From NCBI RefSeq assembly GCF_018603885.1, contig NZ_JAHGAW010000009.1:62001-126000 (forward strand): a stretch of DNA of 64,000 nt, read 5' to 3'. The notes under the pieces were generated by a model, which was not told the DNA's origin, made no database searches, and saw nothing but the letters and a program-made list of their open reading frames with translations. This DNA is from Sphingobium nicotianae (GTDB lineage: Bacteria > Pseudomonadota > Alphaproteobacteria > Sphingomonadales > Sphingomonadaceae). Made by a program: the position numbers and the translations under genes. Below, one piece after another: positions 1 through 64,000 of the stretch. The first letter of the stretch is position 1. Every line of letters begins with the position of its first letter.

Positions 1-1
1 C

Positions 2-289
2 ATCGCCCAGGCTGCGACCTCGGTTCTCGCCTGTGAAATTCCGGTGCCGGATGCAGCGCGATCCAGCCAGGCCGTGGCGCCTGACGGGACGATGGTACCC
101 AAGGGGACGGCGGGGTCCTTCCCCGGTGGTCGCACCTTCAAGGGCGAGGATGTGCGCTCGGGCCTTCGTGGCGCCACCCTGCCGGGCACCAGCTATGACG
201 AGAGCCAGGCCTATCTCAACTATGTGCGCAAGCTGCAGAGCGGCCGCAGCGGCTTTACCTGCTATGCATCCCTGATGATGCCGAAGTAA
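2..289 (+). CDS. C-terminal part of an unidentified protein (5' end outside window)
   Basis: The reading frame is open from the left edge and stops with TAA at 287-289, giving about 95 residues of a longer protein. The visible part is rich in Gly, Ser and Thr and ends in FTCYASLMMPK. I recognise no domain, transmembrane segment or sorting signal in it. It lies 23 bases upstream of the PqqD-like gene on the same strand, so it may belong to the same operon and could be the substrate of that system, but this is only positional inference. The coding frame is supported by GC-rich third positions. Confidence 0.6.
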   Translation: MAQAATSVLACEIPVPDAARSSQAVAPDGTMVPKGTAGSFPGGRTFKGEDVRSGLRGATLPGTSYDESQAYLNYVRKLQSGRSGFTCYASLMMPK

Positions 290-312
290 GTCGTCCCGGG
301 GTTGGTCTGGCC

Positions 313-594
313 ATGGGCGTGACCTACCGGGCCGAAGCGCCTGACCAGATCGTCATCGAGCATCTCGGTGCGATTGATCTGCTTTATCATCACCGGTCGG
401 GCGCGACCCATCTGGTGGCCGCGCCGATGCCGCAAATCCTCGAAGCGCTTGGAGACGGGCCGGCGACGGTTGCGGACCTCATCGGACGGCTGGCGGCGCA
501 ATTCGACTTCGATGCGGCGGAGGACATGGCGTCGCTGCTGGAGCAACGGCTCGCGGAACTGGCTGCCCTCGGCCTCGTTCGCGTGGACGGCTGA
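313..594 (+). CDS. PqqD-like peptide-binding protein of an HPr-rel-A type system
   Basis: A 93-residue protein with the compact PqqD fold pattern: an N-terminal beta region, the TxHLVAAPMPQILEAL helix segment at about residues 31-46, and a C-terminal winged helix ending in LAALGLVRVDG. PqqD-type domains bind leader peptides of ribosomally made, modified peptides. Its setting, just upstream of an HprK-related kinase and a nucleotidyltransferase, matches the family annotated as the HPr-rel-A system PqqD family peptide chaperone. It starts at ATG 313 and ends 6 bases before the kinase gene. No peptide precursor is visible in the window. Confidence 0.7.
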   Translation: MGVTYRAEAPDQIVIEHLGAIDLLYHHRSGATHLVAAPMPQILEALGDGPATVADLIGRLAAQFDFDAAEDMASLLEQRLAELAALGLVRVDG

Positions 595-600
595 GCGGCC

Positions 601-1470
601 ATGCGACACGAAATCGGCCTCGGCATCGGCCCGGCGACCTTCCGCATCGGCTCTGCCTGGCGTGCGCCGCTCGACGCGCTGGCGCGGCTCTATGCCGCCT
701 ATCCCCCGGTGGACCTGTCGCGCCGCGTGCCGGACTTCACCGTTCGCCTTCAGCCGACGCGGCCCTGGCGTCGGCTGATCCGCCCATCCATCTTCATTGC
801 CGGGGATCACTGGCTGCCGGAGGCGGCACCGATGGCGCTGGAGCATGGCCTGCTCGCTGCCGAGATGGGCATGAACCTGCAGATGGCGCTCGGCTGGCGG
901 CGCCATGTGCTGCTGCATGCCTCCAGCGTCGAGCGGGATGGCAAGGCGATCATCATCACCGGCGAATCCGGGAGCGGCAAGTCGACCCTCGCCGCGATGC
1001 TGGGCGAGCGCGGCTGGCGGCTGATGGGCGACGAGTTCGCGCTGCTCGATCCGGTCTCGGGCGCGGTCTTTCCCTTCCCACGGCTCATCAGCCTCAAGAA
1101 CCAAGCCATTGATATCGCGACTGCCGGCATCGCATCGGAGCGTCTCGGCCCCCTGATGGCGGCCACGGCGAAGGGTGATATTCGCCACCTCGTCCCGCGC
1201 GCCGACGCGATCGCGCGCATGAAGGAGCCGGCGACACCCGCCCTGCTCCTGTTCCCGCAATATGGCCCGGCGGCGGACCGGCGTCCCGTCGATCCGGGCG
1301 AAGCCTTCGTGCGGCTGACGCAGGCCTCGACCAATTATGTCGCGCTCGGCGAGGCTGGTTTTCGCGCGCTGACACGGTTCGTCACGCAGGTGCCGGCCGT
1401 GGCGCTGGACTATCCGGACAGCGCGACCGTCTTCGCGGCGATCGACGATCTGTGGAGCCGGATCGGATGA
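601..1470 (+). CDS. HprK-related kinase A (P-loop kinase)
   Basis: A 289-residue protein distantly related to HPr kinase/phosphorylase. It has a clear Walker A loop, GESGSGKST, at residues 121-129, followed by an acidic segment, MGDEFALLD, at about 142-150, where HprK has its catalytic Asp pair. The N-terminal 100 residues do not resemble the HprK N-domain. This matches the HprK-related kinase A family, found beside PqqD-like and nucleotidyltransferase genes. HprK homologues in some lasso-peptide clusters phosphorylate the peptide C-terminus, so a peptide or protein substrate is plausible. Its stop overlaps the next start (ATGA), implying translational coupling. Confidence 0.75.
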   Translation: MRHEIGLGIGPATFRIGSAWRAPLDALARLYAAYPPVDLSRRVPDFTVRLQPTRPWRRLIRPSIFIAGDHWLPEAAPMALEHGLLAAEMGMNLQMALGWRRHVLLHASSVERDGKAIIITGESGSGKSTLAAMLGERGWRLMGDEFALLDPVSGAVFPFPRLISLKNQAIDIATAGIASERLGPLMAATAKGDIRHLVPRADAIARMKEPATPALLLFPQYGPAADRRPVDPGEAFVRLTQASTNYVALGEAGFRALTRFVTQVPAVALDYPDSATVFAAIDDLWSRIG

Positions 1471-2492
1471 GCGCGGCGTTGCTCGTCGCCGTGCTGCTGG
1501 AGCCCGGCGAGGCGCTGCGCCTCGATGCGCGGCACTGGACGGGCCTGCTTGCGGCGGCGCGTGGCGAGCGATTGATCGGGACGCTGGCGGCGAAGCTGGA
1601 CGGCCTCGACGTTCCGCCGGACGTCGCGGCGATCCTGGCCGACGCCCGGCTCGATAATCTGCGCGAGCGGCGGCAGGCGCTGTGGGAAGTCGATCGCGCG
1701 CTGGCGGCGCTGGCGCCCCTCGATTGCCCGGTGGTGCTGCTCAAGGGCAGCGCCTTCATCGCTGCGGGACTGTTGGCGGGGCAGGGCCGGGCGATCGGCG
1801 ATCTCGACATCCTCGTGCCGCGCGAGCGGCTGGACGAGGTCGAGGCAGCCCTGCTTTCGGCCGGATGGGAATGGGTTAAGCCTGATCCCTATGACGACAT
1901 CTATTATCGCCGCTGGATGCACGAACTGCCTCCGCTGATCCATCATGACCGGGATCGCATGATCGACGTGCATCACACGATCCTGCCGCTGACGGCGCGA
2001 CCCAGGCCGGATGCGGCGGCGATGATCGCCGATGCGGTGCCGCTGGAGGGCGGCGGGGCAGTGCTGCGGATCGACGACATGCTCTGTCATGCCGCCGCGC
2101 ATCTGCTGGCGGACGGCGACATGGCCGGGGGCCTGCGCAATCTCTGGGATATTCATTGCCTGATCCTGGAGCATGGGGAGGCACCGAATTTCTGGCTCGC
2201 CCTGGATCGGCGCGCGCGGCAGCACGGGCTGACGGGTCCGATGCGGCGTGCGGTGCGGCTGTCGCATCGGATTTTCGGGACCGAGGCGCCGGCTGCCTGG
2301 CTTAAGGGCGCTGTCTTTGATGCTCTTTTCGAAGCGCGCCTGCTTACCCGCAACGACTGGGGTCTGGAGGAGCGCCCCTTCCTGCGCCTCGCTTTCTACA
2401 TCCGCTCGCACTGGCTGCGCATGCCCCCCTTGATGCTCGCGAGGCATCTCTGGACGAAATGGCGCAAGGGCTATCGGCCCGTCGGCCCATGA
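1467..2492 (+). CDS. nucleotidyltransferase family protein (NTP_transf_5 type)
   Basis: A 341-residue protein. The polymerase-beta-type signature is seen as KGSAF at about residues 93-97 followed by GDLDILV at about 110-116, giving the GS...DxD metal site of the family. It probably transfers a nucleotide to an unknown acceptor. I chose ATG 1467, which overlaps the TGA of the kinase gene as ATGA; a GTG at 1452 in frame is less likely. It forms a coupled set with the PqqD-like and HprK-like proteins, as in HPr-rel-A systems and in some peptide tailoring clusters where kinase and nucleotidyltransferase occur together. Confidence 0.7.
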   Translation: MSAALLVAVLLEPGEALRLDARHWTGLLAAARGERLIGTLAAKLDGLDVPPDVAAILADARLDNLRERRQALWEVDRALAALAPLDCPVVLLKGSAFIAAGLLAGQGRAIGDLDILVPRERLDEVEAALLSAGWEWVKPDPYDDIYYRRWMHELPPLIHHDRDRMIDVHHTILPLTARPRPDAAAMIADAVPLEGGGAVLRIDDMLCHAAAHLLADGDMAGGLRNLWDIHCLILEHGEAPNFWLALDRRARQHGLTGPMRRAVRLSHRIFGTEAPAAWLKGAVFDALFEARLLTRNDWGLEERPFLRLAFYIRSHWLRMPPLMLARHLWTKWRKGYRPVGP

Positions 2493-3025
2493 ACTTCACG
2501 ACCCGATTGGCGGCAGAAGCGGATCTTCCGGCCTTGCGCGCATTGATGGCGCTGGCGATCGATCGCCTGCAGTCCGATTTTCTGTCCGTCGAGCAGGTCG
2601 TGGCGAGCCGGGCGGTCATGGGCCTGGACACGCAGCTGATCGCTGACCGCACCTACTTCCTGGCGGAAGAAAATGGCGTCCTGGCGGGGTGCGGCGGCTG
2701 GAGCCGTCGCGCGACGCTTTACGGTGGCGATCACAGCACGGCCCTGCGCGATCCAGAATTGCTCGATCCGGTCCGGGATGCCGCCCGTATCCGGGCCATG
2801 TACACGCATCCCGCCTTCGCGCGCCGTGGTATCGGCCGGCTCATCCTGGACACGTGCGAGGGAGCGGCGCGCGATGCCGGGTTCGTCCGGGCGGAGCTCA
2901 TGGCCACGCTGAGCGGCCAGCCGCTTTACGCCGTCTGCGGCTATCTCACGATCGAAGCGATCGAGGCCGATGTGAATGGCATCAAGGTGCCGCTGGTGCG
3001 CATGGGCAAGACGCTGCGGGATTAG
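2489..3025 (+). CDS. GNAT family N-acetyltransferase
   Basis: A 178-residue protein with the GNAT fold: an N-terminal TTRLAAEADLPALRALM segment, the central strand leading to MYTHPAFARRGIGRLILD (acetyl-CoA binding loop near residues 102-119), and the C-terminal ELMATLSGQPLYAVCGY segment. The start ATG 2489 overlaps the nucleotidyltransferase stop (ATGA), so it is co-translated with the HPr-rel-A-like genes and may be a tailoring enzyme of that system or simply a neighbour. Its TAG stop at 3023-3025 overlaps the stop codon of the convergent gph gene. The acceptor substrate is unknown. Confidence 0.75.
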   Translation: MNFTTRLAAEADLPALRALMALAIDRLQSDFLSVEQVVASRAVMGLDTQLIADRTYFLAEENGVLAGCGGWSRRATLYGGDHSTALRDPELLDPVRDAARIRAMYTHPAFARRGIGRLILDTCEGAARDAGFVRAELMATLSGQPLYAVCGYLTIEAIEADVNGIKVPLVRMGKTLRD

Positions 3026-3696
3026 GCCGGCCAGCGCTCCAGGAGCGGCACCAGCTCGTCATAATGGTCGATGCCGGCGTCCGCGCCGAGCTGCTCGGGT
3101 GTGCAATGGACGAAGCCGAAGCTGACGGCGATAGACGGGACGCTGGCCGCCCGCGCGGCGATGGTGTCATTGTCGGTGTCGCCGAGGAAGATGGTGCGGC
3201 CACCGCCGGCCTGGCGGATCATCTCGTGGATGAGATCGGGCTTGGGCTTCAACCGGTCCGGCCCCAGCGTGTCGCCGCCGACGATCGCGGCGAACCGGTC
3301 GGTCAGGCCAAGCGCATCGAGAAGCGGGCGGGCGAACCCCTCGCGTTTGTTGGTGCACATGGCGAGCCGGACGCCGCGGGCGGTCAGGGCATCCATCGCC
3401 GCGACCGCGCCGGGATAAGGCGCCGTCCCAATGCAGAGATTGTCGCCATAATAGTCGAGCAGGATCGGATGCCATTCTTCCAGCAGCGTCTCGGTGCAGC
3501 CGCCCGTCGCCTCAAGGGCGCGTTCCAGCATGCGCCTGGCACCCTTGCCGATGAACGGCTTGATCGTCTCGACCGGCAAAGGCGCGCGGTCCAGCCGCAT
3601 CAGCACATGATTGACGGCGCCAGCCAGATCCGTGCTCGTGTCGAGCAGGGTGCCGTCGAGGTCGAATCCAACGATATCGAAACATATATCTGCCAT
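3022..3696 (-). CDS. gph: phosphoglycolate phosphatase (HAD family)
   Basis: A 224-residue HAD hydrolase. Motif I is FDLDGTLLD (Asp12 nucleophile, Asp14 acid/base), motif II lies in MCTNKR, and the metal-binding motif IV is FLGDTDNDTIAA. It would dephosphorylate 2-phosphoglycolate, made by DNA repair or oxygenation reactions, in the cytoplasm. The start ATG at 3696 directly precedes the HAD core; a further ATG at 3741 would add an unsupported 15 residues. It is divergent from glmU. Members of this subgroup are hard to tell from other HAD phosphatases such as pyrophosphatases, so substrate is less certain than family. Confidence 0.8.
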   Translation of the reverse strand: MADICFDIVGFDLDGTLLDTSTDLAGAVNHVLMRLDRAPLPVETIKPFIGKGARRMLERALEATGGCTETLLEEWHPILLDYYGDNLCIGTAPYPGAVAAMDALTARGVRLAMCTNKREGFARPLLDALGLTDRFAAIVGGDTLGPDRLKPKPDLIHEMIRQAGGGRTIFLGDTDNDTIAARAASVPSIAVSFGFVHCTPEQLGADAGIDHYDELVPLLERWPA

Positions 3697-3776
3697 GGGC
3701 CGCCCATGCCCGCTGCACTGTGGCGCGATCAAGTCAAACATGGCAAGGGGCGCCCCTGAGTCTTCCGAGCCGGAGA

Positions 3777-5150
3777 ATGAACGTGTCCACGCCGCTCGCC
3801 GTCATCGTCCTCGCCGCCGGGCAGGGCACACGCATGAAGTCCAGCCTGCACAAGGTGCTGCATCCGATCGCGGGGCGGCCGATGTTGCTGCACCTGCTCG
3901 GTGCGGTGGCCGAGCTGGCGCCGGCGAAGCAGGTCGTCGTCGTGGGGGCGGGGCGCGAACAGGTGGAGAAGGCGGTGAGCGGCAAGGGCGTCGACATCGC
4001 CGTGCAGGCCGATCAGCTCGGCACCGGCCACGCCGTCGCGCAGGCGAGGGACGCATTGGCCGGCTTCGTGGGCGATGTGCTGATCCTCTATGGCGACGTG
4101 CCGCTGGTGCGCGCGGAGACGATGCGCGCGATGATCGCGCGGCTGCATGGCGCCGATGCGCCGGCCTGTGTCGTGCTCGGCTTCCGGCCCGACGATGCGG
4201 CAGCCTATGGGCGGATCATCGCCGGTCCCGACGGACGGATCGAGCGCATGGTCGAGTATAAGGATGCCAGCGAGGCGGAGCGCGCGGTCAATCTCTGTAA
4301 TTCCGGACTGATGGCCGTTCGCTCCGATGACCTGTTTGCGCTGCTGGCGCGGGTGGGCAACGACAATGCCGCCGGCGAATATTATCTGCCCGACGTCGTG
4401 ATGCTGGCGGCGTTGGACGGCCGGGCCAGCGCCGTGATTGAGACGGCGGCGAGCGAAGTGGCAGGCGTCAACAGCCGCGCTGAGCTGGCGGGTGTGGAAG
4501 CCGTCTGGCAGGCCCAGCGCCGGATCGAGGCGATGCGCGATGGCGTGACTCTGGTCGCGCCCGAGACGGTCTTCTTCGCGCACGACACCAGCATCGCGCG
4601 CGATGTGACGATCGAGCCCAATGTCATCTTCGGCCCCGGCGTGCGGATCGAGGAAGGCGCGGTGATCCACGCTTTTTGCCATATCGAGGGCGCGCATGTC
4701 GGGCCGTCCGCTTCGGTCGGTCCCTTTGCGCGGCTCCGCCCCGGCGCGGTGCTGGGCGAGAAGGTGCGTGTCGGCAATTTCGTCGAGGTGAAGAATGCGA
4801 CGATGGGCAAGGGCGCCAAGGCCAATCACCTCTCCTATGTCGGCGATGCGACGGTGGGCGAGGACGTCAATATCGGCGCGGGCGCGATCACCTGCAATTA
4901 TGACGGCTATTTCAAGCATCAGACGATCATCGGTGATCGCGCCTTCATCGGCTCGAACAGCGCCTTGATCGCCCCGGTCAGGATCGGCCGCGATGCGATC
5001 GTCGCGGCCGGCAGCGCCGTTTCGCGCGATGTGGGTGATGGCGAGCTGCGTCTGGTCCGGGCCGAGCAATTCGTGAAGCCGGGCTGGGCCGATCGTTTTC
5101 ATGACGCGATGCGCAAGAAAAAAGAGGCGGCGAAGGCGGGCGAGAACTAA
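3777..5150 (+). CDS. glmU: bifunctional GlcNAc-1-P uridyltransferase / GlcN-1-P acetyltransferase
   Basis: A 457-residue GlmU. The N-terminal pyrophosphorylase domain carries the signature LAAGQGTRMKSSLHKVLHPI at residues 12-31. The C-terminal half is a left-handed beta-helix with hexapeptide repeats (VTIEPNVIFGPGVRI, VGPFARLRPGAVLG, VNIGAGAITCNYDGY). It makes UDP-GlcNAc for peptidoglycan and lipid A. I chose ATG 3777, preceded closely by GGAGA and aligning with the usual family start; upstream in-frame codons to 3720 look non-coding. Its product uses glucosamine-6-phosphate from GlmS, encoded 1 kb downstream beyond the toxin-antitoxin pair. Confidence 0.95.
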   Translation: MNVSTPLAVIVLAAGQGTRMKSSLHKVLHPIAGRPMLLHLLGAVAELAPAKQVVVVGAGREQVEKAVSGKGVDIAVQADQLGTGHAVAQARDALAGFVGDVLILYGDVPLVRAETMRAMIARLHGADAPACVVLGFRPDDAAAYGRIIAGPDGRIERMVEYKDASEAERAVNLCNSGLMAVRSDDLFALLARVGNDNAAGEYYLPDVVMLAALDGRASAVIETAASEVAGVNSRAELAGVEAVWQAQRRIEAMRDGVTLVAPETVFFAHDTSIARDVTIEPNVIFGPGVRIEEGAVIHAFCHIEGAHVGPSASVGPFARLRPGAVLGEKVRVGNFVEVKNATMGKGAKANHLSYVGDATVGEDVNIGAGAITCNYDGYFKHQTIIGDRAFIGSNSALIAPVRIGRDAIVAAGSAVSRDVGDGELRLVRAEQFVKPGWADRFHDAMRKKKEAAKAGEN

Positions 5151-5280
5151 CGCCGTATCGCTCTGAACATAGCAGCGCCAGGCCGGTGCTCTGCCGCGAT
5201 GAATCGTGTGCCCGAATCGTCAAGTGTCGAAATCGTCCAATCGCGCCGCGCTGCATCATGGCAAATCCCTCCTCACGCGG

Positions 5281-5473
5281 CGACGCAGAGATGTCGGCAA
5301 GCGCTCCTCTGTCCAGCGGGCAGTGCGATGCGGGTGTCTGGGGGCTCTTCCGCTGCTTCCCTGGTCGGTGCGCCGGCTGCAATTCGGGATCTCCGTGGGA
5401 GGTGCGTCGTCCGGCGCATGCGAGATCTTTTGTTCGGGAAGGGAAGAGGGCGGTTGTGGGACCGCCCTCTTTT
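5281..5473 (+). ncRNA. candidate structured small RNA, possibly 6S-like, ending in a terminator
   Basis: This stretch between glmU and the toxin-antitoxin pair has no convincing ORF but carries structure. CGACGCAGAGAT at 5281-5292 can pair with ATCTC (5389-5393) and TGCGTCG (5403-5409), separated by a 9-base bulge, closing about 115 bases. Inside the 5' arm, GAGATGTCGGCAAGCG (5288-5303) strongly resembles the 5' arm of E. coli 6S RNA (GAGATGTTCGCAAGCG), and the 3' arm GCTGCAATTCGGGATCTC parallels its 3' arm. The rho-independent terminator at 5444-5473 would end the transcript. It is shorter than usual 6S RNAs and no strong promoter is seen, so identity is tentative. Confidence 0.35.
5444..5473 (+). 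terminator. rho-independent terminator
   Basis: An 11-bp perfect stem, AAGAGGGCGGT (5444-5454) with ACCGCCCTCTT (5461-5471), a 6-base loop and a short T run (5470-5473). It stands 294 bases after the glmU stop and just upstream of the toxin-antitoxin promoter region, so it ends either a long glmU 3' tail or a separate small RNA. Confidence 0.8.
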
Positions 5474-5487
5474 CGTCTGCGCGCCGC

Positions 5488-5521
5488 TTGACATGATATC
5501 ATGATATGATATCAACATATC
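5488..5521 (+). promoter_or_regulatory. promoter/operator of the toxin-antitoxin operon
   Basis: TTGACA at 5488-5493 is followed by a run of overlapping palindromes: CATGATATCATG (5492-5503) and two copies of the 8-base palindrome TGATATCA (5494-5501 and 5507-5514), 13 bases apart. Such a cluster directly before a ribbon-helix-helix antitoxin gene is what autoregulation by the antitoxin dimer would use. A TATGAT at 5505-5510 could act as a -10 element, but it is only 11 bases after TTGACA, so the real -35/-10 pairing is unclear. Confidence 0.65.
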
Positions 5522-5773
5522 ATGCGTTTTCTGGCCGACCTGTCCGATGAAGATGTGAAGTGGCTCGATGCTCGCGCGGCCGAGGAAGGCAAGTCGCGCG
5601 CCGCCGTGTTGCGCGAGGCTGTCGGCGCCTATCGGGCCGAGCAGGCCAAGCAGGGAATCGAGCGCTATTTCGGACTCTGGGCCAGGCATGGCTCGTCAAT
5701 CGACGGTCTCGATTATGAGCGGCGCATGCGCGGCGAGTGGGATCGCGATTGGGACGGCGAGCCGGCCTCGTGA
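5522..5773 (+). CDS. ribbon-helix-helix antitoxin (VapB-like)
   Basis: An 83-residue protein beginning MRFLADLSDEDVKWLDARAA and continuing KSRAAVLREAVGAYRAE, the strand-helix-helix pattern of CopG/RHH antitoxins in the first 45 residues. The rest (about 46-83), rich in Trp, Arg and Asp, is the likely toxin-neutralising tail. Its TGA overlaps the GTG start of the PIN toxin (GTGA). No Shine-Dalgarno sequence is visible before ATG 5522, and the palindromic operator runs right up to the start codon, so the mRNA may be leaderless or poorly translated. Confidence 0.8.
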   Translation: MRFLADLSDEDVKWLDARAAEEGKSRAAVLREAVGAYRAEQAKQGIERYFGLWARHGSSIDGLDYERRMRGEWDRDWDGEPAS

Positions 5774-6138
5774 GCGAATTCTACTTCGATACCAATATCC
5801 TCATCGATGCGCTTCACGACCGGCCGCAAGCCTGGGCGGAGTTGCGCCGGGCCAAGCGGCCGTGGATCAGCCGCATCAGCTGGATCGAAGTGCTTGCCGG
5901 CGCGCCGGACGGCCTGCAAACGGAGACCGAACGCTTCCTCGATCTCTTCGGCGTCGCCGAAGTCGATGAAGAAGTCGGCCGGCGCGCGGCGGCGCTCCGG
6001 CATCAGCGTCGATCCATGAAGCTCCCCGATGCGATCATCCTGGCCTCGGCCCAGCTCAGCGGCCGGATCCTGGTGACACGCAACAGCAAGGATTTCCCGG
6101 CCAACATGCCGGGCATCCGCATCCCCTATACTCTCTGA
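5770..6138 (+). CDS. vapC: PIN-domain ribonuclease toxin (VapC-like)
   Basis: A 122-residue PIN-domain protein. The acidic metal-binding residues expected of VapC are visible: Asp7 in FDTNILID, Glu40 in SWIEVLAG, Asp87 in KLPDAIILASA and Asp108 in NSKDFP. VapC toxins are Mg-dependent RNases that cleave tRNA or rRNA. I chose GTG 5770, which overlaps the antitoxin stop and puts FDTNILID next to the N-terminus as in the family; an upstream in-frame ATG at 5737 lies within the antitoxin gene. The pair sits between glmU and glmS, 15 bases before glmS. Confidence 0.85.
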   Translation: MSEFYFDTNILIDALHDRPQAWAELRRAKRPWISRISWIEVLAGAPDGLQTETERFLDLFGVAEVDEEVGRRAAALRHQRRSMKLPDAIILASAQLSGRILVTRNSKDFPANMPGIRIPYTL

Positions 6139-6153
6139 CGGAAGGCTCGTCTC

Positions 6154-7980
6154 ATGTGCGGAATTATCGGCATTGTCGGCGCGGAAGATGTCGCGGACCG
6201 TCTGCTCGACGGGCTGCGGCGGCTCGAATATCGCGGTTACGATTCGGCGGGCATCGCGACGGTCGTCGGCGGGCACATCGAGCGGCGGCGGGCCCAGGGC
6301 AAGCTCGTCAATCTCGCCAAAGTGCTGGCGGCCGAACCGCTGCCCGGCACGACCGGGATCGCGCATACCCGCTGGGCGACGCATGGCGCGCCGACGACCA
6401 GCAACGCGCATCCACACGCCACCGAGGAAGTCGCGGTCGTCCACAATGGCATCATCGAGAATTTCAAGGCGCTGCGCGACGAACTGATCGGCCGCGGCCG
6501 CGTCTTCACCAGCGAGACCGACACGGAAGTGGTCGCGCATCTGGTGAGCGAGCTGATCGAGCAGGGCGCCGAGCCGGCTGATGCCGTCGCGCAGGTGCTG
6601 CCGCGGCTACACGGCGCCTTCGCGCTCGCCGTCCTCTTCCGCAAGCATCCCGATCTGCTGATCGGCGCGCGCCTCGGCTCGCCTTTGGTCGTCGGCTATG
6701 GCGAGGGAGAGACCTATCTCGGCTCGGACGCGCTGGCGCTCGCCCCGCTCACCCAGCGCATCGCCTATCTCGACGAGGGCGACTGGGTGGTCGTCACGCG
6801 CGATGGCGCGCAGGTGTTCGACAAGGATAATGTTCCGGTCGAGCGTGCGGTGACGCTGTCGGGCGTCTCGGGTGCGATGATCGACAAGGGCAATCATCGT
6901 CACTTCATGCTCAAGGAGATTTATGAGCAGCCGGTGGTCGTGGCGCAGACGCTGCGCAGCTATGTGCGCCGCATCGACGATCAGGTCTCGCTGCCGATCC
7001 CGGACTTCGATCTCTCGGCGATCCGCCGCGTCACCATCGTCGCCTGCGGTACCAGCTTCTATGCCGGCATGGTCGCAAAATATTGGTTCGAGCAGTTCGC
7101 CCGCATGCCGGTCGATCTCGATGTCGCGTCCGAGTTCCGCTATCGCGCGCCGGTGATGGAGCCCGAAGGGGGGCTTGCGCTCTTCATCTCGCAATCGGGC
7201 GAGACGGCGGACACGCTCGCGGCGCTGCGTCATGCCAGGGCGGAGGGGCAGAAGATTGCCGTCGTCGTCAATGTGCCGACCAGCTCCATGGCGCGCGAGG
7301 CCGATCTGCTGTTGCCGAGCCACGCCGGGCCCGAAATCGGCGTCGCCTCGACCAAAGCCTTCACCTGCCAGCTCGCGGTGCTCGCTGCGCTCGTTGCCAA
7401 TGTCGCGCGTGCCAAGGGACGCCTGACGCCGGAGGAGGAGAAGGATATCGTCAGGCATCTCTCCGAGGCGCCGTCCGCGATCAACCAGGCGCTGGCTCAG
7501 GACGAGGCGGTGCAGGCGCTCGCCCCGCTGATCGTCCCGGCGCGCGACGTGCTCTATCTGGGTCGCGGCACCGACTATCCGCTGGCGCTGGAAGGCGCGC
7601 TCAAGCTGAAGGAGATCAGCTATATTCACGCGGAAGGTTACGCGGCCGGCGAAATGAAGCACGGCCCGATCGCGCTGATCGACGAAGCCGTGCCGGTCAT
7701 CGTCATTGCGCCGTCAGGGCCGTTGTTCGAAAAGACCGTCTCCAACATGCAGGAAGTCCAGGCGCGCGGTGGCAAGGTGGTGCTGATCTCGGACGAGGAC
7801 GGCATCGCGGCGGCGGGCGAAGGCTGTCTCGCGACACTGGCGCTGCCCAAGGTCCACCCGCTGATCGCGCCGATGGTCTATGCGGTGCCGGTGCAACTGC
7901 TCGCCTATCACGTCGCCGTGATCAAGGGCACCGATGTCGATCAGCCCCGCAATCTGGCCAAGTCGGTGACTGTCGAGTGA
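6154..7980 (+). CDS. glmS: glutamine-fructose-6-phosphate aminotransferase (isomerizing)
   Basis: A 608-residue protein starting MCGIIGIVG, where Cys2 is the glutaminase nucleophile. Family signatures include RRLEYRGYDSAG (about 28-39), HTRWATHG (about 71-78), two SIS sugar-isomerase domains (ACGTSFYAG near 295; FLGRGTDYPLALEGALKLKEISY near 470) and the C-terminal KSVTVE, as in E. coli GlmS. It converts fructose-6-phosphate and glutamine to glucosamine-6-phosphate, feeding GlmU. No glmS ribozyme is visible upstream, and the gap to the toxin gene is only 15 bases, so it may be partly co-transcribed with it. Confidence 0.95.
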   Translation: MCGIIGIVGAEDVADRLLDGLRRLEYRGYDSAGIATVVGGHIERRRAQGKLVNLAKVLAAEPLPGTTGIAHTRWATHGAPTTSNAHPHATEEVAVVHNGIIENFKALRDELIGRGRVFTSETDTEVVAHLVSELIEQGAEPADAVAQVLPRLHGAFALAVLFRKHPDLLIGARLGSPLVVGYGEGETYLGSDALALAPLTQRIAYLDEGDWVVVTRDGAQVFDKDNVPVERAVTLSGVSGAMIDKGNHRHFMLKEIYEQPVVVAQTLRSYVRRIDDQVSLPIPDFDLSAIRRVTIVACGTSFYAGMVAKYWFEQFARMPVDLDVASEFRYRAPVMEPEGGLALFISQSGETADTLAALRHARAEGQKIAVVVNVPTSSMAREADLLLPSHAGPEIGVASTKAFTCQLAVLAALVANVARAKGRLTPEEEKDIVRHLSEAPSAINQALAQDEAVQALAPLIVPARDVLYLGRGTDYPLALEGALKLKEISYIHAEGYAAGEMKHGPIALIDEAVPVIVIAPSGPLFEKTVSNMQEVQARGGKVVLISDEDGIAAAGEGCLATLALPKVHPLIAPMVYAVPVQLLAYHVAVIKGTDVDQPRNLAKSVTVE

Positions 7981-8223
7981 TAGGGATGGTCCGAATGGGT
8001 GTTTGTGTATTGGCGAACGCGCCTGCGATGGCGGTTCCGGCAATAGCGAGGTGACGACCGACGACAGGGAGGCCCGCATTGACCGTCATGCCCGGGAATG
8101 CGGGAGTGCGGATTCACATTTGAAGTGCAACGCTATTCTGTCGAGAGCTGCATCTGCGCTTTCGCAGGGATGATGACGATGGGGCGGCGATCCAAACGGG
8201 CGTCAAAATCGATCGGTTCGCCC

Positions 8224-9612
8224 TCAGCACTCCACCACGTTCACCGCCAGCCCGCCCAGGCTGGTTTCCTTGTACTGCGATCGCATGTCCTCGCCGGTCT
8301 GGCGCATCGTCTCGATGACGGCGTCGAGGCTGACGACATGGCCGCCGTCGCCGCGCAGGGCGAGATAGGCCGCGTTGATCGCCTTGATCGCACCCATCGT
8401 GTTGCGCTCGATGCAGGGGATCTGGACGAGCCCGCCGACCGGATCGCAGGTGAGGCCGAGATTATGCTCCATGCCGATCTCGGCGGCATTCTCGATTTGG
8501 GCGTTGCTTCCGCCGAGCGCCGCCGCGAGTCCTGCCGCCGCCATCGAGCAGGCGACGCCGACCTCGCCCTGGCAGCCCATCTCGGCCGCCGAGATCGAGG
8601 CGCGCTTCTTGTAGAGCAGGCCGATCGCGGCGGCGGTGTAGAGGATCTGGCGCGATCCGGCGGGCGTCGCGCCGGGCACGAAGGTCTCGTAATAGCGCAT
8701 CACCGCCGGGATCACGCCCGCCGCACCATTGGTTGGTGCGGTGACCACGCGGCCGCCCGCCGCATTCTCCTCGTTCACCGCCAGCGCCCAGAGGCTGACC
8801 CATTCGAACACGTCCGACGGCGCGATGGCGCGTCCGGTGCCGGAGAGCGCCTCGCGGATCGAGCGCGCCCGCCGCCGTACACCGAGGCCCCCGGGCAGCT
8901 CGCCCTCATTGGCCAAGCCCCGGTCGATGCAGGCGAACATCGCCGCGCGCACCGCGTCCAGCTTGGCGTCGGTCTCGGCCGGATCGCGGAATGCGCTCTC
9001 GTTGGCGCGGACGATCTCGCCGATCGACAGGCCCGTGTCGCAGCCGATCTGCAGCAGGTCCGCACCCGATCCGAACGGGTGGGGCAGGCGGACGTTGCGC
9101 CGTGCGCCTGCTCCACCCGCCTCGACGATCGCGCCGCCGCCGATCGAGAAATAGCGCTGCTCCATGCGCGATCCGTCGGCGAACACCGCCTCGAACAGCA
9201 TGCCGTTGGGATGCTCGGGCAGGAAACTCGGGTCGAAGGCCAGGTCGCGCCCCTCGTCGAAGGGCAGGTCGCGCCCGCCGCCAAGGGCGATGCGCTGGTT
9301 GGCGCGAATGCCGGCGAGGATATGAGGCACCGCGTCCGGATCGACCGTCTCCGGCTCCCATCCGTTGAGGCCGAGCAGTACGGCGGTGTCGGTGGCGTGG
9401 CCGCGCCCGGTCAGCGCCAGCGATCCGTGCAGGGTGCAGCGCAGCCGCACCACCTCGCGCTCGTCCGCGACGCCGAGCATGGCGAAGCGATTGGCCGCGC
9501 GCATCGGCCCGACCGTGTGCGAGCTGGAGGGACCGATTCCGATCGTGAAGAGTTCCAGAATCGAGACGGGATCGGTGTCGTCGGCCAGACCCGGCCGACC
9601 ATTGCTTGTCAT
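8224..9612 (-). CDS. sdaA: L-serine ammonia-lyase, iron-sulfur type
   Basis: A 462-residue single-chain L-serine dehydratase that deaminates serine to pyruvate. The N-terminal domain carries [16 protein letters not shown]; the C-terminal domain has [16 protein letters not shown] and [19 protein letters not shown], whose cysteines are expected to bind the 4Fe-4S cluster. ATG 9612 gives [12 protein letters not shown] before the conserved core; 32 further in-frame residues upstream look spurious. It is divergent from the NUDIX-DUF47 gene. The 243 bases between glmS and its stop hold no gene; they contain a degenerate copy of the CCCGCG-type palindrome near 8085-8105. Confidence 0.92.
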
Positions 9613-9726
9613 GCTTGCGTCCTTCCGGCGCTCTCGCCGCGCGGGCGCCTGTAAAGCTCCTAGATAGGCGGGATGCGGGCCGCTGTCCAAGTGTGGTCTG
9701 CCGTTCACGTGGATTGCCTGTTGATC

Positions 9727-9744
9727 GCGTCATAAAAGTGTAAC
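9727..9744 (+). promoter_or_regulatory. possible Pho box before the DUF47-PiT operon
   Basis: GCGTCATAAAAGTGTAAC matches 14 of 18 positions of the PhoB site consensus of two 7-base repeats (CTGTCAT and TGTMAY with an AT-rich spacer). It ends 19 bases before the start codon, probably over the transcription start, which would suit repression better than activation. In Sinorhizobium meliloti the equivalent orfA-pit operon is repressed by PhoB, which fits. This is a by-eye match only. Confidence 0.4.
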
Positions 9745-9763
9745 ATTGCGCCAGGACCGGACC

Positions 9764-10909
9764 ATGACCCCGAGGGATAAGCCGATCCGCCAGATTGCCG
9801 CCTTGCCTTACCGCACCGAGAGCGACGCGCGCGATGCGCCGATCCGGATCCTGCTGATCACGTCGCGCGAGAGCCGGCGCTGGGTGATTCCCAAGGGCAA
9901 TGCGCCGAGCGGGGCCATCCCGCATCGTGCCGCGGCGGACGAAGCGGAGGAGGAAGCGGGTGTGATCGGCGCGATCTGCCCCACGCCGCTCGGCTCCTAT
10001 CGCTACCGCAAGCGGCGCGGTAACGGCGCCTCGCTGATGGTCGATGTCGAGGTGTTTCCGCTCGCCGTCAGCCGTGAGTTGGCGGACTGGAAGGAGCGGG
10101 CCGAGCGCGAGCGGCGCTGGTTCAGCCTGTCCGAGGCAGCCGATGCGGTTGACGAGATGGATCTGCGCGATCTCATCCGCTCCTTCGCCTCGTCGGAGTT
10201 CAAGGCGGCGGCGGCGCGCGGCCGGATCATGGAAACGGTTGCCAGGAAATCGGGGATAAGCAGCATGTTCGGTTGGTTTCAGCGGCTTCTGCCCAAGCAG
10301 GGCAATTTCTTCGAGCTGTTCGAGGCGCATGTGCGGACCATCGTCGCGGGTGGCGCCGCGCTCAGCCGCCTGCTCCACGACGGCGAGAACCGCGCCGATC
10401 ATATCCGCGAGGTCATCGAGCGCGAGAATGATGCCGACGAGATCATCCGCCACGTGCTGAACGAGGTGCGCGTGACCTTCCTCACCCCGTTCGATCGCAG
10501 CGCGATCATCAGCCTGATCAGTTCGATGGACGATGCGATCGACGAGATGCAGGCGGCGGTGCGCGCGATCGATCTCTATGACGTCACCGAATTCGATCAG
10601 GACATGAAGGACATGGCCGCCTTGATCGTCGATGCGACGCGTGTTCTTTCCGAGGCGATTCCCTTGCTGCGCGACGTCGGCCGCAACGCCAAGCGCCTGC
10701 ACGAGCTCACCGAGCGGCTGGTGCGCATGGAAGGGCAGGCGGACAATATCCACGCGGCCGGCCTCAAGGCCGCCTTCCGCACGCATGGGCCGGCCGATCC
10801 GATGGGCTTCGTCGTCAAGCGCGAGATCTTCAATCATCTCGAGCGTATCACCGACGCGCTGGAAGACGTCGCGAACGAGATTGACGGCATCGTGATCGAT
10901 CAGGCGTGA
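9764..10909 (+). CDS. NUDIX hydrolase fused to a DUF47 (PhoU-like) domain
   Basis: One 381-residue open frame joins two proteins that are usually separate. Residues 1-150 are a NUDIX domain with WVIPKGNAPSG and the box end DEAEEEAGV (Asp in place of the usual Arg). Residues 168-381, from MFGWFQRLLPKQGNFFELFEAH, are a complete DUF47 protein, the helical PhoU-like partner of PiT transporters. An internal ATG at 10265 has GGGG about 10 bases upstream and may be used as a second start. A one-base deletion just before it would give NUDIX its own TAA stop, so the fusion may be recent. It precedes the phosphate transporter by 51 bases. Confidence 0.85.
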   Translation: MTPRDKPIRQIAALPYRTESDARDAPIRILLITSRESRRWVIPKGNAPSGAIPHRAAADEAEEEAGVIGAICPTPLGSYRYRKRRGNGASLMVDVEVFPLAVSRELADWKERAERERRWFSLSEAADAVDEMDLRDLIRSFASSEFKAAAARGRIMETVARKSGISSMFGWFQRLLPKQGNFFELFEAHVRTIVAGGAALSRLLHDGENRADHIREVIERENDADEIIRHVLNEVRVTFLTPFDRSAIISLISSMDDAIDEMQAAVRAIDLYDVTEFDQDMKDMAALIVDATRVLSEAIPLLRDVGRNAKRLHELTERLVRMEGQADNIHAAGLKAAFRTHGPADPMGFVVKREIFNHLERITDALEDVANEIDGIVIDQA

Positions 10910-10960
10910 GTTTGACCTCTCCCATTAAAATGCCGTTTTCTCGTCGCGCGGAGAGCAGCC

Positions 10961-11974
10961 ATGCATGAGCTCGCCCTCCCGCTGCTGATCGGCCTCATCG
11001 CCGTCGCGCTCGCCTTCGATTTCCTGAACGGCCTGCACGATGCCGCCAATTCCATCGCGACCGTCGTCGCCACGCGCCTGCTCGGCCCGGTCGCGGCGGT
11101 CGGCTTCGCGGCCTTCTTCAATTTCGCGGCCTATTTCCTCACGCTCGCCATCCCCAGCCTGCATAAGGTCGCCGAGACGGTCGGCGCCGGCCTCATCCAC
11201 AAGGAGCTGGTGACGCCCGCCGTCATCTTCGGCGCGCTGGTCGGCGCGATGTTCTGGAATGTCGTGACCTGGCTCAAGGGCATCCCGTCGTCCTCCAGCC
11301 ACGCGCTGGTCGGCGGCCTGATCGGCTCGGGCGTTGCCCATGCCGGCATGACCGGCATCGAGTGGGGTGGTCTCAACAAGACGCTGATCGCCATCGTCCT
11401 CTCGCCCACGCTCGGCATGATGCTCTCCATGCTGATCATGCTGGGCACGAGCTGGGCGTTTCGCGGCGCCGGCGCGCGCGGGGCGGACAGCAGCTTCCGC
11501 GCGCTCCATCTCCTGTCCTCGGCGGCTTACTCACTCAGCCACGGCCTCAACGACGCGCAGAAGACGATGGGGATCATCACCGTGCTGCTTTATTCGACCG
11601 GCTATCTCTCCGGAGACTTCCATGTGCCGCACTGGGTGGCGATCGCCTGCTACATCGCCATCGCGCTCGGCACGATGACCGGCGGCTGGAAGATCATCGA
11701 GACGATGGGATCGCGCATCACCAAGCTCTCGCAGCATCAGGGCTTCAGCGCCTCGGCGGGCGGATCGGTGATCCTGTTCGGCGCCTCGCTGCTCGGTATT
11801 CCCGTCTCGACCACCCATACCATCACCGGCTGCGTGATCGGCTCGGGCGTCGCTCGCCGGGCCTCGGCGGTGCGTTGGGGGGTGGCGCAGAGCGTGGTCG
11901 TCGCCTGGGTGATCACCATCCCGGCCTCGGCGGCGGTCGGCGCCTTGTTCTACATGCTGACGCGGCTTTTCTGA
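10961..11974 (+). CDS. pit: PiT family inorganic phosphate transporter
   Basis: A 337-residue membrane protein with about ten hydrophobic segments and the duplicated PiT signature GxxNDxAN, seen as FLNGLHDAANSIATVVATR (about 24-42) and SHGLNDAQKTMGI (about 190-202; degenerate second copy). It symports metal-phosphate with protons across the inner membrane. GGAGAG lies 7 bases before the ATG. The upstream DUF47 domain is the usual partner of PiT transporters, so the two form a phosphate-uptake unit. Confidence 0.92.
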   Translation: MHELALPLLIGLIAVALAFDFLNGLHDAANSIATVVATRLLGPVAAVGFAAFFNFAAYFLTLAIPSLHKVAETVGAGLIHKELVTPAVIFGALVGAMFWNVVTWLKGIPSSSSHALVGGLIGSGVAHAGMTGIEWGGLNKTLIAIVLSPTLGMMLSMLIMLGTSWAFRGAGARGADSSFRALHLLSSAAYSLSHGLNDAQKTMGIITVLLYSTGYLSGDFHVPHWVAIACYIAIALGTMTGGWKIIETMGSRITKLSQHQGFSASAGGSVILFGASLLGIPVSTTHTITGCVIGSGVARRASAVRWGVAQSVVVAWVITIPASAAVGALFYMLTRLF

Positions 11975-12042
11975 GCAATTGTTTCTTTCCCGTTCAGGAA
12001 ATGAGGCGCACCACTGGCATTCCCCGAAACAGGAGGATGTCC

Positions 12043-12216
12043 ATGCGCAAATTGCTGTCCGCTTTCGCTCTGCTGTCCCTGTGCGCCGCCGCGCCGACGC
12101 TCGCTGCTCCCTGCAAGGATGCGAAAGGCAAGTTCACCAAATGCGTCAAGCCCGCGCCCGTGAAGAAGGGGCCGTGCAAGGACGCCAAGGGCAAGTTCAT
12201 CAAATGCCCGAAATGA
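12043..12216 (+). CDS. small secreted protein with two PCKDAKGKF-KC repeats
   Basis: A 57-residue protein: a signal peptide (MRKLLSAFALLSLCAAAPTLA) and a mature part with two near-identical 12-residue repeats, PCKDAKGKFTKC and PCKDAKGKFIKC, joined by a VKPAPVKKG linker. Each repeat has a Cys pair, suggesting a disulfide or metal site in the periplasm. AGGAGG (12031-12036) is 6 bases before ATG 12043; the ATG at 12037 abuts the AGGAGG and is less likely. Function is unknown. It sits 68 bases after the phosphate transporter. Confidence 0.75.
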   Translation: MRKLLSAFALLSLCAAAPTLAAPCKDAKGKFTKCVKPAPVKKGPCKDAKGKFIKCPK

Positions 12217-12272
12217 GCTGACCGCGATGCGAGCCATGGCACCACCGTGGTTCGCTCGGGGTTTCCGGCACG

Positions 12273-13211
12273 TCAGAAGCCGATCAGCAGCCGCCCTCTC
12301 GTGCCGCCGGCCTCCAGTCGCCGATGTGCTTCGGGTGCCTGCTCCGGCGGATAGACCTGCGCCACGCGCAGCGTGAGGGTGCCGTCCTCGACCTGCCGGA
12401 CGAGCTGCTCCAGCTTCTCCCATTCCTCGGCATAGGCGCGCACCAGCGTCGCGGTGAAGGCGATGTCCCGCTGCGGCTCGCCCAGGAAGCCGCGCACGGA
12501 GGTGAAGGTGCCGCCGTCCCGCACCGCCGGGATTGCCCTGGCGTTCAGCACCGCGCCGTCTGCCAGCCCGTCCACGCCATCGGGGAAATGCGCGCGGAAG
12601 CGCGCCGCGACATCGTCGCCCCGCCGCACCACGATGTCGGCGCCGAGCGACCTGACCAGCGCCTCGTCCGCCTCGGACGCATCGGCGATCACCGTCAGCC
12701 CCTCGGCCTTGGCGAGCTGGATGACATAGCCGCCATAGGCGCCGGCCGCGCCGGTCACCGCCAGCACCTGGCCCGGCGACAGCGCCAGCAGGTCGAGCGA
12801 GCGGCGCGCGGTCAGCCCGTTCATCGGCAGCGTCGCCGCTTCGGCATGGCTCTTGCCCGCCGGCGCGCGCACGACCGAGCGGGCATCGAGCACGATCTGC
12901 TCGCGATAGCCGCCATGGCTGCCCTTGGGCACCACGATGGCGAGCACGGCGTCGCCGAGCGCCAGCCGCCCGGGCACGTCGCTGCCCACCTCGTCGATGA
13001 TCCCGGCCACTTCCATGCCCGGCACATAAGGCGGCGGATCGGCCTTATGCATTTCGGCGCGGGTGCCGTTGCGCGTGCCGACATCGGTCGGGTTGACCGT
13101 CGCCGCGTGGACGCGGATCCGCACCTGACCGGGGCCGGCATGCACCTCGGGCAGACCAGTGACCTCGAGCACCTCGGGGCCGCCATGCGTGAAGAGTCCG
13201 ACTGCGCGCAT
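12273..13211 (-). CDS. NADPH:quinone reductase-like MDR oxidoreductase
   Basis: A 312-residue medium-chain dehydrogenase/reductase of the zinc-free quinone-reductase class. The N-terminal GroES-like domain begins [17 protein letters not shown] and includes [15 protein letters not shown]; the Rossmann motif is [15 protein letters not shown] at about 145-159. The catalytic zinc Cys of alcohol dehydrogenases is absent. It probably reduces quinones or enones with NADPH. ATG 13211 gives the family start; the 60 in-frame residues before it are not conserved in character. It runs divergently from the hydrolase gene downstream; the 266-base gap shows no clear promoter. Confidence 0.85.
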
Positions 13212-13477
13212 CCGTTCATCCTTGTCCTGGAATCGGTCCGGTCTGCCGCCGGTCGCGATTCTTATGAGCAGCATTGGCCCGAGGGGCAACCGGGACCTGA
13301 CGAGTCGCCGCCATGGCTGCGACATGCGGGCTTGCCGCCCCGAAAATTCTGCACAAGTCGTGCAGCTAGAACGCCATATCGAACTTGTCAATTGAAGCAG
13401 TAGAGATTATGTCTGTCATGGAGATCGGAACGTATGCCGAGCCGACTGGTCCCATCCCTTCAGCACGGAGACTGACC

Positions 13478-14116
13478 ATGACCGACATGCTCGGAAGCCC
13501 GACGCAACGCCCGCTCATCCTGACCGTGCCGGGCCTGTGCAACAGCGGCCCCACCCACTGGCAGAGCATCTGGGAGCGCGATCTGGAGGGTTGCGCCCGC
13601 GCCGATCTCGAAAGCTGGGACGCGCCGCGTCGCAACGCCTGGGTCAACAAACTCAATCTCGCCATTCGCGATGCCGGCCGCCCCGTGATCCTGGTCGCCC
13701 ACAGCCTCGGTTGCCACGCCGTCGCCTGGTGGGCGGCGATGGAGCAGCCCGCCTTTGGCGATCCGGTGCTCGGCGCCCTGCTCGTGGCGCCGCCGGAAGT
13801 CGACGTGGCGCCGATGGATGCTCGCCTCAAGCCGTTCGGGCCGACGCCCAAGGCGCCGCTGCCTTTCCCGTCGATCGTCGTCGCCAGCCATGACGATCCC
13901 TATATCCAGTTCCATCGCGCCCGCCGCCTCGCGCAATTCTGGGGCAGCCGTTTCGCCGATGCCGGCTCGGTCGGCCATATCAATGCGCAGTCGAACCTCG
14001 GCGCCTGGCATTTCGGCCAGTTCCTGCTGAGGAAGCTCGGCCGCTGGGGCAAGGCGCTGGCCGAAGGTGCGCCCATCGGCCCGCCGCCGCGCCCGCATAT
14101 CGAGCTGTCGGTTTGA
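13478..14116 (+). CDS. RBBP9/YdeN-family serine hydrolase
   Basis: A 212-residue alpha/beta hydrolase. LTVPGLCNSGPTHWQSIWE near residues 14-32 is the family N-terminal motif. The nucleophile is the Ser in VAHSLGCHAVAWW, and the catalytic Asp and His are likely those in ASHDDPYIQF and SVGHINAQS. Members are small cytoplasmic esterases of unclear substrate. ATG 13478 is preceded by GGAG at a 7-base spacing; 31 residues of further open frame upstream are not family-like. It stands alone on the plus strand. Confidence 0.85.
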   Translation: MTDMLGSPTQRPLILTVPGLCNSGPTHWQSIWERDLEGCARADLESWDAPRRNAWVNKLNLAIRDAGRPVILVAHSLGCHAVAWWAAMEQPAFGDPVLGALLVAPPEVDVAPMDARLKPFGPTPKAPLPFPSIVVASHDDPYIQFHRARRLAQFWGSRFADAGSVGHINAQSNLGAWHFGQFLLRKLGRWGKALAEGAPIGPPPRPHIELSV

Positions 14117-14131
14117 ACGGCTTCCAGCGCC

Positions 14132-14263
14132 CCGTTCGTCCTGAGTAGCCATTGAGTAGCTGCGCAGCAGCGCATCGAAATGGCGTATCGAAGGACGGGA
14201 ATGTCGCGCTGACCCTTCGATACGGGTCTTCGACTTCGCTCAGCCCCTACTCAGGGCGAACGG
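14132..14263. repeat. intergenic inverted-repeat element
   Basis: A 132-base element with 17-base arms, CCGTTCGTCCTGAGTAG at 14132-14148 and CTACTCAGGGCGAACGG at 14247-14263 (one mismatch). Nested inside are GTATCGAAGG and CCTTCGATAC, also inverted. It can fold as one long cruciform. It lies between convergent genes and may act in transcription termination as well as being a mobile, non-autonomous repeat. Confidence 0.75.
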
Positions 14264-14291
14264 AGGGAAGGGAATTGGGTCGGGGAAGAGC

Positions 14292-15035
14292 CTAAAGTTC
14301 CACGCACCCGCCATCGACATACAGATCGATGCCGGTGATGAAGCTCGCATCGTCGGACGCCAGGAAAAGCACCGGCTTGGCGATCTCCTCCGGCGTGCCC
14401 ATGCGCTTCATCGGCACCGCCTGCGTCATCAGGCTGCGCAGCCCGGCCACGCCCTCGGGCGGCAATCCGCTGCGGTTGATGATCGGCGTCTCGGTGGGGC
14501 CGGGGCTGACCATGTTGACGCGGATGCCCTGCTCGACGAGCTCGACCGCCAGCGTCCGCGCCACCGCGCGCAGGCCGGCCTTGGAGGCGGCATAGATCAC
14601 ATTGCCCGGCACGGCGGCGACCGAGCCGATCGATCCGGTGAGGACGATCGATCCGCCTTTGCCCATCAGCGGCAGGGCCCGTTGCACGGCGAAGAAGCAG
14701 CCGCGCAGATTGACGTTGTGGATCTCGTCCCACTGCTGCGGCGTCACCTCCGGCACCGGAACGAACGCGCCGATCCCGGCATTGACGAACAGCACGTCGA
14801 TCCGCCCATGCGCCGCCCTGATCGCGTCGAGGGCGGGGGTGGCGCTGTCGATGTCGGCAATGTCGGCGCGGAAGCCGCGCGCGCCCGGGATCGCGGCGAC
14901 CGTCTCGTCGATGGTCTTCTGGTCGCGCCCGGTCAGGAACACATGCGCGCCCTCGGCGGCGAAGGCCTCCGCCGACGCGCGGCCGATCCCGCTGTTCCCG
15001 CCCATCACGAGCACCACCTTGTCCCTGAACCGCAT
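14292..15035 (-). CDS. SDR family oxidoreductase
   Basis: A 247-residue classical short-chain dehydrogenase. The cofactor motif GGNSGIGRA is at 12-20, the NAG motif in FVNAGIGAF, the catalytic Ser in LTGSIGS and Tyr-x-x-x-Lys in YAASKAG. The C-terminal end GIDLYVDGGCVEL is typical of the fabG-like group. It oxidises or reduces a hydroxy/keto group with NAD(P). The substrate cannot be told from sequence, and the adjacent genes (a mini AAA ATPase and a hydrolase) do not indicate a pathway. Confidence 0.88.
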   Translation of the reverse strand: MRFRDKVVLVMGGNSGIGRASAEAFAAEGAHVFLTGRDQKTIDETVAAIPGARGFRADIADIDSATPALDAIRAAHGRIDVLFVNAGIGAFVPVPEVTPQQWDEIHNVNLRGCFFAVQRALPLMGKGGSIVLTGSIGSVAAVPGNVIYAASKAGLRAVARTLAVELVEQGIRVNMVSPGPTETPIINRSGLPPEGVAGLRSLMTQAVPMKRMGTPEEIAKPVLFLASDDASFITGIDLYVDGGCVEL

Positions 15036-15113
15036 CCCTCTCTCCCTCGATGACTTTGTCTGGTCCTTAGAGGGGTAGCAGAAAAACGGAAGTCGCTTGT
15101 TTCGGTGGTCGCA

Positions 15114-15674
15114 TCAGGAGGACGGAAAATCGATGTTATGGCGCAAGCGACGCAGAAACGCGGGGTCGAGATTGGCGCGGGCGTTGGCCGCGAGAATGAC
15201 GACGCCCTGATAAGCTTCGAGGCGCTGGAGCAGATAGCTCACCTCTATATTGGCATAGCGGTCATGCGCGTCGCGCACCTCGCTCCGCTTTCCGAACAGC
15301 GCATCGGCCTCGTCCAACAACAGGATGGCGGACTGCGCTTGCGTCGCATCGAAGAGCCGGTCGAGCGCTTTCTCCGTTTCGCCGATATATTTGGAGGCGA
15401 TGCTTGCGAGATCGATCCGGTAGACCGGTCGCCCGAGCCTCCGCGCGATGCTCTGCGCCGCCAGCGTCCTGCCTGTGCCGGATGCGCCAGCCAACAACGT
15501 CAGCCCCGGCTTGTCGTCGATCGCCTGCAACTGGGTGGGCCGGGACGCGCGAAGCCTGCCCCTGGCCGCCGCGCCCGCATCCACCAGCCACGCGCCGAAC
15601 ACGGGATCGGACGTCACGCCATGATCGAGCGTCACGGGTTCGAACTTGTCTCGGGCCACGGGCGGCTTGCTCAT
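15114..15674 (-). CDS. small stand-alone AAA ATPase (truncated module)
   Basis: A 186-residue protein made almost entirely of an AAA core: Walker A GASGTGRT at about 63-70, KYIGETEKALDRLF pore-loop region, Walker B ILLLDEADALFGKRSE, sensor 1 ILAANARANLDP and FLRRLRHNIDF, where the arginine finger lies. It stops there, without the helical lid that normally follows. It is similar to the ATPase domain found in FtsH/Pvc-type AAA proteins. Either it is a truncated gene or a minimal variant. No contractile-injection or other partner genes are nearby. Function is unknown. Confidence 0.75.
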   Translation of the reverse strand: MSKPPVARDKFEPVTLDHGVTSDPVFGAWLVDAGAAARGRLRASRPTQLQAIDDKPGLTLLAGASGTGRTLAAQSIARRLGRPVYRIDLASIASKYIGETEKALDRLFDATQAQSAILLLDEADALFGKRSEVRDAHDRYANIEVSYLLQRLEAYQGVVILAANARANLDPAFLRRLRHNIDFPSS

Positions 15675-15838
15675 CGGATCATCCTCTCACCCAGGCCGCT
15701 CAATCATCCCACGAAAGCCGGAGTGCGTCACGCATCTTATGCGGGACGTTTCGGAAATCTCCCTGCCCGATACGCGCGAAGTCGCAGAGAGTTCGCTCCC
15801 GCATTGCGCCCCGCCGCAAAGCCATGCAGTCTGTCGCC

Positions 15839-17485
15839 ATGACGCACAAAAGTCCCGCCAGCCTCCCGGTCAGCCAGCGCGATCCCGCCGACCAGCCCTG
15901 GTGGCAGGGCGCGGTGATCTACCAGATCTATCCGCGCAGCTTCGCCGATTCCAACGGCGACGGCATCGGCGATCTGCCCGGCATCACCGCGCATCTGGAT
16001 CATGTCGCGAGCCTCGGTGTCGACGCCATCTGGCTCTCGCCCTTCTTCACCTCGCCGATGGCCGATTTCGGTTATGACGTGGCGGACTATCGCGATGTCG
16101 ATCCGATCTTCGGCACGCTCGCCGATTTCGATGCCCTCGTCGCCCGCGCCCACGCGCTCGGCCTCAAGGTCATCATCGATCAGGTCTATGCCCATACGTC
16201 GGACAAGCATCCCTGGTTCGTCGCCAGCCGTAACGATCGCGCCGGTCCCTATGGCGATTTCTACCTCTGGGCCGATCCCAGGCCGGACGGCTCGCCGCCC
16301 AACAACTGGCAGAGCGTGTTCAGCGGCCCGGCCTGGACCTGGGACGCCCGTCGCCGCCAATATTATTGCCACAATTTCCTCAAGGAGCAGCCCCAGCTCA
16401 ACGGCCACAATCCGGCCGTGCAGCAGGCGCTGCTGGACGTGGCGCGCTTCTGGCTGGATCGCGGGGTCGACGGTTTCCGGCTGGATGCGCTCAACTTCCT
16501 GATGCAGAGCAAGCGCCTGCGCGACAATCCGCCGCAGACCAAATTCTCCCAGCCGCCGACGCGCCCGTTCGACTATCAGCGCCGCCTGCATAATCAGGGG
16601 CACAGGGACATCCCGAAATTCATCGAGCGCATCGGCGCGCTGCTCGCGGACTATGACGGCCGCTTCACCGTCGCCGAGATCGGCGGCGAGGATGCGGTGC
16701 GCGAAATGAAGCTCTATACGAGCGGCCACACGCGCCTCAACACCAGCTACGGCTTCGATTTCCTCTACGCGCCGGCGCTGACCCCGGCGGTGATCGAGGC
16801 GGCGATCGGCCAGTGGCCCGACAAGCCGGGCACCGGCTGGCCGAGCTGGGCCTTCGAGAATCACGACGCGCCCCGCGCCATCTCGCGCTGGCTGCCGGCC
16901 GATGCGGACGCTGCAACGCGCGCAAAGTTTGCCGCGATGAAGATGCTCCTCCTGCTCTGCCTGCGCGGCAACATCTTCCTCTATCAGGGCGAGGAGCTGG
17001 GCCTGACCCAGGTCGACATCGCCTTCGAGGATCTGCGCGATCCCGAGGCCATCGCCAACTGGCCGCTGACGCTCAGCCGCGACGGCGCCCGCACCCCGAT
17101 GCCCTGGACCCGCAAGGGCAGATATGACGGCTTCTCGACGGCGAAGCCCTGGCTCCCCCTCGGCCCGGACCATGCCGCGCTGGCCGTCGACGTGCAGGAG
17201 AAGGACGAGGGCTCGCTGCTCCACCTGACGCGCGCATTGCTCGCCTTCCGCAAGGCGCATCCCGCGCTGCGCTGGGGCACGCTCAAATTCCGCCGCGTTG
17301 GCGAGCAGGTTCTGATGTTCGAGCGCCGCCACAAGGACGAACGCGTGATCGGCCTGTTCAATCTCGGCGCCGAGGCGGCGGACTGGCCGAAGGGCGCGAG
17401 CGCGAAGGCCATGCCGCTGATGAGTGTGGGCGGGGCAGGGCAGGGCGCCTTGCCCGGCTATTCCGGCTGCGTGCTCGGGGCCTAG
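15839..17485 (+). CDS. GH13 alpha-glucosidase (oligo-1,6-glucosidase type)
   Basis: A 548-residue alpha-amylase-family enzyme. WWQGAVIYQIYPRSFADSNGDG opens the (beta/alpha)8 barrel; the nucleophile is Asp216 in GFRLDALN, the acid/base Glu280 in VAEIGGE, and the third acid Asp343 in ENHDAPR. Domain B follows YAHTSDKHPWF. No signal peptide is seen, so it acts in the cytoplasm on short alpha-glucosides. ATG 15839 and ATG 15824 are both possible starts; neither has a clear ribosome site. It stands alone here without sugar transporter genes. Confidence 0.9.
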   Translation: MTHKSPASLPVSQRDPADQPWWQGAVIYQIYPRSFADSNGDGIGDLPGITAHLDHVASLGVDAIWLSPFFTSPMADFGYDVADYRDVDPIFGTLADFDALVARAHALGLKVIIDQVYAHTSDKHPWFVASRNDRAGPYGDFYLWADPRPDGSPPNNWQSVFSGPAWTWDARRRQYYCHNFLKEQPQLNGHNPAVQQALLDVARFWLDRGVDGFRLDALNFLMQSKRLRDNPPQTKFSQPPTRPFDYQRRLHNQGHRDIPKFIERIGALLADYDGRFTVAEIGGEDAVREMKLYTSGHTRLNTSYGFDFLYAPALTPAVIEAAIGQWPDKPGTGWPSWAFENHDAPRAISRWLPADADAATRAKFAAMKMLLLLCLRGNIFLYQGEELGLTQVDIAFEDLRDPEAIANWPLTLSRDGARTPMPWTRKGRYDGFSTAKPWLPLGPDHAALAVDVQEKDEGSLLHLTRALLAFRKAHPALRWGTLKFRRVGEQVLMFERRHKDERVIGLFNLGAEAADWPKGASAKAMPLMSVGGAGQGALPGYSGCVLGA

Positions 17486-17519
17486 TCGAGGCCTGCCGAT
17501 CCGTCCGTAAACCTCTCCT

Positions 17520-17626
17520 CGTCATTCCCGCGAACGCGGGAAACGCCAGTTCGCCGAAGGCAATCCAGGGGCGCAATGGCGCTCTGCCGGCCTTCTAGCT
17601 TCCCGCGTTCGCGGGAATCTAGAAGG
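17520..17626. repeat. pair of REP-like palindromes in inverted orientation
   Basis: The first copy (about 17520-17541) contains ATTCCCGCGAACGCGGGAA; the second (17591-17626) is the reverse orientation with a long stem, CCTTCTAGCTTCCCGCG against CGCGGGAATCTAGAAGG with a single mismatch. The pair lies between convergent genes (glucosidase and GST) like a BIME, and the second can serve as a terminator. Another copy of the same core lies inside truB at 52026-52061. Confidence 0.85.
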
Positions 17627-17640
17627 AACACAAGCGCCTG

Positions 17641-18387
17641 CTATGCCTCTTCCGGCACGAACCGCGTATGATTGGGCATCGCCAGCGCTGCCGCGACGCC
17701 GGGCCGGGCGCGCATCCGCTCCAGCCACGCCATTGCCCTGGGCGTGCGCTCGGCATTCCAGAGATGGGCATGGCCGCGCGGCATGCCGACCGCCATTGCG
17801 AAGACGGCAATGTCGGCGAGGCTGAACTGGTCGGCAACCAGCCAGTCATGTCCGGTCAGCGCCGCTTCCACGCGGTCCGTCACCTCGGCGAGATTGTGCC
17901 GCCAGCCGTCCAGTTCGCGCTCGGTGAACCCGCCACTGGCCGCGAGCGCCCATTTTTCGCGCTTTTCCCTGAGCGGGATGCGCGCCAGCCGCTCCTCGAA
18001 CGCGCCCTCCGGCAGCGACTTGGCCAGGCCGGGGATCAGCGCGTGCCAGGCCAGGAAGGAGAGGGACGGGCGAAACACTTCGTCCACATATTTCGTCCAG
18101 ACGCGCATCAGGTGCTGGTCATAGGGGTCATCGGGCTTGAGGGCGGGGCCATCGAACACGGTGTCGATATATTCGTTGATGACCGTCGATTCGGTAAGAA
18201 CGCGCCCATCGTGAACAAGTGCTGGTACCTGTCCTGCTGGATTGATCTTCAGATAATCCGCGTCATTCTGCTCGAATTTCGTCAGATTTATATAGTGACT
18301 ATTGAATGAAATGCCTTTTTCATGGATCGCTTGGAGAACCTTGAGGCTATTTGATGCCGGTTCACCATGATAGAGATCGATCGACAT
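17641..18387 (-). CDS. glutathione S-transferase, LigF (beta-etherase)-like
   Basis: A 248-residue GST. The N-terminal thioredoxin-like domain runs from MSIDLYHGEPASNSLKVL to about residue 85 and contains KINPAGQVPALVHDGRVLTE with the cis-Pro and glutathione-binding residues. The C-terminal helical domain includes RVWTKYVDE and LVADQFSLADIAVFA. Spacing and several segments (NSLK, KFEQ, KINP-GQVPAL-HDG-V-TESTVI, MRVWTK-VDE, YSLADI-like) follow the sphingomonad lignin beta-etherase LigF. ATG 18387 has GGAG 8 bases upstream and is preferred over 18414. It is divergent from an SDR gene 84 bases away. Confidence 0.85.
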   Translation of the reverse strand: MSIDLYHGEPASNSLKVLQAIHEKGISFNSHYINLTKFEQNDADYLKINPAGQVPALVHDGRVLTESTVINEYIDTVFDGPALKPDDPYDQHLMRVWTKYVDEVFRPSLSFLAWHALIPGLAKSLPEGAFEERLARIPLREKREKWALAASGGFTERELDGWRHNLAEVTDRVEAALTGHDWLVADQFSLADIAVFAMAVGMPRGHAHLWNAERTPRAMAWLERMRARPGVAAALAMPNHTRFVPEEA

Positions 18388-18471
18388 TATGAACTCCGAT
18401 TCCTTTATTGACATCGCACAAATTCCAGTGAAACGCAGCCGCCCATTGAGTCAGGTCGGGGAGAACAGGGT

Positions 18472-19329
18472 ATGAAGAGCATCTCGGGCGCTGTCGCCTT
18501 CGTCACAGGCGGCGCCGGCGGGATCGGCCTCGGCATCGCGCGTGCGCTGGCGGAGGCGGGCGCCAGGGTCGCGGTGTGCGATCTGAACGGCGACCGGCTC
18601 GCCGAGGCGGCGGACGTCGCGGCGCGGGAGGGCTGGGCGGATCGCTTCCTCGCGCTCAGGCTCGATGTCACGGATCGCCCCGGCTATGCCGCCGCGCTCG
18701 ACGAGACGGAGGCCAAGCTTGGCCCGCTTCAGATTCTGGTCAACAATGCCGGCGTCGGCATTGCCGGCCCCGTCGACGAGGCGACCCATGCCGATTGGGA
18801 CTGGGGCGTGGGCGTCAACCTCATCGGCGTCGCCAACGGCCTCGTCGCCGGCATCCCGCGCATCAAGGCGCATGGCATGGGCGGGCATATCGTCAACACG
18901 GCGTCCGAGGGCGGCATCATGAGCGCGCGGCTGACCCGCGGCATCTATGCGCCGACCAAGGCCGCGGTCATCTCGCTCACCGAGCATCTGCGCGTCGAGC
19001 TGGAGGAGAAGGGGCTCGACATCGGCACGACTGTCGTCTGCCCCGGCCCGGTCTCCACCAACATTGCCGAGACGGAGCTGTTCCGCCCGGCCGAATTTCA
19101 GGTCGACAGCCCCTTCCGCGCGCGCGACAATCCGCATGGCGCCCTGCCGGCCAATCCGGGCGGCGCGAACTACTGGCTCGATCCGCTGCTGGTCGGCCGC
19201 CAGACCGTCCATGCGATCCGCGAGAACAAGCTGTACGTCATCACCCACCCGGCGTTCATTGACTCGGTGAAGGCGCGCCATGCCGCGATCGAGGCCGCGA
19301 TGGCGCAGGATTATCTGCCACGCGAATGA
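18472..19329 (+). CDS. SDR family oxidoreductase (LigD/LigL-like group possible)
   Basis: A 285-residue short-chain dehydrogenase. It has GGAGGIGLGIARALAEAGA at about 12-30, NNAGVGIAG, and the catalytic pair in YAPTKAA. Motifs such as DWDWGVGVNLIGVANGLV, GGHIVNTAS and STNIAE resemble the C-alpha dehydrogenases (LigD/LigL type) that oxidise the benzylic alcohol of beta-aryl ethers before beta-etherases act. Its divergent neighbour is a LigF-like GST, which supports but does not prove that role. Similar SDRs act on many other alcohols. Confidence 0.85.
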   Translation: MKSISGAVAFVTGGAGGIGLGIARALAEAGARVAVCDLNGDRLAEAADVAAREGWADRFLALRLDVTDRPGYAAALDETEAKLGPLQILVNNAGVGIAGPVDEATHADWDWGVGVNLIGVANGLVAGIPRIKAHGMGGHIVNTASEGGIMSARLTRGIYAPTKAAVISLTEHLRVELEEKGLDIGTTVVCPGPVSTNIAETELFRPAEFQVDSPFRARDNPHGALPANPGGANYWLDPLLVGRQTVHAIRENKLYVITHPAFIDSVKARHAAIEAAMAQDYLPRE

Positions 19330-19333
19330 CGGT

Positions 19334-20245
19334 TCAGGCCGCCGCTTCATTCTGGCGGCGACGATATTCGTAGGTGTCGATCTCGTCGCCGCTCTCGTTG
19401 ATCGTGGCGCGGCGCATGTCGCGGCGATGCTGGTCGGTGTTGAGCGGGGTCGCGGCGTGCAGCGCGAAGCGATTGTCCCAGATCACGATGTCGCCCTGCG
19501 TCCAGTGATGGCGGTGGACGAACTGCGGCTGGGTGACGTGGTCGTAAATCTCCTCGACCAGCGCATGGCCTTCCTCTTCGCTCATCCCCTCCACGCCCAC
19601 GCAATGCCCGCCCACGAACACAGCCTTGCGCCCGTCGCCAGAGACGCGGACCAGCGGATGCAGCACCGGCGGCATCGGCATGTTGGCGCGCATCTCGTCA
19701 TTGACCTCCAGGCCCGCATATTCACGGCCCTTCCAGAAGTCGTGAATGCCCATGCGCCCCTCGATCTTGTCCTTCAGCGCTTGCGGCAGATGCGCGTAGC
19801 CGACGCGCAGATCGACGAAGAGCGTGTCCCCCCCAATCTCCGGCGGCGGGCACTCGACGCCCCGCAGCATCGACCATTTGGACGGCAGCGGATTGAACGA
19901 GCTGTCGGCATGGAAGCGCTCGGCGCCCTTGGCGATATTCTGATTGGCCGGCGTCAGCGGCTTGATATTGCCCTCAAGGTCGAGATTGCCGGCGAAGAAG
20001 AGCTCCGGCGCCATGCGGCCGCGCGGGCGCGTGCCATAGCCGGGCGGAAGCTCCAATGGACCGAACAGGCGCGCGAAGCGGATCTGTTGCTCATCGCTGA
20101 TCGGCCCCTGGCGCACGACGCAGACGCCATGCTCGTCCATCGCCTGCTGCACCGTTGCGCGCAGCGCCTCGGTCGGTTCCGCCGTGAGATCCGCGCCGAC
20201 GATCTCCGCGAAGAACAAAGGGTGCAGGCGATTGACGGTGATCAT
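19334..20245 (-). CDS. TauD/TfdA-family Fe(II)/2-oxoglutarate dioxygenase
   Basis: A 303-residue dioxygenase. The iron ligands are His112 and Asp114 in ERFHADSSF and His263 in FALHAATP; Arg278 or Arg279 in DMRRA would bind 2-oxoglutarate. The family typically hydroxylates alkylsulfonates, chlorophenoxyacetates or related acids, releasing succinate and CO2. The start ATG 20245 opens MITVNRLHPLFFAEI, the family N-terminus. The gene converges with the SDR gene, four bases apart. Its position in a run of oxidative genes suggests a catabolic role, substrate unknown. Confidence 0.88.
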   Translation of the reverse strand: MITVNRLHPLFFAEIVGADLTAEPTEALRATVQQAMDEHGVCVVRQGPISDEQQIRFARLFGPLELPPGYGTRPRGRMAPELFFAGNLDLEGNIKPLTPANQNIAKGAERFHADSSFNPLPSKWSMLRGVECPPPEIGGDTLFVDLRVGYAHLPQALKDKIEGRMGIHDFWKGREYAGLEVNDEMRANMPMPPVLHPLVRVSGDGRKAVFVGGHCVGVEGMSEEEGHALVEEIYDHVTQPQFVHRHHWTQGDIVIWDNRFALHAATPLNTDQHRRDMRRATINESGDEIDTYEYRRRQNEAAA

Positions 20246-20767
20246 GGATGGTTCCTCTCTCGGCGCGTCGCCGCCTTCGGCCTCCAAAGCGGGGAGGCAT
20301 CCAGCGGCCACATTTGACTAAGCCGTCCGCCTGTCTGAACCGCGAGCGAGGACGGAGTCAATATGGTTGTGAAATCCAACCATTTCATTCCTCCCCTTCA
20401 GGTCTCGCATGTCGTTTTCCCACCGACCTGGCGGTCCGCTTGGGTCGATCGTGCCCCGGGGACTGTCGTTTTTCGGTCAGGCCACCCCGCACGATCACGC
20501 ATGAGCGGGGGCTCTGCGATTGCCGCGATCCTCCGGCCGGCCGGCGGGACCTGTCCTGTTGGCGCCTTGCATGAACCCGTCGCGATGGCCGATCGGGGAA
20601 TTGCCAAAGTCATCTTATTCACGGCAGAAGCCATGTTTGCACTTGCCCGACTCCGGTTGCGATGGCTAGCATGACAATCGTCGAATATCGGCCTCAGTCC
20701 CCCGAGGCCTGACCCAGCGACAAGCCAGACCGGCTGCCGCGGGATCGTCCCTGATAGGAGAGTGAGC
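20246..20767. other. 522-base non-coding stretch with a short inverted repeat
   Basis: No supported gene lies here, between the divergent dioxygenase and aldehyde dehydrogenase genes. At 20363-20383 is ATGGTTG-7-CAACCAT, a perfect 7-base inverted repeat 118 bases before the dioxygenase start, a possible regulator site. Short open frames in all directions look like chance. AGGAG at 20756-20760 is the aldehyde dehydrogenase ribosome site. Confidence 0.5.
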
Positions 20768-22252
20768 ATGGCGCAGGCAGGTTTGAACCCCGATGGCGTT
20801 TTCGTGAAGAATCCGGACAAGGTCTGGATCAATGGCGAATGGCGCGCCCCGCATAGCGGCCGCATGATCGAGCTGGTCTCGCCCAATACCGAGCAGGTCG
20901 TCGGTGCCGTCGCCGAGGCGGACGAAGTGGACATGGATGCCGCCGTTGCCGCCGCGCGCGAAGCGTTCGATCGCGGCCCCTGGCCGCGGATGAGTGTCGC
21001 CGAGCGCAATGCGATCATGGAGAAGATCGCCGCGCACCTGCGCACCCGCGAGCCGGAAGCCGCCAAGGCCTGGACCGCGCAGATGGGCGGCCTCGCCGCG
21101 GGCGCACCAGGCATGGCCGCGCAGGGCGTGCGTCAGTTCGAGATGATGCGCGAGGTCGGCAATAAGTTCGAGTATGTGCAGCAGCGCGAGACCCAGGTCG
21201 CCGGCGCCGCCTACATCGTCTATGAGCCGGTCGGTGTCGTCGCCGCGATCGCGCCGTGGAATGCGCCTTTCGCCCTGATGGGCTCCAAGGTCGCCTGCGC
21301 GCTCATCACGGGCTGCACGGTCATCATGAAGCCCTCGCCGGAGACGCCGCTCGAGGCTTATCTGATCGCCGAGGCTTGCGAAGTCGCGGGTGTGCCGGCG
21401 GGCGTCGTCAATCTGGTCTGCGGTCATCGCGAGGCGGCCGATCACATGGTCAACAATCCCGGCGTCGACAAGGTGAGCTTCACCGGTTCGACCGCGGCCG
21501 GCAAGCGCATCGCCAGCGTCATGGGCTCGCGCATCGGCCGCTACACGCTGGAGCTGGGCGGCAAGTCGGCGGCCATCGTGCGCGACGACTTCTCGACCGA
21601 GGAGACGGCCAAGCTCATGACCCGCACCATCTCGCTGCTGTCGGGTCAGGTCTGCGCGATGCTCAGCCGCCTGATCGTCCCGCGCGAGCGTCAGGACGAG
21701 ATTGCCGACGCGATCGCCGCCGAGATGCAGAAGGTCAAGATCGGCTATTCCGACGATCCGGAGACGCAGCTCGGCCCGCTCGCCATGAAGCGCCAGCTCG
21801 AGCGCGTCGAAATGTATATCGAGGAAGGCAAGAAGACGGCCGATCTCGTCACCGGCGGCGGTCGCCCCACCCATCTCAATCAGGGCTATTTCATCGAGCC
21901 GACCCTGTTCAAGAATGTCGACAACAAGTCGCGCATCGCCCAGGAGGAGATCTTCGGCCCGGTGCTCAGCATCATCCCGGTGGACAGCGAGGAAGAGGCG
22001 ATCCAGGTCGCCAACGACTCCAACTACGGCCTCTCCGGCTCGGTGCTGACCAAGGATCCGCAGGCGGCCTTCGACATCGCCCGTCAGGTCCGCACCGGCG
22101 GCATCGCCCAGAACGGCCTCAAGGCTGACTGGAACCTGCAGTTCGGCGGCTACAAGCAGTCCGGCATCGGCCGCGAAGGCGGGGACATCGGCCTGATGGC
22201 CTATCTCGAATCCAAGGTCATGCTGATGGACGAGGCCGTCAACGCGCACTGA
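20768..22252 (+). CDS. NAD(P)-dependent aldehyde dehydrogenase
   Basis: A 494-residue ALDH-superfamily enzyme. The catalytic residues are Glu262 in LELGGKSAAI and Cys296 in SGQVCAM; the cofactor-binding FTGSTAAGKRI is at about 237-247 and WNAPFAL near 162-168. It oxidises an aldehyde to the acid in the cytoplasm. ATG 20768 has AGGAG at a 7-base spacing; GTG 20762 is an alternative. It is followed by a strong terminator and then by a PQQ alcohol dehydrogenase, which together could take an alcohol through its aldehyde to an acid. Confidence 0.92.
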   Translation: MAQAGLNPDGVFVKNPDKVWINGEWRAPHSGRMIELVSPNTEQVVGAVAEADEVDMDAAVAAAREAFDRGPWPRMSVAERNAIMEKIAAHLRTREPEAAKAWTAQMGGLAAGAPGMAAQGVRQFEMMREVGNKFEYVQQRETQVAGAAYIVYEPVGVVAAIAPWNAPFALMGSKVACALITGCTVIMKPSPETPLEAYLIAEACEVAGVPAGVVNLVCGHREAADHMVNNPGVDKVSFTGSTAAGKRIASVMGSRIGRYTLELGGKSAAIVRDDFSTEETAKLMTRTISLLSGQVCAMLSRLIVPRERQDEIADAIAAEMQKVKIGYSDDPETQLGPLAMKRQLERVEMYIEEGKKTADLVTGGGRPTHLNQGYFIEPTLFKNVDNKSRIAQEEIFGPVLSIIPVDSEEEAIQVANDSNYGLSGSVLTKDPQAAFDIARQVRTGGIAQNGLKADWNLQFGGYKQSGIGREGGDIGLMAYLESKVMLMDEAVNAH

Positions 22253-22278
22253 TCGCGTCGACAGCCACAAGCGATATA

Positions 22279-22310
22279 ACGGCGCCGGGAACTGATCCCG
22301 GCGCCGTTTT
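22279..22310 (+). terminator. rho-independent terminator after aldehyde dehydrogenase
   Basis: A perfect 12-bp stem, ACGGCGCCGGGA (22279-22290) with TCCCGGCGCCGT (22296-22307), a 5-base loop and four T at 22307-22310. It separates the aldehyde dehydrogenase from the quinoprotein gene, which therefore likely has its own promoter. Confidence 0.85.
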
Positions 22311-22391
22311 CGTCGATGGGAGCCTTGTTTTCCGCGGCGTTTGGCCGCAAGGACAGAGTCAACGAGGGTGACGGAGAGAGGCGCCGAGGGC

Positions 22392-24581
22392 ATGACGAGA
22401 CTGTGGGGAGCGCTGTGTCTGCTGGCGCTCGCGGGTTGCTCGGGGCAGGGGAGCGGTGGATCGGGCATCGGTCCGCTCGCTGCCGACAATTGGGTGACGC
22501 CGGGCGGCGACGTCGGCAAGTCGCATTACTCGACGCTCACCGATATCAATCGCGAGACGGTCGGCAAGCTCGGCCTCGCCTGGTCGGCCGATCTCGGCAC
22601 CAATCGTGGCCTGGAAGCGACCCCTGTCGTCATCGACGGGGTGATGTACACCAGCGGCGTCGCGGGCCGTGTCTATGCCTTTGAGGCCGCGACGGGCAAG
22701 GCGCTGTGGGCGTTCGAGCCGCAGGTCGACATGCAGGTCAACCGCACCGTCTGTTGCGACATGGTCAATCGCGGCGTCGCCGTGGCGCGGGGCAAGGTCT
22801 ATGTGACCGCGCTGGACGGCTGGATGTACGCGCTGGATCAGAAGAGCGGCGCGGTCGTCTGGAAGGCCGATACCGTCGTCGATCGCCGCAAGGGCGACAG
22901 CAGTACCGGCGCGCCCGAAGTTGCCAGCGATGTTGTCATCATTGGTAACGCCGGCGCTGAATATGACACCCGCGGCTGCGTCAGCGCTTTCGATCTGGAG
23001 ACGGGTGAGCTCAAATGGCGCTTCTTCACCGTGCCGCGCGACCCGAAGCTCGGCCCGCAGGAAAGCCCCGATCTCGATGCCGCGCTCAAGACCTGGGATC
23101 CCAACAGCCGCTGGGATGTCGGCGGCGGCGGCACACCCTGGGATGCTATCAACTATGATCCCGAGACCGGTCTGGTGCTGGTCGGCACCGGCAATGGCGG
23201 CCCCTATGCCGTCTCCAAGGGCAGCCCCAAGGGCGGCGACAACCTCTACATCGGCTCGATCGTCGCGCTCGACGCGAAGACCGGCCGCCTTAAATGGCAT
23301 TATCAGGAAACACCGGGCGACAATTGGGATTTCACCTCGACCCAGCCGATGATCCTGACCCGCCTTAAGGTCGATGGCGAGGAACGCCCGGTCATCCTCC
23401 ACGCGCCCAAGAACGGCTTCCTGTATGTGCTCGACCGGCGCGACGGCAAGCTGCTGCGCGCCAATGCGCTCGTGCGGATGAACTGGGCGAACGGCGTCGA
23501 TATGAAGACGGGCCGCCCACGCCTGACGCCTGAACATTCGGACTATACCAGCGGCCCTAAGATCGTCTTTCCGAGCTCGCCGGGCGCACGCAACTGGCAC
23601 CCGGCCGCCTATGATCCGCAGAGCGGTCTTTACATCGGCACGGTGCAGGATCTGGGCAATGCTATCTACATGACACCGGGCCAGAAGCCGCATGCGCGCA
23701 AGGCACTGAATAATGATGCGTCCCTGCTGTTCACCTCAGACCTCCAGGCGGTCCTGCCGACCTTGCCGCCGCCGCTGCGCGATGCGATCGCCGCGCGACC
23801 GGAAATGGCGTGGGTGAAGCAGAATCCCGGCAGCACCGAGTTGCGCGCGATTGATCCGCTGACCGGCAGGACCGTCTGGGCGCGCAAGATGGCCGGCTGG
23901 CAGGATCGCGGCGGCGCGTTGGCGACGGCGGGCGGTCTCGTCTTTCAGGGCGGTGTCGACGGTCACTTCCGCGCGTTCGACAAGAAGACCGGCAAGCTGC
24001 TCAAGGACATCGCCACCGGCAGCTCGATCCTTGCTGCACCGATGACCTATCGCGTTGATGGCATCCAATATGTCGCGGTGATGGCGGCGTGGGGCGGTGG
24101 CGGCTATCCTTATGTTCCGCCTTATTCCGCGGCCTATAAGCGTGGCAACCAGGGCCGCCTCCTCGTCTTCAAGCTGGGTGGTGGCGCCGTGCCGTTACCG
24201 CCCGCACTGCCGCCGCTGGAGGTCGCGCCGGAAGCGCCGAAGCAGGCGGCCGGGGTGACCCCGGCGACAATCGCGCAGGGCATGGGCATCTTCTTCGGCA
24301 ATTGCGGCCTGTGTCACAGCAACCAGCCGCGCTCGATCACGCCGGACTTGCGCCGGATGAGCGAGGGCACCCACGTCGCCTTCAAGCAGATCGTGCTCGG
24401 CGGGTTGCTCACTCCTAACGGCATGCCACTCTGGGATGACCGGCTGAGCGAGAAGGAGGTGGAGGCTGTCCACGCCTATCTCATCGACCTGCAAGCCAAG
24501 ACCCGCGCCGAGGAGCTCGAAAAACAGAAGCGCGGCTTGCCCCTCGACACGCCCGGATTGACAATTCTTTCCAACTATTGA
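22392..24581 (+). CDS. PQQ-dependent quinohemoprotein alcohol dehydrogenase (lipoprotein)
   Basis: A 729-residue type II quinohemoprotein. A lipoprotein signal peptide ends in the lipobox ALAGC (Cys16). The eight-bladed propeller carries the adjacent Cys-Cys pair in VCCDMVNRG (about 121-122) and GDNWDFT, whose Asp is the expected catalytic base. The C-terminal cytochrome c domain has one heme site, CGLCH, near residue 637. It would oxidise alcohols in the periplasm and pass electrons to the respiratory chain. ATG 22392 is preceded by GAGGG. A DUF3237 gene follows 14 bases later. No PQQ synthesis genes are in the window. Confidence 0.92.
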   Translation: MTRLWGALCLLALAGCSGQGSGGSGIGPLAADNWVTPGGDVGKSHYSTLTDINRETVGKLGLAWSADLGTNRGLEATPVVIDGVMYTSGVAGRVYAFEAATGKALWAFEPQVDMQVNRTVCCDMVNRGVAVARGKVYVTALDGWMYALDQKSGAVVWKADTVVDRRKGDSSTGAPEVASDVVIIGNAGAEYDTRGCVSAFDLETGELKWRFFTVPRDPKLGPQESPDLDAALKTWDPNSRWDVGGGGTPWDAINYDPETGLVLVGTGNGGPYAVSKGSPKGGDNLYIGSIVALDAKTGRLKWHYQETPGDNWDFTSTQPMILTRLKVDGEERPVILHAPKNGFLYVLDRRDGKLLRANALVRMNWANGVDMKTGRPRLTPEHSDYTSGPKIVFPSSPGARNWHPAAYDPQSGLYIGTVQDLGNAIYMTPGQKPHARKALNNDASLLFTSDLQAVLPTLPPPLRDAIAARPEMAWVKQNPGSTELRAIDPLTGRTVWARKMAGWQDRGGALATAGGLVFQGGVDGHFRAFDKKTGKLLKDIATGSSILAAPMTYRVDGIQYVAVMAAWGGGGYPYVPPYSAAYKRGNQGRLLVFKLGGGAVPLPPALPPLEVAPEAPKQAAGVTPATIAQGMGIFFGNCGLCHSNQPRSITPDLRRMSEGTHVAFKQIVLGGLLTPNGMPLWDDRLSEKEVEAVHAYLIDLQAKTRAEELEKQKRGLPLDTPGLTILSNY

Positions 24582-24595
24582 GGAAGCGCCGACCC

Positions 24596-25102
24596 ATGAC
24601 CGACGCCCGTTATTCCACCCTCGACAATCCCGTCCTCGACTTCGCCTTCGAGTGCCGGCTCATGTTCACCCGCGTCTTCGCCATACCTAACGTCCATAAC
24701 GGCGGCTTCCGCTCGGCGGTTCTGGTCGATCAAGGGCATTTCGAAGGCCCGCGCCTTCGCGGCAAGGCCGTCCCCAACAGCGGCGGCGACTATGCCCATT
24801 TCCGCGACGATGACACTGCCGTCTTCGATGCGCGCTACCTGCTCGAGACCGACGATGGCGAGATTATCTACATGCAGAACAAGGGCTATCTTTGGGGCCG
24901 CAAGCCGGACTCGATGCAGCGCCTGCGCGCCTGGGCCTTTGAGGGCGGCGATCCCGTGGCGCACGAGGATTATTATCTGCGCGCCCAGCCCACCTTCGAG
25001 ACCAGCAAGGGCAAATATGACTGGATGACCCGCCACGTCTTCATCGGCGTCGGCGAGCGCAAGCCGGACGGCAATTTCGTGCGCTATTATGCGTTGACCT
25101 GA
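24596..25102 (+). CDS. DUF3237 family protein
   Basis: A 168-residue protein of the DUF3237 beta-barrel family, recognised from the pattern EVxxGxxxRGxVxPxxGDYxxxR, here GPRLRGKAVPNSGGDYAHFR and ARYLLETDDGEIIYMQNKGY, with the late FETSKGKYDWMTRHVFIG. The biochemical role is not established; homologues often sit beside oxidoreductases of aromatic and lactone metabolism. ATG 24596 is the preferred start, with AGGAAG upstream. It is 14 bases downstream of the quinoprotein and most likely in its operon. Confidence 0.82.
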   Translation: MTDARYSTLDNPVLDFAFECRLMFTRVFAIPNVHNGGFRSAVLVDQGHFEGPRLRGKAVPNSGGDYAHFRDDDTAVFDARYLLETDDGEIIYMQNKGYLWGRKPDSMQRLRAWAFEGGDPVAHEDYYLRAQPTFETSKGKYDWMTRHVFIGVGERKPDGNFVRYYALT

Positions 25103-25151
25103 GGATGTTGGGCCGTCGGCCAGCGCATGCGGCTTTGGGCAGCGGCCGGCG

Positions 25152-25736
25152 TCATGTCGCCCAAGACGATTTACGAAAAGCTTCCGCTTTCTCGAGCAAG
25201 GCTTTGCTGCGTGTGCCGATGGCGATGGCCGGGCAACCTGCGTAAACGGTCCAGCCTTGAAGCGATTTGGTCACCAGGGACATCGCCCCGATGGCAGCTC
25301 CCTCGCCAATGTCGACGGCGGGCAGGACGATCGTGTTGCTGCCGATAATCACATGTCGTCCCAGGCGCACCGGACCGCTCGTAATCTGTCGAAACTCCGC
25401 CGGCACCGTCGGCCCAGTCAGGGCATGGCCACTATAGTCGTCCGAAGCCGAGAAAATGCGAGTGCCGTGCGAGATACCACAGAAATCCGCGATCTCGATT
25501 GCCTCGCTTCCAACGAGCGAGCAATGGGAACCAATGTGGACATGGTCTGCGATCGTTATGGACGTGCCTGCGGACAGGACCGTGAAGGCGTCGATCCGCA
25601 CGTTCGAGCCAATCGATATCGCTTCGCAGTTCGCCACAACGGCAGTGGCGTGAATGCGCACATCGTCCCCGACCTCGGCAAAGCCCAGCCGTCCAATGGC
25701 ATCGGCATCAAGGTAAGCGGCGTTGTGGTCAGTCAT
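25152..25736 (-). CDS. hexapeptide-repeat acyltransferase
   Basis: A 194-residue left-handed beta-helix protein. Repeats of the [LIV]-G-x4 type run from about residue 20 (VGDDVRIHATAVV, IGSNVRIDAFTVL, IADHVHIGSHCSL) to ADFCGISHGTRIFS, then IGSNTIVLPAVDIGEGAAIGAMSLVTKSL near 135-163. This is the O-acetyltransferase type used on sugars in surface polysaccharides. It is the last of three tightly packed minus-strand genes, after a sugar aminotransferase, so an N-acetylation of an amino sugar is likely. Base use is less GC-rich than flanking genes. Confidence 0.85.
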   Translation of the reverse strand: MTDHNAAYLDADAIGRLGFAEVGDDVRIHATAVVANCEAISIGSNVRIDAFTVLSAGTSITIADHVHIGSHCSLVGSEAIEIADFCGISHGTRIFSASDDYSGHALTGPTVPAEFRQITSGPVRLGRHVIIGSNTIVLPAVDIGEGAAIGAMSLVTKSLQGWTVYAGCPAIAIGTRSKALLEKAEAFRKSSWAT

Positions 25737-25741
25737 GGCGA

Positions 25742-26665
25742 TCAGAGGGTTTCACGATAAAGCCGAACGAGTTGCTGGAGATCCCGATTAGCCGATACGG
25801 TCATGTCCCTGGCTAGGAACGCGTCGATGTGTGACGGGAGCAGGAAGGTCCGACGATCCAGTTCGGTTTCCCTGAGATAGTGCAGGACCCTGATTTCGCC
25901 GGGAGCCAGGTTGTTATGTGCATAGTGGATCGGATCGTTCGCGCTATTGTAGGCTGCGTCAATACACTTGATCGTTAAGCCACGCCGATGGGCAATCAAC
26001 GGGAGCGCGATCTGGCATCGCATGTGGCTACCGGTGCGGCGCTTGAGCCAAGCGTCAGTCCAGTGGATGTCAAGGCCCAGCGGTTCGAGCGCCAGCCGGT
26101 TCATCGCGACAAAGCCGAGGTTGAAATAGGCAGGCGCGAGTGGGAGAGATCCATCGACATCCATTGAATAGCGATGCAGCCGCTCGCCCAGCGGAGCGCC
26201 ATACCTATCGAAAATCGCGGGCCAGAACTCCAGCCCCCCTGGGATATCATCGCGATTGATTGGCGGTGGATAGTGCGCCATGTGACCCAGGAGCATCGGT
26301 TCATCCCGCGCAAGATCGTCGAACAGCGGATCAATATCCCGGAGCATCACTGTGTCAGCGTCCGAAAGGATCACGATGTCCGCATCGCCCGCCGGTATGC
26401 TCAGGCGCCAGTTAGCCGTGCCCCATATATCTGCTTCTTCGAACATCGCATCGGGGACTCGGTCCCAGATGACATGATCGCACTCGCTCCACGGATTGGC
26501 GCGGCGGGCCGCATCGAGATCACAATGATCACCGATGACGACACGAAGGCATGCACCCGCATAGGGCCCACCAAGCCGACGCAGTGCGAAATTGAACAAC
26601 CGAACCTGGGCGAAGAAGCCGTCGGTCGGGGAAATCGGAATGCGAAACTCGAGATGTGGCGCCAT
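25742..26665 (-). CDS. glycosyltransferase-like protein with DxD motif
   Basis: A 307-residue protein. ADIVILSDADTVMLRDIDPLFD near residues 92-113 carries the DxD metal/nucleotide-sugar motif at the end of a hydrophobic strand, the pattern of GT-A glycosyltransferases such as GT8. The C-terminal part has HYAHNNLAPGEIRVLHYLRE, with His residues where GT8 enzymes complete the metal site. No signal peptide or membrane segment is seen. It lies between the aminotransferase (3 bases) and acyltransferase (5 bases) genes and is clearly in their operon. Family assignment is by motif only. Confidence 0.6.
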   Translation of the reverse strand: MAPHLEFRIPISPTDGFFAQVRLFNFALRRLGGPYAGACLRVVIGDHCDLDAARRANPWSECDHVIWDRVPDAMFEEADIWGTANWRLSIPAGDADIVILSDADTVMLRDIDPLFDDLARDEPMLLGHMAHYPPPINRDDIPGGLEFWPAIFDRYGAPLGERLHRYSMDVDGSLPLAPAYFNLGFVAMNRLALEPLGLDIHWTDAWLKRRTGSHMRCQIALPLIAHRRGLTIKCIDAAYNSANDPIHYAHNNLAPGEIRVLHYLRETELDRRTFLLPSHIDAFLARDMTVSANRDLQQLVRLYRETL

Positions 26666-26668
26666 AGG

Positions 26669-27802
26669 CTATTCGATCCGGTTCAGCGTGTAACGCAAGC
26701 TGCTGGAGAGGCGGTCGAGAATGGGCTGCGCCTCGACAGCGGTCGCTGAACCGCGCACGGGTAGCGCGACCATTCTTGCTGCAAGATCTTCCGAAATCGG
26801 ACATGCGCCGACCAATCGGACCCTCGGCCACCGCGACAGGCTTGGTCGATAGTATCGCCGGATTTCCATGCCCTCCGAGCCCGCATTCTCGACGAACAGA
26901 TCCGCAGCGCGTTCCGAAGGCATCGCGACCGGAAAAATCTGCCATGGCGCGATACTGTCCTGGGCGGGCGTCACCAGCGTCGAGAACTGGGTCAACATCG
27001 CGAAACAGGCTTTGGCGAAGAGCTGTCGGCGCGCGATGACGCCGCGATAGCGCTCCAACTGCGCCAACGCGACGGCGATGTGCATTTCGGAAATCTTGCC
27101 ATTGAAACCCCAGTGCGGTCCGGCCTCGCTTTGATAGCTCGATAGCGCGAAGTTGAGGGCCGATTGCACGGCGTCCCGACGGGAGGAATGGCAAAAGACC
27201 AAGCCGCCTTCGCCAACGCCGAAAGGTTTGGTCGCATGCAGTGAAAATACCTCGAACAGATCGGCGGCCTCGCAAAAATTCACGCGCGGCACACCCATGC
27301 CGGCCGCGCAATCGATAATGATAATGGCGCCATGCCGACGGCATACGTCGATATGCACGGAGAAATCGAACCGGATACCGAACGGCGCAACGAGGATAAT
27401 CGCGCCGGCACCGCTCATCGTGAGCGCCTCGTCGACTTGGTCTGGGTGCGGGACCCAGTCATCAGATGCGACGTCCATCACGATCGCTTCGAGGCCCGCA
27501 GCGCGAACCGCGCTCAGGGTCGCCGGAAAGGTGAAAGCCGGTATCAGCACCGGTCGTTCGACCTTACAGGCGACGAGCGCTGCAGACAGACCCGCCGTTG
27601 CGCTGCCACAGGGGACACATTCCTCCGCGTCGCTGCCGAATTCCCCAAGCATGCGGTGCGAGAATTCCCGACAGAGCGGCCCGAAATTGCTGTAGTAACC
27701 GCTTTGGTGCATGCGTTCGAGCCAAGGTAGATAATCGGCAGGTTCCGGAAGGTCCGGTACAACTGATTGAATGGCAAATTTAGGCTGGGCACTCTGCGAC
27801 AT
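26669..27802 (-). CDS. DegT/DnrJ/EryC1/StrS-family sugar aminotransferase
   Basis: A 377-residue PLP enzyme. CGSATAGLSAAL (about 65-76) binds the cofactor phosphate, PAFTFPATLSAVRAAGLEAIVMDV is the family core, DCAAGMG holds the PLP-nitrogen Asp, and SLHATKPFGVGEGG has the Schiff-base Lys. It would transaminate a keto-sugar nucleotide (or a keto-cyclitol) with glutamate. It leads a minus-strand operon with a glycosyltransferase-like and an acyltransferase gene. No sugar-nucleotide dehydratase or polysaccharide export genes are nearby. Confidence 0.88.
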   Translation of the reverse strand: MSQSAQPKFAIQSVVPDLPEPADYLPWLERMHQSGYYSNFGPLCREFSHRMLGEFGSDAEECVPCGSATAGLSAALVACKVERPVLIPAFTFPATLSAVRAAGLEAIVMDVASDDWVPHPDQVDEALTMSGAGAIILVAPFGIRFDFSVHIDVCRRHGAIIIIDCAAGMGVPRVNFCEAADLFEVFSLHATKPFGVGEGGLVFCHSSRRDAVQSALNFALSSYQSEAGPHWGFNGKISEMHIAVALAQLERYRGVIARRQLFAKACFAMLTQFSTLVTPAQDSIAPWQIFPVAMPSERAADLFVENAGSEGMEIRRYYRPSLSRWPRVRLVGACPISEDLAARMVALPVRGSATAVEAQPILDRLSSSLRYTLNRIE

Positions 27803-28107
27803 GCCGCACAGCCTATGTGCGGAAAACAGAATCTTGGCAATGACCGATGGAACGCCCAGGATGGGACCATCGCGCCGCTATGCTTGCGCGTCACGCATTT
27901 CAGACGTTGGCTACCTGTGGAGTGAGGAGTTCTGCCGCGCCTGCGCCGAATTGCGACGACAAGTCGGATATCCCATGCTAGGGCCCGTCATCGCCGCGAA
28001 CCTAGCCCGCAAGCTGTCGCCGTGACTGAGAGACATCGCGCTCCCGCTTGCCAGACGGGACGACGCCAGATGATCAGCCATTACCAGAGCCACGCTGCGG
28101 TGCGCGC
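27803..28107. other. 305-base stretch without a confident gene
   Basis: This lies upstream of the aminotransferase operon and of a small plus-strand gene. A plus-strand open frame ends at 28025 and translates to ISDVGYLWSEEFCRACAELR followed by a GYPMLG segment; it could be a gene remnant but matches nothing I can name, and it starts inside the aminotransferase gene. The promoter of the minus-strand operon should lie here; I cannot point to one. Confidence 0.4.
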
Positions 28108-28341
28108 ATGAGCCGCGCCGTCATGATCGACGCTTCTCCGCAGGCCGTCACCGATCTATGCGAGAAGCAGGCCATTCCCATTTCGGTCATCGAGCCGCTG
28201 CAGTCGGGCGGGACGCGCGTCGTCTTCAACAACGCCATCGATGCGCAGAAGATTCGCGTGAGCATGAAGAAGCAGGTGATCGACGGCCCGACCGTCCGCT
28301 CGCCGCTCTATGCCTGCCGGACGCTCACGCCCTATAGCTGA
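28108..28341 (+). CDS. small conserved hypothetical protein
   Basis: A 77-residue protein, MSRAVMIDASPQAVTDLCEK onward, with an alternating strand-helix-strand look (AIPISVIEPL, TRVVFNNAIDAQKIRVSMKK) and no membrane segment. I believe similar short proteins occur in other sphingomonads, but no function is known to me. ATG 28108 is chosen because the 20 in-frame residues upstream are proline-rich and look non-coding. It stands alone, tail to tail with the oxidase gene downstream. Confidence 0.6.
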   Translation: MSRAVMIDASPQAVTDLCEKQAIPISVIEPLQSGGTRVVFNNAIDAQKIRVSMKKQVIDGPTVRSPLYACRTLTPYS

Positions 28342-28468
28342 GCCCTGATCTTACCGGTTGCCACGATGGCCGGGCCGCTGGCGTTTCGCCTGGCTCGGCA
28401 TCGCTCGTGCGCGTCGTTCCGTCGGCTGCAAGGTCGGCGGAACGATTGCACGACGCGCCGAGCATCAG

Positions 28469-29026
28469 TCAGCCGATCGTCAGGCCCTGCGGCCGCCAGG
28501 TGTCGGTGGTGCTCGGGATCGATGCCGTCGTGATTTCCAGCCAAGCCGGCCTGAAGGCGAGCAGCACGAAATCGCGGGGGAAATCAGGGAAGAATTGCTT
28601 GAGCGCCTGGCCCTTGTAGGGATTGCGGCTGGCGATCAGCGCGGGATCGCTCACCATACGCGCCTCGCCCATCAGGCTGGCATAGGCCGCGCTGGCATCG
28701 TCCGCGAAGTGCAGAGTCGCGGTATGATTATGGGCGATCTGCTCCAGCTTGCGCGTGCCCGGCCGCGTCGCCATCCACAGCGTGAAGTCCTCGTCGGGTG
28801 CCGAGACCAGCACGGTGCGCGCCCGCGGCCGGTTCTCAGCATCGACCGTGATCAAGGTGGTGAACATGTCCCTGGCGATCAGCGCGTTGGCCGCCGCAAT
28901 CATCGCCGCCGGCTCGACCGTGCGATAATGTTCCGGCACCGGCGCTGACGCCTGCGCGCGCTCGGCGCCGGCCGCGATCCCGGCCAGCACCGCGCCGATC
29001 AGCACCTCGCGCCGGGCGGCGCTCAT
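28469..29026 (-). CDS. secreted pyridoxamine 5'-phosphate oxidase-like (split-barrel) protein
   Basis: A 185-residue protein. It opens with a Tat-like signal (MSAARREVLIGAVLAGIAAG, cleavage probably after AQASA). The mature part is an FMN-binding split barrel: ALIARDMFTTLITVDAENRPRARTVLV and FTLWMATRPGTRKLEQIAHN are the PNPOx family core. It likely binds a flavin or heme-type cofactor; the reaction is unknown. Its ATG overlaps the stop of the upstream NmrA-like gene (ATGA), so the two are co-translated. Confidence 0.8.
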   Translation of the reverse strand: MSAARREVLIGAVLAGIAAGAERAQASAPVPEHYRTVEPAAMIAAANALIARDMFTTLITVDAENRPRARTVLVSAPDEDFTLWMATRPGTRKLEQIAHNHTATLHFADDASAAYASLMGEARMVSDPALIASRNPYKGQALKQFFPDFPRDFVLLAFRPAWLEITTASIPSTTDTWRPQGLTIG

Positions 29027-29976
29027 GCCGGCTGCGGCGTCGGACCCTTGGCGGCCGCGATCAGCATGTCCCTGTTCTCCTCGATCATCTGACGGACGGA
29101 GCGCGCCTTGCGCCCGGTCAGCCGCTCGACATCGTCTGTGCAAATCTCCAGATAACCCTCGCGGATCGCACGGCCGAAGGTGACCATGTCGTCGCTGTTC
29201 CAGGGGATGCCGCCGACATACTGGTCGTCGACAGGCCGGCGCGGAATGCCCATCGCGTCGAAGATGGCATATTGGGCCTCATCGTCCACCGGAATATGCA
29301 CGAGCGGACAGCCGGTAATCTCCTGGATCAGCGCCGCGACCTCGCCGAACGTCTGCAAGTCTGGTCCGGTAATGTTGTAGATCCTGTTCTCGTGCCCGTC
29401 CGTGGTGAGCGTGGCGACCGCGCAGGCCACGCAATCGTCGCGCCAGACCATCGCCTCGCGACCTTCGCCGGCATTGCTGAACCATTGCCCGCCCGGCATC
29501 ACGCCCGGGCCTGCCATGATGATCATCGCGTCGGCATAATGCGCGTCGCGCAGCGCGGTCCAGGCCATGCCGGAGGCGCGCATGGCGTTCTCGGTCTCGA
29601 TATGGTCGTGGCGCACCTCCGCCGGATTGGCCGGATCGTCGATGCCGATGAAGCTTGTATAGAGGATATGCGCGACGCCTGCTGCCGCCGCCGCATCGAT
29701 CGCCGCCTTGTGCTGGACCACGCGCGCGCCGACGCGCGTTCCGGAGATGAGCAGCATCTTGCGCGCGCCCTGCACGGCCGCCGCCAGCGTCTCTGGCTTG
29801 TCATAGTCGCCATAGCGCACGTCGCAGCCCTGGGCCGCGCGGTCTGCCAGTTTGTTCGGGGAGCGGGTGATGAGGATGAGCTGGTCGGTCAAGCCCTTCG
29901 CGATGAGCATGTCCGTCGCCGCGCGGCCATATTGGCCTGACGCGCCGGTGATCACGATCTTGCCCTGGCCGCTCAT
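29023..29976 (-). CDS. NmrA-like NAD(P)-binding oxidoreductase
   Basis: A 317-residue atypical SDR. ITGASGQYGRAATDML at about 9-24 is the Rossmann glycine motif; the YxxxK pair is not obvious, as in NmrA/quinone oxidoreductase-2 type members. The C-terminal part includes FGEVAALIQEITGCPL, the family's late helix. It probably senses or reduces using NADPH. The ribosome site AGAGGAGAGA lies directly before ATG 29976, partly inside a 10-bp hairpin. It is coupled to the downstream split-barrel gene and follows phoK by 46 bases. Confidence 0.85.
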   Translation of the reverse strand: MSGQGKIVITGASGQYGRAATDMLIAKGLTDQLILITRSPNKLADRAAQGCDVRYGDYDKPETLAAAVQGARKMLLISGTRVGARVVQHKAAIDAAAAAGVAHILYTSFIGIDDPANPAEVRHDHIETENAMRASGMAWTALRDAHYADAMIIMAGPGVMPGGQWFSNAGEGREAMVWRDDCVACAVATLTTDGHENRIYNITGPDLQTFGEVAALIQEITGCPLVHIPVDDEAQYAIFDAMGIPRRPVDDQYVGGIPWNSDDMVTFGRAIREGYLEICTDDVERLTGRKARSVRQMIEENRDMLIAAAKGPTPQPA

Positions 29977-29983
29977 TCTCTCT

Positions 29984-30011
29984 CCTCTGCGTCTTTTGTC
30001 AGACGCAGAGG
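29984..30011 (-). promoter_or_regulatory. intercistronic hairpin beside a ribosome site
   Basis: CCTCTGCGTC (29984-29993) and GACGCAGAGG (30002-30011) form a perfect 10-bp stem with an 8-base loop in the 46-base gap between phoK and the NmrA-like gene. Read on the minus strand, the 3' arm ends in GAGG directly next to AGAGA and the start codon, so folding would hide part of the ribosome site. On either strand the loop side has few T, so it is not a typical terminator. Confidence 0.55.
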
Positions 30012-30022
30012 TGTAGCCAGCC

Positions 30023-31678
30023 CTAGTTCGCCGGGCAACTGCTCGCCGCGCCGGGATCGAGATCGAGGCACTTGCCGTCGATTCCGGTCCTGGGCAGCGC
30101 GAGGCCGATCTGTGCGGCGATGGTCGGGAGAATGTCCACCGTCTCGACGCCCTGCGGCTGTTCCATGTGCGCCATGCCCTTGCGCCAGAACAGAATCGGC
30201 ACGCGCCGGTCATAGTCCCATGGGCTGCCATGGGTCGCGACATAGCCGCCATCGGGATCGGAAATCGGTGTCACCCGCGGCTTGAGCAGCACGAGGAAGT
30301 CGCCCGAGCGCTCGGGATCGAAGCTCGCCTTGGCCTCGGTCAGCAGGCTCCAGCTTTCCGGCGGACCGGCGGGCGCCGGCGCCGCGATCAGCTCCGCCTT
30401 GGTGAAGACGGCGGCCACCTGCCGGTTGGCGCGATAATAAGCCACGGCTTCCTTGAGTACCGTCGCCTTCTGCGCGGGGGTGAGCTGTTTGCCCAGATAG
30501 AAGTCGCCGAACGGGCCGCCACCGAGAATCAGGTCGCCCTTGAAGCTGGTCTTGGCCTGCAGCATCATGTTGGCCTGCCTGGGCGCCAACGCCGGATCGG
30601 AGCGCTCGGCATCGGTGATCGCCTGCTCGCGTTCGCGTTCGGGCAGGTCGTTGCCGCCATGGTCGGCTGTCAGCGCGACCATGTAGTCGATGCCAGCGGC
30701 ATCGAGCATGTCGAAGAACTGCCCGAGATTCTGGTCGAGATTGGCCTGCTGGATGCACATCTCCGCACCGCGCGTGCCATAGGTATGGCCGATATAGTCA
30801 TTCGCCGAGAGGCCCAGGATCAGCAGATCGGTCGCCCCCCCGTTGCCGAGCTTCTGCTCCTCGACCAGCTTGCTGCCGAGTGCCAGCACCGCCGCGTCAT
30901 ATTCGGGCGAGGCGCGGAAATTCTTGAAGTCGCCGCCCTTGCGCGCGAAACGCCCGTTGCCGACGGCCAGATTGGGCGTCACCTGCACCGCGCGATCCAC
31001 GCTCTTGCAGAAGTCCGGCAGGTCCATGGCCGGCCGGTCGGCATCGAGCATCTTGTCGACTGCCATATTGACCTGGCTCACCAGCGGGGTCAGCGGCGTG
31101 CCCTTGTAGCTGGTGAAACCACGCCCGGCCCACCACCAGATCTGATCGACCGCCTTGCCGCCCATCATGACCGCCGCACGATCCTTGCCGGAGATGGAGA
31201 TCACCCGGGAAGCCGGGTTGGCATTCTTCATATAAGTGCCCAAAGTCGGTACCTTGAGGCGCATATTTGAGACAGTGTAATTGCTCGATGTGGTGCCCGG
31301 CACGCTCGGATCCTCGGCGCAATAGACGGTCTTGTCCTCGCGCGTCACCGACTGGTCGATCCACTCATTGGCGATGATGCCGGTGTGGCCGGGGCGATTG
31401 CCGGTCAGGATGGTCGAATGGCCGGGGCAGGTCTCGGTCGCCGCATGGCTCTGATAGCCCTTGGGGAACACCACGCCCTGCTGCAGGCGCGCCAGACCGC
31501 CGGTGTAGGAGGTGCGATATTCCGCGAAGAGATCGGCCGAGTATTGATCGACCGAGATAACCACGATCAGCTTGGGCGGCGTCTGCGCGGGCGCCGGCGG
31601 AGCGGCTGGCTGGGCGAGGGCGGGCGCCGCCGCAGCCAGCAGGGCAGGGGTGAACAGACGAGCGAGACTGCGCTTCAT
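30023..31678 (-). CDS. phoK: PhoK/SPAP-type alkaline phosphatase
   Basis: A 551-residue secreted phosphatase close to Sphingomonas PhoK (SPAP). A signal peptide (to about ALAQP, residue 24) is followed by PPKLIVVISVDQYSADLFAE; the nucleophile is the Thr of ATETCPGHST near residue 83; SGKDRAAVMMGG holds the Lys/Arg phosphate ligands, and LTADHGGNDLPER and ATHGS the zinc ligands. It hydrolyses phosphomonoesters in the periplasm or outside. ATG 31678 has AAGGAG 6 bases upstream. It is divergent from the DsbD-family gene; I see no Pho box in that 47-base gap. Confidence 0.93.
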   Translation of the reverse strand: MKRSLARLFTPALLAAAAPALAQPAAPPAPAQTPPKLIVVISVDQYSADLFAEYRTSYTGGLARLQQGVVFPKGYQSHAATETCPGHSTILTGNRPGHTGIIANEWIDQSVTREDKTVYCAEDPSVPGTTSSNYTVSNMRLKVPTLGTYMKNANPASRVISISGKDRAAVMMGGKAVDQIWWWAGRGFTSYKGTPLTPLVSQVNMAVDKMLDADRPAMDLPDFCKSVDRAVQVTPNLAVGNGRFARKGGDFKNFRASPEYDAAVLALGSKLVEEQKLGNGGATDLLILGLSANDYIGHTYGTRGAEMCIQQANLDQNLGQFFDMLDAAGIDYMVALTADHGGNDLPEREREQAITDAERSDPALAPRQANMMLQAKTSFKGDLILGGGPFGDFYLGKQLTPAQKATVLKEAVAYYRANRQVAAVFTKAELIAAPAPAGPPESWSLLTEAKASFDPERSGDFLVLLKPRVTPISDPDGGYVATHGSPWDYDRRVPILFWRKGMAHMEQPQGVETVDILPTIAAQIGLALPRTGIDGKCLDLDPGAASSCPAN

Positions 31679-31725
31679 CAAAATCTCCTTGGGAAGGCCG
31701 CGGGGGGCGCCTAGAAGGTCGGCCG

Positions 31726-33849
31726 ATGGACCGACCCATGGACTTTCCCTTGCGCTGGCTCAATGGCCTTTTGATGACAGTCGCACTGCTTTGCGCGCTG
31801 CTGATGAACGACCCTGCGCGCGCGCAGGCCGGCGGGGCTTTCTTGCCCGCCGGGCCGCCGCATATCCGCGCCGCGCTGATCGCCGAGACCGCAACACCGA
31901 AGGCGGGCCAGACCATCACGCTCGCGATCTCGATGAAACCCGAGAAGGGCTGGCACGGCTATTGGGAAAACCCCGGCGATGCCGGCGTCGGCATGAGCGT
32001 CGACTGGGAAACGCCTCCCGGCGTGAAGGTGGGGGCGTTTCGCCACCCGGTGCCGCAGCGGCTGCTGATCGCCGGGCTGATGAACCATGTCTATGAGCAT
32101 GACTATGCGATCCTGATCGACGTCGCGGTTCCGGCCGGGCTTGCCAAGGGGACGATCGTGCCGGTGCGCGGCAAGGCGCATTGGCTGGCCTGCACGGACA
32201 GCATCTGTGTGCCTGAGCAGGATGATATTTCAACAACGCTGACGATCGGCGACGGCGCCTTCACCGCCGACGATCGCGCCCGGTTCGACGGTTTCCGCGC
32301 CAATCTTCCCAGGCCGCTCGACAGCCAGGCGCATTATGCCGTCACCGGCGATCGCATCGCCATCGCCGTGCCCTACCCGGCGGCCGCCCCGGTCGGCAAA
32401 CCCTGGTTCTTCGCGCTCAGCAAGGAGCGGCTGCGTTACGCCGAGCCGCAGGTCGTGCGCCGGACGGGCGACATGCTGATCGTCGAAAGCAAGATGCCGC
32501 AGGATGCCGCGACCTCCGGTGAGCTTGACGGCGTGCTGGCGGTGTCGCCGAACATCGCCTTGAAGATCAAGGCTGTGCCAGGGGCTGTTCCTGCCGGAGG
32601 TGAAGTTGTCGGCAGGGCGGGAGACGCCGCGCCCGCAGCCGATCTGACGTTCGCCGGCATCCTCCTCGCGCTCGGTGGCGCCCTTCTCGGCGGCCTAATC
32701 CTCAACATCATGCCCTGCGTCTTCCCGATCCTCAGCCTGAAGGCGATCAGTCTTGCCAAGGCGGGTGGCGACGAACGGCAGGTGCGCCGCGAGGCCGTCG
32801 CTTACACTGGCGGTGTGATGCTCACCTGCCTTGCGCTCGGCGCGCTCATGCTGGCCATCCGCGCCGGCGGCACGCAGGTCGGCTGGGCTTTCCAGCTGCA
32901 GGACCCGCGCGTCATCGCGCTGCTGCTCATCCTCATGGTGGCGATCACGCTCAATCTGGCCGGCGCGTTTGAGCTGGGCACGATCAGTGTTGGGCAGGAC
33001 AAGGCCGGGCAAGGCGGCGCCAGCGGCGCGTTCTGGACCGGCGCGCTCGCAGCTTTCGTCGCGACGCCCTGTTCCGGACCGTTCATGGCGGCGGCGATGG
33101 GCACCGCGCTGTTGCTGCCCTGGCCGCTGGCCTTGACCATCTTCGCGGGTCTCGGCCTTGGTCTTGCCTCGCCGTTCATCGCCATCGCATGGGTGTCGGC
33201 GCTGCGCCGCCTGATGCCGCGCCCGGGCAACTGGATGAACATTTTCCGCAGGATCATGGCCGTGCCGATGGCATTGACCGCGCTGGCGCTGCTGTGGCTG
33301 CTGTCGCGCCAGCTCGGACCGGGCGGTATCGCGCTTGGCATCGCGCTGGCTGTCGCCACCTCGGTCGGCCTCGTCCTGCTCGGCCGCCGCCAACAGCAGG
33401 GTAAGGGTATGAACTGGGCAGTGGCGGGCGTCGCGCTCGTCTTGCTCGGCACCGCTGCCGTCGCTGCCCCGCCCTTGGTGCGTTCGGACAAGCAGGCGGC
33501 GAACGAGGGGCTGGCCGGTCTGCCCTTCAACGAGCAGAAACTGGCCGCGCTGCGTCAGGCGAAGAAGCCGGTCTTTCTCTATTTCACCGCCGACTGGTGC
33601 CTCACCTGCAAGGTCAACGAAGCGAACGCCATCGACAGCGATGCTGCCAAGAGCGGCTTCGCCAAGGCGGGCGTTGCGGTGATGGTCGGTGACTGGACCA
33701 ATGCTGATCCGGCGATCAGCCGCTTCCTGGAGGCCAATGGTCGCTCGGGCGTGCCGCTCTACCTCTATTACGCTCCCGCCGCCGCGCAGCCGCAAGTCCT
33801 GCCGCAAGTGCTGACGCCAGCGACCCTGACGGCGCTCGCCAAGGGCTGA
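31726..33849 (+). CDS. DsbD-family thiol:disulfide interchange protein
   Basis: A 707-residue three-part protein. A signal sequence (to about AQAGG, 34) precedes a periplasmic DsbD-alpha-like domain with WLACTDSICVPE. The central membrane domain (about 306-590) has the paired cysteines NIMPCVFPILS and FVATPCSGPF in eight or so hydrophobic segments. The C-terminal thioredoxin domain has DWCLTCK at 624-629. It carries electrons from cytoplasmic thioredoxin to periplasmic proteins, such as in cytochrome c maturation. It is followed 3 bases later by tlyA. Confidence 0.92.
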   Translation: MDRPMDFPLRWLNGLLMTVALLCALLMNDPARAQAGGAFLPAGPPHIRAALIAETATPKAGQTITLAISMKPEKGWHGYWENPGDAGVGMSVDWETPPGVKVGAFRHPVPQRLLIAGLMNHVYEHDYAILIDVAVPAGLAKGTIVPVRGKAHWLACTDSICVPEQDDISTTLTIGDGAFTADDRARFDGFRANLPRPLDSQAHYAVTGDRIAIAVPYPAAAPVGKPWFFALSKERLRYAEPQVVRRTGDMLIVESKMPQDAATSGELDGVLAVSPNIALKIKAVPGAVPAGGEVVGRAGDAAPAADLTFAGILLALGGALLGGLILNIMPCVFPILSLKAISLAKAGGDERQVRREAVAYTGGVMLTCLALGALMLAIRAGGTQVGWAFQLQDPRVIALLLILMVAITLNLAGAFELGTISVGQDKAGQGGASGAFWTGALAAFVATPCSGPFMAAAMGTALLLPWPLALTIFAGLGLGLASPFIAIAWVSALRRLMPRPGNWMNIFRRIMAVPMALTALALLWLLSRQLGPGGIALGIALAVATSVGLVLLGRRQQQGKGMNWAVAGVALVLLGTAAVAAPPLVRSDKQAANEGLAGLPFNEQKLAALRQAKKPVFLYFTADWCLTCKVNEANAIDSDAAKSGFAKAGVAVMVGDWTNADPAISRFLEANGRSGVPLYLYYAPAAAQPQVLPQVLTPATLTALAKG

Positions 33850-33852
33850 GCC

Positions 33853-34593
33853 ATGCCCAAAAAGCGCCTCGATCAGCTCCTTGTCGAGCGCGGCCTGGCC
33901 GAGAGTCGCGCGCGGGCGCAGGCGATGATCATGTCGGGCCACGTGCTGGTCGGCGACAAGGTCGTGGACAAGGCCGGGCAGACCGTCGCCGAGGATGCCG
34001 CGATCATTCTCAAGGGCCGGGACCATCCCTGGGTTTCCCGCGGCGGCCTCAAGCTCGCCCACGCGCTGGACCATTTCGCGCTCGACGTGACCGGCCTGGT
34101 CGGCATGGACGTCGGCAGCTCGACCGGCGGCTTCACCGACGTCCTGCTGGCCAATGGCGCTGCCCGCGTTTACGCGATCGACAGCGGCACCAATCAGCTC
34201 GCCTGGAAGTTGCGCCAGGATGACCGCGTCATCGTCCACGAGCAGACCAGCGCGCGTATCCTGACCAGCGACCATATCCCCGAGCCGATCGACATCATCG
34301 TGTGCGATGCGAGCTTCATCAGCCTCGCCAAGGTGCTGGAGCGTCCGCTGAGCTTCGCAGCGCCATCAGCCTTGCTCGTCGCCCTGATCAAGCCTCAGTT
34401 CGAGGCTGGCCGCGCCGATGTCGGCAAGGGCGGGGTGGTGCGCGATCCGGCCGTCCATGCCCGCGTGTGCGAGGAGGTCCGTGCCTGGCTCGCCGCCCGG
34501 CCTGGATGGAGCGTCCTCGGCATCGTCGAGAGCCCGATCACCGGGCCGGAAGGTAATGTCGAATTTCTCATAGCGGGACGCCGCTGCGCCTGA
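33853..34593 (+). CDS. tlyA: TlyA-family rRNA 2'-O-methyltransferase
   Basis: A 246-residue protein: an S4 RNA-binding domain (KKRLDQLLVERGLAESRARAQAMIMSGHVLV, about 3-60) joined to an FtsJ-like methyltransferase. The SAM site is GMDVGSSTGGFTDVLL, and the Lys-Asp-Lys-Glu tetrad is likely in RGGLKLAHAL, GMDVG, ALIKPQFEA and GIVESPITGPEGN. Homologues methylate cytidines in 16S and 23S rRNA and set sensitivity to capreomycin. It directly follows the DsbD-family gene and probably shares its transcript. Confidence 0.9.
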   Translation: MPKKRLDQLLVERGLAESRARAQAMIMSGHVLVGDKVVDKAGQTVAEDAAIILKGRDHPWVSRGGLKLAHALDHFALDVTGLVGMDVGSSTGGFTDVLLANGAARVYAIDSGTNQLAWKLRQDDRVIVHEQTSARILTSDHIPEPIDIIVCDASFISLAKVLERPLSFAAPSALLVALIKPQFEAGRADVGKGGVVRDPAVHARVCEEVRAWLAARPGWSVLGIVESPITGPEGNVEFLIAGRRCA

Positions 34594-34718
34594 ATCGGGA
34601 AGCGATACCGGATCGTCAAGTTTTGCGCTTGCGGACTGGCTCATCTCACCGCAAAGCCGTGTGCAATGTCGGACTTCTGGTGGGGATTCGGTATGGTGCG
34701 TAGCGTGCAGAGGCAAGC

Positions 34719-35267
34719 GTGAACGAGATTGCCTCCCAGGGGCAGTTGCGGATGTCCTTCCTGCGCTGGGCGCTGGTCACGGTGCCGGCCATCGAGTTTC
34801 TTGGCTTGGCCTCGGGCTTTCTCTCCAACAGCGGATACGGCAATCGGTGGTTCGCTTTCCTCGAAAAGCCGGAAATCACGCCGCCCGGCTGGGTGTTCGC
34901 CACTGTCTGGCCGATCCTTTATCTGTTGCTGGGGCTCGCGCTGGCGATCATCCTGCATGCGCGTGGCGCGCGGGGGCGGGGTATCGCCATCACCCTGTTT
35001 ATCGTCCAGCTGATCTGCAACCTCACCTGGTCCCCGCTGTTCTTTGGTGCGCATGAGGCGACGCTGGCTTTCTACCTTCTCCTGGTCATCCTCGTCCTGG
35101 CGCTCGCCACCGCCTATCTTTTCGGCCGCATCCGCGCGCTGGCGGGCTGGCTGATGCTGCCCTATCTGCTGTGGCTGGGCTTTGCGAGCGCGCTCGCCTA
35201 TGACATCGACCAGAAGAACCCGGACGCCGAGACTCTTGTCGCGCCCGCCGTTCATACCCAAATCTGA
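34719..35267 (+). CDS. tspO: TspO/MBR family membrane protein
   Basis: A 182-residue protein with five hydrophobic segments, the TspO fold. Typical motifs are KPEITPPGWVFATVWPILYLLLGLAL (about 46-71), NLTWSPLFFG and the aromatic-rich end of TM5. TspO binds porphyrins and cholesterol-like ligands and in Rhodobacter tunes pigment and stress genes. The GTG at 34719 with AGAGG 6 bases upstream is the likely start; ATG 34752 is an alternative. It lies alone between tlyA and ubiK. Confidence 0.85.
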   Translation: MNEIASQGQLRMSFLRWALVTVPAIEFLGLASGFLSNSGYGNRWFAFLEKPEITPPGWVFATVWPILYLLLGLALAIILHARGARGRGIAITLFIVQLICNLTWSPLFFGAHEATLAFYLLLVILVLALATAYLFGRIRALAGWLMLPYLLWLGFASALAYDIDQKNPDAETLVAPAVHTQI

Positions 35268-35305
35268 GTTGAGGCTGTCCGCTGACGGCGCGAGGAATTT
35301 GACCC

Positions 35306-35596
35306 ATGCAGAGTGAAAATCGCTTTTTCGACGATCTTTCGAGGATCATCAACGGCGCCGCCGGAACGGTCGCGGGCATGTCCCGGGAGTTCGAGAGCAA
35401 TGCCAAGGAGCGCGCGCGCGAGTGGATTGGCGGGCTCGATTTCGTCAGCCGCGAAGAGTTCGAGGCGGTGAAGGCGATGGCCGCACAGGCGCGCGAGCAG
35501 GTCGTGGCGCTCGAGGCGCGGCTCGCGGCGCTCGAAGGCTCGGCGCCCGCTGCAGCAGCGAAGGCCAAGCCCAGAGCGTCGAAGGCCCAGGGCTGA
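35306..35596 (+). CDS. ubiK: ubiquinone biosynthesis accessory factor UbiK-like
   Basis: A 96-residue protein of the UbiK/BMFP family: MQSENRFFDDLSRIINGAAG forms an amphipathic helix, then the EFEAVKAMAAQAREQVVALEARLAALE coiled coil (about 50-77) drives trimer formation, ending in a Lys/Ala-rich tail. UbiK is needed for efficient aerobic ubiquinone synthesis and binds lipids. AGGA precedes the ATG. It is followed by a 183-base gap with two DnaA boxes. Confidence 0.85.
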   Translation: MQSENRFFDDLSRIINGAAGTVAGMSREFESNAKERAREWIGGLDFVSREEFEAVKAMAAQAREQVVALEARLAALEGSAPAAAAKAKPRASKAQG

Positions 35597-35620
35597 CTAT
35601 TACCCACTATCCATCCCTGG

Positions 35621-35640
35621 TTATCCACAGCTTATCCACG
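35621..35640 (+). promoter_or_regulatory. two tandem DnaA boxes
   Basis: TTATCCACA at 35621-35629 is the perfect DnaA consensus, followed 2 bases later by TTATCCACG at 35632-35640 (one mismatch), in direct orientation with an 11-base period. They lie in the gap between ubiK and the ybjN-like gene. No gene set of an origin (parAB, gidA, dnaA, hemE) is nearby, so they may instead titrate DnaA or control transcription. Confidence 0.6.
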
Positions 35641-35779
35641 ATTTGACGCACCGAACGGACGTCAAAACGGGACATGGGAGCTTCCGGCGCTTTGCGAGTG
35701 CGAACGGCCATGCTAGGGAGAAGCGTCCGTGGGATCAGGCGAAGGATCGCCTTTATGATGTGGACAGAAGCGTTTTGAC

Positions 35780-36283
35780 ATGATGGACCGCGAATATGCC
35801 ATCGGCGAGCAGGAAGCCGAGCCGATCGATATGCTGTCGGCCTATTTCGAAGCCCACGAATGGCCCTTCGAACATGTCGGCGAAGATGAAATCGTGGCGC
35901 GCCATCGCGGCAGCTGGACCGAATATGAGGTCCGGGCGATCTGGCGCGACGATGATATGGTGCTCCAGCTCCTGGTCCTGCCCGACATCCGCGTGGCGGA
36001 CGACAAGCGCCTCGCCATTTGCGAGACGATCGCGCTCATCAACGAGCAGCTCTGGCTCGGGCATTTCGAGCTCTGGTCGGCGAGCAGCACCTTGTTGTTC
36101 CGCCACGGCGCGCTGCTCGGTCCGAGCGGCTCGCTGACCCTCGATCAAGCGCAATTGCTGGTCGAAAGCGCCATCGACGAATGCGAGCGCTTTTATCCCG
36201 TCTTCCAGTTCGTCCTGTGGGGCGGCAAGACGCCGATCGAGGCGATGGCCGCGAGCCTGATCGAGACGCATGGCGAAGCCTGA
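35780..36283 (+). CDS. YbjN-domain protein (type III chaperone-like fold)
   Basis: A 167-residue acidic protein with the YbjN pattern: DMLSAYFEAHEWPFEHVGEDEIVARHRG (about 17-44), then VLQLLVLPDIRVADDKR, AICETIALINEQLWLGHFEL and SGSLTLDQAQLLVESAIDECERFYPVFQFVLWGG. The family has a chaperone-like fold and is a common neighbour of proC in alphaproteobacteria; its role is not settled. Its end overlaps the proC start by 14 bases. The start lies 140 bases after the DnaA boxes. Confidence 0.85.
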   Translation: MMDREYAIGEQEAEPIDMLSAYFEAHEWPFEHVGEDEIVARHRGSWTEYEVRAIWRDDDMVLQLLVLPDIRVADDKRLAICETIALINEQLWLGHFELWSASSTLLFRHGALLGPSGSLTLDQAQLLVESAIDECERFYPVFQFVLWGGKTPIEAMAASLIETHGEA

Positions 36284-37109
36284 TCCGGCCGCCAACTGGC
36301 CGGAACACATCCTCTTCATCGGTTGCGGCAACATGGCCGGGGCCATGCTCCTGCGCTGGCTCGACGAGGGCTTGCCGTCAGAGCGCGTCACCGTCATTCG
36401 CCCGAGCGGCAAGGCGGTCGCGCCCGGCGTCACGGTGGGCACAAGCCTCGAGAACCCCGTTGCCCCCGGCACGCTCGTGCTGCTCGGTTTCAAGCCGCAA
36501 CAGCTCGGCCTGGTCGCGCAGGACATTGCGCCGCTGATCGGGGAGGGGACGACCCTCCTCTCTATCCTTGCCGGTGTCCCGCTGGCGCGCCTGCGCACGG
36601 CCTTTCCCCGGAGCGGGTCGATCATCCGCTGCATGCCCAATCTTCCGGTGCGCATCGGCAAGGGCGTCTCCATCCTCGCCGCCGGTCCCGACGCAACGGA
36701 CGATCCGCGCGGCCTCGCGGGCGCGCTCTGCGCCCGCCTCGGCCTCGTCGAGTGGCTGGCGGACGAGCGCCTGTTCGATGCCGCCACGGCGCTGTCCGGC
36801 TGCGGCCCCGCCTTTGTCTATCGTTTCATTGATGCGCTGGCCGCCGCCGGGGCCGATCTCGGCCTCGATTCCGCAGCCGCCGCCCGCATGGCGCTGGCGA
36901 CGGTCGAGGGCGCCGGTCTCAGCGCATCGGCCAGCGGTATCGATCCGCGCGCCATGGCCGATGCCGTGGCGAGCAAGGGTGGCATGACACGCCAGGGGCT
37001 CGACGTGCTGGACCAGCCAGATGGCCTCGCCCCGCTTATCGCCAGGACCCTTCGCACCGCGCGTGATCGCGGCGTCGAACTGGCTGCGCTGTCGGAGAAG
37101 AGCAGCTAG
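36270..37109 (+). CDS. proC: pyrroline-5-carboxylate reductase
   Basis: A 279-residue enzyme for the last step of proline synthesis. It has the Rossmann motif FIGCGNMAGAMLLRWL at about 16-31, IRCMPNLPVRIGKG, and the C-terminal dimer-domain signature ALSGCGPAFVYRFIDALAAAG followed by GGMTRQGLDVL. ATG 36270 lies 14 bases inside the upstream ybjN-like gene, indicating translational coupling. It converges with an SDR gene 14 bases downstream. Confidence 0.93.
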   Translation: MAKPDPAANWPEHILFIGCGNMAGAMLLRWLDEGLPSERVTVIRPSGKAVAPGVTVGTSLENPVAPGTLVLLGFKPQQLGLVAQDIAPLIGEGTTLLSILAGVPLARLRTAFPRSGSIIRCMPNLPVRIGKGVSILAAGPDATDDPRGLAGALCARLGLVEWLADERLFDAATALSGCGPAFVYRFIDALAAAGADLGLDSAAAARMALATVEGAGLSASASGIDPRAMADAVASKGGMTRQGLDVLDQPDGLAPLIARTLRTARDRGVELAALSEKSS

Positions 37110-37123
37110 CCGCGCCTTCGCAT

Positions 37124-38131
37124 TCAGGTGTCGATTGGCCGCCAGATGATGCCTGGCGCCTCGCCGCGGGCGATACGGTCCAGTGCGTCCAGCGCCTCCC
37201 GGGGCGGCGAGCCGGCGCGGGTATGGAGCGAAGGCGCGATCATATAGGCTCGGTCCTGCTGGTCGACACTGTCGAGCGCGCGGGCAAGCGCGTCCTGATC
37301 CCAGGCCGCGCCCCCATTGGAGAGATGCGTCTCGGCGCTCATGCCCTCGAAGAGATAGATGTCATCGCCATCGACGCCGAAGATCCGGCCGGTGAAGCGG
37401 CATTCGGGCGACGCCAGATAGAGCATCAGACGCGAGATATTGTCGGGCGCCATCCGGTCGAAGCCTTGCTCGGGCGCCCGCATGATGTCGTCGAGGATCG
37501 GCACGGCGTCGGTCATGCGCGAGCGTGCCATGGGCGCGAGGGCGTTCACCCGCACGCCGAGATGGGCAAGCTCGGTCGCGGTCGCCACAGTGAGCGCGGC
37601 GACTCCGGCCTTGGACACGCAATAGGATGTCGCGCCGGGCGGTGGATTGGTGCCGGCCGGTGAGGAGGTGTTGATCACGGCACGGCCATGCGCCGGGCCT
37701 TGCGCTGCCCAATGACGCGCGGCCCAGTGCATCAGGGCCGCGGTGCCGGTCAGGTTGACCGCCAGCGTTCGCGCCCAGCCCTGCGCGCTCTCGGTCTCGA
37801 TCGATCCATATTGGGTGATGCCGGCATTGTTGACGAGAATGTCGAGCCGGCCGAAGCGCGTCAGGGCGGCATCGACCAGCGCTCCGGCACTGTTCCAGTC
37901 GGCGATGTCGGTCGTGTCTGCGTGCGCAACGCCGCCCGCATCCTGGATTTCCGCGACGACCGCCTCGGCCGGCGCCGGATCTGTCCCGCTGCCGGTGATC
38001 CCGCTGCCCAGATCGTTGACCAGCACCGCCGCGCCATGCCGGGCAAGGGTCAGGGCATGACTGCGGCCGATGCCGCGTCCCCCGCCGGTGACGATGGCGA
38101 CCTTTCCATTCAGCAGACCTGCCTTGCTCAT
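37124..38131 (-). CDS. SDR family oxidoreductase with C-terminal extension
   Basis: A 335-residue short-chain dehydrogenase. TGGGRGIGRSHALTLARHGA is the cofactor site, NNAGITQYG the NNAG motif and SYCVSKAGVAAL holds the Tyr and Lys. Compared with the usual 250 residues it is about 80 longer, with a C-terminal region (from GVDGDDIYLFEG) resembling the linker after the SDR domain in multifunctional fatty-acid or hydroxyacyl dehydrogenases. It may act on acyl-CoA or steroid-like substrates; this is inference. It lies just downstream, on the same strand, of the acyltransferase gene (46 bases). Confidence 0.82.
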   Translation of the reverse strand: MSKAGLLNGKVAIVTGGGRGIGRSHALTLARHGAAVLVNDLGSGITGSGTDPAPAEAVVAEIQDAGGVAHADTTDIADWNSAGALVDAALTRFGRLDILVNNAGITQYGSIETESAQGWARTLAVNLTGTAALMHWAARHWAAQGPAHGRAVINTSSPAGTNPPPGATSYCVSKAGVAALTVATATELAHLGVRVNALAPMARSRMTDAVPILDDIMRAPEQGFDRMAPDNISRLMLYLASPECRFTGRIFGVDGDDIYLFEGMSAETHLSNGGAAWDQDALARALDSVDQQDRAYMIAPSLHTRAGSPPREALDALDRIARGEAPGIIWRPIDT

Positions 38132-38177
38132 GATCGCTTCCTCCCGTGCCGGGTCTATGCGGTCCGCCTCTTCGTGG

Positions 38178-40265
38178 CTAGGCGTTGCCCGCATCCGTTT
38201 TCACGGGGACGGCGACGACCGCCTGTGCGGCATGCGCGACAACGGCCGGTCTCCTATAGTTGCGCCACCAGGCCGCGACGATCCGGGTCGCGGGCCGTTC
38301 GATCGTGCGATTGACCAGCGCTCCCAGCGCCATCGCCGTCACCACCGCGACCGCGAAGGAGAGATTGGGAGATACGCCGAGCCGATTGCCCACGACCATT
38401 ACCGTATAGCCGATATTCTGGTGCACCAGATAGAGCGAGTAGCTGATCCCGCCCAGCCAGAGCAGCGGCCGGAAGCACAGCCGATGCAGATAGCCCTCGA
38501 TCATCAGCACGAAGGTAAGCCCCAGAATGAGGGCGGCGACGATGACGTCGGGCGTCTCGGTGAGCGTGACGGTGAGGATGACGGCCAGGAAATAAACGAG
38601 CTGGTCGCGCCAACCGCGTTCGCCGGCCCAGACGCGGTAGCTCAGCAGACCGATCGCGAAGAAGGGAATCCAGCGCAGCACAAGCAATGTCTCGACGCGG
38701 GTCGGCAGCACCGGCACCAGATGGGCCGCGAGCTTGAGCGCGAGCCAGGGCAGCAGGATGAGCTCGATCCGCTTGAAGCAGTTGAGCCGCCACAGGACGA
38801 TCGCACAGAAATAGAAGGCCAGCTCGATCGTCAGCGTCCAGTAGGCGCCGTCGACCGCCGGCATGTAGAAGAAACCCTGCAGCATCGAGAGGTTGACGAA
38901 GATGTCGGTGGTCGAGACTTCGAGCGAGCGGATGTCCGCCATATGCTCGAACGATGTGGTGAGCAGGATCGCCACCCAGTAGGCCGGATAGAGCCGCGCC
39001 ATGCGACCGATGACGAAATCGCGCGCGTCGGTCAGCTTGCGCATGCTGAAGAAGATCGCGAAGCCCGAGATCGCGAAGAACAGCATCACCCGGTAATTGC
39101 CGCCGATCATGTGGAAGGCGACATGCTTCTCGTTCGGAAACATCTCGTGGAAGCGGGTCGAATAATGGAAATTGATGACCAGCAGCGCGCCGATGCCGCG
39201 CAGCAGGTCGAGCTCGATCAGGCGTCCGCGCTCCATCGGCACCAGCTCATGCCCCGTTTCGACATGTCCGCGCCATTTGCGCAGGATGAAATCGCCCCCC
39301 GGCCGCTCGACATATTTGTGGATGCACCAGCCGATCAGGCCGACGGCCACCGTGGCGAGCAGCAGGCCAACATAGGGGTTCCAGCCCGCCCGGTCGGCGC
39401 GGAACATGATTGTCATGCCGACATGCTGGTGGACCAGATAGAGCGGATAGCTCATTGCGCCGACGATGAGCAGCGGGCGCACGGCGATGAAGCGCAGCCG
39501 CCCGGCCACGACCAGCGCGAAGAGGAGCTGCAGCGCCGCGCCGACGATGACGATGCCGATGCTCTCGAACACCGCCAGCGTGACGAACAGAAAGCCGATC
39601 AGCGGTGCTTGCTGGCGCCAGCTCCGCTGGCCGGCATGGACGCGATAGGCAATGAGTCCGATCGCGAAATATTGAATGTAGCGCAGGATGAAGCCCTGCG
39701 CCGCCAGCTCGGGTACGGCGGGCCACAATTCCATCAGCCAGCGCGTCGCCAGCCAGAGGAACAGCACCGGCTCCAGCCGCTTGAGCAGCCTGAAGCGCCA
39801 CAGCGCCGCCATGCAGCCATAGAAGGCCAGCTCGACGCCCAGCGTCCAATAGGCGCCATCGACGCTCGCGAGGCCCGCATAGGATTGCAGCATGGTCGGA
39901 TTGACCAGCTGGTCAAGCAGCGGGATGTCGAGCTGCGGCGGTCCCGCAAAATATTCGACGATCAGCGTGCAGGCCATCGCCGCCCAGTAAGCCGGGAACA
40001 GCCGGGCGAAGCGGGCCACGATGAAGTCGCCGACATGCTCGAGCCGCTTGAAGCTGAAGTGGATCGCGAAGCCGGACAGCGCGAAGAACAGCATCACGCC
40101 GTAATGGCCGCCTGGGAATTTGATATCGACCGCCGCCACATTGGGCAGCATCTCGGGATAGCGCGAGGTGAAGTGGAAGACGAGCACCGCCAGCGCTCCG
40201 ATGCCGCGCAGCGCGTCGATCTCCAGCAACCGGTTCTCGGATGGTCTGGCGGAGGGCGCGCTCAC
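38178..40265 (-). CDS. tandem (two-domain) acyltransferase-3 membrane protein
   Basis: A 695-residue protein holding two complete acyltransferase-3 domains. Domain A starts LLEIDALRGIGALAVLVFHF (about 13) and B LIELDLLRGIGALLVINFHY (about 348). The copies share FAxSGFAIxFS, ARxARLxPAYW, DGAYWTLxxELAFY and YxLYLVHQ, so they arose by duplication and fusion. Each is expected to have about ten membrane helices. Such proteins transfer acyl groups to exported glycans or lipids. The GTG start overlaps the stop of the upstream glycosyltransferase (GTGA). Confidence 0.88.
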   Translation of the reverse strand: MSAPSARPSENRLLEIDALRGIGALAVLVFHFTSRYPEMLPNVAAVDIKFPGGHYGVMLFFALSGFAIHFSFKRLEHVGDFIVARFARLFPAYWAAMACTLIVEYFAGPPQLDIPLLDQLVNPTMLQSYAGLASVDGAYWTLGVELAFYGCMAALWRFRLLKRLEPVLFLWLATRWLMELWPAVPELAAQGFILRYIQYFAIGLIAYRVHAGQRSWRQQAPLIGFLFVTLAVFESIGIVIVGAALQLLFALVVAGRLRFIAVRPLLIVGAMSYPLYLVHQHVGMTIMFRADRAGWNPYVGLLLATVAVGLIGWCIHKYVERPGGDFILRKWRGHVETGHELVPMERGRLIELDLLRGIGALLVINFHYSTRFHEMFPNEKHVAFHMIGGNYRVMLFFAISGFAIFFSMRKLTDARDFVIGRMARLYPAYWVAILLTTSFEHMADIRSLEVSTTDIFVNLSMLQGFFYMPAVDGAYWTLTIELAFYFCAIVLWRLNCFKRIELILLPWLALKLAAHLVPVLPTRVETLLVLRWIPFFAIGLLSYRVWAGERGWRDQLVYFLAVILTVTLTETPDVIVAALILGLTFVLMIEGYLHRLCFRPLLWLGGISYSLYLVHQNIGYTVMVVGNRLGVSPNLSFAVAVVTAMALGALVNRTIERPATRIVAAWWRNYRRPAVVAHAAQAVVAVPVKTDAGNA

Positions 40266-41506
40266 GGCTGAGTTGCCGTTCTGCGGCCCCTCAGCAGGGT
40301 GCCCAACGATACACCATAGCTCGCGACCGGGATGGCAGCCATGGGGATGAGCAGTGCCACGACCGGATCGCGATAGCGCATGATGATGTAGGCGGCGGCG
40401 TGGACGATCCAGAAGCAGAGGATTATTGTCGCCATGATCAGCCGGTCCTCACCGCGGATCCGCCGCGAGAAGAAGGCGAGTGCACCAAGCCCGAGGATCA
40501 CAAAATATTGCGCCACCTCCACGATGCGGACGCTTGCGATCAGACGGGAGGCGGCGAAGTCCGCGGCGTCGGGCAGGTTCGGCTGCCAGAAATAGACCAG
40601 CTTGCGGGCGGCGAGTTGCGCTGCCTGCGCAGGATTTTCGCGAATCCAGGTAGCGGCCATGTCCTGCAGCATCTGCGCCGTGCCCGCTTCGCCGAGGCGG
40701 TGGCGCGTGGCCTCCCAGCCCTTGCCGGCCGGCGTGTCGCTGATGCTGATAAACCAGCCGGTCGCGGCGGGATTGTTGCCGAGATAAAGGTTGAAGCCGG
40801 GATTGCTGGACAGGATCGGGCGACCGACCATCTGGTCGGCGGCATAGAGCCACGGACCCAGCAGGAGAAGCGTGCCGGCGAGGAAGACGATGCCGGCGCG
40901 GATCACGCGCGCCGCGCCGCAGCCGCTGCGCAGCACCGCGATCAGGGCGATGCCGACAGCGAGATAGGTCATCAGCGAGGAGCCGCCGGTCAGGATTGAT
41001 GCGCCCCACAACAGGCCGGCGAGCAGCGCGGTGCCGGGCGCGGCGCGGTTGCGCGCCAGATCGATGGCGCAGAGAGCCAGCGCGAGCAACAACGGCGTGG
41101 AGAGATTCTCCTTGGCGAGCATGCTGGCATTCCAGATAGCCGGCAGCCAGACGGCAAAGGCCGCGGCCGCCAGCAGGCCCGCCGGATTGGACCCGGACAG
41201 CCGCACCGTCAGTCGATGGATAAGGCAGATCGTCGCCGCGCAGAGCAGCATGTTGACTGCGAAGGCGACGCGGAACGACGCGCCGGACAGCGCAAAGACA
41301 GGCGCCAGCAGCAGGGGGTAGCCCGCGCTGTAGAAGATATGCTGGTCGAAATGATCGAGCAGGATACCGTGCTCGGCAAGGTTGGTCGCCATCGTGAAAT
41401 AGCCGAGCGCGTCGCTCTCGATCGGCAATGCGAGCAGGGTCGCGGCCGCTACGCGCAAGGCAATGCCCGCTGCGATGATCGCGGCCAGCCAGGCATTGCT
41501 GGACAT
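40262..41506 (-). CDS. GT39-like (ArnT/PMT type) membrane glycosyltransferase
   Basis: A 414-residue polytopic membrane protein. The first loop has IESDALGYFTMATNLAEHG (residues 27-45), where the Glu/Asp pair is typical of GT-C glycosyltransferases of the GT39/PMT_2 group; about ten hydrophobic segments follow. GT-C enzymes use polyprenyl-phosphate sugars on the periplasmic side. ATG 41506 is taken as start; a GTG at 41536 is in frame. Its stop overlaps the tandem acyltransferase start, so the two likely modify the same exported glycan. Confidence 0.8.
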   Translation of the reverse strand: MSSNAWLAAIIAAGIALRVAAATLLALPIESDALGYFTMATNLAEHGILLDHFDQHIFYSAGYPLLLAPVFALSGASFRVAFAVNMLLCAATICLIHRLTVRLSGSNPAGLLAAAAFAVWLPAIWNASMLAKENLSTPLLLALALCAIDLARNRAAPGTALLAGLLWGASILTGGSSLMTYLAVGIALIAVLRSGCGAARVIRAGIVFLAGTLLLLGPWLYAADQMVGRPILSSNPGFNLYLGNNPAATGWFISISDTPAGKGWEATRHRLGEAGTAQMLQDMAATWIRENPAQAAQLAARKLVYFWQPNLPDAADFAASRLIASVRIVEVAQYFVILGLGALAFFSRRIRGEDRLIMATIILCFWIVHAAAYIIMRYRDPVVALLIPMAAIPVASYGVSLGTLLRGRRTATQP

Positions 41507-42112
41507 GGACAATCGTCTGGATGGGGCCGTTGCCACGACTTAGCCGGTGCGGCCGGACCGCGGGCAAGCGGTCCGTGCAAGGATCGGACGGGTGCCGGTG
41601 CCGAGCGGTGCGCGGACGAGCAAGCGGTACAAGGATCGAATCTCCCCCGAGGCGCCGGGAATCGGGCGCTTCGAAGGGCCGTTTAACACAGGCCGATTCG
41701 CGGAAAGACGGAGTTAACCACATTTTACAGGCCGCGCGCGCAGCTGTCCCCCGATGGGGCGGTCTGTGTCCTACACATCCCGTGTCATGGCATGATCATT
41801 CCCGCGCAGTCCGCCCGCTCTTTGATCTCGTAGAGCCATCCCCCGAAAATTCAGCTCTCCCTTCCGCCTCGCGCCAACTTTTGCCGAAACGCCATGCGCG
41901 ATATGTGTGAGCTTCGTGAAGTTCGGCGCGAAAAATGTCTGTTTTCAAGCATTCTACCGTCTTGCTTTTACAGACCGTCCCGCCTATATCCCGCTCACAT
42001 TCCTGACATCGTGAGGCGTTAGGGTCGGTTCCGAGAGGTTCCGGCGGCAAAACCGCATGCCTTTTGGCTGTATGAATTTTCGGCGGACATCGATCCGCCA
42101 GACGGAGACGCA
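41507..42112. other. 606-base gap before the rimP operon
   Basis: No gene is supported here. The left part is upstream of the minus-strand glycosyltransferase. The right part is the leader of the rimP-nusA-infB operon and is less GC-rich near 41870-41990. A GCGGC-AAAA-CCGC hairpin occurs in the leader near 42041-42055. A good sigma-70-like promoter is listed separately. Confidence 0.5.
41962..41990 (+). promoter_or_regulatory. sigma-70-type promoter of the rimP-nusA-infB operon
   Basis: TTGCTT at 41962-41967 and TATATC at 41985-41990 are separated by exactly 17 bases. Transcription would start about 41997, giving a leader of about 115 bases before rimP. It is the best promoter match in the gap. 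Confidence 0.55.
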
Positions 42113-42661
42113 ATGGCGGACATGGAGGTCCTCAACGCACTGGTCGACACCGAGGCGAAAGCGCTCGGCTTCGATCTCGTGCGCGTGGCCGTGTTCGGCA
42201 AGGGCGAGGAGCAGACGCTGCAGATCATGGCGGAGCGGCCGGATACGCGTCAGCTCACCATCGACGATTGCGCGGACCTGTCCCGCCGTGTGTCCGATCG
42301 CCTCGATGCGCTGGAAGAGGCAGGCAAGGATCCGATCGAGGGCGCCTATCGCCTCGAGGTCAGCTCGCCCGGCATCGACCGGCCGCTGACCCGCCTCAGG
42401 GACTTTGCCGACTGGGCGGGTCATGAAGCGCGTGTGAGCTTCGCCGAGCCGGTTGACGGACGCAAGCAGGTCAAGGCCGTGCTTGCCGGCGTGGACGGCG
42501 CGACCGTGCTGCTGGACGATCCCAAATCCGGCCGCATCGCCATCGATTTTTCAAACGTCGCGAGCGCCAAGCTCGTGCTGACGGACGCGCTCATTTCTGC
42601 TACGGTCCCACTCTCCACCGAGGGTGCGGACGACATCGTCACCCAGGAACAGGAAGACTAG
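42113..42661 (+). CDS. rimP: ribosome maturation factor RimP
   Basis: A 182-residue RimP. The N-terminal domain contains LGFDLVRVAVFGKGEEQTLQIMAERPD and DDCADLSRRVSDRLD; YRLEVSSPGIDRPLTRLRDF at about 82-101 is the family signature, and the SH3-like C-terminal domain follows. It helps assemble the 30S subunit. GGAG stands 5 bases before the ATG. It heads the rimP-nusA-ylxR-infB operon, with nusA 4 bases downstream. Confidence 0.93.
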   Translation: MADMEVLNALVDTEAKALGFDLVRVAVFGKGEEQTLQIMAERPDTRQLTIDDCADLSRRVSDRLDALEEAGKDPIEGAYRLEVSSPGIDRPLTRLRDFADWAGHEARVSFAEPVDGRKQVKAVLAGVDGATVLLDDPKSGRIAIDFSNVASAKLVLTDALISATVPLSTEGADDIVTQEQED

Positions 42662-42665
42662 ACTC

Positions 42666-44240
42666 ATGGCCAACGCCATTTCCGCCAACAAGGCCGAGCT
42701 GATCGCGATCGCCAATTCGGTCGCGTCCGAGAAGATGATCGACAAGGCGATCGTCATCGAGGCCATGGAAGACGCGATCCAGCGCTCAGCGCGGGCGCGT
42801 TATGGCGCGGAAAACGATATTCGCGCCAAGCTTGATCCCGAGACGGGCGATCTGCGCCTGTGGCGTGTCGTCGAGGTGGTCGAGACGGTCGAGGATTATT
42901 TCAAGCAGGTCGACCTCAAGGCCGGGCAAAAGCTGCAGAAGGACGCCGCGATCGGCGACTTCATTGTCGATCCGCTGCCGGCGATCGATCTGGGCCGCAT
43001 CGACGCGCAGAGCGCCAAGCAGGTGATCTTCCAGAAGGTCCGCGATGCCGAGCGTGAGCGCCAATATGAGGAGTTCAAGGACCGCGCCAGCGAGATCATC
43101 ACCGGCGTCGTCAAGTCGGTCGAGTTCGGCCATGTCGTCGTCAATCTCGGCCGCGCCGAGGGGGTGATCCGCCGCGACCAGCAGATCCCGCGCGAAGTCG
43201 TCCGCGTCGGCGATCGCGTCCGCGCGCTGATCCTCAACGTGCGCCGCGAGAATCGCGGGCCACAGATCTTCCTCAGCCGCGCGCACCCCGAATTCATGAA
43301 GAAGCTGTTCGCGCAGGAAGTACCCGAGATTTACGACGGCATCATCGAGATCAAGGCGGCCGCGCGTGATCCCGGCTCGCGCGCCAAGATCGGCGTGATC
43401 AGCCGCGACTCCAGCATCGATCCGGTCGGTGCCTGCGTCGGCATGAAGGGCAGCCGCGTGCAGGCCGTCGTGCAGGAGATGCAGGGCGAGAAGATCGACA
43501 TCATCCCCTGGAGCGAGGACACGGCGACCTTCGTCGTCAACGCCCTCCAGCCCGCCACCGTCAGCCGCGTCGTCATCGACGAGGATGAGGAGCGCATCGA
43601 GGTGGTGGTGCCGGACGATCAGCTCAGCCTCGCCATCGGCCGCCGCGGCCAGAATGTCCGCCTCGCCAGCCAGCTGACCGGCAAGGCGATCGACATCATG
43701 ACCGAGGCCGACGCCAGCGAGAAGCGCCAGCGCGAGTTCGTTCAGCGTTCCGAGATGTTCCAGAACGAGCTGGATGTTGACGAAACCCTCTCGCAGCTCC
43801 TCGTGGCCGAGGGTTTTACCGAGATGGAGGAAGTCGCCTACGTCAGCATCGACGAGCTGGCTTCGATCGAAGGCTTCGACGATGATCTGGCCGAAGAGCT
43901 GCAGAGCCGTGCCCGCGAGGCGCTGGAGCGCCGCGAGGCGGCTGCCCGCGAGGAGCGCCGCGCGCTCGGCGTGTCGGACGATCTCGCCACCATGCCGCAT
44001 CTGACCGAGGCGATGCTGGTCACGCTTGGCAAGGCGGGCATCAAGACGCTCGACGACCTTGCCGATCTCGCCACCGACGAGCTGGTGGCCAAGAAGCGCG
44101 TCGATCCGCGCCGCCGCCGCGACACGCCCGAGGACAAGGGCGGGATCCTGGCCGAATATGGTCTGGGCGAGGACGTCGGCAACGAGATCATCATGGCCGC
44201 GCGCGCGCACTGGTTCGCTGACGAAGAAAGCGAGGCCTGA
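42666..44240 (+). CDS. nusA: transcription termination/antitermination factor NusA
   Basis: A 524-residue NusA. After the RNA-polymerase-binding N-domain come S1 (ITGVVKSVEFGHVVVNLGRAEGVI, about 140-200), two KH domains (VGACVGMKGSRVQAV; LAIGRRGQNVRLASQL) and two C-terminal helical repeats (VDETLSQLLVAEGFTEMEEVAYVS and the MLVTLGKAGIKTLDDLADLA copy). It controls pausing, termination and antitermination. MANAISANKAELI at 42666 is chosen over an upstream in-frame GTG/ATG that lies in rimP. A tautomerase gene starts one base after its stop. Confidence 0.95.
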   Translation: MANAISANKAELIAIANSVASEKMIDKAIVIEAMEDAIQRSARARYGAENDIRAKLDPETGDLRLWRVVEVVETVEDYFKQVDLKAGQKLQKDAAIGDFIVDPLPAIDLGRIDAQSAKQVIFQKVRDAERERQYEEFKDRASEIITGVVKSVEFGHVVVNLGRAEGVIRRDQQIPREVVRVGDRVRALILNVRRENRGPQIFLSRAHPEFMKKLFAQEVPEIYDGIIEIKAAARDPGSRAKIGVISRDSSIDPVGACVGMKGSRVQAVVQEMQGEKIDIIPWSEDTATFVVNALQPATVSRVVIDEDEERIEVVVPDDQLSLAIGRRGQNVRLASQLTGKAIDIMTEADASEKRQREFVQRSEMFQNELDVDETLSQLLVAEGFTEMEEVAYVSIDELASIEGFDDDLAEELQSRAREALERREAAAREERRALGVSDDLATMPHLTEAMLVTLGKAGIKTLDDLADLATDELVAKKRVDPRRRRDTPEDKGGILAEYGLGEDVGNEIIMAARAHWFADEESEA

Positions 44241-44241
44241 G

Positions 44242-44478
44242 ATGCCCTACGTCAAGATCGAGGTCATTGAAGGCGTCACGCGTGAGCAGAAGGCGGGTCT
44301 CGTCGCCGACGTGACCCAGTCGCTGGTGACGCGCCTGGGCAAGAAGCCGGAAACGGTGTTCGTCGTCATCCATGAGGTGCCGGCGGAGAATTGGGGTGCG
44401 GGGGGCGGCCTCGTCGCCGACCGCATGGCGGCCGCACCGCCGAGGGAGGACGCCAATGTTGCGGTTCCCTCAGCATGA
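44242..44478 (+). CDS. 4-oxalocrotonate tautomerase-family protein
   Basis: A 78-residue tautomerase-superfamily protein. It begins MPYVKIEVIEGVTREQKAGL, so removal of Met exposes the catalytic Pro1; the second family segment is PETVFVVIHEVPAENWGAGG, as in 4-OT. It may catalyse keto-enol or dehalogenation chemistry. It is about 15 residues longer than canonical 4-OT. It is inserted between nusA and ylxR, one base after the nusA stop, which is not part of the usual operon order. Confidence 0.88.
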   Translation: MPYVKIEVIEGVTREQKAGLVADVTQSLVTRLGKKPETVFVVIHEVPAENWGAGGGLVADRMAAAPPREDANVAVPSA

Positions 44479-44535
44479 GAGGCTAGGGCTTCCACCGACT
44501 GAAGGCCGGTCACTCCGGGCTGCGGAGGTGCGCGC

Positions 44536-45195
44536 ATGAGCGAGCGCCGCTGCATCCTCTCGGGCGATCGGGCTGACCCTGCGGGGCTGATCCGTCTGGC
44601 GATCTCGCCGGATGGCGATGTGCTGCCGGACGTGCGGGCCCGTGCGCCGGGCCGTGGCGCCTGGATCGGCGTGGGGCGAGCCGAACTCGAGCAGGCCATG
44701 GCCAAGGGCAAGTTCCGCGGCGCGCTGGCCCGTGCATTCAAGGGCGAGCCCATCACGGTCGCGGATGATCTGCCCGAGCGAATCGAAAGCGCGCTTCAGG
44801 CCGATCTCCTCGCCCGTCTCGGTCTAGAGGCCAAGGCATCGAACATTCTCACCGGCTTCGAGAAAATCGATGTCGCGGCGCGGCGCGGGCAGGTCCGCCT
44901 GCTTCTCCACGCACGCGATGCCGGAACGGACGGGGTGCGCAAGCTCGATCAGGCGTGGCGTGTCGGCGAGGAGCGCGAAGGCGAGACTTTCGGCGGGCAA
45001 AGCTTGCCGGTGGACCGCGAGACCCTATCTATGGCATTGGGGCGGAATAATGTCGTTCATATCGCGGTGACGAACGCTGCGGCTGCCGGCCGGATTTCCG
45101 GCCTGCTCGGCCGCTGGCAAAGCTATCTGGGATGCGCTAACGCGGCGCCGGACTCCGGTTCGGCAGACCGCGCGCCTTTGGGTGATGATCCTTAG
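44536..45195 (+). CDS. ylxR: YlxR-type RNA-binding protein with C-terminal L7Ae-like part
   Basis: A 219-residue protein. The N-terminal half is the DUF448/YlxR domain (RRCILSGDRADPAGLIRLA, GRGAWIGVGRAELEQAMAKGKF). The C-terminal half (about 85-195) resembles ribosomal L7Ae: LGLEAKASNILTGFEKI, VRLLLHARDAGTDGVRKL and LSMALGRNNVVHIAV. This fused form is common in alphaproteobacteria between nusA and infB. It probably binds RNA or RNase P. The final 25 residues are low in conservation. Confidence 0.88.
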   Translation: MSERRCILSGDRADPAGLIRLAISPDGDVLPDVRARAPGRGAWIGVGRAELEQAMAKGKFRGALARAFKGEPITVADDLPERIESALQADLLARLGLEAKASNILTGFEKIDVAARRGQVRLLLHARDAGTDGVRKLDQAWRVGEEREGETFGGQSLPVDRETLSMALGRNNVVHIAVTNAAAAGRISGLLGRWQSYLGCANAAPDSGSADRAPLGDDP

Positions 45196-45272
45196 AGGGC
45201 GCGACGGGACGAACGAGGGCCAGCGCCGTGACGCTGGCCGCATGGAATTTATTGAAGGGTATAAGTGCGTCG

Positions 45273-47816
45273 ATGAGTGACAACACAGAAGAAAAGCCGA
45301 CCTTGGGCCGCAAGCCGCTTGGCCTCAAGCGGACGGTCGAGGCTGGCCAGGTGCAGCAGAGCTTCAGCCATGGCCGGAAGAACACGGTCGTGGTCGAGGT
45401 CAAGCGCCGTCGCATCCTCGGCAAGCCGGGCGAGGAAGCCCCGCGTGCGGCCGAGCCGGTCGCAGCGCCGCCCCCGCCCGTGCAGCAGACGCCACCGCCG
45501 CGTCCCGTAACGCAGGCGCCGCAGCCGCGCGTTTCGGCCAATGACAGCTTGATGTCGCGTCAGGAATTGCAGGCCAAGCTGCTGCGCGAGGCTGAGGAAG
45601 CACGCATGACCGCGCTCGAGGAAGCGCGCCGGCGTGAGGAAGCCAACAAGCTTGCCGCGAGCGAGGAAGAGAAGCGCCGCGCCGAGGAAAATCGCCGGGC
45701 GGAAGAAGAAGCCGAGCGCTTGCGCCAGAGTCAGCCCGAGCAGCCGGTGGCCGAAGCGCCCGCCGCTGCAACCGACGCCGAGCCCGCGGCTGCGGCCGAG
45801 CCGGCGCGCGAGACCAGCGACGGCACCCCCGCGCCGCGCCGGTTCACGCCGCTGCCGCAGGTCAAGCGGCCCGAACCGAAGGTCGAGCGCCCCAAGCGTG
45901 CGCCCGGCGGCGTCGACGATCGCCGCCAGTCCGGCAAGCTCACGGTCAACCGCGCGCTCGCGGACGATGACAGCGCCCGCGCGCGCAGCCTCGCCGCGCT
46001 GCGCCGCGCTCGCGAGAAGGAACAGCGTCGCACCCATGGCGGCCCGCAGCAGGCGCGCGAGAAGCAGTCGCGCGACGTGGTTGTGCCCGAGGGCATCACT
46101 GTCGGCGAGCTTGCCAACCGTATGGCCGAGAAGGGTGCCGACCTCGTCAAGGCGCTCTTCAAGATGGGTACGCCGGTGACGATCAACGACGTGATCGACC
46201 AGGATACCGCCGAGCTGCTGGTCGAGGAATTCGGCCACCGCATCCAGCGCGTCTCCGAGTCCGACGTTGAGATCGACACAACCGCCGACGTCGATGCCGA
46301 GGACACGCTGAAGCCGCGGCCGCCCGTGGTTACGATCATGGGCCATGTCGACCATGGCAAGACCAGCCTGCTCGATGCGTTGCGCGGCACCGATGTCGTC
46401 GCGGGCGAATCCGGCGGCATCACCCAGCATATCGGCGCCTATCAGGTGAAGACCAAGGGCGGTGATGTGATCACTTTCCTCGACACGCCGGGTCACGAGG
46501 CTTTCTCGGAAATGCGGGCGCGGGGCGCCAACGTGACCGACATCGTCGTGCTGGTGGTGGCGGCCGATGACGGTCTAATGCCGCAGACTATCGAAGCGAT
46601 CAATCACACCAAGGCGGCTGGCGTTCCGATGATCGTCGCGATCAACAAGGTGGACAAGCCGGAAGCCAATCCGCAGCGCATCCGCGAGCGCCTGCTCGAA
46701 CATGAGGTCGTGGTCGAGGATATGGGCGGCGACACGCAGGACGTGGAGGTCTCGGCGCTCAAGAAGACGGGCCTCGACGATCTGATCGACAAGATCCTGC
46801 TGCAGGCGGAACTCCTCGAGCTCAGGGCCAATCCCGATCGCGATGCCGAGGGCACCGTCATCGAGGCGCAGCTCGACAAGGGCCGTGGCGCCGTCGCGAC
46901 GATCCTCGTGCGCCGCGGCACGCTCAAGGTCGGCGACATCTTCGTCGTCGGCGAGCAGAGCGGCAAGGTCCGCGCGATGGTCAACGACAAGGGCCAGAAT
47001 GTGAAGACCGCCGGTCCCTCGACGCCTGTCGAGGTGCTTGGTCTTTCCGGCGTGCCGATGGCGGGCGATCCGCTCAGCGTCGTGGAGAACGAGGCCCGCG
47101 CCCGCGAGGTCGCGACCTATCGTCACGAGCTGGCGACGCGCAAGCGCACCACCTCGGCGCCGACCAGCTTCGAGCACCTCTTCTCCGCGCTCAACACCCA
47201 GCAGATCGAATATCCGATCGTGGTGAAAGCGGACGTGCAGGGCTCGGTCGAGGCGATCGTGGGGGCGCTCAACCGCGCCTCGACGGACGAGATCAAGGTC
47301 CGCGTGCTGCAATCCGGCGTCGGCGCGATCACCGAGAGCGACGTGACGCTGGCGGCCGCCAGCCGGGCGCCGCTGATCGGCTTCAACGTCCGCCCCAATC
47401 CCAAGGCCCGCGCCCTGGCGACGCGCGACAAGGTGTCGCTGCGTTACTATGACGTGATCTACAACCTCATCGAGGAAGTGAAGAACGAGATGTCCGGTCA
47501 GCTCGCGCCCGAGCGGATCGAGACGATCATCGGTCAGGCCGAGGTGCTGCAGGTCTTCCCGGCTGGCAAGAAGGACAAAGCCGCCGGTCTGCTCGTCATT
47601 GACGGCGTCATCCGCAAGGGCGTCAATGCACGCCTCACGCGCGACAACGTTATCGTCTCCAGCACGATCATCGCCTCGCTGCGCCGGTTCAAGGACGACG
47701 TGTCGGAAGTGCGCGCGGGCACCGAGTGCGGTGCCGTTCTGGAGAACACGAACGACATCAAGGTCGGTGACACGCTTGAGCTCTTCGAGGTCGAGGAGCG
47801 GGCACGGACGCTCTGA
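45273..47816 (+). CDS. infB: translation initiation factor IF-2
   Basis: An 847-residue IF-2. [20 protein letters not shown] opens a long charged, Ala/Glu/Arg-rich N-terminal region (to about 265), followed by the IF2_N motif [23 protein letters not shown] and the GTPase domain with G1 [11 protein letters not shown]3 DTPGHEAF and G4 NKVDK; domains II-IV complete it. It brings fMet-tRNA to the 30S subunit. ATG 45273 is the family start; a GTG at 45228 in frame is unlikely. Its TGA overlaps the next gene's ATG. Confidence 0.95.
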
Positions 47817-48358
47817 TGCCCCGCTACGTTGCGCTTCTTTCGAGCGTCAACGTCGGCAGCAATCAGGTGAAGATGGCCGATCTCAAGGCTGCGCTGGAAA
47901 AGTGCGGCCTTGAGAATGTCTCGACCGTGACGGCGAGCGGCAATGCGCTGTTCGATCATGCCAAGGCAGCCGATGCGCCATTGGCCAAGCTGATCGGCGA
48001 ATGCGTGAAGGACAATTTTGGCTTCCGGACGTTCGCGGCGGTACGCTCGGCGACGGAGCTGAAGGCGGCGATCGCGGAAAACCCGTTCCGTGGCGGCAGC
48101 GAGGATAAGTTCGTGCATATCCACTTTCTCGAGAAACCGCTGACCGACGCTGGCTTCAAGGCGCTGGAAAGGGCGCATGAGGGCAAGGGTGCCGAGAAAT
48201 TCGCGCCCGGCAGTGCCCATGTCCATATCGATTATGTCGACGGCGTCGGCCGCTCCAAGGTGACAGCGCCTTTCCTGGAGAAGCATCTGGGCTGCATGGG
48301 CACGGCGCGCAACTTGCGCTCACTGGAGCGTATCATAGAGGCAATGGAGACGCGGTGA
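47816..48358 (+). CDS. DUF1697 family protein
   Basis: A 180-residue protein of the DUF1697 family (ferredoxin-like fold repeated twice): [46 protein letters not shown] is the standard N-terminus, though the usual LRGINVGG is altered to [35 protein letters not shown] is the C-terminal signature. Function is unknown. Start and stop each overlap neighbours by one to three bases (TGATG with infB, TGATG with rbfA), so it is translationally coupled inside the infB-rbfA operon. Confidence 0.88.
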
Positions 48359-48756
48359 TGGCCAAGCAGTCAGGGTCGGGTGAGCCCTCCGTCCGCCTGC
48401 TGCGGGTCGGCGAGCAGGTGCGGCATGTGCTGGCGGACATCCTCCAGCGCGGTGACGTGCATGACGATGTTCTGGCGAAGCATTTGGTCAGCGTCACGGA
48501 AGTGCGCATGTCGCCAGATCTGCGGCACGCTACGGTGTTCGTGAAGCCGCTGCTCGGCAAGGACGAGGAGGAGGTGCTGAAAGCCTTGCGTACCAACACC
48601 GCCTATCTGCAGCGCGAGGTGGCCAAGCACATCAAGATGAAGTTCGCCGCCAAGCTCAAGTTCCTCGGCGACGAAAGCTTCGAGGAAGGCAGCCATATCG
48701 ACGCCATCCTGCGCTCGCCGACAGTGGCGCGCGATCTGGGCGATGGGGAGCAATAA
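48358..48756 (+). CDS. rbfA: 30S ribosome-binding factor RbfA
   Basis: A 132-residue RbfA with the single KH-like domain: [48 protein letters not shown], and the GSHIDAIL end. It binds 16S rRNA helix 1 during cold adaptation and 30S maturation. The ATG at 48358 overlaps the preceding stop; GTG 48355 is an alternative. It ends the rimP-infB operon as usual; tdk follows 9 bases later. Confidence 0.93.
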
Positions 48757-48765
48757 AAGCAGCCC

Positions 48766-49344
48766 ATGGCCAAGCTCTATTTCTATTATGCCTCGATGAA
48801 CGCCGGCAAATCGACCACGCTGCTGCAGGCGGATTTCAACTATCGCGAGCGCGGCATGGCGACGATGCTGTGGACGGCGGAAGTCGACGACCGCGGCCGG
48901 CCGGGCTGGATCAGCTCGCGCATCGGCCTGGCCGAGCCGGCGCGCATGTTCGGGGAGGGGACCGATCTTTTCGCGAGCATCGCCGCGCGGGTCGACGAGG
49001 GGCCGCTCGCCTGCGTGATGATCGACGAGGCGCAGTTCCTGAGGCGGGACCAGGTCTGGGATCTGGCGCGGGTTTGCGACGAGCTCGGCGTGCCGGTCAT
49101 CTGCTATGGCCTGCGCACCGATTTCCAGGGCGCCCTGTTCGAGGGATCGGCGGCGCTGCTGGGGATTGCCGACATGCTGGTCGAACTCAAGGCGATCTGC
49201 GAATGCGGCGCCAAGGCGACGATGAACCTGCGCATCGACGAGAGCGGTCAGGCCGTCAGCCAGGGCGCACAGACGGCGATCGGCGGCAACGAGCGCTATA
49301 TTGCGCTTTGCCGCCGCCATTTCATGGCGCGCATCCGCGGCTGA
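48766..49344 (+). CDS. tdk: thymidine kinase (type II)
   Basis: A 192-residue type II thymidine kinase. The P-loop is YASMNAGKSTTLLQ (about 8-21), the catalytic Glu lies in MIDEAQFL and the lasso/substrate loop in GLRTDFQGALFEGSAALL. The zinc site appears as CECGA plus CRRH near the C-terminus. It salvages thymidine to dTMP. It lies 9 bases downstream of rbfA and may be read from that operon. Confidence 0.93.
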   Translation: MAKLYFYYASMNAGKSTTLLQADFNYRERGMATMLWTAEVDDRGRPGWISSRIGLAEPARMFGEGTDLFASIAARVDEGPLACVMIDEAQFLRRDQVWDLARVCDELGVPVICYGLRTDFQGALFEGSAALLGIADMLVELKAICECGAKATMNLRIDESGQAVSQGAQTAIGGNERYIALCRRHFMARIRG

Positions 49345-49441
49345 CGCTGGTCCGAACCGGCGGTTCATGGGCGCTTCAGTTGGCGTGTGCTAGATCGAGC
49401 CGCAGTGAAGAGTCGCGCCCATGAATGACAGGAGGCTTCAG

Positions 49442-49837
49442 ATGAGCCAGTTTCAGCAATTCACCATCGCTTCGGCCATGGCAGCGCTCGCCTTCACCAT
49501 GTCGGGCGGCGTCCAGGCCGCCGAGCAGGCCGTGAAGGCCGAGGAATCGGCGCAGGCGGATGCCTCTATCCCGTTCGTCAATCATGGCGGCGTGCGCGAC
49601 TGGCAGGCCGCGGGCGACAACAAGGTCTATATCCAGGCCAGCAGCGGCAAATGGTATCTCGCGACGCTGGCGACGCCCTCGCCGGATCTCGCCTTTGCGA
49701 CCGCCATCGGCTTCGAGACCAAGGGCATCGATCGGCTCGACCGGTTCGGATCGATCGTGGTTGCCGGACAGCGCTATCCGCTTGCCTCGCTGGTCGAGAG
49801 CACGGCGCCGCCGCCCAAGCCCAAGAAGCAGGGCTGA
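49442..49837 (+). CDS. secreted DUF6491-like protein
   Basis: A 131-residue protein with a signal peptide (MSQFQQFTIASAMAALAFTMSGGVQA) and a mature part containing IPFVNHGGVRDWQAAGDNKVYIQASSGKWYLATL, the pattern of DUF6491 proteins common in sphingomonads, ending in a Pro/Lys-rich tail. The function is unknown; it should be periplasmic. AGGAGG (49430-49435) stands 6 bases before ATG 49442, which decides the start over ATG 49421. It is tail to tail with a GNAT gene, 6 bases apart. Confidence 0.8.
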   Translation: MSQFQQFTIASAMAALAFTMSGGVQAAEQAVKAEESAQADASIPFVNHGGVRDWQAAGDNKVYIQASSGKWYLATLATPSPDLAFATAIGFETKGIDRLDRFGSIVVAGQRYPLASLVESTAPPPKPKKQG

Positions 49838-49843
49838 GGACGC

Positions 49844-50419
49844 TCAGGGCAGCGTGTCGCGGACCGCTGCCCAGTCCGCCGAGAGCAGGCCGAACAGGCA
49901 GGTGTCGCGCACATGCCCGTTCCAGGTGATGCGTTCGGCGCGTAGCAGGCCTTCCTGCACGGCGCCGATCTTGCGCACCGCGGCCTGGCTGCGGGTGTTG
50001 CGCGCGTCGACGCGGAATTCGATGCGCCGGATGCCACAGGCAAAAGCATGATCGATCATCAGCCGCTTCATCGCGCCGTTGAGGCCGGTCGCGCGATATC
50101 GGGGCGCCAGATAGCTGTTGCCGATTTCCAGGGTCTGCGCGTTTTCCTCGATCCGCAGATAGGCGGTCATACCGACCAGCGCGTCTTCCGCGAACACGGC
50201 GAAGACCAGGCGGCCGGGATTGGCGAGGAGCGCATCGAAGCTCGCATCGAACCGGTCCGGCGCATAGCTCACCGGATAGATCTGCCAGATCTCGTTGTCT
50301 GCCGCGCAAGCCGCGCGCAGCGACTCGCGATGCTCCGGACGGAGCGGATGCAGGGCGATCCGCGCCGATTGCAGGGGCGTCAGCAGGCGGGCGCGCAGGT
50401 CCCGGGCACGGTCGGTCAT
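49844..50419 (-). CDS. GNAT family N-acetyltransferase (RimJ/RimL type)
   Basis: A 191-residue acetyltransferase of the RimJ/RimL-like Acetyltransf_3 group: SARIALHPLRPEHRESL, DALVGMTAYLRIEENAQTLEIGNSYLAPRYRATGLNGAMKRLMIDHAF (acetyl-CoA site) and RIEFRVDARNTRSQAAVRKIGAVQEGLLR. It acetylates an unknown amine, possibly a protein N-terminus or a small metabolite. The ATG overlaps the stop of the acyltransferase gene upstream (ATGA), so the two are co-expressed. Confidence 0.85.
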   Translation of the reverse strand: MTDRARDLRARLLTPLQSARIALHPLRPEHRESLRAACAADNEIWQIYPVSYAPDRFDASFDALLANPGRLVFAVFAEDALVGMTAYLRIEENAQTLEIGNSYLAPRYRATGLNGAMKRLMIDHAFACGIRRIEFRVDARNTRSQAAVRKIGAVQEGLLRAERITWNGHVRDTCLFGLLSADWAAVRDTLP

Positions 50420-51429
50420 GCCGTCGCCACCTTGCGCGGCTCGGACCAGAAGGGCAGGGGATCGAGCCCGAGCAGCACCGCGAGACCGAGGCGCCGGGCG
50501 ATCAGCTCGGCAACGATGGGGCCGATGACGGCCGCGCCGAGACTCAGCAGCATAGCGATTCCCGTGTTCAGCCCGGGTGCGAGCTTCACGAGGATGATGC
50601 GGAGACCCGCGCCCGCGATCACGTGCAGGATGTAGATCGCCAGACTGTGGCGGCCCAGCAGATCGAGCGCGGCCGCCAGGCGCGGGATTCGTGCCGAATA
50701 ATGGGCGGCAACATAGACGGCATAGCCGCCCGCCAGCATGAACGGCACATCCATCGGGCCCAACTCGGCCCCCTTGTGGTTCGCCCCCCATGCAGCCAGA
50801 GCGAGCGCCGCTGCGCATATCAGCGCGGCCCAGGGGGCGGGCACCACCCGCAAGCCGCTCTGCGACAGCCAGCCGCCGATGAGGACGAAGGGCACGCCAT
50901 GGAAATAGATCTGCAGCGAATAATTCGCCGGACCGAGATCATCGAAGACGGACGGATGTCCGATCGCGAGAAGCAGAACGGCACTCGCCAGCAGGAGCGG
51001 CCCGCTCCGCAGCAGTCCCAGCAGCGCTGTACCGGCCATCAGCACGAGCAGGAACCAGAAATGCTGTATTGGCACGACGGGAATCCAGAACAGATCCTGC
51101 CAGGTGAGTGGCGTGTTCACCTTGCTGGCGAACGGCACGAGCAGCAGCCAGGTAATCAGCGACCAGAGTAGATAGGTGTAATAAAGCGACGCCTGACGCC
51201 GCAGCTGAAAGCGACCCAGAGCCGCGCGCGGAAAGGCGAGATAGCCGGCGATCACCAGGAATGTCTGGACATGCCAACCATAGGCCAGGGTATCGGCGAA
51301 CCGCAAGCCAGGGGTCTGCGGCAGCAGCCCCGCGGTGACGAAGCCGCGCGTCACATGGAACAGCACGACCGCGAAGATCGCCAAGCCCTTGGCGCGATCG
51401 AGCGCGTGGTCACGATGAGCTTGCGGCAT
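50416..51429 (-). CDS. acyltransferase-3 family membrane protein
   Basis: A 337-residue protein with about ten hydrophobic segments. DHALDRAKGLAIFAVVLFHV is the acyltransferase-3 start motif with the His in VLFHV; HFWFLLVLMAG and GRHSLAIYILHVIAG are the later family segments. The R/H pattern differs from the tandem acyltransferase at 38-40 kb. It probably O-acylates an exported sugar or lipid. The start MPQAHRD (ATG 51429) is chosen over upstream in-frame codons. Its stop overlaps the GNAT start. It is divergent from truB. Confidence 0.85.
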   Translation of the reverse strand: MPQAHRDHALDRAKGLAIFAVVLFHVTRGFVTAGLLPQTPGLRFADTLAYGWHVQTFLVIAGYLAFPRAALGRFQLRRQASLYYTYLLWSLITWLLLVPFASKVNTPLTWQDLFWIPVVPIQHFWFLLVLMAGTALLGLLRSGPLLLASAVLLLAIGHPSVFDDLGPANYSLQIYFHGVPFVLIGGWLSQSGLRVVPAPWAALICAAALALAAWGANHKGAELGPMDVPFMLAGGYAVYVAAHYSARIPRLAAALDLLGRHSLAIYILHVIAGAGLRIILVKLAPGLNTGIAMLLSLGAAVIGPIVAELIARRLGLAVLLGLDPLPFWSEPRKVATA

Positions 51430-51543
51430 AGCGCCCACGAATTGTCCCCTGTCGCTGAACTTGAGCAGGCATGGCCTGCATTTACAAGGCTTTTGCGCTG
51501 ATACGACCTGACAAGCGCGCAATCGCCGACTATGCAGCGTGGC

Positions 51544-52482
51544 ATGACGCCATCCGATCCCGCGCCTCATGGCTGGCTGATCCTCGACAAACCGATCGGC
51601 ATCGGGTCGACCCAGGCCGTCGGCGCCGTCAAGCGCGCACTACGCGAGGCGGGGTTCGGCAAGGCCAAGGTTGGACATGGCGGCACACTCGATCCGCTCG
51701 CCTCGGGCGTGCTGCCGGTGGCGATCGGTGAGGCGACCAAGCTGGCCGGACGGATGCTGGACAGTGACAAGATCTATGAGTTCACGATATGCTTTGGCAC
51801 GCAGACCGACACGCTGGACTTGGAAGGTGCAGTGATCGCGACATCGGACGTGCGACCGTCGCTGGCGCAGGTCGAGGCAATCCTGCCTCGTTTCACCGGG
51901 CCGATCGAGCAGGTGCCACCAGCCTATAGTGCGATCCTGATCGACGGCGTGCGCGCCTATGACCGGGCACGGGCGGGCGAGGCGGTCGAAATGAAGCTGC
52001 GCGCGGCGACGATCCACGGGCTGTCCCTTCATCATTCCCGCGAACGCGGGAATGATGAAGGAGGTGCGGGCAAGCCTTTATCCGAGGTTACGCTCCTTGC
52101 CCACGTCTCGAAGGGCACCTACATCAGGAGCCTGGCACGGGACATCGCGCTGGCCTTGAACACGGTCGGGCATGTGACCATGCTCCGGCGGATCAAGGCC
52201 GGTCCATTCGGCCTCGCTCAGGCGATTTCGCTGGACAATTTGCGCGAGACTGCTAAGGCGCGCGCCATTGCGGAGCATATGCTCCCATTGACGGCAGGGC
52301 TGGACGACATCCCGGCTCTCTCCGTCACCCCCGAGCAAGCCATGGCCCTGAGGCAGGGTCGGACGCTCGCAGGGGATCCTCGCACCCAGGGGTTGATGCT
52401 GGCGACAGAAGGCGAAACGCCGGTGGCGCTGGTAGAGGCTTTTGGTCCGGATATCCGGGTCGTGCGGGGCTTCAATCTCTAA
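51544..52482 (+). CDS. truB: tRNA pseudouridine-55 synthase with an in-frame REP insertion
   Basis: A 312-residue Tru[18 protein letters not shown] opens the family core; [24 protein letters not shown] holds the catalytic Asp, and [14 protein letters not shown] follows. Between residues about 158 and 178 the sequence is [19 protein letters not shown], which is encoded by a perfect 34-base palindrome of the intergenic REP type and is absent from ordinary TruB. The frame is kept and all catalytic motifs remain. ATG 51544 is preferred over 51532. rpsO follows 17 bases later. Confidence 0.93.
52026..52061. repeat. REP-like palindrome inside the truB coding sequence
   Basis: A 17-bp perfect stem, 52026-52042 with 52045-52061, closed by the 2 bases AA; the core is ATTCCCGCG-AA-CGCGGGAAT, the same as the intergenic copies at 17520-17626, flanked by matching CTTCATC and GATGAAG. 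It reads as 12 extra codons in truB. Confidence 0.88.
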
Positions 52483-52499
52483 GACGAAAGGAATGGACG

Positions 52500-52769
52500 A
52501 TGTCGATCACAGCGGAGCGCAAGCAGGCGCTCATCGAAGACAATGCCCAAAATGCAGGCGACACCGGTTCCCCGGAAGTTCAGGTCGCGATCCTCACCGA
52601 GCGCATCGCCAACCTCACCGAGCATTTCAAGGATCACCACAAGGATAACCACAGCCGTCGCGGCCTTCTCATGATGGTCAACAAGCGTCGCTCGCTGCTG
52701 GACTATCTGCGCAAGAAGGATGAGGCACGCTACACCGCCCTCATCGCGAAGCTCGGCCTTCGCAAGTAA
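52500..52769 (+). CDS. rpsO: 30S ribosomal protein S15
   Basis: An 89-residue S15, full family length, starting [33 protein letters not shown] and containing the rRNA-binding [29 protein letters not shown]. It binds 16S rRNA helices 20-22 early in 30S assembly. It lies 17 bases after truB and is followed by a terminator and then pnp, the conserved truB-rpsO-pnp order. Confidence 0.96.
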
Positions 52770-52776
52770 GACGAGG

Positions 52777-52800
52777 AGGGCGCCTTCGGGCGCTCTTTTT
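52777..52800 (+). terminator. rho-independent terminator after rpsO
   Basis: An 8-bp stem (52777-52784 with 52789-52796, one G-U pair) closed by a TTCG tetraloop and followed by a run of five T ending at 52800. It should stop or attenuate transcription between rpsO and pnp. Confidence 0.85.
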
Positions 52801-52870
52801 ACATATGGCAGCCGGACCAGATATTGGCCGCTACTAAACGGGACCAGACGGCAATCCGGCCTTCTGACCG

Positions 52871-52916
52871 GGAGCTCGACAAGCTCCACAGCCGCCGCGG
52901 GCCGGCTTAGCCCGCG
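52871..52916 (+). promoter_or_regulatory. two hairpins in the pnp leader
   Basis: GGAGCT-CGACA-AGCTCC (52871-52887) and CGCGGGC-7-GCCCGCG (52896-52916) are perfect stems in the 160 bases before pnp. In enterobacteria, the pnp leader is an RNase III-cleaved hairpin used for autoregulation by PNPase; these are placed to do the same, but that is inference. Confidence 0.45.
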
Positions 52917-52965
52917 ACTGTAAGCCTCGCCGCGCAATAGGGCGCCGCGGGTGGAAGGAAATCAG

Positions 52966-55305
<2,340 letters not shown>

Positions 55306-55347
55306 GCTTGAGGCGTCTGCCGAGAGGCGGACGCGCCAGAGACAGGG

Positions 55348-55375
55348 AAGCCCCGCAGCGATGCGGGGCTTTTTT
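55348..55375 (+). terminator. rho-independent terminator after pnp
   Basis: A perfect 10-bp stem, AAGCCCCGCA (55348-55357) with TGCGGGGCTT (55362-55371), a GCGA (GNRA) loop, and six T at 55370-55375. It lies 43 bases after the pnp stop. Confidence 0.92.
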
Positions 55376-55422
55376 GTTTGTGACGCCGCTGGGATGCCGA
55401 TCCTGACAGGGTTGGCATCGCT

Positions 55423-55444
55423 CCCAGGTTACATGTAACCTGGG
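55423..55444. promoter_or_regulatory. perfect 22-bp palindrome, possible operator
   Basis: CCCAGGTTACATGTAACCTGGG reads identically on both strands with no spacer. The GGTTACATGTAACC core looks like a dimeric regulator site, but the nearest genes (pnp, ending before it, and the LysR gene, whose start is 1.3 kb away) do not explain it. Confidence 0.6.
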
Positions 55445-55880
55445 CGGCGTGGACGGATGCGAACAGGCTATCCGGTTATTTTATCTCGGAAGCGGACTGC
55501 CGGGATCGACGACATCTCTGACATTCGGATGCTCAACAGCGGTGCCCGGAGGCTGCCATTGGTCCACGCGTAATCCGGCGGCCGGGCTTGGGACGAAGCC
55601 GTCGTTCCCGGCGCGACATATAAATGACGCCTTCTGGCGGGAGCAGACACTCCAGCCTTGCAGGGGACGCCGTCGTTGATTGACTGACGTTAGGCAGGAA
55701 GCGGACTGCCAAGTTTCAAGTTGCGGGTTTCCGGAAGATGCCATTCGCGCCGCCAACTTTGAACCTGGCAGGACTCGACCATCCTCCACCGTTAAACGGC
55801 GCAGCTAATCCCCCAAAAGGACCATCTGCTATCGGCATCGACGGAACCTCTCCCCCATAATCGATAATGCGAGCGAACCC
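55445..55880. other. 436-base gap with diverged tandem repeat segments
   Basis: No gene is supported. GGAAGCGGACTGCC occurs twice in the same direction (55488-55501 and 55697-55710), and each is followed by a similar CCGGAGGCTGCCATT / CCGGAAGATGCCATT segment, which suggests a decayed intergenic repeat family rather than a gene. Open frames on both strands here lack ribosome sites. Confidence 0.5.
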
Positions 55881-56807
55881 TCACGAAAGAGTTTCGGCGT
55901 ATCGAATGATGCTCTGATTTTGAACACTTTCGATTAGCTCGTCGACCCGAGACAAAAGTCGACGGAGTAGGGGCGATGAATTTGCCTCCGCGTATCCCAG
56001 AGTGAGATCAACTGTTGGAGATACGCCCTCGAGTGCTCTGGCCACGACGTTCGGGGTCAACATATTTTGCGCATAAAGGGGCACAATAGTAACTCCGCCG
56101 GAAGAGGTGACCAGCGACATCGCCGATGATATGTTTTCGCCTTCATACTTTGCCTTGAGCGTAATGCCCGCGTTAAAAGCATACTCTTCGATCACCGCCT
56201 GTAATACAGGAGAGGTTCTTGCAGAACTGACGTAAATTTCGCGCGCAATATCCTGCGGCCGAATTTTTTTGTATGATGCCAAGCGATGGCCTGCTGGCAG
56301 CACAGCGACGAGAGGTTCCTTCGCTAACAATTTGAAGGAGAGTCCCAAACTCTGTTTCTCGGGTCGAAGGAAGGCCATGTCCAGTTTCCCGCGCATTAGT
56401 GCAAGAGCAAGCTCCGGGGAAGAAAGGCTGCATAGGGTAACTTCAATCTCCGGCGCTTCTTCACGGATTATCCGCAATAAATGCGGTAGCCATGTGACTT
56501 CCAGCCCAACCAGAAACCCCATGGAAAGTACGGGCCTCTTGGGTTGTGCTGCGCGCTGGGCTCCATCAATCGCTGCCTCGACCTGAAGAAGCGCCAGCCT
56601 AGCATGATCGAGAAAGACGCGTCCTGCAGGCGTGAGCACAACGCCGCGCGCCTTACGTTCAAACAGCGTCACACCGATTTCGAATTCTAGGTCACGAATT
56701 TGCCGGCTTAACGACGGCTGCGAGGTATTCAATCGCCGTTGGGCCGCGGTCAGCAGACTGCCCTCCTCCGCGACCGCAACGAAATAGCGCAGATGACGAA
56801 GCTCCAT
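55881..56807 (-). CDS. LysR-family transcriptional regulator
   Basis: A 308-residue LysR regulator. The winged helix-turn-helix is MELRHLRYFVAVAEEGSLLTAAQRRLNTSQPSLSRQIRDLEFEIGVTLFER (1-51); the rest is a periplasmic-binding-like effector domain (LSMGFLVGLEVTWLPHLL, SSGGVTIVPLYAQN). The HTH start resembles the aromatic-catabolism (BenM/CatM) class. Base use is less GC-rich than neighbouring core genes, pointing to acquisition. It is divergent from a chloroperoxidase-like hydrolase, its likely target. Confidence 0.92.
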   Translation of the reverse strand: MELRHLRYFVAVAEEGSLLTAAQRRLNTSQPSLSRQIRDLEFEIGVTLFERKARGVVLTPAGRVFLDHARLALLQVEAAIDGAQRAAQPKRPVLSMGFLVGLEVTWLPHLLRIIREEAPEIEVTLCSLSSPELALALMRGKLDMAFLRPEKQSLGLSFKLLAKEPLVAVLPAGHRLASYKKIRPQDIAREIYVSSARTSPVLQAVIEEYAFNAGITLKAKYEGENISSAMSLVTSSGGVTIVPLYAQNMLTPNVVARALEGVSPTVDLTLGYAEANSSPLLRRLLSRVDELIESVQNQSIIRYAETLS

Positions 56808-56904
56808 CCGAATCCCTTCCTATACCTCCCAAGCATAGCTGGAGCCTACAAAGTCTTTGTCGGACATTGAAGGCGATTTTACTGTTGCCGCTAGGTCAAC
56901 GAAG

Positions 56905-57066
56905 GAGACGGAAGGTCAACAAAGTCCAGACCTACGACCGACTTCTGCCGTGGCATCAGCGCCGGCGGGCAGTGCTTCAGCACCGTCATTCCGATGCTGC
57001 AGGCCGACGGCCATCCGCAGCGACGACCTTTCTAGGTCACCGCATGCATCTTCTCTCGAGGACTTA
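56905..57066 (+). pseudogene. decayed fragment of an alpha/beta hydrolase
   Basis: Read in two frames, this stretch gives AGGQCFSTVIPMLQADGH and then, after a frame change, FLGHRMHLLSRT. Together these match the N-terminal pattern of small alpha/beta hydrolases (HGGWCW..V.P.L...GH....T.TG.G.R.HLLS). Stops (TAG near 57031, TAA at 57064-57066) interrupt it. It lies just upstream of an intact hydrolase gene of another subgroup. Confidence 0.45.
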
Positions 57067-57096
57067 ATGTCTACCAGCACAAGATGGAGCAATTCG

Positions 57097-57915
57097 ATGT
57101 CCACGATAACTACGACAGATGGCGTGAAAATCTTCTACAAGGATTGGGGGTCTGGTCAGCCGATCGTCTTCAGCCATGGTTGGCCGCTGACAGCGGACGA
57201 CTGGGATGCCCAGATGACGTTCTTCCTTCATCACGGGTATCGAGTGATCGCCCACGACCGGCGCGGCCACGGCCGCTCCGACCAGCCCAGCGCTGGCAAC
57301 GATATGGACCACTGGGTTGCCGACCTCGCAGCACTGACTGAACATCTCGACCTTCGCGACGCGATTCACATCGGGCACTCGACAGGCGGCGGTGAGGTGG
57401 CTCGCTATGTCGCTCGTCACCAGGAGCGGGTCGCGAAAGCGGTGCTGGTCGCTTCACTGACGCCAAACATGTATCTGAGCGAGAACAACCCGTCCGGTCA
57501 ACCGCCCGAGTGGTTCGAAGCGATCAAGGCAGGCGTGCTCGGCAACCGCTCGGAATTCTTCCGTTTCGTCCCTGAGAATCCATTCTACGGCTTCAATCTG
57601 GACGGGGCCAAGCCTTCGGAGGCGATCATTGCGAACTGGTGGCGCCAGGGCATGGCCGGCGGCGCTCTCGCACACTACGCGACGGTCGACTCTTGGCTCG
57701 AAGATTATAGCGAAGACCTCAAGAAGATCACCGTACCGGTGCTGGTGATGCATGGCGAGGCGGATCAGGTCGTCCCGTTCGCAAGCTCTGTGCCGCGTGC
57801 GGTCGACCTGCTTAAGAACGGGTCGCTGAAGACTTATCCCGGTTACCCCCACGGCATGCTCACCACACATGCAGATGTCCTCAACCCCGACCTGCTCTCG
57901 TTCATCAGGTCTTGA
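57097..57915 (+). CDS. non-heme chloroperoxidase/esterase-type alpha/beta hydrolase
   Basis: A 272-residue cofactor-free haloperoxidase-type hydrolase. FSHGWPLTADDWDAQMTFFLHHGYRVIAHDRRGHGRSDQP at about 28-67 is the family hallmark; the nucleophile Ser is in IGHSTGGGEVARY, the Asp in MHGEADQVVP and the His in YPGYPHGMLTTH. It acts as an esterase and can halogenate with peracids. GGAG stands 7 bases before ATG 57097, which decides the start; the longer open frame from 56857 includes the decayed fragment. It is divergent from the LysR gene. Confidence 0.92.
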   Translation: MSTITTTDGVKIFYKDWGSGQPIVFSHGWPLTADDWDAQMTFFLHHGYRVIAHDRRGHGRSDQPSAGNDMDHWVADLAALTEHLDLRDAIHIGHSTGGGEVARYVARHQERVAKAVLVASLTPNMYLSENNPSGQPPEWFEAIKAGVLGNRSEFFRFVPENPFYGFNLDGAKPSEAIIANWWRQGMAGGALAHYATVDSWLEDYSEDLKKITVPVLVMHGEADQVVPFASSVPRAVDLLKNGSLKTYPGYPHGMLTTHADVLNPDLLSFIRS

Positions 57916-58456
57916 CGACGCCTCTCATCCATCATCGCATATGGTGGGCATTGCGGGTTTTGATTTGGGGAGGGTTCGGTTTCGGCATCGTGACAAAGGA
58001 ACGAACGAGAAGCACAAACCCTCCTCGAACATTTGTCGATCAAGACTTCTATAGAAGCGGTTTCAAACAAGCGGCACGTGCCATGCTCAACCGTTTGCGC
58101 TAGGCTTGGCCGCACCTCGGTGAATGGTCGGTTTGAGCGCGGCCTATTCGCTGCTTAGGCTCGTCATTTCGGCGCGTTGCTGTTCGTCCGCTTTGACCAA
58201 CCCGATCGGCAGCTTCCGACAAGACCGGACGTTACCCAAAGATAAATTCAGCGACCGACCCTGGTCGATAGCCGCCGCGCAGACTTCCCGTTAATGAGCG
58301 GCAGGTTTGCCTTTGCTGCTCTCATAGAAGAAGACCGCAAGCCACGACTTGTCAGCCATCCGGCGTTGATTGTCAGCGCGTAAGAGCGGACAAGCATTGA
58401 AACGGGAATTTGTCCACGCGGCCAAGTGACTTCGGGCATTTCGGGGAGGTTTCGAG
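57916..58456. other. 541-base gap without a supported gene
   Basis: Between the hydrolase and MFS genes. Short frames on both strands (for example a plus-strand one ending at 58103) lack ribosome sites and family features. Segments such as CAGCTTCCGACAAGACCGGACG and GTCCGCTTTGACC (about 58190-58240) recall the repeat segments at 55.5-55.7 kb in inverted orientation. GGGGAGG at 58443-58449 is the ribosome site of the MFS gene. Confidence 0.4.
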
Positions 58457-59650
58457 GTGCGTTCTTCGACCCGGCCAGGCGCGACAATCGCGATTCCGCG
58501 CACGGTGGTGGCGCTCGGCTTCGTCAGCCTGTTCATGGACCTCTCGTCCGAGATCATCCACGCGCTGCTGCCGCTGTTCCTGACGGCGACGCTGGGGGCC
58601 AGCGTTGTCGTCGTCGGCGTGATCGACGGGATTGCCGAGGCGACCGCGTCCATCTCCAAGATCTTCTCGGGCTATGTCTCGGACCGGATCGGGCGGCGCA
58701 AGCCGCTGATCCTGCTGGGCTATGGCATGGCGGCGCTCACCAAGCCGCTGTTCGCGATCGCGCAGAGTGCGGGCCTCGTGCTGGGCGCGCGGTTCGCCGA
58801 CCGGATCGGCAAGGGGCTGCGCGGCGCGCCGCGCGATGCGCTGGTGGCCGATGTGACGCCCGAGGCGATCCGCGGGCGCGCCTTCGGCCTTCGCCAGTCG
58901 ATGGATACGATCGGGGCGTTCCTCGGCCCGTTGCTGGCGATCGGCCTGATGCTGCTGTTCCGCAACGACATGCGCGCGGTGTTCTGGGTGGCGGTCATCC
59001 CCGCCGTGATGTCGGCCATGATCGTGCTGGTCTGGGTGCGGGAGCCGGCGGACCATGGCGCGGGCACCGCACGGATGCCATTGCGGATGCGCGACATCGG
59101 CCAGTTCGACTTCGGTTTCTGGGCCGTGGTGGGGACGGGCGTGATCTTCACGCTCGCGCGGTTCAGCGAAGCCTTTCTGGTGCTCAAGGCGAGCGAGAGC
59201 GGCCTGGCCGTCGCGTTCGCGCCGCTGGTCTTCGTCGCGATGAACCTGATCTACTCGACGGGCGCCTATCCTGCCGGCATCCTGTCCGACAGGGTTCCCG
59301 CCAAGGTCCTGCTTCGATGGGGGCTGCTCTGTCTTGTCGCGGCGGATGCCCTGCTGGCATTCGGGTCGACGCTGCCGCTCGTCTTCTGCGGCGTCGCGCT
59401 GTGGGGCGCGCACATGGCGCTGACCCAGGGCCTGCTCGCCAAGCTGGTGACCGACCGGTCGCCCGGGCGGCTGCGCGGAACGGCCTTCGGCCTGTTCAAC
59501 CTCGCGACCGGCATCGCCATGCTTGTCGCGAGCGTCGTGGCCGGTCTGCTGTGGGACAGGCTTGGGTCCGCCGCGACCTTCATGGCCGGGGGCGCATTCG
59601 GGCTGCTGGCGCTGATGCTGTCCTTCTGGGGGAAAGATCCGACCGTCTGA
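58457..59650 (+). CDS. MFS transporter
   Basis: A 397-residue transporter with 11-12 hydrophobic segments. Motif A appears as GYVSDRIGRRKPLILLGYG (about 74-92), and GARFADRIGKGLRGAPRDALVADVTP is a subfamily signature seen in exporters of the NreB/YfiS-like and related MFS group. It likely exports a drug, metal complex or metabolite from the cytoplasm with protons. The GTG start at 58457 has GGGGAGG 7 bases upstream. Substrate unknown; no regulator adjoins it. Confidence 0.88.
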   Translation: MRSSTRPGATIAIPRTVVALGFVSLFMDLSSEIIHALLPLFLTATLGASVVVVGVIDGIAEATASISKIFSGYVSDRIGRRKPLILLGYGMAALTKPLFAIAQSAGLVLGARFADRIGKGLRGAPRDALVADVTPEAIRGRAFGLRQSMDTIGAFLGPLLAIGLMLLFRNDMRAVFWVAVIPAVMSAMIVLVWVREPADHGAGTARMPLRMRDIGQFDFGFWAVVGTGVIFTLARFSEAFLVLKASESGLAVAFAPLVFVAMNLIYSTGAYPAGILSDRVPAKVLLRWGLLCLVAADALLAFGSTLPLVFCGVALWGAHMALTQGLLAKLVTDRSPGRLRGTAFGLFNLATGIAMLVASVVAGLLWDRLGSAATFMAGGAFGLLALMLSFWGKDPTV

Positions 59651-59735
59651 CCGTGCTCGGACCCGGCGATATTGGCGGCGTTAACAGAGTTGGGACCGTG
59701 AGGCTGCCGTCGGATCGATCCGCGGCCCAAGCGCC

Positions 59736-59936
59736 TTATCGATCGATCGACCAGAGCCCGGCGCGGGTGCGGCAGATGGAGCCGAGTCGCTTTTCGCCCT
59801 CCCACAGGATTCCCTGCCGGCCGACATCCTCGCGCTGGAGGAGCTGGAAAACATAATCGGGCTCGTCCGCTTCGAATTCGATGCGTTTCGAGATACCATA
59901 TTTGTCTTTTTCGAACGTGATTGCGAATGACCGCAT
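59736..59936 (-). CDS. small conserved-looking protein
   Basis: A 66-residue protein, MRSFAITFEKDKYGISKRIE onward, with FEADEPDYVFQLLQREDVGRQGILWEG and an aromatic end LWSIDR. The pattern (short strand, helix, two strands) suggests a small alpha/beta fold; no function is known to me. Support comes from a good ribosome site, GGAG 7 bases before the ATG, and a promoter-like pair upstream on the minus strand. Overlapping longer frames on the same strand lack such sites. It is convergent with the MFS gene. Confidence 0.65.
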   Translation of the reverse strand: MRSFAITFEKDKYGISKRIEFEADEPDYVFQLLQREDVGRQGILWEGEKRLGSICRTRAGLWSIDR

Positions 59937-59982
59937 GAAGAATCTCCGGGATGCGGGCGAAAATCTCTTCTAGCATATTTTA

Positions 59983-60010
59983 AGATTATTTCAAGAAATG
60001 TCCGGATCAA
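59983..60010 (-). promoter_or_regulatory. promoter-like sequence in the AT-rich patch
   Basis: On the minus strand TTGATC (60005-60010) and TAATCT (59983-59988) are 16 bases apart, at 46 bases before the small gene's start. It lies in a 200-base AT-rich patch unlike the rest of the window. Confidence 0.4.
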
Positions 60011-60209
60011 CTCATGTTTAGAACGATTCTTTTCAAGAAATACCTGGATTGAATGCCATGATATTTTGGCAAATAATAGAACGGAAGCATATTTACATCA
60101 TTAAGCTCAAATTGAGTAATTGTCTAAAAATGACCATAACTCGCCTTCTGAGCGCTTTTCAGGGGCGTTGCGCTGTCCTATACCCGTCTCCGTCCCCCGC
60201 TCGAACAGG

Positions 60210-60443
60210 ATGGAGGCGCGTTTGGCGGATCCGATGCGCGAGCAACGCCTGCAGATCATGCTCACTCAGGATGAACTGACCGCGATAGACGACTGGCGCT
60301 TCGCGCGGCGCATGCCGACGCGGGCGTCCGCGGTGCGCGAGCTGCTGTTTCGCGGCCTTGCCGCCGAAGGATTCGATCTGGCCAAGGTGGGACGGAAGTC
60401 GCAGGATTTCGGCGTGGTGAACGGGAAGGGCGAGGGCAAGTAG
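60210..60443 (+). CDS. ribbon-helix-helix DNA-binding protein
   Basis: A 77-residue protein. REQRLQIMLTQDELTAIDDWRFARRMPTRASAVRELLFRGLAAEGF is a ribbon-helix-helix (Arc/CopG) domain at about 9-55: one beta strand and two helices. It probably binds operator DNA as a dimer. ATG 60210 or ATG 60234 may be the start; the frame is open further upstream into the AT-rich patch, where coding is unlikely. No toxin partner gene follows, so it is not an evident antitoxin. Confidence 0.65.
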   Translation: MEARLADPMREQRLQIMLTQDELTAIDDWRFARRMPTRASAVRELLFRGLAAEGFDLAKVGRKSQDFGVVNGKGEGK

Positions 60444-60583
60444 CGCTCGCGCATCCGCACAGCGTGGCGGCGCACAGGATGATCGGCGAGCGGGCGCGGC
60501 GTCCGGAAAAAAAAGCCTGTCCTACATTCCGCGAACAACCATATCTGGATCGCCTCCCAGCGACTTACTCCGGAAGGCATGCC

Positions 60584-61342
60584 ATGACCGCCAAGTTCAC
60601 CGCCGCGCGCCGCGACGCCTTCCTGCGCGCGCTGGCCGAGACCGGCAACCAGACGATCGCCGCCGAGCGGGCGAAGGTCTCGCGATCCTGGGTGTCCCTG
60701 CACCGCGCGAGCGAGCCGCTGTTCCGCCAGGCGATGGACGAGGCGATCGCGGCGGCGCGGGCCGCGTTCGATCCGCATGGCGGCGACGGCTCGTGCGCGG
60801 CGCCGCAGGAGGCGCTGCGCTATCATGACGGGAGCGAGCTAGTGGTGCGCGGGAGCAACGGGCGGCGCACGCAAGTGGCGCGGGCGCGCGTCCGGCAGTT
60901 CACCCCGCGCAGCGAGGACCGCTTCCTCGCCACGCTGGCCGCGACCTGCAACGTCAAGGCGGCCTGCGCGGAGGTCGGCATGACGGCGGCCGCCGCCTAC
61001 AAGCACCGGCTGCGCTGGCCGGCCTTCGCACGGCGCTGGGACGAGGCGGTCGAGGTCGGCTATATCCGCATCGAGGCCGCGCTGGTCGAGGCGGCGTGCA
61101 ATCTCTTCTCCTCGCCCGCGCATCCGCCCGAGGTGCCGGTGCCGGAGATGACGGCGGCGCACGCGATCCAGCTGCTGCACATGCACAAGCATCAGGTTCG
61201 CGCGATGGGCAAGCGGCCGGGGCTGCCGCCGCACCGGCCGGGGCTGGACGAGGTGCGCGCCAGCATCCTGCGCAAGATCGAGGCGATCGAGCGGCATGAG
61301 AAGCGGCAGGAGATGGCGCGGATCGCGCACCGGCTGTGGTGA
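60584..61342 (+). CDS. phage terminase small subunit-like HTH protein
   Basis: A 252-residue protein with two related helix-turn-helix segments: FLRALAETGNQTIAAERAKVSRSWVSLHR (about 11-39) and FLATLAATCNVKAACAEVGMTAAAAYKHRLRWPAFARRWDEA (about 111-152). The repeats resemble the DNA-binding part of phage terminase small subunits and are each followed by a helix with FxRxxDEA. GGAAGG precedes ATG 60584. No large terminase subunit or other phage gene follows, so it is either a domesticated remnant or an unrelated regulator. Confidence 0.6.
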   Translation: MTAKFTAARRDAFLRALAETGNQTIAAERAKVSRSWVSLHRASEPLFRQAMDEAIAAARAAFDPHGGDGSCAAPQEALRYHDGSELVVRGSNGRRTQVARARVRQFTPRSEDRFLATLAATCNVKAACAEVGMTAAAAYKHRLRWPAFARRWDEAVEVGYIRIEAALVEAACNLFSSPAHPPEVPVPEMTAAHAIQLLHMHKHQVRAMGKRPGLPPHRPGLDEVRASILRKIEAIERHEKRQEMARIAHRLW

Positions 61343-61418
61343 GGGCGGCGCGGGCCGGGGAGGCGCGGGGCTGCGTCGGCATCATTGCATGCGGCGCGCA
61401 ATCGGCTAGCCTGCGCGC

Positions 61419-61700
61419 ATGTGGCTGTTCCGGATCCTGTTCGCCTTCGATGCGCTGGCGCTGCTGGTGCTGCTCTATTTCTTCGTCGAGGGGCTGCAGT
61501 ACGGCCCGGGGCCGGATTATATGGTCACCTGGCTGCCGATCCTGGCCGTGCCGATCGCGGTGGTGGCGGGCGCCTGGGTGCTGAGCGGGCAGGGCAGGCG
61601 GGGGCTGGCCTCGGTGCTGCTCGGGCTGCTGGCGGTGCCGCCGTTCCTCTACCTGCTGTTCCTGATGCTGATGGTGGTGATGCAGCCGGACTTCCGCTGA
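61419..61700 (+). CDS. small integral membrane protein
   Basis: A 93-residue protein with three hydrophobic segments: MWLFRILFAFDALALLVLLYFFVEGL, TWLPILAVPIAVVAGAWVL and LASVLLGLLAVPPFLYLLFLMLMVVM. It should span the inner membrane three times. I know no function. The ATG has no strong ribosome site; the strongly biased hydrophobic composition and a terminator just downstream support it as a gene. Confidence 0.65.
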   Translation: MWLFRILFAFDALALLVLLYFFVEGLQYGPGPDYMVTWLPILAVPIAVVAGAWVLSGQGRRGLASVLLGLLAVPPFLYLLFLMLMVVMQPDFR

Positions 61701-61718
61701 GGGAAGGGGGCCGGAAAT

Positions 61719-61758
61719 GAAGAAGCCCGCGCTCTCCGGGGAGGGCGCGGGCTTCTTC
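61719..61758. terminator. bidirectional rho-independent terminator
   Basis: GAAGAAGCCCGCGC (61719-61732) and GCGCGGGCTTCTTC (61745-61758) form a perfect 14-bp stem; the 12-base loop can pair further (CTCC with GGAG). T-rich and A-rich flanks at both ends suit termination from the small membrane gene and from the TonB receptor gene. Confidence 0.88.
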
Positions 61759-61777
61759 CTTATCGCTGATGCGTCGA

Positions 61778-64000
61778 TCAGAACTTCTTGCTCAGCTCCA
61801 CGAACCACTGGCGCGGGGTGCCGGGCTGGCCGTTGACATTGGGGAAGCCGATGTCCTGGTAGATGAAGAAGTTCTGGTAGTAGCGCTTGTTGAACAGGTT
61901 GGTGACGCCGAGCGACACGGTGAACTCATGCTCCGTGTTCGCATAGGTCACGCGGCCGTTGAACAGCGAGTAGGCCGGCTGGTTGTAGGTGTTGCGCGCG
62001 GCGCTCATCGCGATGTCGCCGGTGTAGAACCAGTCGAGGCGCGGGGTGACCGTGCCGCCGATCGGTTCGGCCGGGATGGTGTACTGGATGCCCATCGTGC
62101 CGTTCCACTCGGGCAGGCCGGCGAGCCGGTCGTTGGCGCGGGTGGCGATCTTGAGGTCCGGGGAGTCGAACTTGGAATAGCCGACCGCGCCGTTGATCGC
62201 GAGGCCTTCGATGGGGCGGAACTCCATCTCCAGCTCGAAGCCCTTCACCTTGCCCGGCGTGTTCACGAAATAGGTGCGCGGGATCGAGAGGACGCCGACG
62301 CCGTTCGCGAGGTTGCGCGTCTCCGTGTTCGGATCGAACGGCGTCGCGCGGCAGGCCGTGGCGCCGGTGCCGCCCGCGGGGAAGCCGACGAGGACGCAGG
62401 TGCCGGCCACGGGCGCGCCCGAGAGGGTGTTCGCCTCGGCGCCCGTCACGCTGGTGTAGCGCGACTTGTAGTCGGTGTAGAAGACGTCCGCGTTCAGGCG
62501 CAGCCGGCGATCGAGCAGGTCGGCCTTGATGCCGAGCTCATAGGCGAGCGTCTCTTCGCTGCCGAAGGAGACGACCTGGCTCGGCTGCTGCGGGCGCGTA
62601 TTGTAGCCGGGCAGGCGCGCGCCGGTCGATGCCGAGGCATAGACCATGGTGTGCTCGCTGATGTGATAGTCGACGCCCAGCTTCCAGTCGAAGCGGTCGG
62701 CCGCCGGCTTGATCTTGAAGAAGGTATCGCCCGGACCGGGGACCGGGTTGGTGTCGAGCACGTTGCTGAAGTCGACATTCTTCTCGTCATGCGAGTAGCG
62801 ACCGCCCAGCGTGATGCCGAGGCCCTCGATCGGCTTCACCGTCGCATTGGCGTAAACCGCCTTGCTCTTGGGTGTGTAGCGGATGTTCTGGATCTTGAAG
62901 AAAGCGCTCTGCGGCGAATAAGTGATGGCGTGCGTGAAGCCGCTGCCTTCGAAGTAGAAGCCACCGGCGACCCAGTCGACGAGATCGGACTTGCCCGAGA
63001 GGCGAAGCTCGAAATTCTTGTAGTCCTCGCCGATGTTGAGGAGGGTGTGCTCAAGCACCAGCGGCGAGCCGTCGATGTCGAAGCTGTGATCCTCGGTCAT
63101 CTTGCGATAGCCGCCGATGGCGGTCAGGTCGATGCTGTCGGTGAGGCCGACGACCAGCTTGGCCGAGACGCCCCAATTGTCGAGGCGGGTGTTCGGGCTG
63201 AACACGGCGCCGCCGCGATTGGAGCGGCCGTTGTGGAAGGTGCTGGCGGCCGTTGCCGGACTGCCGGGATAGGCGGCGCCTGCGGCATAGGCCGGGATGG
63301 CGACACCCGCGCCGACCGGGTCCGAATAGGTCGCGTAGGTGGTGAACGGATCGCCGGTCACGAAGCGGCTGTCATATGGCACGCCGAAATAGTTCGACTC
63401 CGCCTGGAGATTGGCGCCACCCGGACCGGTCACGGCGACGAGCTGGTCGGCCGGATTCTCCGAACGGTCGCGGGTATAGTCGCCGATCAGGGTCAGCGAG
63501 ACGTTGTCGACCGGCTCCCACTTCAGGCTGCCGCGGATTGCGCGGACATCCTCGCCGCCCAGACGGCCGACCGTGCAGTCGCCGGCCGAGAAATTGTTGG
63601 CCGCATTGTTGATCGCGCTGGCATAAGGCAGCTTGCCGGCCAGCGCGGGCGTGCCCTTGCGCTCCATGTCGCAGCGGAAATCGAGCATGCGCTGATAGCC
63701 GTCGCGCTTCTTGGAGACGCCCGAGACCGAGATGCCGAGATGGTCGTTCAGCGGCAGGTTGAAGCCGGCGCGGATGTCGACGCGGTTGTAGCTGCCCATC
63801 GTGGCCTGCACATAGGCCGAGGTCTCGGTCAGGCTGGGCTGCTTGGAAACGATGTTGACGGCGCCGGCCAGCGAGTTGCGGCCGAAGAGCGTGCCCTGGG
63901 GACCGCGCAGCACCTCGATATGGTCGAGATCGAGCAGGTCGAAGTTGGAGCCCAGCAGCAGCGGATAATAGACGTCGTCGACATAATAGGCGACCGACGG
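61778..64000 (-). CDS. TonB-dependent receptor (N-terminus outside window)
   Basis: The frame is open from the right edge to TAA-type stop at 61778, about 740 residues. It begins in the plug domain (PSVAYYVDDVYYPLLLGSNF, then IEVLRGPQGTLFGRNSLAGAVN, the TonB-plug signature). A 22-strand outer-membrane barrel follows, with GLGITLGGRYSHDEKNVDF and the C-terminal LFNKRYYQNFF and WFVELSKKF, ending in Phe as barrel proteins do. It imports a siderophore, carbohydrate or aromatic ligand with TonB energy. Sphingomonads carry many such receptors. The signal peptide and TonB box are off the window. Confidence 0.93.
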   Translation of the reverse strand, partial: PSVAYYVDDVYYPLLLGSNFDLLDLDHIEVLRGPQGTLFGRNSLAGAVNIVSKQPSLTETSAYVQATMGSYNRVDIRAGFNLPLNDHLGISVSGVSKKRDGYQRMLDFRCDMERKGTPALAGKLPYASAINNAANNFSAGDCTVGRLGGEDVRAIRGSLKWEPVDNVSLTLIGDYTRDRSENPADQLVAVTGPGGANLQAESNYFGVPYDSRFVTGDPFTTYATYSDPVGAGVAIPAYAAGAAYPGSPATAASTFHNGRSNRGGAVFSPNTRLDNWGVSAKLVVGLTDSIDLTAIGGYRKMTEDHSFDIDGSPLVLEHTLLNIGEDYKNFELRLSGKSDLVDWVAGGFYFEGSGFTHAITYSPQSAFFKIQNIRYTPKSKAVYANATVKPIEGLGITLGGRYSHDEKNVDFSNVLDTNPVPGPGDTFFKIKPAADRFDWKLGVDYHISEHTMVYASASTGARLPGYNTRPQQPSQVVSFGSEETLAYELGIKADLLDRRLRLNADVFYTDYKSRYTSVTGAEANTLSGAPVAGTCVLVGFPAGGTGATACRATPFDPNTETRNLANGVGVLSIPRTYFVNTPGKVKGFELEMEFRPIEGLAINGAVGYSKFDSPDLKIATRANDRLAGLPEWNGTMGIQYTIPAEPIGGTVTPRLDWFYTGDIAMSAARNTYNQPAYSLFNGRVTYANTEHEFTVSLGVTNLFNKRYYQNFFIYQDIGFPNVNGQPGTPRQWFVELSKKF

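Follow-up and report, generated by a model that had tools for sequence, protein, structure and literature searches.

Organization of the operon

The window, a 64,000-nucleotide stretch of Sphingobium nicotianae DNA, opens within a run of five genes on the + strand. These are, in order, ORF1, a PqqD-like gene, a kinase gene, a nucleotidyltransferase gene and a GNAT gene, all present as described in a first-pass annotation made from the sequence.

2..289, + strand: last 95 residues of the candidate substrate ORF1; the gene is cut by the window edge alone
257..274, + strand: ORF1 motif T136-C137-Y138-A139-S140-L141; the codon of Ser140, the predicted modified residue, is at 269-271
313..594, + strand: PqqD-like putative peptide chaperone, HPr-rel-A system PqqD family, 93 aa (TIGR04353, 70 bits, cut-off 35)
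601..1470, + strand: HprK-related kinase A, 289 aa (TIGR04352, 226.1 bits, cut-off 200)
961..987, + strand: P-loop GESGSGKST, kinase residues 121-129, read from the sequence and aligned to the HprK P-loop
1467..2492, + strand: NTP_transf_5 nucleotidyltransferase, 341 aa (PF14907, 161.6 bits, cut-off 31.2)
1800-1808, + strand: nucleotidyltransferase D112-x-D114, each Asp found in 78/88 aligned downstream ORFs
1965-1967, + strand: nucleotidyltransferase D167, found in 81/88 aligned downstream ORFs
2489..3025, + strand: GNAT acetyltransferase, 178 aa (PF00583, 39.2 bits, cut-off 20.7)

The tight spacing noted earlier was confirmed, with intervals of 23 nt and 6 nt followed by two 4-nt ATGA overlaps. 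The PqqD-like protein, the HprK-related kinase A and the NTP_transf_5 protein each score above the curated cut-off of their family, and the operon belongs to the HPr-rel-A system, as had been claimed. A kinase above the cut-off of this family occurs in 88 of 196 genomes from the same order (Sphingomonadales) and in 61 of 398 genomes sampled across the phylum. A PF14907 homologue is present in 25/25 and 19/20 other kinase regions. The GNAT gene is found in none of 45 other kinase regions and in none of three same-genus loci. It was rejected as a member of the system despite its ATGA overlap, and the earlier suggestion that it encodes a tailoring enzyme was not borne out; the gene looks like a bystander.

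The kinase retains H106, K127 and D144 of the HprK-type catalytic set and has Glu (E145), not Asp, at the fourth position; all four residues are invariant in 95/95 kinases. Its AlphaFold2 model has a pLDDT of 93.9, and the Foldseek matches are PEPCK and HprK. The same genome encodes a second HprK-like ORF.

The first gene encodes a small protein with a Tat-type signal

The first-pass annotation had proposed extending the sequence to the left. The whole of ORF1 was found in the same contig (L003:9852-10289), its start lying 149 bases to the left of the first window base. It encodes 145 residues from the chosen ATG; counted from a TTG further upstream, the mechanical ORF has 153 aa. The protein has a Tat-type signal, SRRQLLRFGAVTGAVVLTVRPGIAQA, two Cys and the C-terminal tail T-C-Y-A-S-L within the end SGFTCYASLMMPK. 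ORF1 and a PhoR-like kinase gene are divergently oriented in Sphingomonads. The exact sequence TTTACGATTGCGA was present in only 6 of 26 sites upstream of ORF1, and a common DNA element there was not retained.

The curated TAT models score ORF1 below their cut-offs (Pfam TAT_signal, PF10518, E 0.0011, 19.2 bits against 22.7; TIGR01409, 14.6 against 16.7). Across ten candidate proteins, the TAT models either stayed under cut-off or gave no match. Apart from these weak matches, the family libraries left the candidate substrates unnamed, and the ten proteins searched, ORF1 included, showed no PEP-CTERM family match at the C-terminus. RRx[LIFM] is found in 84/86 candidate substrates, with a hydrophobic run that was required by the filter or judged by eye. 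In 46 regions, the 441 genes called within 5 kb contained no ABC exporter ATPase recognizable by motif.

The segment could instead be a leader recognized by the PqqD protein, with a product that is not exported by Tat; PqqD-type domains do bind leader peptides, and the sub-threshold TAT scores would fit. We consider this quite improbable given the near-universal RRx[LIFM] with its hydrophobic run, the even number of cysteines described below and the lack of an exporter ATPase gene nearby.

The mature part of ORF1, about 90 aa, is predicted to be partly folded, with blocks of pLDDT 66-87 for residues 61-130. Since the model as a whole is of low confidence (mean pLDDT 61.5) and the only Foldseek matches have E values of 5.3 and 9.4, a fold assignment was dropped and nothing is drawn from the fold.

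Co-occurrence of the kinase and ORF1-type proteins

A search of kinase neighbourhoods for a conserved small ORF, as proposed earlier, located a small Tat-type protein upstream of the kinase in 85 of 95 loci, which are related by descent, include two identical kinases and may come from partly overlapping genome records. A stricter first Tat filter gave 53/95, overlooking proteins whose h-region contains a charged residue; it was then loosened, and seven candidates were added by hand (L014, L119, L125, L126, L134, L138 and L139). The remaining ten genomes each encode an unlinked, distant or divergent candidate, and the motif was read in all ten. Homologous operons lacking both the upstream gene and any conserved small ORF had been expected if the first gene were not the substrate; the outcome was the opposite. 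ORF1-type relatives accompany the kinase in each of the 95 records, and the first gene is a strong candidate for the substrate.

Linkage within the genome is not needed for this association. Candidate and kinase may be separated by up to ~685 kb (G119) or lie on different contigs. Where the kinase is apart, a PqqD-like ORF follows the candidate in four genomes, with TIGR04353 scores of 34.3 (G328), 42.3 (G263), 50.8 (G217) and 41.4 (G053) at a cut-off of 35. At one locus (L141), a single PqqD-like ORF separates two candidates. Among the 113 genomes of family f1, kinase and ORF1 were both found in 32 and neither in 81, with no discordance, when a kinase above cut-off and an ORF1 match of E<=1e-7 were required; the lists and the total were counted by hand. 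Four kinase-less f1 genomes show weak ORF1 matches (E 0.0015-0.009). The type of substrate also tracks the kinase tree, with 2 changes compared to 13.1 in shuffles and none of 500 shuffles as low.

The target of the kinase might instead be a housekeeping protein, for example HPr, with ORF1 only a co-inherited neighbour. The HprK fold of the kinase is compatible with such a target, and the divergent PhoR-like kinase gene means that other grounds for the gene neighbourhood exist. However, the co-occurrence persists over hundreds of kilobases or across contigs, the motif is kept across classes at low overall identity (see below), and the second HprK-like ORF is available for a housekeeping role. 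We regard this explanation as highly improbable, and ORF1 as a mere neighbour is largely rejected by the co-occurrence of unlinked genes.

A conserved CxxS motif in the candidate substrates

The motif [ST]CxxS[FILMVY] is present in 72 of 86 candidate substrates, compared to 0.91 expected by shuffling, although the motif was derived from the data on which it is counted and CxxS also helped to accept candidates. For the linked loci the figure is 71/85, and the mature proteins otherwise share little but Cys across classes. Alignments A2 (19 rows) and A3 (16 rows) show no variation at the motif Cys and Ser. When the 16 substrates from beyond Sphingomonadales are aligned, the mature part keeps only C, C, G, C-W and S as invariant columns. 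Mean mature identity across classes is 0.24 versus 0.16 for shuffled sequences, with the motif retained. As a control, 479 other proteins of 80-330 aa from the same regions were examined; 11 were signal-like and one carried the motif, and that one is itself the unlinked candidate of G053.

The number of cysteines is even in 71 of 72 type-1 proteins, and 66 of these 72 carry the motif Ser at a distance of 1-16 residues from their C-terminal end. Seven further linked proteins (type 2) have Cx[ILVA]S[GP] far from the C-terminus and close to the mature N-terminus, and seven of the 85 linked proteins match neither pattern (L058, L059, L132, L133, L136, L137 and L139). The combination of an export signal, a Cys-Ser tail and partnership with the kinase in 95/95 records suggests that ORF1 is probably the missing target. 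We consider it very likely that the ORF1 family is the substrate and somewhat favour the Ser of CxxS as the phosphosite.

Association with the exosortase-A system

XrtA was found in 84 of 90 kinase genomes versus 52 of 106 other genomes; the six kinase genomes without an XrtA match have fragmented assemblies. In the S. nicotianae genome, XrtA is on a different contig from the operon. Several other loci lie beside genes of the XrtA system, including XrtA, PrsK, PrsR, FemAB-like, amidotransferase and glycosyltransferase genes. The XrtA amidotransferase at one of them (L124) also matches the lasso cyclase model at 239.5 of 525 bits, below cut-off.

These associations would also suit a sorting function, in which CxxS is a tag and the operon serves to anchor the exported protein at the surface or on polysaccharide, in a manner comparable to PEP-CTERM/exosortase with its own tag. 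The C-terminal position of the motif Ser in most type-1 proteins is in agreement with this, but the sequences read have neither a hydrophobic helix nor a basic cluster after the motif, and type 2 proteins carry it near the mature N-terminus. A sorting tag is unlikely in our estimate.

Alternatively, the product may be a secreted ribosomal peptide natural product (a signal, a bacteriocin or similar), with the exopolysaccharide link reflecting shared location only. The three enzyme types are those of the linear polyphosphorylated peptide (LPP) systems, whose peptides may be such products; one candidate (L119) has a very small mature part of ~20 aa, and the L141 locus has its two candidates. Against this stand the larger, partly folded mature part predicted for ORF1, the nested co-occurrence of XrtA with the kinase and the lack of exporter ATPases recognizable by motif within 5 kb. 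Overall, a secreted peptide appears rather unlikely.

A proposed modification pathway

We propose that the HPr-rel-A operon probably modifies the product of its own first gene, a small Tat-type protein ending in [ST]-C-x-x-S-[hydrophobic]. The PqqD-like protein, by its family a putative substrate-binding protein, would bind the precursor in the cytoplasm, probably via the signal or leader part, and present it to the HprK-like kinase. Because no lasso or LPP leader motif (YxxPxVLxHQxI for LPP) was found in any of the 86 precursors, this contact stays putative. The kinase would phosphorylate the conserved motif Ser, here Ser140. The MNT-type nucleotidyltransferase may then add a nucleotidyl or sugar-phosphate group onto the Ser phosphate; this step is the weakest, since the published study of LPP found no activity for LppN (PMC13381572). 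The modified protein would be exported by Tat, its cysteines pairing outside as one or two disulfides, and may work in or with an exosortase-A type exopolysaccharide. We advance the sequence of steps as a whole only tentatively.

A more speculative extension, which we think doubtful, is a new exported glyco-phosphoprotein class in which the CxxS Ser of a Tat protein closed by disulfides is phosphorylated and sugar-phosphate-primed in the cytoplasm and the protein serves outside as anchor or primer of the exosortase-A exopolysaccharide. If true, it would link enzymology of the RiPP type with Tat export and assembly of the matrix.

The Tat-type signal, the CxxS motif, the even Cys number and the exosortase-A link go beyond the first-pass annotation. 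With the proposed pathway, a named but substrate-less modification system gains a concrete family of substrates, a residue predicted to be modified and a cellular context, and the chemistry of the kinase and NTP_transf_5 protein becomes directly testable on three or four small proteins. If the proposal is correct, RiPP-type kinase/nucleotidyltransferase chemistry extends to Tat-exported proteins tied to exopolysaccharide, and modification before export would explain the choice of Tat.

Comparison with known systems

A literature search gave no paper on the HPr-rel-A system. The names of its models (TIGR04352, TIGR04353 and PF14907, here all matched in one operon) carry no substrate; a substrate family, a motif and a cellular context are proposed here. 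The PEP-CTERM/exosortase A system (PMC1569441) has genes adjoining several kinase loci, and its XrtA is present in most kinase genomes; ORF1 differs from PEP-CTERM proteins in its Tat-type signal and its lack of a PEP-CTERM family match.

Among lasso peptides, the HprK-like kinases PadeK, ThcoK and SyanK place phosphate on a C-terminal Ser, and the addition of a hexose to phospho-Ser has been assigned to PsmN, which is homologous to nucleotidyltransferases (review PMC9266682). Paeninodin/pseudomycoidin-type lasso peptides share with the operon an HprK-like kinase and a nucleotidyltransferase homologue. In contrast, the lasso kinases have D-D according to that review where the operon kinase has D-E, and the target proposed here is an exported Cys protein of larger size. 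Among the genes read beside the operon, none was recognized as encoding a lasso cyclase or B2 protease.

The LPP set of Bacillota comprises an RRE, an HprK-like kinase and an NTP-transferase, and Ser3 of a linear precursor is phosphorylated (PMC13381572, 2026). Its features include a SipW-like peptidase, an MsbA-like exporter and a YxxPxVLxHQ leader, whereas the operon has a Tat-type signal, a conserved Cys and CxxS; twin-arginine, exosortase and Pseudomonadota are not mentioned in the text of that paper. The paper places LPP genes in or beside capsular polysaccharide loci. Both systems have an RRE-type protein, an HprK-like kinase, an NTP-transferase and a small precursor; LPP has no cyclase, and none was recognized among the genes read beside the operon. 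By this comparison, the lasso-peptide kinases and the linear polyphosphorylated peptides are the closest known counterparts of the system described here.

Operon organization and enzymes

The window spans bases 62001-126000 of its contig, which is 235,599 bases long. Its left edge falls within a compact plus-strand operon and cuts the first gene, ORF1.

Genes of the operon, with positions in the window
2-289, +, ORF1, cut by the window edge
313-594, +, PqqD-like protein
601-1470, +, kinase
1467-2492, +, nucleotidyltransferase
2489-3025, +, GNAT

The kinase/nucleotidyltransferase and nucleotidyltransferase/GNAT junctions overlap by 4 nt each. The three middle genes score over the curated cut-offs (NCBIfam/Pfam) for the HPr-rel-A PqqD protein, HprK-related kinase A and NTP_transf_5, respectively. 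The operon thus belongs to the HPr-rel-A system, as the first-pass annotation had claimed. The suggestion that the GNAT is part of the system was not supported; no GNAT was found in 45 other kinase regions or three same-genus loci.

Kinase residues H106, P-loop Lys127, D144 and E145 align with HprK in a profile search and are kept in 95 of 95 loci. The structure that AlphaFold predicts (pLDDT 93.9) matches those of PEP carboxykinase and HprK. A second HprK-like ORF in the source genome (G000:C9:22490-22648, in a 238 aa frame) is probably an ordinary HprK. D112, D114 and D167 of the nucleotidyltransferase are kept in most of 88 aligned downstream ORFs, which were chosen by length. Elsewhere in the window, a small ORF pair at 5522-6138, between glmU and glmS, presumably resembles VapB/VapC (antitoxin and PIN), judging by its look; a similar pair occupies the equivalent place in a same-genus locus (L160:7733-8338).

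ORF1 and its surroundings

The left flank of the contig (locus L003) completes ORF1 to 145 residues, with its start at L003:9852. An acidic n-region is followed by the Tat-like SRRQLLRFGAVTGAVVLTV-RPGIAQA. TAT models scored under their own cut-offs. The mature part has about 90 residues, two cysteines and the C-terminal end SGFTCYASLMMPK. Of the 25 best named kinase loci (L035-L059), 19 gave ORF1 homologues by tblastn at E 1.7e-29 or better. In an alignment of 19 homologues (A2), the invariant columns include C61, C137 and S140.

Divergent from ORF1 lies a PhoR-like histidine kinase gene (L003:8473-9852; TIGR02966 at 304.7 bits, below the cut-off of 334.2), and pstS comes next. phoR-like genes occur in 19 of the 25 regions L035-L059 and likewise adjoin the unlinked ORF1 of L148 and L155. 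An exact TTTACGATTGCGA element, a possible promoter or operator, stands upstream of ORF1 in 6 of 26 regions (L041, L048, L050, L051, L054, L057). Four Sphingobium-type loci (L035, L036, L037, L162:2725-3903) carry a glycosyltransferase-like gene between ORF1 and the PqqD gene; the best match of the L162 copy, TIGR03088, is under cut-off.

Candidate substrates across kinase loci

The survey covered 95 kinase loci, each from a separate record: besides the window, 28 came from the order search, 25 from named genomes and 21 from the phylum search, and 20 were larger regions, after removal of their duplicates. They represent fewer independent events, since two kinases share one sequence and some records with and without a name may overlap. 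A small ORF with RR and a hydrophobic run lies upstream of the kinase in 85 of the 95 loci, as counted by an automatic search, with seven loci completed by hand. Automatic acceptance applied to candidates having CxxS in their mature part; five loci lacking it (L058, L059, L133, L136, L137) were admitted by name. We dropped a 213-residue membrane-like protein (L030), out-of-frame or antisense ORFs (L035, L036, L039, L040, L047, L049) and, from L055 and L140, additional candidates. In each of the other ten genomes a candidate with [ST]CxxS is encoded away from this position: on a different contig, hundreds of kilobases off, 4 kb upstream (G172) or as a divergent neighbour (G328). The earlier guess that ORF1 is a candidate substrate was judged right.

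In four genomes the separated candidate is directly followed by a PqqD-like ORF (TIGR04353 bits, cut-off 35: G328 34.3, G263 42.3, G217 50.8, G053 41.4), which is the behaviour expected of a substrate-binding protein. In Sphingopyxis, the PqqD-like ORF remains beside the kinase, not with the separated candidate. One region (L141:7755-9112) has two Tat-type candidates, each ending TCLQSI, with one PqqD-like ORF in between. An HtrA/MarP-like serine protease gene, possibly for maturation, recurs in 9 of the 20 regions L123-L142 (L123, L125, L126, L131, L132, L135, L138, L139, L142) and in L059.

The CxxS motif

The pattern [ST]-C-x-x-S-[FILMVY] (type 1) was derived from these same sequences; 72 of the 86 proteins, from 71 of the 85 loci, carry it, against 0.91 expected from shuffled mature parts. 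The same regions contain 479 further called proteins between 80 and 330 aa long; 11 of them were signal-like and one carried the motif, and this one is the G053 candidate itself. The invariant columns of 16 candidates outside Sphingomonadales comprise only signal residues and C, C, G, C-W and S; mean pairwise mature identity among 15 diverse members is 0.24 versus 0.16 when shuffled. Type-1 proteins have two (45), four (26) or three (1) cysteines, numbers that fit the expectation for disulfides outside the cell. The smallest candidate (82 aa; L119:2685-2933, minus strand) would have the mature part SASTQCDTATASCLDSFNGL, some 20 residues that include two Cys and SCLDSF, and may be a minimal substrate or a truncation.

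In a second type the motif sits close to the mature N-terminus; seven proteins (L123, L125, L126, L131, L134, L135, L138) match its strict pattern Cx[ILVA]S[GP]. Another seven match neither pattern. On the kinase tree the split between type 1 and the others takes 2 changes versus 13.1 with shuffled labels, L133 being the one misplaced locus.

Co-occurrence with the kinase and exosortase A

In one family of Sphingomonadales (f1; 113 of 196 order genomes, hand-counted), the kinase over cut-off and ORF1 at E<=1e-7 occur in the identical 32 genomes and neither in 81, four of which give weak ORF1 matches (E 0.0015-0.009). Exosortase A (XrtA) was called at E<=1e-45, a threshold under which nine of the 136 XrtA genomes score less than the curated cut-off. 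Of the 90 kinase genomes (two with a kinase just under cut-off), 84 have XrtA, versus 52 of 106 others (Fisher 3.7e-12, uncorrected for phylogeny); within f1 the figures are 32 of 32 versus 45 of 81. The six kinase genomes without a match (G023, G045, G051, G084, G101, G113) have assemblies broken into 60 to about 400 contigs. XrtA lies on a different contig from the operon in the source genome; in other clades the operon is located inside XrtA loci, and in L142, L125, L124 and L127 XrtA, FemAB, PrsK, PrsR, amidotransferase and TIGR03088 glycosyltransferase score over cut-off.

Proposed mechanism and comparison with known systems

By analogy with the lasso and LPP (linear polyphosphorylated peptide) enzymes described below, the operon kinase would phosphorylate the Ser of CxxS and the nucleotidyltransferase might act on that phosphate. 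Such ATP-dependent chemistry would have to come before export. Tat is able to transport folded, modified protein. Among open-licence papers, we found none on the HPr-rel-A system.

According to the review PMC9266682, the HprK-like PadeK, ThcoK and SyanK phosphorylate a C-terminal Ser, some repeatedly, and PsmN, an annotated nucleotidyltransferase, is assigned hexose addition on phospho-Ser. The linear polyphosphorylated peptides (LPP) of Bacillota, according to PMC13381572 (2026), involve an RRE, an HprK-like kinase and an NTP-transferase in a capsular polysaccharide setting; Ser3 is phosphorylated, and LppN was inactive in the host used. None of the 86 precursors has a lasso/LPP-type leader motif and none of the 441 genes within 5 kb encodes an ABC exporter ATPase by motif, which argues against reading the operon as just another LPP cluster. 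The operon does not qualify as an LPP system and, judging by the neighbouring genes read, in which no lasso cyclase or B2 protease was recognised, probably not as a lasso system either. The kinases also differ: lasso kinases require a His-Lys-Asp-Asp set, according to PMC9266682, whereas the fourth catalytic residue here is Glu (E145).
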